A stretch of DNA of 6,255 nt from the NCBI GenBank assembly GCA_946887065.1, contig CAMPKL010000238.1:1-6255 (forward strand), written 5' to 3'. A program made the position numbers and the translations under genes. This DNA comes from an uncultured Bryobacterales bacterium (GTDB taxonomy: Bacteria; Acidobacteriota; Terriglobia; Bryobacterales; UBA6623). The stretch's first letter is position 1. Every line of letters begins with the position of its first letter. The notes beneath the pieces were generated by a model. It worked only from the letters and a program-made list of their open reading frames with translations. It was not told the origin of the DNA and ran no database searches. Of this stretch, positions 1 to 6,255 are shown piece by piece.

Positions 1-1446
1 GGTTTTGAAGACGCAATCGTTCGCAGCTTACTCATCGCGGCTTGGCTGACGGTTGTTGCTCTGGCGTTGGGAGTTCCGTGCGGATTGTTCGCTGCGTTGT
101 ACCAATTTCCAGCGCGAACTGCGTTGCTGGCGGGTCTTGCCTTGCCTCTGTTGCTGCCATCGTTCTTGTGGGCGATAGGCTTATCGAATTTAAGGATCGG
201 GCTGGGTCTTGCTCGCGAGAGCGTTCTGGGCGGGAGCAGTGGTTCGGTGTTCGCCTTCGCGTGTATGGCTTGTCCACTTGTCGTTTTCTCGACGATTCTT
301 AGCGTTCGCTCTCTACCGGCAAACATGCTTGCGGCGGCTCGGCTGGCGGGCGGAGAGATGACGGTCATTCGTTACGCCAGTCGCACTTCGCTTCCCGGCG
401 CCGTAGCGGGCGCATTGCTCGGCGCTGCGATAAGCATGACGGACGCCGGTCCAGGCCAAATTCTCGGCGCCGGGGGTGCGGCCTCGCAGATTCTAATTTC
501 GTTTTCCGCGCTCTATGACTTCGAGACGGCCGCCCTGCAAAGTATGGCGGTGGCGGCTCTAGCTTTGGCCGTCGCGACGCCCGGCGTTTGGTGGGTTGCC
601 AGGCATTTCGACCAGGCTGCTACGTCGCGTGACACTCGACTGAGCGCACCCAGCCGACACGCCGTCGGCAGTTGGGCGGCAATGCTGCTGTGTTTGGTAG
701 TTCTGCTGTTGACGTTGGTAGCCCCGCTGATAGGCCTGGCGACTTCGGCATTCGCGCACAACTGGATGGACCGTGTCGTCGCGGTCGCGGCGGATACGGG
801 ATTCAATAGCCTCTACTACGCAATCATTGCCGCCTTTGTAGCCACGACGCTAGGGATATCGGTGGCGCTGGGAGTCGGCCGCATCAAGAGCCTCAAATCC
901 GTCGTCCTGGGATTTTTGATCGCGGTATTTGTACTTCCGTCGGCGCTCTTCGGCATTGGAGCTGTGTTTGCGGGAACCTCGGCGCCCGCTTGGCTCGATC
1001 CGCTTTTTCGCGGGCGGTTTGTCGTTGGATTGGTGTCGGGACTGCGGCTGACGCCCTTGGCTGCGGTGCTGATGATGCGAGCTCTGGCTGCGACGGAGCC
1101 GAACTGGGCGCTTGCCGCCGGGGTTCACGGCGTCTCGTTGGGGAGTTTTGTCCGCCGGGTTCTAGCGCCCTATCATGCTTCGTCGGCGATGGTTGCCGCG
1201 GGCTTAGTTGGCTTGTTGGCGCTGGCGGATGTAACAACGGTCATGTTGCTGCAACCGCCCGGGGAGAGTTCCTATGCCGCTTCTCTATTTACGGTTATGG
1301 CCAACGCACCGGAGTCGCTCGTGGCGAACCTCTGCCTCTTTTATGTGGCAGTGGCCGGTGCGAGTAGTTTACTTGTAACGACCTGGCTTGCGCGCCCAAC
1401 GAGGGCCGAGCGAGAGCGCCGGCACGGCGAGGGAAAAGGGAGATGA
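1..1446 (+). CDS. Fused two-domain ABC importer permease, Fe(III)/thiamine type (5'-truncated)
   Basis: This is the inner-membrane channel subunit of a binding-protein-dependent ABC importer. Frame 1 is open from the first base to the TGA at 1444-1446, giving 481 residues. The protein is a string of hydrophobic segments in two homologous halves, as in FbpB/SfuB and ThiP, where two BPD_transp_1 domains are fused. Each half has an EAA-like cytoplasmic loop that would dock on the ATPase: about nt 331-396 (AAARLAGGEMTVIRYASR, then SLP) and nt 1108-1170 (ALAAGVHGVSLGSFVRRVLA, then P). The fused permeases usually have about 500-560 residues, so probably only the first membrane helix and a short N-terminal part lie left of the window. 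A TTG at 67 is an internal codon, not the start. The ATPase two genes downstream is the likely partner. Substrate is not determinable: Fe(III) is favoured by the neighbouring cytochrome, but thiamine or another solute remains possible. Confidence 0.88.
   Translation, partial: GFEDAIVRSLLIAAWLTVVALALGVPCGLFAALYQFPARTALLAGLALPLLLPSFLWAIGLSNLRIGLGLARESVLGGSSGSVFAFACMACPLVVFSTILSVRSLPANMLAAARLAGGEMTVIRYASRTSLPGAVAGALLGAAISMTDAGPGQILGAGGAASQILISFSALYDFETAALQSMAVAALALAVATPGVWWVARHFDQAATSRDTRLSAPSRHAVGSWAAMLLCLVVLLLTLVAPLIGLATSAFAHNWMDRVVAVAADTGFNSLYYAIIAAFVATTLGISVALGVGRIKSLKSVVLGFLIAVFVLPSALFGIGAVFAGTSAPAWLDPLFRGRFVVGLVSGLRLTPLAAVLMMRALAATEPNWALAAGVHGVSLGSFVRRVLAPYHASSAMVAAGLVGLLALADVTTVMLLQPPGESSYAASLFTVMANAPESLVANLCLFYVAVAGASSLLVTTWLARPTRAERERRHGEGKGR
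1437..1443 (+). promoter_or_regulatory. Ribosome binding site of the multiheme cytochrome gene
   Basis: AGGGAGA lies 7 nt before the GTG at 1451 and overlaps the end of the permease gene. It is the evidence for choosing GTG 1451 over the longer reading from TTG 1388, which would add 21 hydrophilic residues in front of the membrane anchor. The ATG at 1443 is in another frame and meets a stop after three codons. Confidence 0.75.
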
Positions 1447-1450
1447 ACCG

Positions 1451-3109
1451 GTGACTTGGAAGCAAGTAGCCCTCATTGGGGCACTAGTGGCCGTGGTTAT
1501 TATGGCCGCTCTCGGCGGCCTCTATTTATACATCACTACCGGCGGCTTGATCGCTCGCCAGATACCCAGCTCCATGGAGGCAGCCGCCGCCGAGTGGGTC
1601 CTCAATCTGAGCGTGCCGTTGGCAGCGAGAAACCGCGAGAACCCGCTCGGAATCACAGACGCGAGCGTAGCAGCCGGTCGTGAGCTCTACCAGAAAAAAT
1701 GCGACGTGTGTCACGGCTACGATGGCAGCGGCAAGACCGAGGCGGGAAGTGGCGAGTTTCCGCCGCCAACGGATTTACGCGGCCTTAGGGTTACCAACAG
1801 GACCGACGGCGAACTGTTCTACTTCATCCGGAACGGTATACGAAACACCGCAATGCCCGGTTGGCCCTTGCCGGACCAGAGTATCTGGCAACTGGTTGCG
1901 TTCGTTCGCAGCCTTCCCATCGTGGCTTCTCCTGCCCTTGTAGCTTCCCTCGGCGACGCTTCGATTCCGGTGTTATCCGCGGAGCACGTCGGATCGGCAG
2001 CCTGCAAGACATGCCACAGCGATATCTATGACCGCTGGAGCAAAACCTTAATGGCCAACGTCCTTGTGGACGTGAAGGAGCATCCCGAAGCGATCCTTGG
2101 CGACTTCTCGACGCCCAATGACCTCGTTACATTTACAAGAGAAGACGTTGCGTTTACGTACGGCAGCAAGTGGAAGCAGCGCTACTTTACCAGGATCGAC
2201 GACGACTACTTCGTCTTCCCGGCGCAGTGGGACGTGCAGAACAAAGTGTGGAGGCGCTACTACGTAGAGCCAGGAACGGACTGGTGGGCCGAACACTATC
2301 CAGCCGACCAGATGCAACGCCCGACCGGCCCCACGTGCGACGGTTGCCACTCGACGAATTACGATATCGCAACTAAGCAAGTCACCGAATGGAACGTCGG
2401 CTGCGAAAAGTGTCATGGGCCAGGCAGTGAGCATGTGAAGAACCCACTGTCTTTCAATGTCGCCAATCCGGCCCGTTTGGGCCACGTCGAGGCCAACGAC
2501 GTTTGCATTCAGTGCCATTCCCAAGGCCAGCCGCTGGTCAAGCCGATCGATGGGAAGTACTACGACTGGCCGGTTGGCTTTGAAGTGGGATTGAAGTTGA
2601 GAGACTTCTGGAAACTAGAAGAGCCCGAGTTGGGAGAGACCACGTTCACTCACTTTGCCGACGGCACTGCTAGAAAGAATCGCATGCAAGGTAATGACTA
2701 CGTCACTAGCTCCATGTACACGCACGGCGTTACCTGCTTCACTTGCCACGACGCGCATGGAACCGCGAACGATGCGCTCATGAGGAAGCCGGCGGACAGC
2801 TTGTGCCTCGACTGCCATGGCTCAGGTTCGCCCAATGGGCCCTTCGCCGCGACGATCCAACAGCACACGCACCATGAGGCCGGCAGCGCAGGAAATGAAT
2901 GCATTGCCTGTCACATGCCCGAGATTGCCAGGACGATAGGAGACGTCAACGTCCGCAGCCACACATTTCGATTTCTCTCTCCTTCAACGTCGGAAGCCTA
3001 CGGCGTGCCGAACCCTTGCATCTCGTGCCACACGGATAAGTCGAACGAATGGGCCACGGAAGAACTACGTACTTGGGAGAGCGTATCCCCTTGGAGGGTT
3101 GCGCCGTGA
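1451..3109 (+). CDS. Membrane-anchored nonaheme cytochrome c (class I domain fused to c554-like octaheme domain)
   Basis: This is a periplasmic electron-transfer protein of 552 residues, starting at GTG 1451. Residues about 5-28 form one hydrophobic segment, either an uncleaved anchor or a signal peptide. There are nine CXXCH motifs, with first cysteines at residues 84, 185, 296, 318, 352, 429, 452, 484 and 523; all 18 cysteines fall in these motifs. Residues about 70-155 form a class I cytochrome c domain, with CDVCH and a probable distal haem ligand Met135 in TAMPGW. Residues about 180-360 resemble the cytochrome c554 family (Pfam Cytochrome_C554), with a roughly 110-residue segment between haems 2 and 3. 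Residues about 425-530 resemble doubled-CXXCH domains. Many relatives carry C-terminal TPR repeats; this one ends shortly after the ninth haem. It lies between the importer permease and ATPase genes. The haem count is directly seen. The electron partner and any catalytic activity are unknown. Confidence 0.93.
   Translation: MTWKQVALIGALVAVVIMAALGGLYLYITTGGLIARQIPSSMEAAAAEWVLNLSVPLAARNRENPLGITDASVAAGRELYQKKCDVCHGYDGSGKTEAGSGEFPPPTDLRGLRVTNRTDGELFYFIRNGIRNTAMPGWPLPDQSIWQLVAFVRSLPIVASPALVASLGDASIPVLSAEHVGSAACKTCHSDIYDRWSKTLMANVLVDVKEHPEAILGDFSTPNDLVTFTREDVAFTYGSKWKQRYFTRIDDDYFVFPAQWDVQNKVWRRYYVEPGTDWWAEHYPADQMQRPTGPTCDGCHSTNYDIATKQVTEWNVGCEKCHGPGSEHVKNPLSFNVANPARLGHVEANDVCIQCHSQGQPLVKPIDGKYYDWPVGFEVGLKLRDFWKLEEPELGETTFTHFADGTARKNRMQGNDYVTSSMYTHGVTCFTCHDAHGTANDALMRKPADSLCLDCHGSGSPNGPFAATIQQHTHHEAGSAGNECIACHMPEIARTIGDVNVRSHTFRFLSPSTSEAYGVPNPCISCHTDKSNEWATEELRTWESVSPWRVAP
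3093..3098 (+). promoter_or_regulatory. Ribosome binding site of the ABC ATPase gene
   Basis: GGAGGG sits inside the last codons of the cytochrome gene, 7 nt before the GTG at 3106. It supports GTG 3106 over the in-frame ATG at 3049, which would add 19 residues not expected in an ABC ATPase and would overlap the cytochrome gene by 61 nt. Confidence 0.78.
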
Positions 3110-3873
3110 AACCTTGGATCGAGGCCGAGTCGATCTCGGCAGCACACGGGGCGCAGGTGATCTTGCAGAACGTGAGCTGGACGATCGACGGCGGCAGCCG
3201 CTGGGCGTTGCTGGGGCCGTCAGGCTCTGGAAAATCAACACTACTTCGACTTCTGGCAGGACTGGCGGCGCCTTTCAAAGGTGAGATCAAGATCGACGGC
3301 CGGAGGGCGTCTAGCGCCGGCAAGGTCGAGGTGCCTCCCCACAAGCGCGGTCTTGCGATAGTGTTCCAAGATTTGGCGCTATGGCCGAATCTCACGGCTT
3401 TCGAGAACGTCGAGCTGGGTTTGTCCGGCGCGCGGCTAGGCCGCGATGAACGCAAGCAGCGAGCGCGCGCGGCGCTCGGGGCTTGCCAGATTGCCCATCT
3501 CAGCGAAAGAAGACCGCAGGCGCTTTCCGGCGGGGAGCAGCAGCGGTTAGCTTTGGCGCGCGCGCTTGCGGTGCAACCGAAACTCTTGTTGCTCGATGAA
3601 CCTTTTTCCGGCTTGGATAGCGATGTCAAGGATCGTCTGTTCGTCGAGATCGAGAGCCGAATCGATGAACTCGGATGCGCATTGGTTCTCGGTTCGCATG
3701 ACCCGTGGGAGGCCGCCGCGCTTTGCTCGTCCGCGCTCGTGTTGGAGGGTGGAACGACGATCGAGTCGGGCGCCTTCGCCGACTTGCTTTCGTCGCCCAT
3801 GTCGAAGACTCTCAAGAGCTTTGTCGAGCATCGGTCGGCTTTCCGACGCCAATTCACTGAGGAGCAGGCATGA
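3106..3873 (+). CDS. ABC importer ATP-binding protein (FbpC/ThiQ/PotA-like)
   Basis: This is the cytoplasmic ATPase that powers an ABC importer, 255 residues from GTG 3106. All motifs are intact: Walker A GPSGSGKST at residues 37-45, Q-loop Gln88 in VFQDL, signature LSGGE at 140-144, Walker B LLLLD ending at Asp164 with catalytic Glu165, D-loop SGLD at 168-171, and switch His198 in GSHD. The sequence around VFQDLALWPNLTAFENV is typical of ATPases for iron, thiamine, polyamine or sulfate importers. It is shorter than FbpC or PotA (about 350 residues), so it appears to lack their C-terminal regulatory (TOBE-like) domain; in length it is closer to ThiQ. The start overlaps the cytochrome stop (GTGA), so translation is probably coupled. 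The permease at 1-1446 is the likely partner although the cytochrome gene separates them. An unseen permease outside the window is a less likely alternative. Confidence 0.92.
   Translation: MKPWIEAESISAAHGAQVILQNVSWTIDGGSRWALLGPSGSGKSTLLRLLAGLAAPFKGEIKIDGRRASSAGKVEVPPHKRGLAIVFQDLALWPNLTAFENVELGLSGARLGRDERKQRARAALGACQIAHLSERRPQALSGGEQQRLALARALAVQPKLLLLDEPFSGLDSDVKDRLFVEIESRIDELGCALVLGSHDPWEAAALCSSALVLEGGTTIESGAFADLLSSPMSKTLKSFVEHRSAFRRQFTEEQA
3859..3864 (+). promoter_or_regulatory. Ribosome binding site of the TolC-family gene
   Basis: GAGGAG within the last codons of the ATPase gene, 5 nt before the ATG at 3870. Together with the ATGA overlap it fixes the start of the outer-membrane channel gene. 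Confidence 0.7.
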
Positions 3874-5168
3874 ACGAGAAGTGGCTCAAGCGATCGGTGA
3901 CCTGGACGGCCTTATTTCTATGTTTCACGAAGATCTCCGTCTTGGGACAGACACCGACGCTGACTCTGGACGACTGCATTCGGCTCGCACTCGAGGCCCC
4001 CTCAACAGTCCGGGCGGCCGCGCTAGAAGAACTCATCGCCGCCGAACGGCAGACGGCGGCACGAGCGGAGTTGCTCCCGCAGCTTGGGTTGACCTCCGGC
4101 TATACCTACAACAGCCCGGTCACGAACGGCCCCAATCCCTTCAGCTTTGTCGCACTGAACGGCGTACGAGAGTACCTGGCGACAGCCGGCACGAACTGGA
4201 GCCTCGATCTCTCCGGTCGCCTGCGCGCCGGGCTGGCGCTGGCGCGGGCCGGCCGCGATCTTGCCTCCGCCGATCTTGCGGTCGCCCGCCGCGATGTCCG
4301 CCGTGCGGTGACGCTCGCATTCTACGATGTACTGCTGGCCCGCCAAATCTTCGAACTGGAGGAGGGCAGTCTCGAAGAAGCGCGCGAGTTTGAGCGAGCG
4401 GTCCGAGCGCGGCGAGAGCAGGGAGAAGCTTCGCAGGCAGATGTCTTGAAGGCGTCGGCGCAGCGCGCCCAGTTCGAGCAGCGCGTTGGACAAGCCCAAC
4501 TCGACTCCCGGTTGGCGAACCAAATGCTGGCGTCATTTTGGACAACGGACGTCGATCGGGAGTTGTCTCTGGCGGAAGTGCTCGATTCGTCAGTCGAGCC
4601 AATGCCTACTGCTGTCGGCGAACGATCCGAACCCGAGATTCGGCACCGGCCTGAGCTGCGGCGTTTGGATGCGCTAAGCCGAACCTACGATGCCCAGCGA
4701 GCGATTGCTGGAGCCGGCTTGAAGCCGGAGGCGAGCGTCGTCTTCCAGTACGGCCTCGACGCCAATCAGGTGCGCGCAGACCAACGAGGCTACGCCGCGT
4801 TCGTTAATGTCAACGTGCCGGTGTTTGACTGGTTCCGCTCCCGCAGCGGGGTCCGTGAGGCGAAGTACCGGCTCGAACAAGTGCAGCAGGAGCGGGTCAT
4901 TGCGGAGCGAACGTTCAGCCGCGAGTATCTCGCCGCTCGGGCGCGGGCGCAGTCTTGGTATGGGCGGATACCGCTGGCCGAAGGCGAGCTTAACGCCGCG
5001 CGCGAAAACCTGCGTCTGGTTCGGCTGCTCTACGTCGCGGGCGAGGGAACGGCGCTCGACGTCGTGCTCTCGCAAGTGCAGGCCGCGCAAGCGGGACGAT
5101 CCTTCTACTCGACTGTTGCGGAGTACCGACGAGCGCTGGCGGACTTCGAAGTGGCGGCAGGCTTATGA
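3870..5168 (+). CDS. TolC-family outer-membrane efflux channel protein
   Basis: This is the outer-membrane channel of a tripartite efflux system, 432 residues. Residues 1-26 look like a signal peptide: a basic start (MNEKWLKR), a hydrophobic core, and a probable cut after VLG before QTPT. The mature protein opens with LTLDDCIRLALEAPSTVRAA (31-50), the usual first motif of outer-membrane efflux proteins. Two alpha-helical, Ala/Arg/Glu-rich repeats follow, each with a beta segment (about 75-115, GLTSGYTYNSPV; and about 285-330, VVFQYGLDANQ to VPVFDWFRSRSG), matching the duplicated TolC fold. Length is normal for the family. No lipobox is seen, unlike CusC or OprM. The start overlaps the ATPase stop (ATGA), and the stop overlaps the adaptor start in the same way. 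Its cargo cannot be read from the sequence; the following adaptor is its likely partner. Confidence 0.9.
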   Translation: MNEKWLKRSVTWTALFLCFTKISVLGQTPTLTLDDCIRLALEAPSTVRAAALEELIAAERQTAARAELLPQLGLTSGYTYNSPVTNGPNPFSFVALNGVREYLATAGTNWSLDLSGRLRAGLALARAGRDLASADLAVARRDVRRAVTLAFYDVLLARQIFELEEGSLEEAREFERAVRARREQGEASQADVLKASAQRAQFEQRVGQAQLDSRLANQMLASFWTTDVDRELSLAEVLDSSVEPMPTAVGERSEPEIRHRPELRRLDALSRTYDAQRAIAGAGLKPEASVVFQYGLDANQVRADQRGYAAFVNVNVPVFDWFRSRSGVREAKYRLEQVQQERVIAERTFSREYLAARARAQSWYGRIPLAEGELNAARENLRLVRLLYVAGEGTALDVVLSQVQAAQAGRSFYSTVAEYRRALADFEVAAGL

Positions 5169-6255
5169 CCCAGTACGCCAAGCTTCTATTCATCACCGCA
5201 CTCGCGTGGAGCGGTTGCGCGAACTCGGAAGAACCACCCGAGCCTGATGTGGTCGTCGCGGTACGAACCGCCCAGGCCACAGTCCAGGATGTCGAGGAGA
5301 CGGTGAACGCGCCCGCGACGGTTTTCCCGATTGCGGAAGCGCGGGTCGCTCCCAAGTCGACGGCGCCGATCGCACGGCTGGCGGTCCGCAAAGGCGACCG
5401 GGTATCTAGAGGCCAGCCGCTGGCTTGGCTGCGCAGCGAGGACCTCGATGCACAGCTTGCCGAGGCCAAGGCTCAGGTCACAGATGCCGAAGCGACCCTC
5501 GAAAAAGTATCCGCCGGTACGTTGCCGACCGAGATCGAGCGCGCCACGGGCGAGGTCGAAAGGACAGAGGCCGCGTTAGCCGAGGCCAAGCAAATTTTCG
5601 AACGGAGACAGACGCTGGTTGCTGAAGGAGCCCTGCCCGAGCGGGACCTCCTGCTTGCGAAGACGCAGTATGAACAGGCGCAGACTGCTAATCGCGTGGC
5701 TAAGTCGGCCTTGGACTTGCTCTCCAACCAGTCGCATTTGCAGGACATCCGGATTGCGGAGAGCCGCTTGGAGCAGGCGCGGGCGCGGCTAGATCTCGTC
5801 GAAGCCCAACTCGGATACACCCGAATAGACAGCCCGTCGAACGGAGTCGTAACCGAACAGTTCCTCTATCCCGGCGACATGGCTCGCCCTGACGCCCCGG
5901 TCTTCACGGTTATGGACCTCTCCGTGGCCGTCGCGCGTGGTCAATTCCCCGAGGAGCGGATCCCCGGACTCGAAGCCGGGCAAACCTGCCGGTTCTCAGC
6001 TGTCGACGCACCGGACTCCCCCCGCACGGGAAAGCTGACGGTCATCAATCAAGCCGTGGACCCGGCGCGGCGCACCGTAGAGGCATGGTGCGAGATCCCG
6101 AACTCGGACGGAGCGCTCAAGGCAGGCGCCTACGGAGAAGTCTCCGTGGTGCGCAGCGTACGCCGCGATGCGGTCGTCGTTCCCCTCGCGTCTATTCAGC
6201 TCGAACCGAATCGCGATTCGGGCGTGGTGTGGACCGTGGGACCAGACGGCATCGC
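5165..6255 (+). CDS. Periplasmic adaptor (membrane fusion) protein, HlyD/AcrA type, probable lipoprotein (3'-truncated)
   Basis: This adaptor would link an inner-membrane pump to the TolC-family channel. The frame is open from ATG 5165 to the window edge (363 complete codons). Residues 1-18 form a short hydrophobic leader ending in Cys18 (LAWSGC), a probable lipid attachment site, although Trp at -3 is atypical. Two lipoyl half-motifs flank the hairpin: GDRVSRGQPLAWL (77-89) and GYTRIDSPSNGVV (217-229). Between them, residues about 92-215 are a long alpha-helical coiled coil rich in Ala, Glu and Gln. Beta-barrel segments follow (about 245-335), and then the start of the membrane-proximal domain (VVVPLASIQL, 337-346). 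Adaptors of this shape serve RND pumps and also some ABC exporters, and the pump gene is not in the window. The ribosome site is weak (AGG, 3 nt before ATG), so translation probably depends on coupling through the ATGA overlap with the preceding gene. Confidence 0.9.
   Translation, partial: MTQYAKLLFITALAWSGCANSEEPPEPDVVVAVRTAQATVQDVEETVNAPATVFPIAEARVAPKSTAPIARLAVRKGDRVSRGQPLAWLRSEDLDAQLAEAKAQVTDAEATLEKVSAGTLPTEIERATGEVERTEAALAEAKQIFERRQTLVAEGALPERDLLLAKTQYEQAQTANRVAKSALDLLSNQSHLQDIRIAESRLEQARARLDLVEAQLGYTRIDSPSNGVVTEQFLYPGDMARPDAPVFTVMDLSVAVARGQFPEERIPGLEAGQTCRFSAVDAPDSPRTGKLTVINQAVDPARRTVEAWCEIPNSDGALKAGAYGEVSVVRSVRRDAVVVPLASIQLEPNRDSGVVWTVGPDGI

Follow-up and report, generated by a model that had tools for sequence, protein, structure and literature searches.

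Among the closest described counterparts of the locus analysed here are the chr determinants, exemplified by ChrBACF of Ochrobactrum and by the chrJ, chrK, chrL, ChrA and ChrB genes of Arthrobacter FB24. According to the available part of the report on FB24, the chromate determinant of this strain includes the LppY/LpqO-type lipoprotein gene chrL and the WD40-repeat gene chrK; both respond to Cr(VI) by induction, and strains deleted for them are less resistant (PMC2751784). Relatives of the importer and of the cytochrome described below likewise sit with ChrA, ChrB, DUF1259, a YncE-like propeller or a superoxide dismutase (SOD). Unlike the present locus, the FB24 determinant includes no multihaem cytochrome, ABC importer or RND pump in its gene list, as given in the available part of the source, whereas the window holds no chr gene. 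Among the literature matches listed (titles and abstract openings), no multihaem cytochrome or ABC importer was found in a chr cluster.

Other known systems resemble single parts of the locus. The importer is a member of the broad FbpA/AfuA/Phn clan. With AfuABC, PhnSTUV and FbpABC it shares a one-chain permease, an ATPase and, as seen in its relatives, the binding-protein fold and the order binding protein (SBP)-permease-ATPase. It differs by an Asp-Asp replacing a tandem Tyr (in relatives), by scores under the equivalog cut-offs and, in the window, by a cytochrome gene between permease and ATPase. The cytochrome recalls OcwA, a nine-haem terminal reductase of Thermincola, to which the accessible part of its report assigns PDB 6I5B (PMC6703420). 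A profile match to OcwA (6i5b, 126.9 bits) spans residues 175-392 of the window cytochrome; it covers only part of the octahaem domain, and the N-terminal cbb3-type domain matches other proteins. Finally, the tripartite TolC-adaptor-RND efflux systems are represented in the window by a whole TolC and a partial adaptor, which differ from the usual arrangement in being joined head to tail with importer genes. The gene of the pump would fall outside the window; in three related clusters (G622, with a Pfam ACR_tran match, G625 and G616) an RND pump is next after the adaptor.

The window, that is the whole stretch of 6,255 nucleotides analysed (uncultured Bryobacterales bacterium, contig CAMPKL010000238.1), carries five genes on one strand (+), head to tail. 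The first (1..1446) encodes an ABC importer permease that unites two membrane halves in a single chain. Its ORF is open at the left edge, with ∼50 N-terminal residues, judged by relatives, outside the window, and its BPD_transp_1 score is just below the Pfam cut-off (24.9 versus 26.4 bits). The gene of a nine-haem cytochrome c follows (1451..3109, GTG start), comprising an N-terminal hydrophobic stretch, a cbb3-type monohaem domain and an octahaem domain. The importer ATPase comes third (3106..3873, GTG start; Pfam ABC_tran), with Walker A, LSGGE signature, Walker B and H-loop motifs, and completes a permease/ATPase pair of the importer class to which FbpABC belongs, the two members of which are adjacent in relatives. 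Past the ATPase, and beyond what the preliminary description mentions, the run extends into a TolC-type outer membrane channel (3870..5168, ATG start; Pfam OEP, PF02321, over cut-off, 2.8e-43) and an RND periplasmic adaptor, or membrane fusion protein (5165..6253, ATG start; HlyD, and TIGR01730 above cut-off), the 3′ end of which lies outside. With the GTG starts of cytochrome and ATPase chosen by the analyst and then read at the junctions, permease and cytochrome are joined by TGA, 4 nt and GTG, and cytochrome and ATPase by a 4-nt stop/start overlap (GTGA). The ATPase/TolC and TolC/adaptor junctions are 4-nt overlaps as well (ATGA in both). A nine-haem cytochrome gene between importer permease and ATPase, as announced in the preliminary description, is thereby confirmed.

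The exact overlaps and a similar GC content across the genes (0.58-0.64) make a chimaeric assembly a less likely cause of the odd order. Single proteins at least 95% identical occur elsewhere (permease 95%, cytochrome 96%, TolC 98%), as protein-level matches possibly from the same population. In this 6.3-kb window, truncated at either end, the ORF list and Pfam place no chr gene among the five proteins.

When species genomes were scanned with a permease alignment, 30 loci in 29 genomes were obtained, the titles of which name many phyla. Relatives of the permease found by protein search bear the names iron(III) or Fe3+ transport permease in their sources. Three loci are cut and uninformative on the permease/ATPase order. 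In the 27 others the ATPase directly follows the permease, with estimated gaps from -63 to +42 nt that leave no room for a gene. The preliminary description had proposed that an order confined to this genome, or an ATPase paired with another permease in relatives, would count against a joint function. The outcome is divided: the order permease-cytochrome-ATPase is seen in this window only (0/27 informative relatives), and in 27/27 the ATPase keeps its own permease partner rather than pairing with another. A binding-protein gene lies upstream of the permease in 25/30 loci, and four of the remaining five are cut there. A secreted-type, KDH-like gene neighbours the importer in 18/30 loci (upstream in L002, L004 and L022, among others); its copy in L002 scores 26.7 bits with PF06439, for a cut-off of 26.8.

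Cytochrome matches at 1e-20 are absent from 21 of the 29 permease genomes and present in eight. A single one of the 29 (G021) has a match above 60% identity (64%, for the octahaem part), located on a different contig, and G001, the importer locus of which is complete for ChrA-DUF1259-ChrB, has only a distant match. The idea that the cytochrome works with the importer is weakened by this scarcity and retains the support of the tight packing and of a link that recurs, inside one operon, in G619 and, in the same cluster, in G625. The constant permease/ATPase adjacency and the many permease genomes without a close cytochrome favour another explanation, according to which the cytochrome, a respiratory or electron-sink protein of general use in Acidobacteriota, was recombined into an importer operon and shares no more than its expression, while importer and efflux genes serve unrelated functions of their own. 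This explanation is possible, if doubtful, and is taken up below with the cytochrome loci.

What the importer takes up can be approached through the binding proteins of its relatives. The tandem Tyr of ferric-binding proteins are iron ligands. In profile alignments, Asp228-Asp229 of the relatives fall on these Tyr-Tyr columns; Asp226, Asp228 and Asp229 are invariant in 24/24 loci, and the tandem Tyr that marks FbpABC is found in 0/24, a comparison that covers relatives, the window's own binding protein lying outside the window. The preliminary description had suggested that the cytochrome might reduce or oxidize a periplasmic metal such as iron. Because the binding proteins of the relatives are without tandem Tyr and their genomic company consists of chr genes, the reading as a ferric-iron importer with a cytochrome acting on periplasmic iron is not supported and appears highly improbable. 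For the L001 binding protein, the structure prediction (pLDDT 90.6) resembles ferric binders, AfuA and P5PA to a similar degree. AfuA itself, formerly named ferric, binds sugar phosphates via His205, Asp206 and Glu229, as stated in the accessible part of the source (PMC4546632). Among family models, those of Phn are nearest for the window ATPase, the binding protein and the G625 permease. The NCBIfam equivalog cut-offs of PhnSTUV, the 2-aminoethylphosphonate importer, are not reached by the window ATPase (195.5 versus 457.7 bits) or the L001 binding protein (99.8 versus 392.75 bits). The window permease matches only the PotC (27.2 bits) and ModB (19.7 bits) models. Thiamine, the other ligand considered at the outset, is not supported either, since the ThiQ and sfuA models score below those of Phn.

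The cytochrome has nine CxxCH motifs, at residues 84, 185, 296, 318, 352, 429, 452, 484 and 523, and is matched by Pfam models of cbb3-type cytochrome c and of c3/c7/c554-type multihaem proteins. Met135 of the monohaem domain is present in 24/24 rows of the close alignment. Among the columns examined, five His outside CxxCH motifs (328, 436, 472, 475 and 504, window numbering) are invariant in 60 octahaem sequences. Column 408 holds His in 22/24 rows of the close alignment and 53/60 octahaem sequences, and Arg in the window and two more; this Arg may change the coordination of a haem. The predicted structure (pLDDT 49) carries no fold claim. In a tree that left out 120 listed protein matches, many of similar length, the window cytochrome clusters with its G622 counterpart, on a branch whose support (91/91) is below the level that the tool treats as firm. 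A single clade unites 20 nine-haem rows with an eight-haem one, while the cytochromes of the window and of L069 sit among eight-haem rows. A plasmid collection contains 261 records with a match to the cytochrome. In none of them does the match span 80% of its length, and the best, from Granulicella, lies among unrelated genes. Two relatives from the same source, the nine-haem P0004 and the TolC-like P0246, lie on contigs of equal length (4406), which hints at a second contig shared by nine-haem and TolC genes; lengths may also agree by chance, as 3356 too appears in both lists. To our knowledge, no reductase activity has been reported for this cytochrome family.

The family is abundant, with 6466 matches at 1e-3 among 7998 candidates scored, and present in 62/250 class genomes. 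Its loci were collected from 396 phylum and 250 class genomes, and 72 of the 73 loci were examined with wider flanking sequence, truncated in some cases where the contig stops. Most of the time (63/72), neither chr genes nor TolC/adaptor genes are nearby, one of these loci (L081) having an RND-like ORF (39%). The family therefore has wider uses, and the chr-linked loci form a subset. Abundance and this mostly separate existence again favour a general respiratory protein.

Against that explanation, chr genes adjoin the cytochrome above expectation. ChrA, ChrB, DUF1259 or the SBP of this importer class occurs within 8 kb in 7/72 loci, each with one such partner at 0-194 bp, as measured between longest ORFs. 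ChrB is found at 0 bp in L074, 6 bp in L069 and 51 bp in L242 (with DUF1259 at 1038 bp), and ChrA at 6 bp in L152. DUF1259 is found at 194 bp in L134, at 119 bp in its close relative L142 and, together with an SBP, at 0 bp in L151. Only ∼0.3 positive loci were expected for n=72, on the assumptions of 36 ChrB_C matches and ∼32 DUF1259 genes (33 entered) in 91 genomes and of a ChrA frequency that was not itself measured and was set equal to that of ChrB_C. A broken DUF1259 piece near a cytochrome on the L250 contig was excluded from the count. In a hand-edited Pfam tally of 101 neighbours at 56 loci, the commonest are CarboxypepD_reg (four) and DUF1259, OEP and DUF2231 (three each); the group at two each includes ChrB and SBP_bac_11. 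TolC, adaptor and RND genes accompany the cytochrome in three loci (L145, L152 and L191).

A second argument against a general respiratory protein comes from 16 control efflux loci with TolC-adaptor-RND genes and without the cytochrome (14 of the same TolC-adaptor-RND family and two more distant, some cut short), in which no ChrA, ChrB, DUF1259, SBP or KDH match was found. The exceptions of another kind are a weak YncE-like match in L224 and a five-haem ORF in L226. TolC-adaptor-RND operons without cytochrome occur in further class genomes (L223-L236), with RND proteins, where seen, 59-72% identical to that of G622.

Third, the partners of the window recur, in differing arrangements, in G619, G625, G622 and G616, which also argues against a chance insertion of a respiratory gene. 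The importer class and part of the cytochrome family are linked both to chr genes and to each other. In G619, a single operon reads KDH-KDH-DUF1259-octahaem cytochrome-SBP-permease-ATPase-ChrB_C. Within ∼16 kb of G625 are found a KDH-DUF1259-SBP-permease-ATPase operon, ChrA, an octahaem cytochrome and TolC-adaptor-RND genes; its permease is 54% like that of G619, and both are only distantly related to the permease of the window (31%, 55.5 bits for G625). The G622 cluster runs consecutively from KDH through octahaem cytochrome, TolC and adaptor to RND; its TolC shares 70% and its adaptor 73% identity with the window counterparts. The binding-protein family occurs in three of the 250 class genomes (G021, G619 and G625), all three among the 62 with the cytochrome family, and shares a cluster with the octahaem cytochrome in two of them (G619 and G625). 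A response-regulator-like gene stands on the opposite strand beside KDH in the G619, G625 and G622 clusters. The G622 regulator and the gene next to it fall short of the cut-offs of the heavy-metal regulator and kinase models that they match (221.5 versus 279.2 bits and 291.2 versus 292.55 bits).

The importer has the same company when examined on its own. ChrA, ChrB, DUF1259 (which we take to be the LppY/LpqO lipoprotein family) or SOD occurs in 10/30 importer loci. Among the nine with full 10-kb flanks, seven hold such genes (L001, L004, L013, L015, L016, L020 and L022), the ChrA-like match of L020 being of 26% identity only; the other two, L005 and L026, the latter being the importer locus of G021, are without chr genes. 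In the examples scanned, Pfam confirms ChrB_C, ChrB_N, Chromate_transp, DUF1259 and SOD. The YncE-like propeller of the relatives' loci may be of the chrK kind. DUF5916 proteins lie near chr genes both in importer locus L001 (4831-6921) and in cytochrome locus L069 (11079-13256). The presence of chr genes beside relatives of importer and cytochrome alike hints, at the level of genomic context, at a defence against toxic metal oxyanions.

It is therefore tempting to assign the window to an operon for chromate or oxyanion stress with the order (binding protein)-permease-cytochrome-ATPase-TolC-adaptor-(RND pump), in which the bracketed genes would lie outside the window. The probability of this reading is put at roughly one half. 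The cytochrome would be anchored in the inner membrane, where its monohaem cbb3-type domain would take electrons from the quinol or cytochrome c pool and its octahaem domain would reduce a toxic oxyanion, with chromate as first candidate, in the periplasm. The importer would bring in an anionic ligand, other than ferric iron, that is required under such stress, and toxic products would leave through the TolC-adaptor-RND pump. Translational coupling would keep these parts in step.

Judged from gene company alone, chromate would be the leading substrate candidate, and another oxyanion is possible. Tungstate, molybdate, vanadate or a phosphonate might be handled instead, with chr genes as neighbours through the same chemistry. 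This alternative overlaps the stress-operon reading and is, taken by itself, unlikely. In locus L149 (G483, 3831-6746), a PBP_like_2 binding protein, presumably of the tungstate TupA kind, and an ABC ATPase directly precede an octahaem relative, and form a second importer type beside the cytochrome family. This different binding protein and ATPase make another oxyanion possible, as do the nearness of the Phn models and the restriction of the window permease to PotC and ModB matches. In the same direction, an Ochrobactrum strain that carries ChrBACF and resists Cr(VI) is also vanadate resistant, according to the available part of its description (PMC7039435). On the other side, the PBP_like_2 case is one locus only, and the recurrent partners are ChrA, ChrB and DUF1259.

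A bolder form of the stress-operon reading may also be considered. The genes might build one import-reduce-export machine, in which the cytochrome would be a dedicated periplasmic reductase of chromate or a like oxyanion working at the importer. Together with the RND pump, this would amount to an undescribed chromate-defence system of Acidobacteriota, with reduction hard-wired beside ChrA efflux; so complete a machine seems improbable at present. If the stress-operon reading is true, Cr(VI) handling in acidobacteria would gain a defined genetic system open to knockout and assay, and a class of ABC importers currently annotated as iron(III) transporters would gain a testable non-iron ligand.
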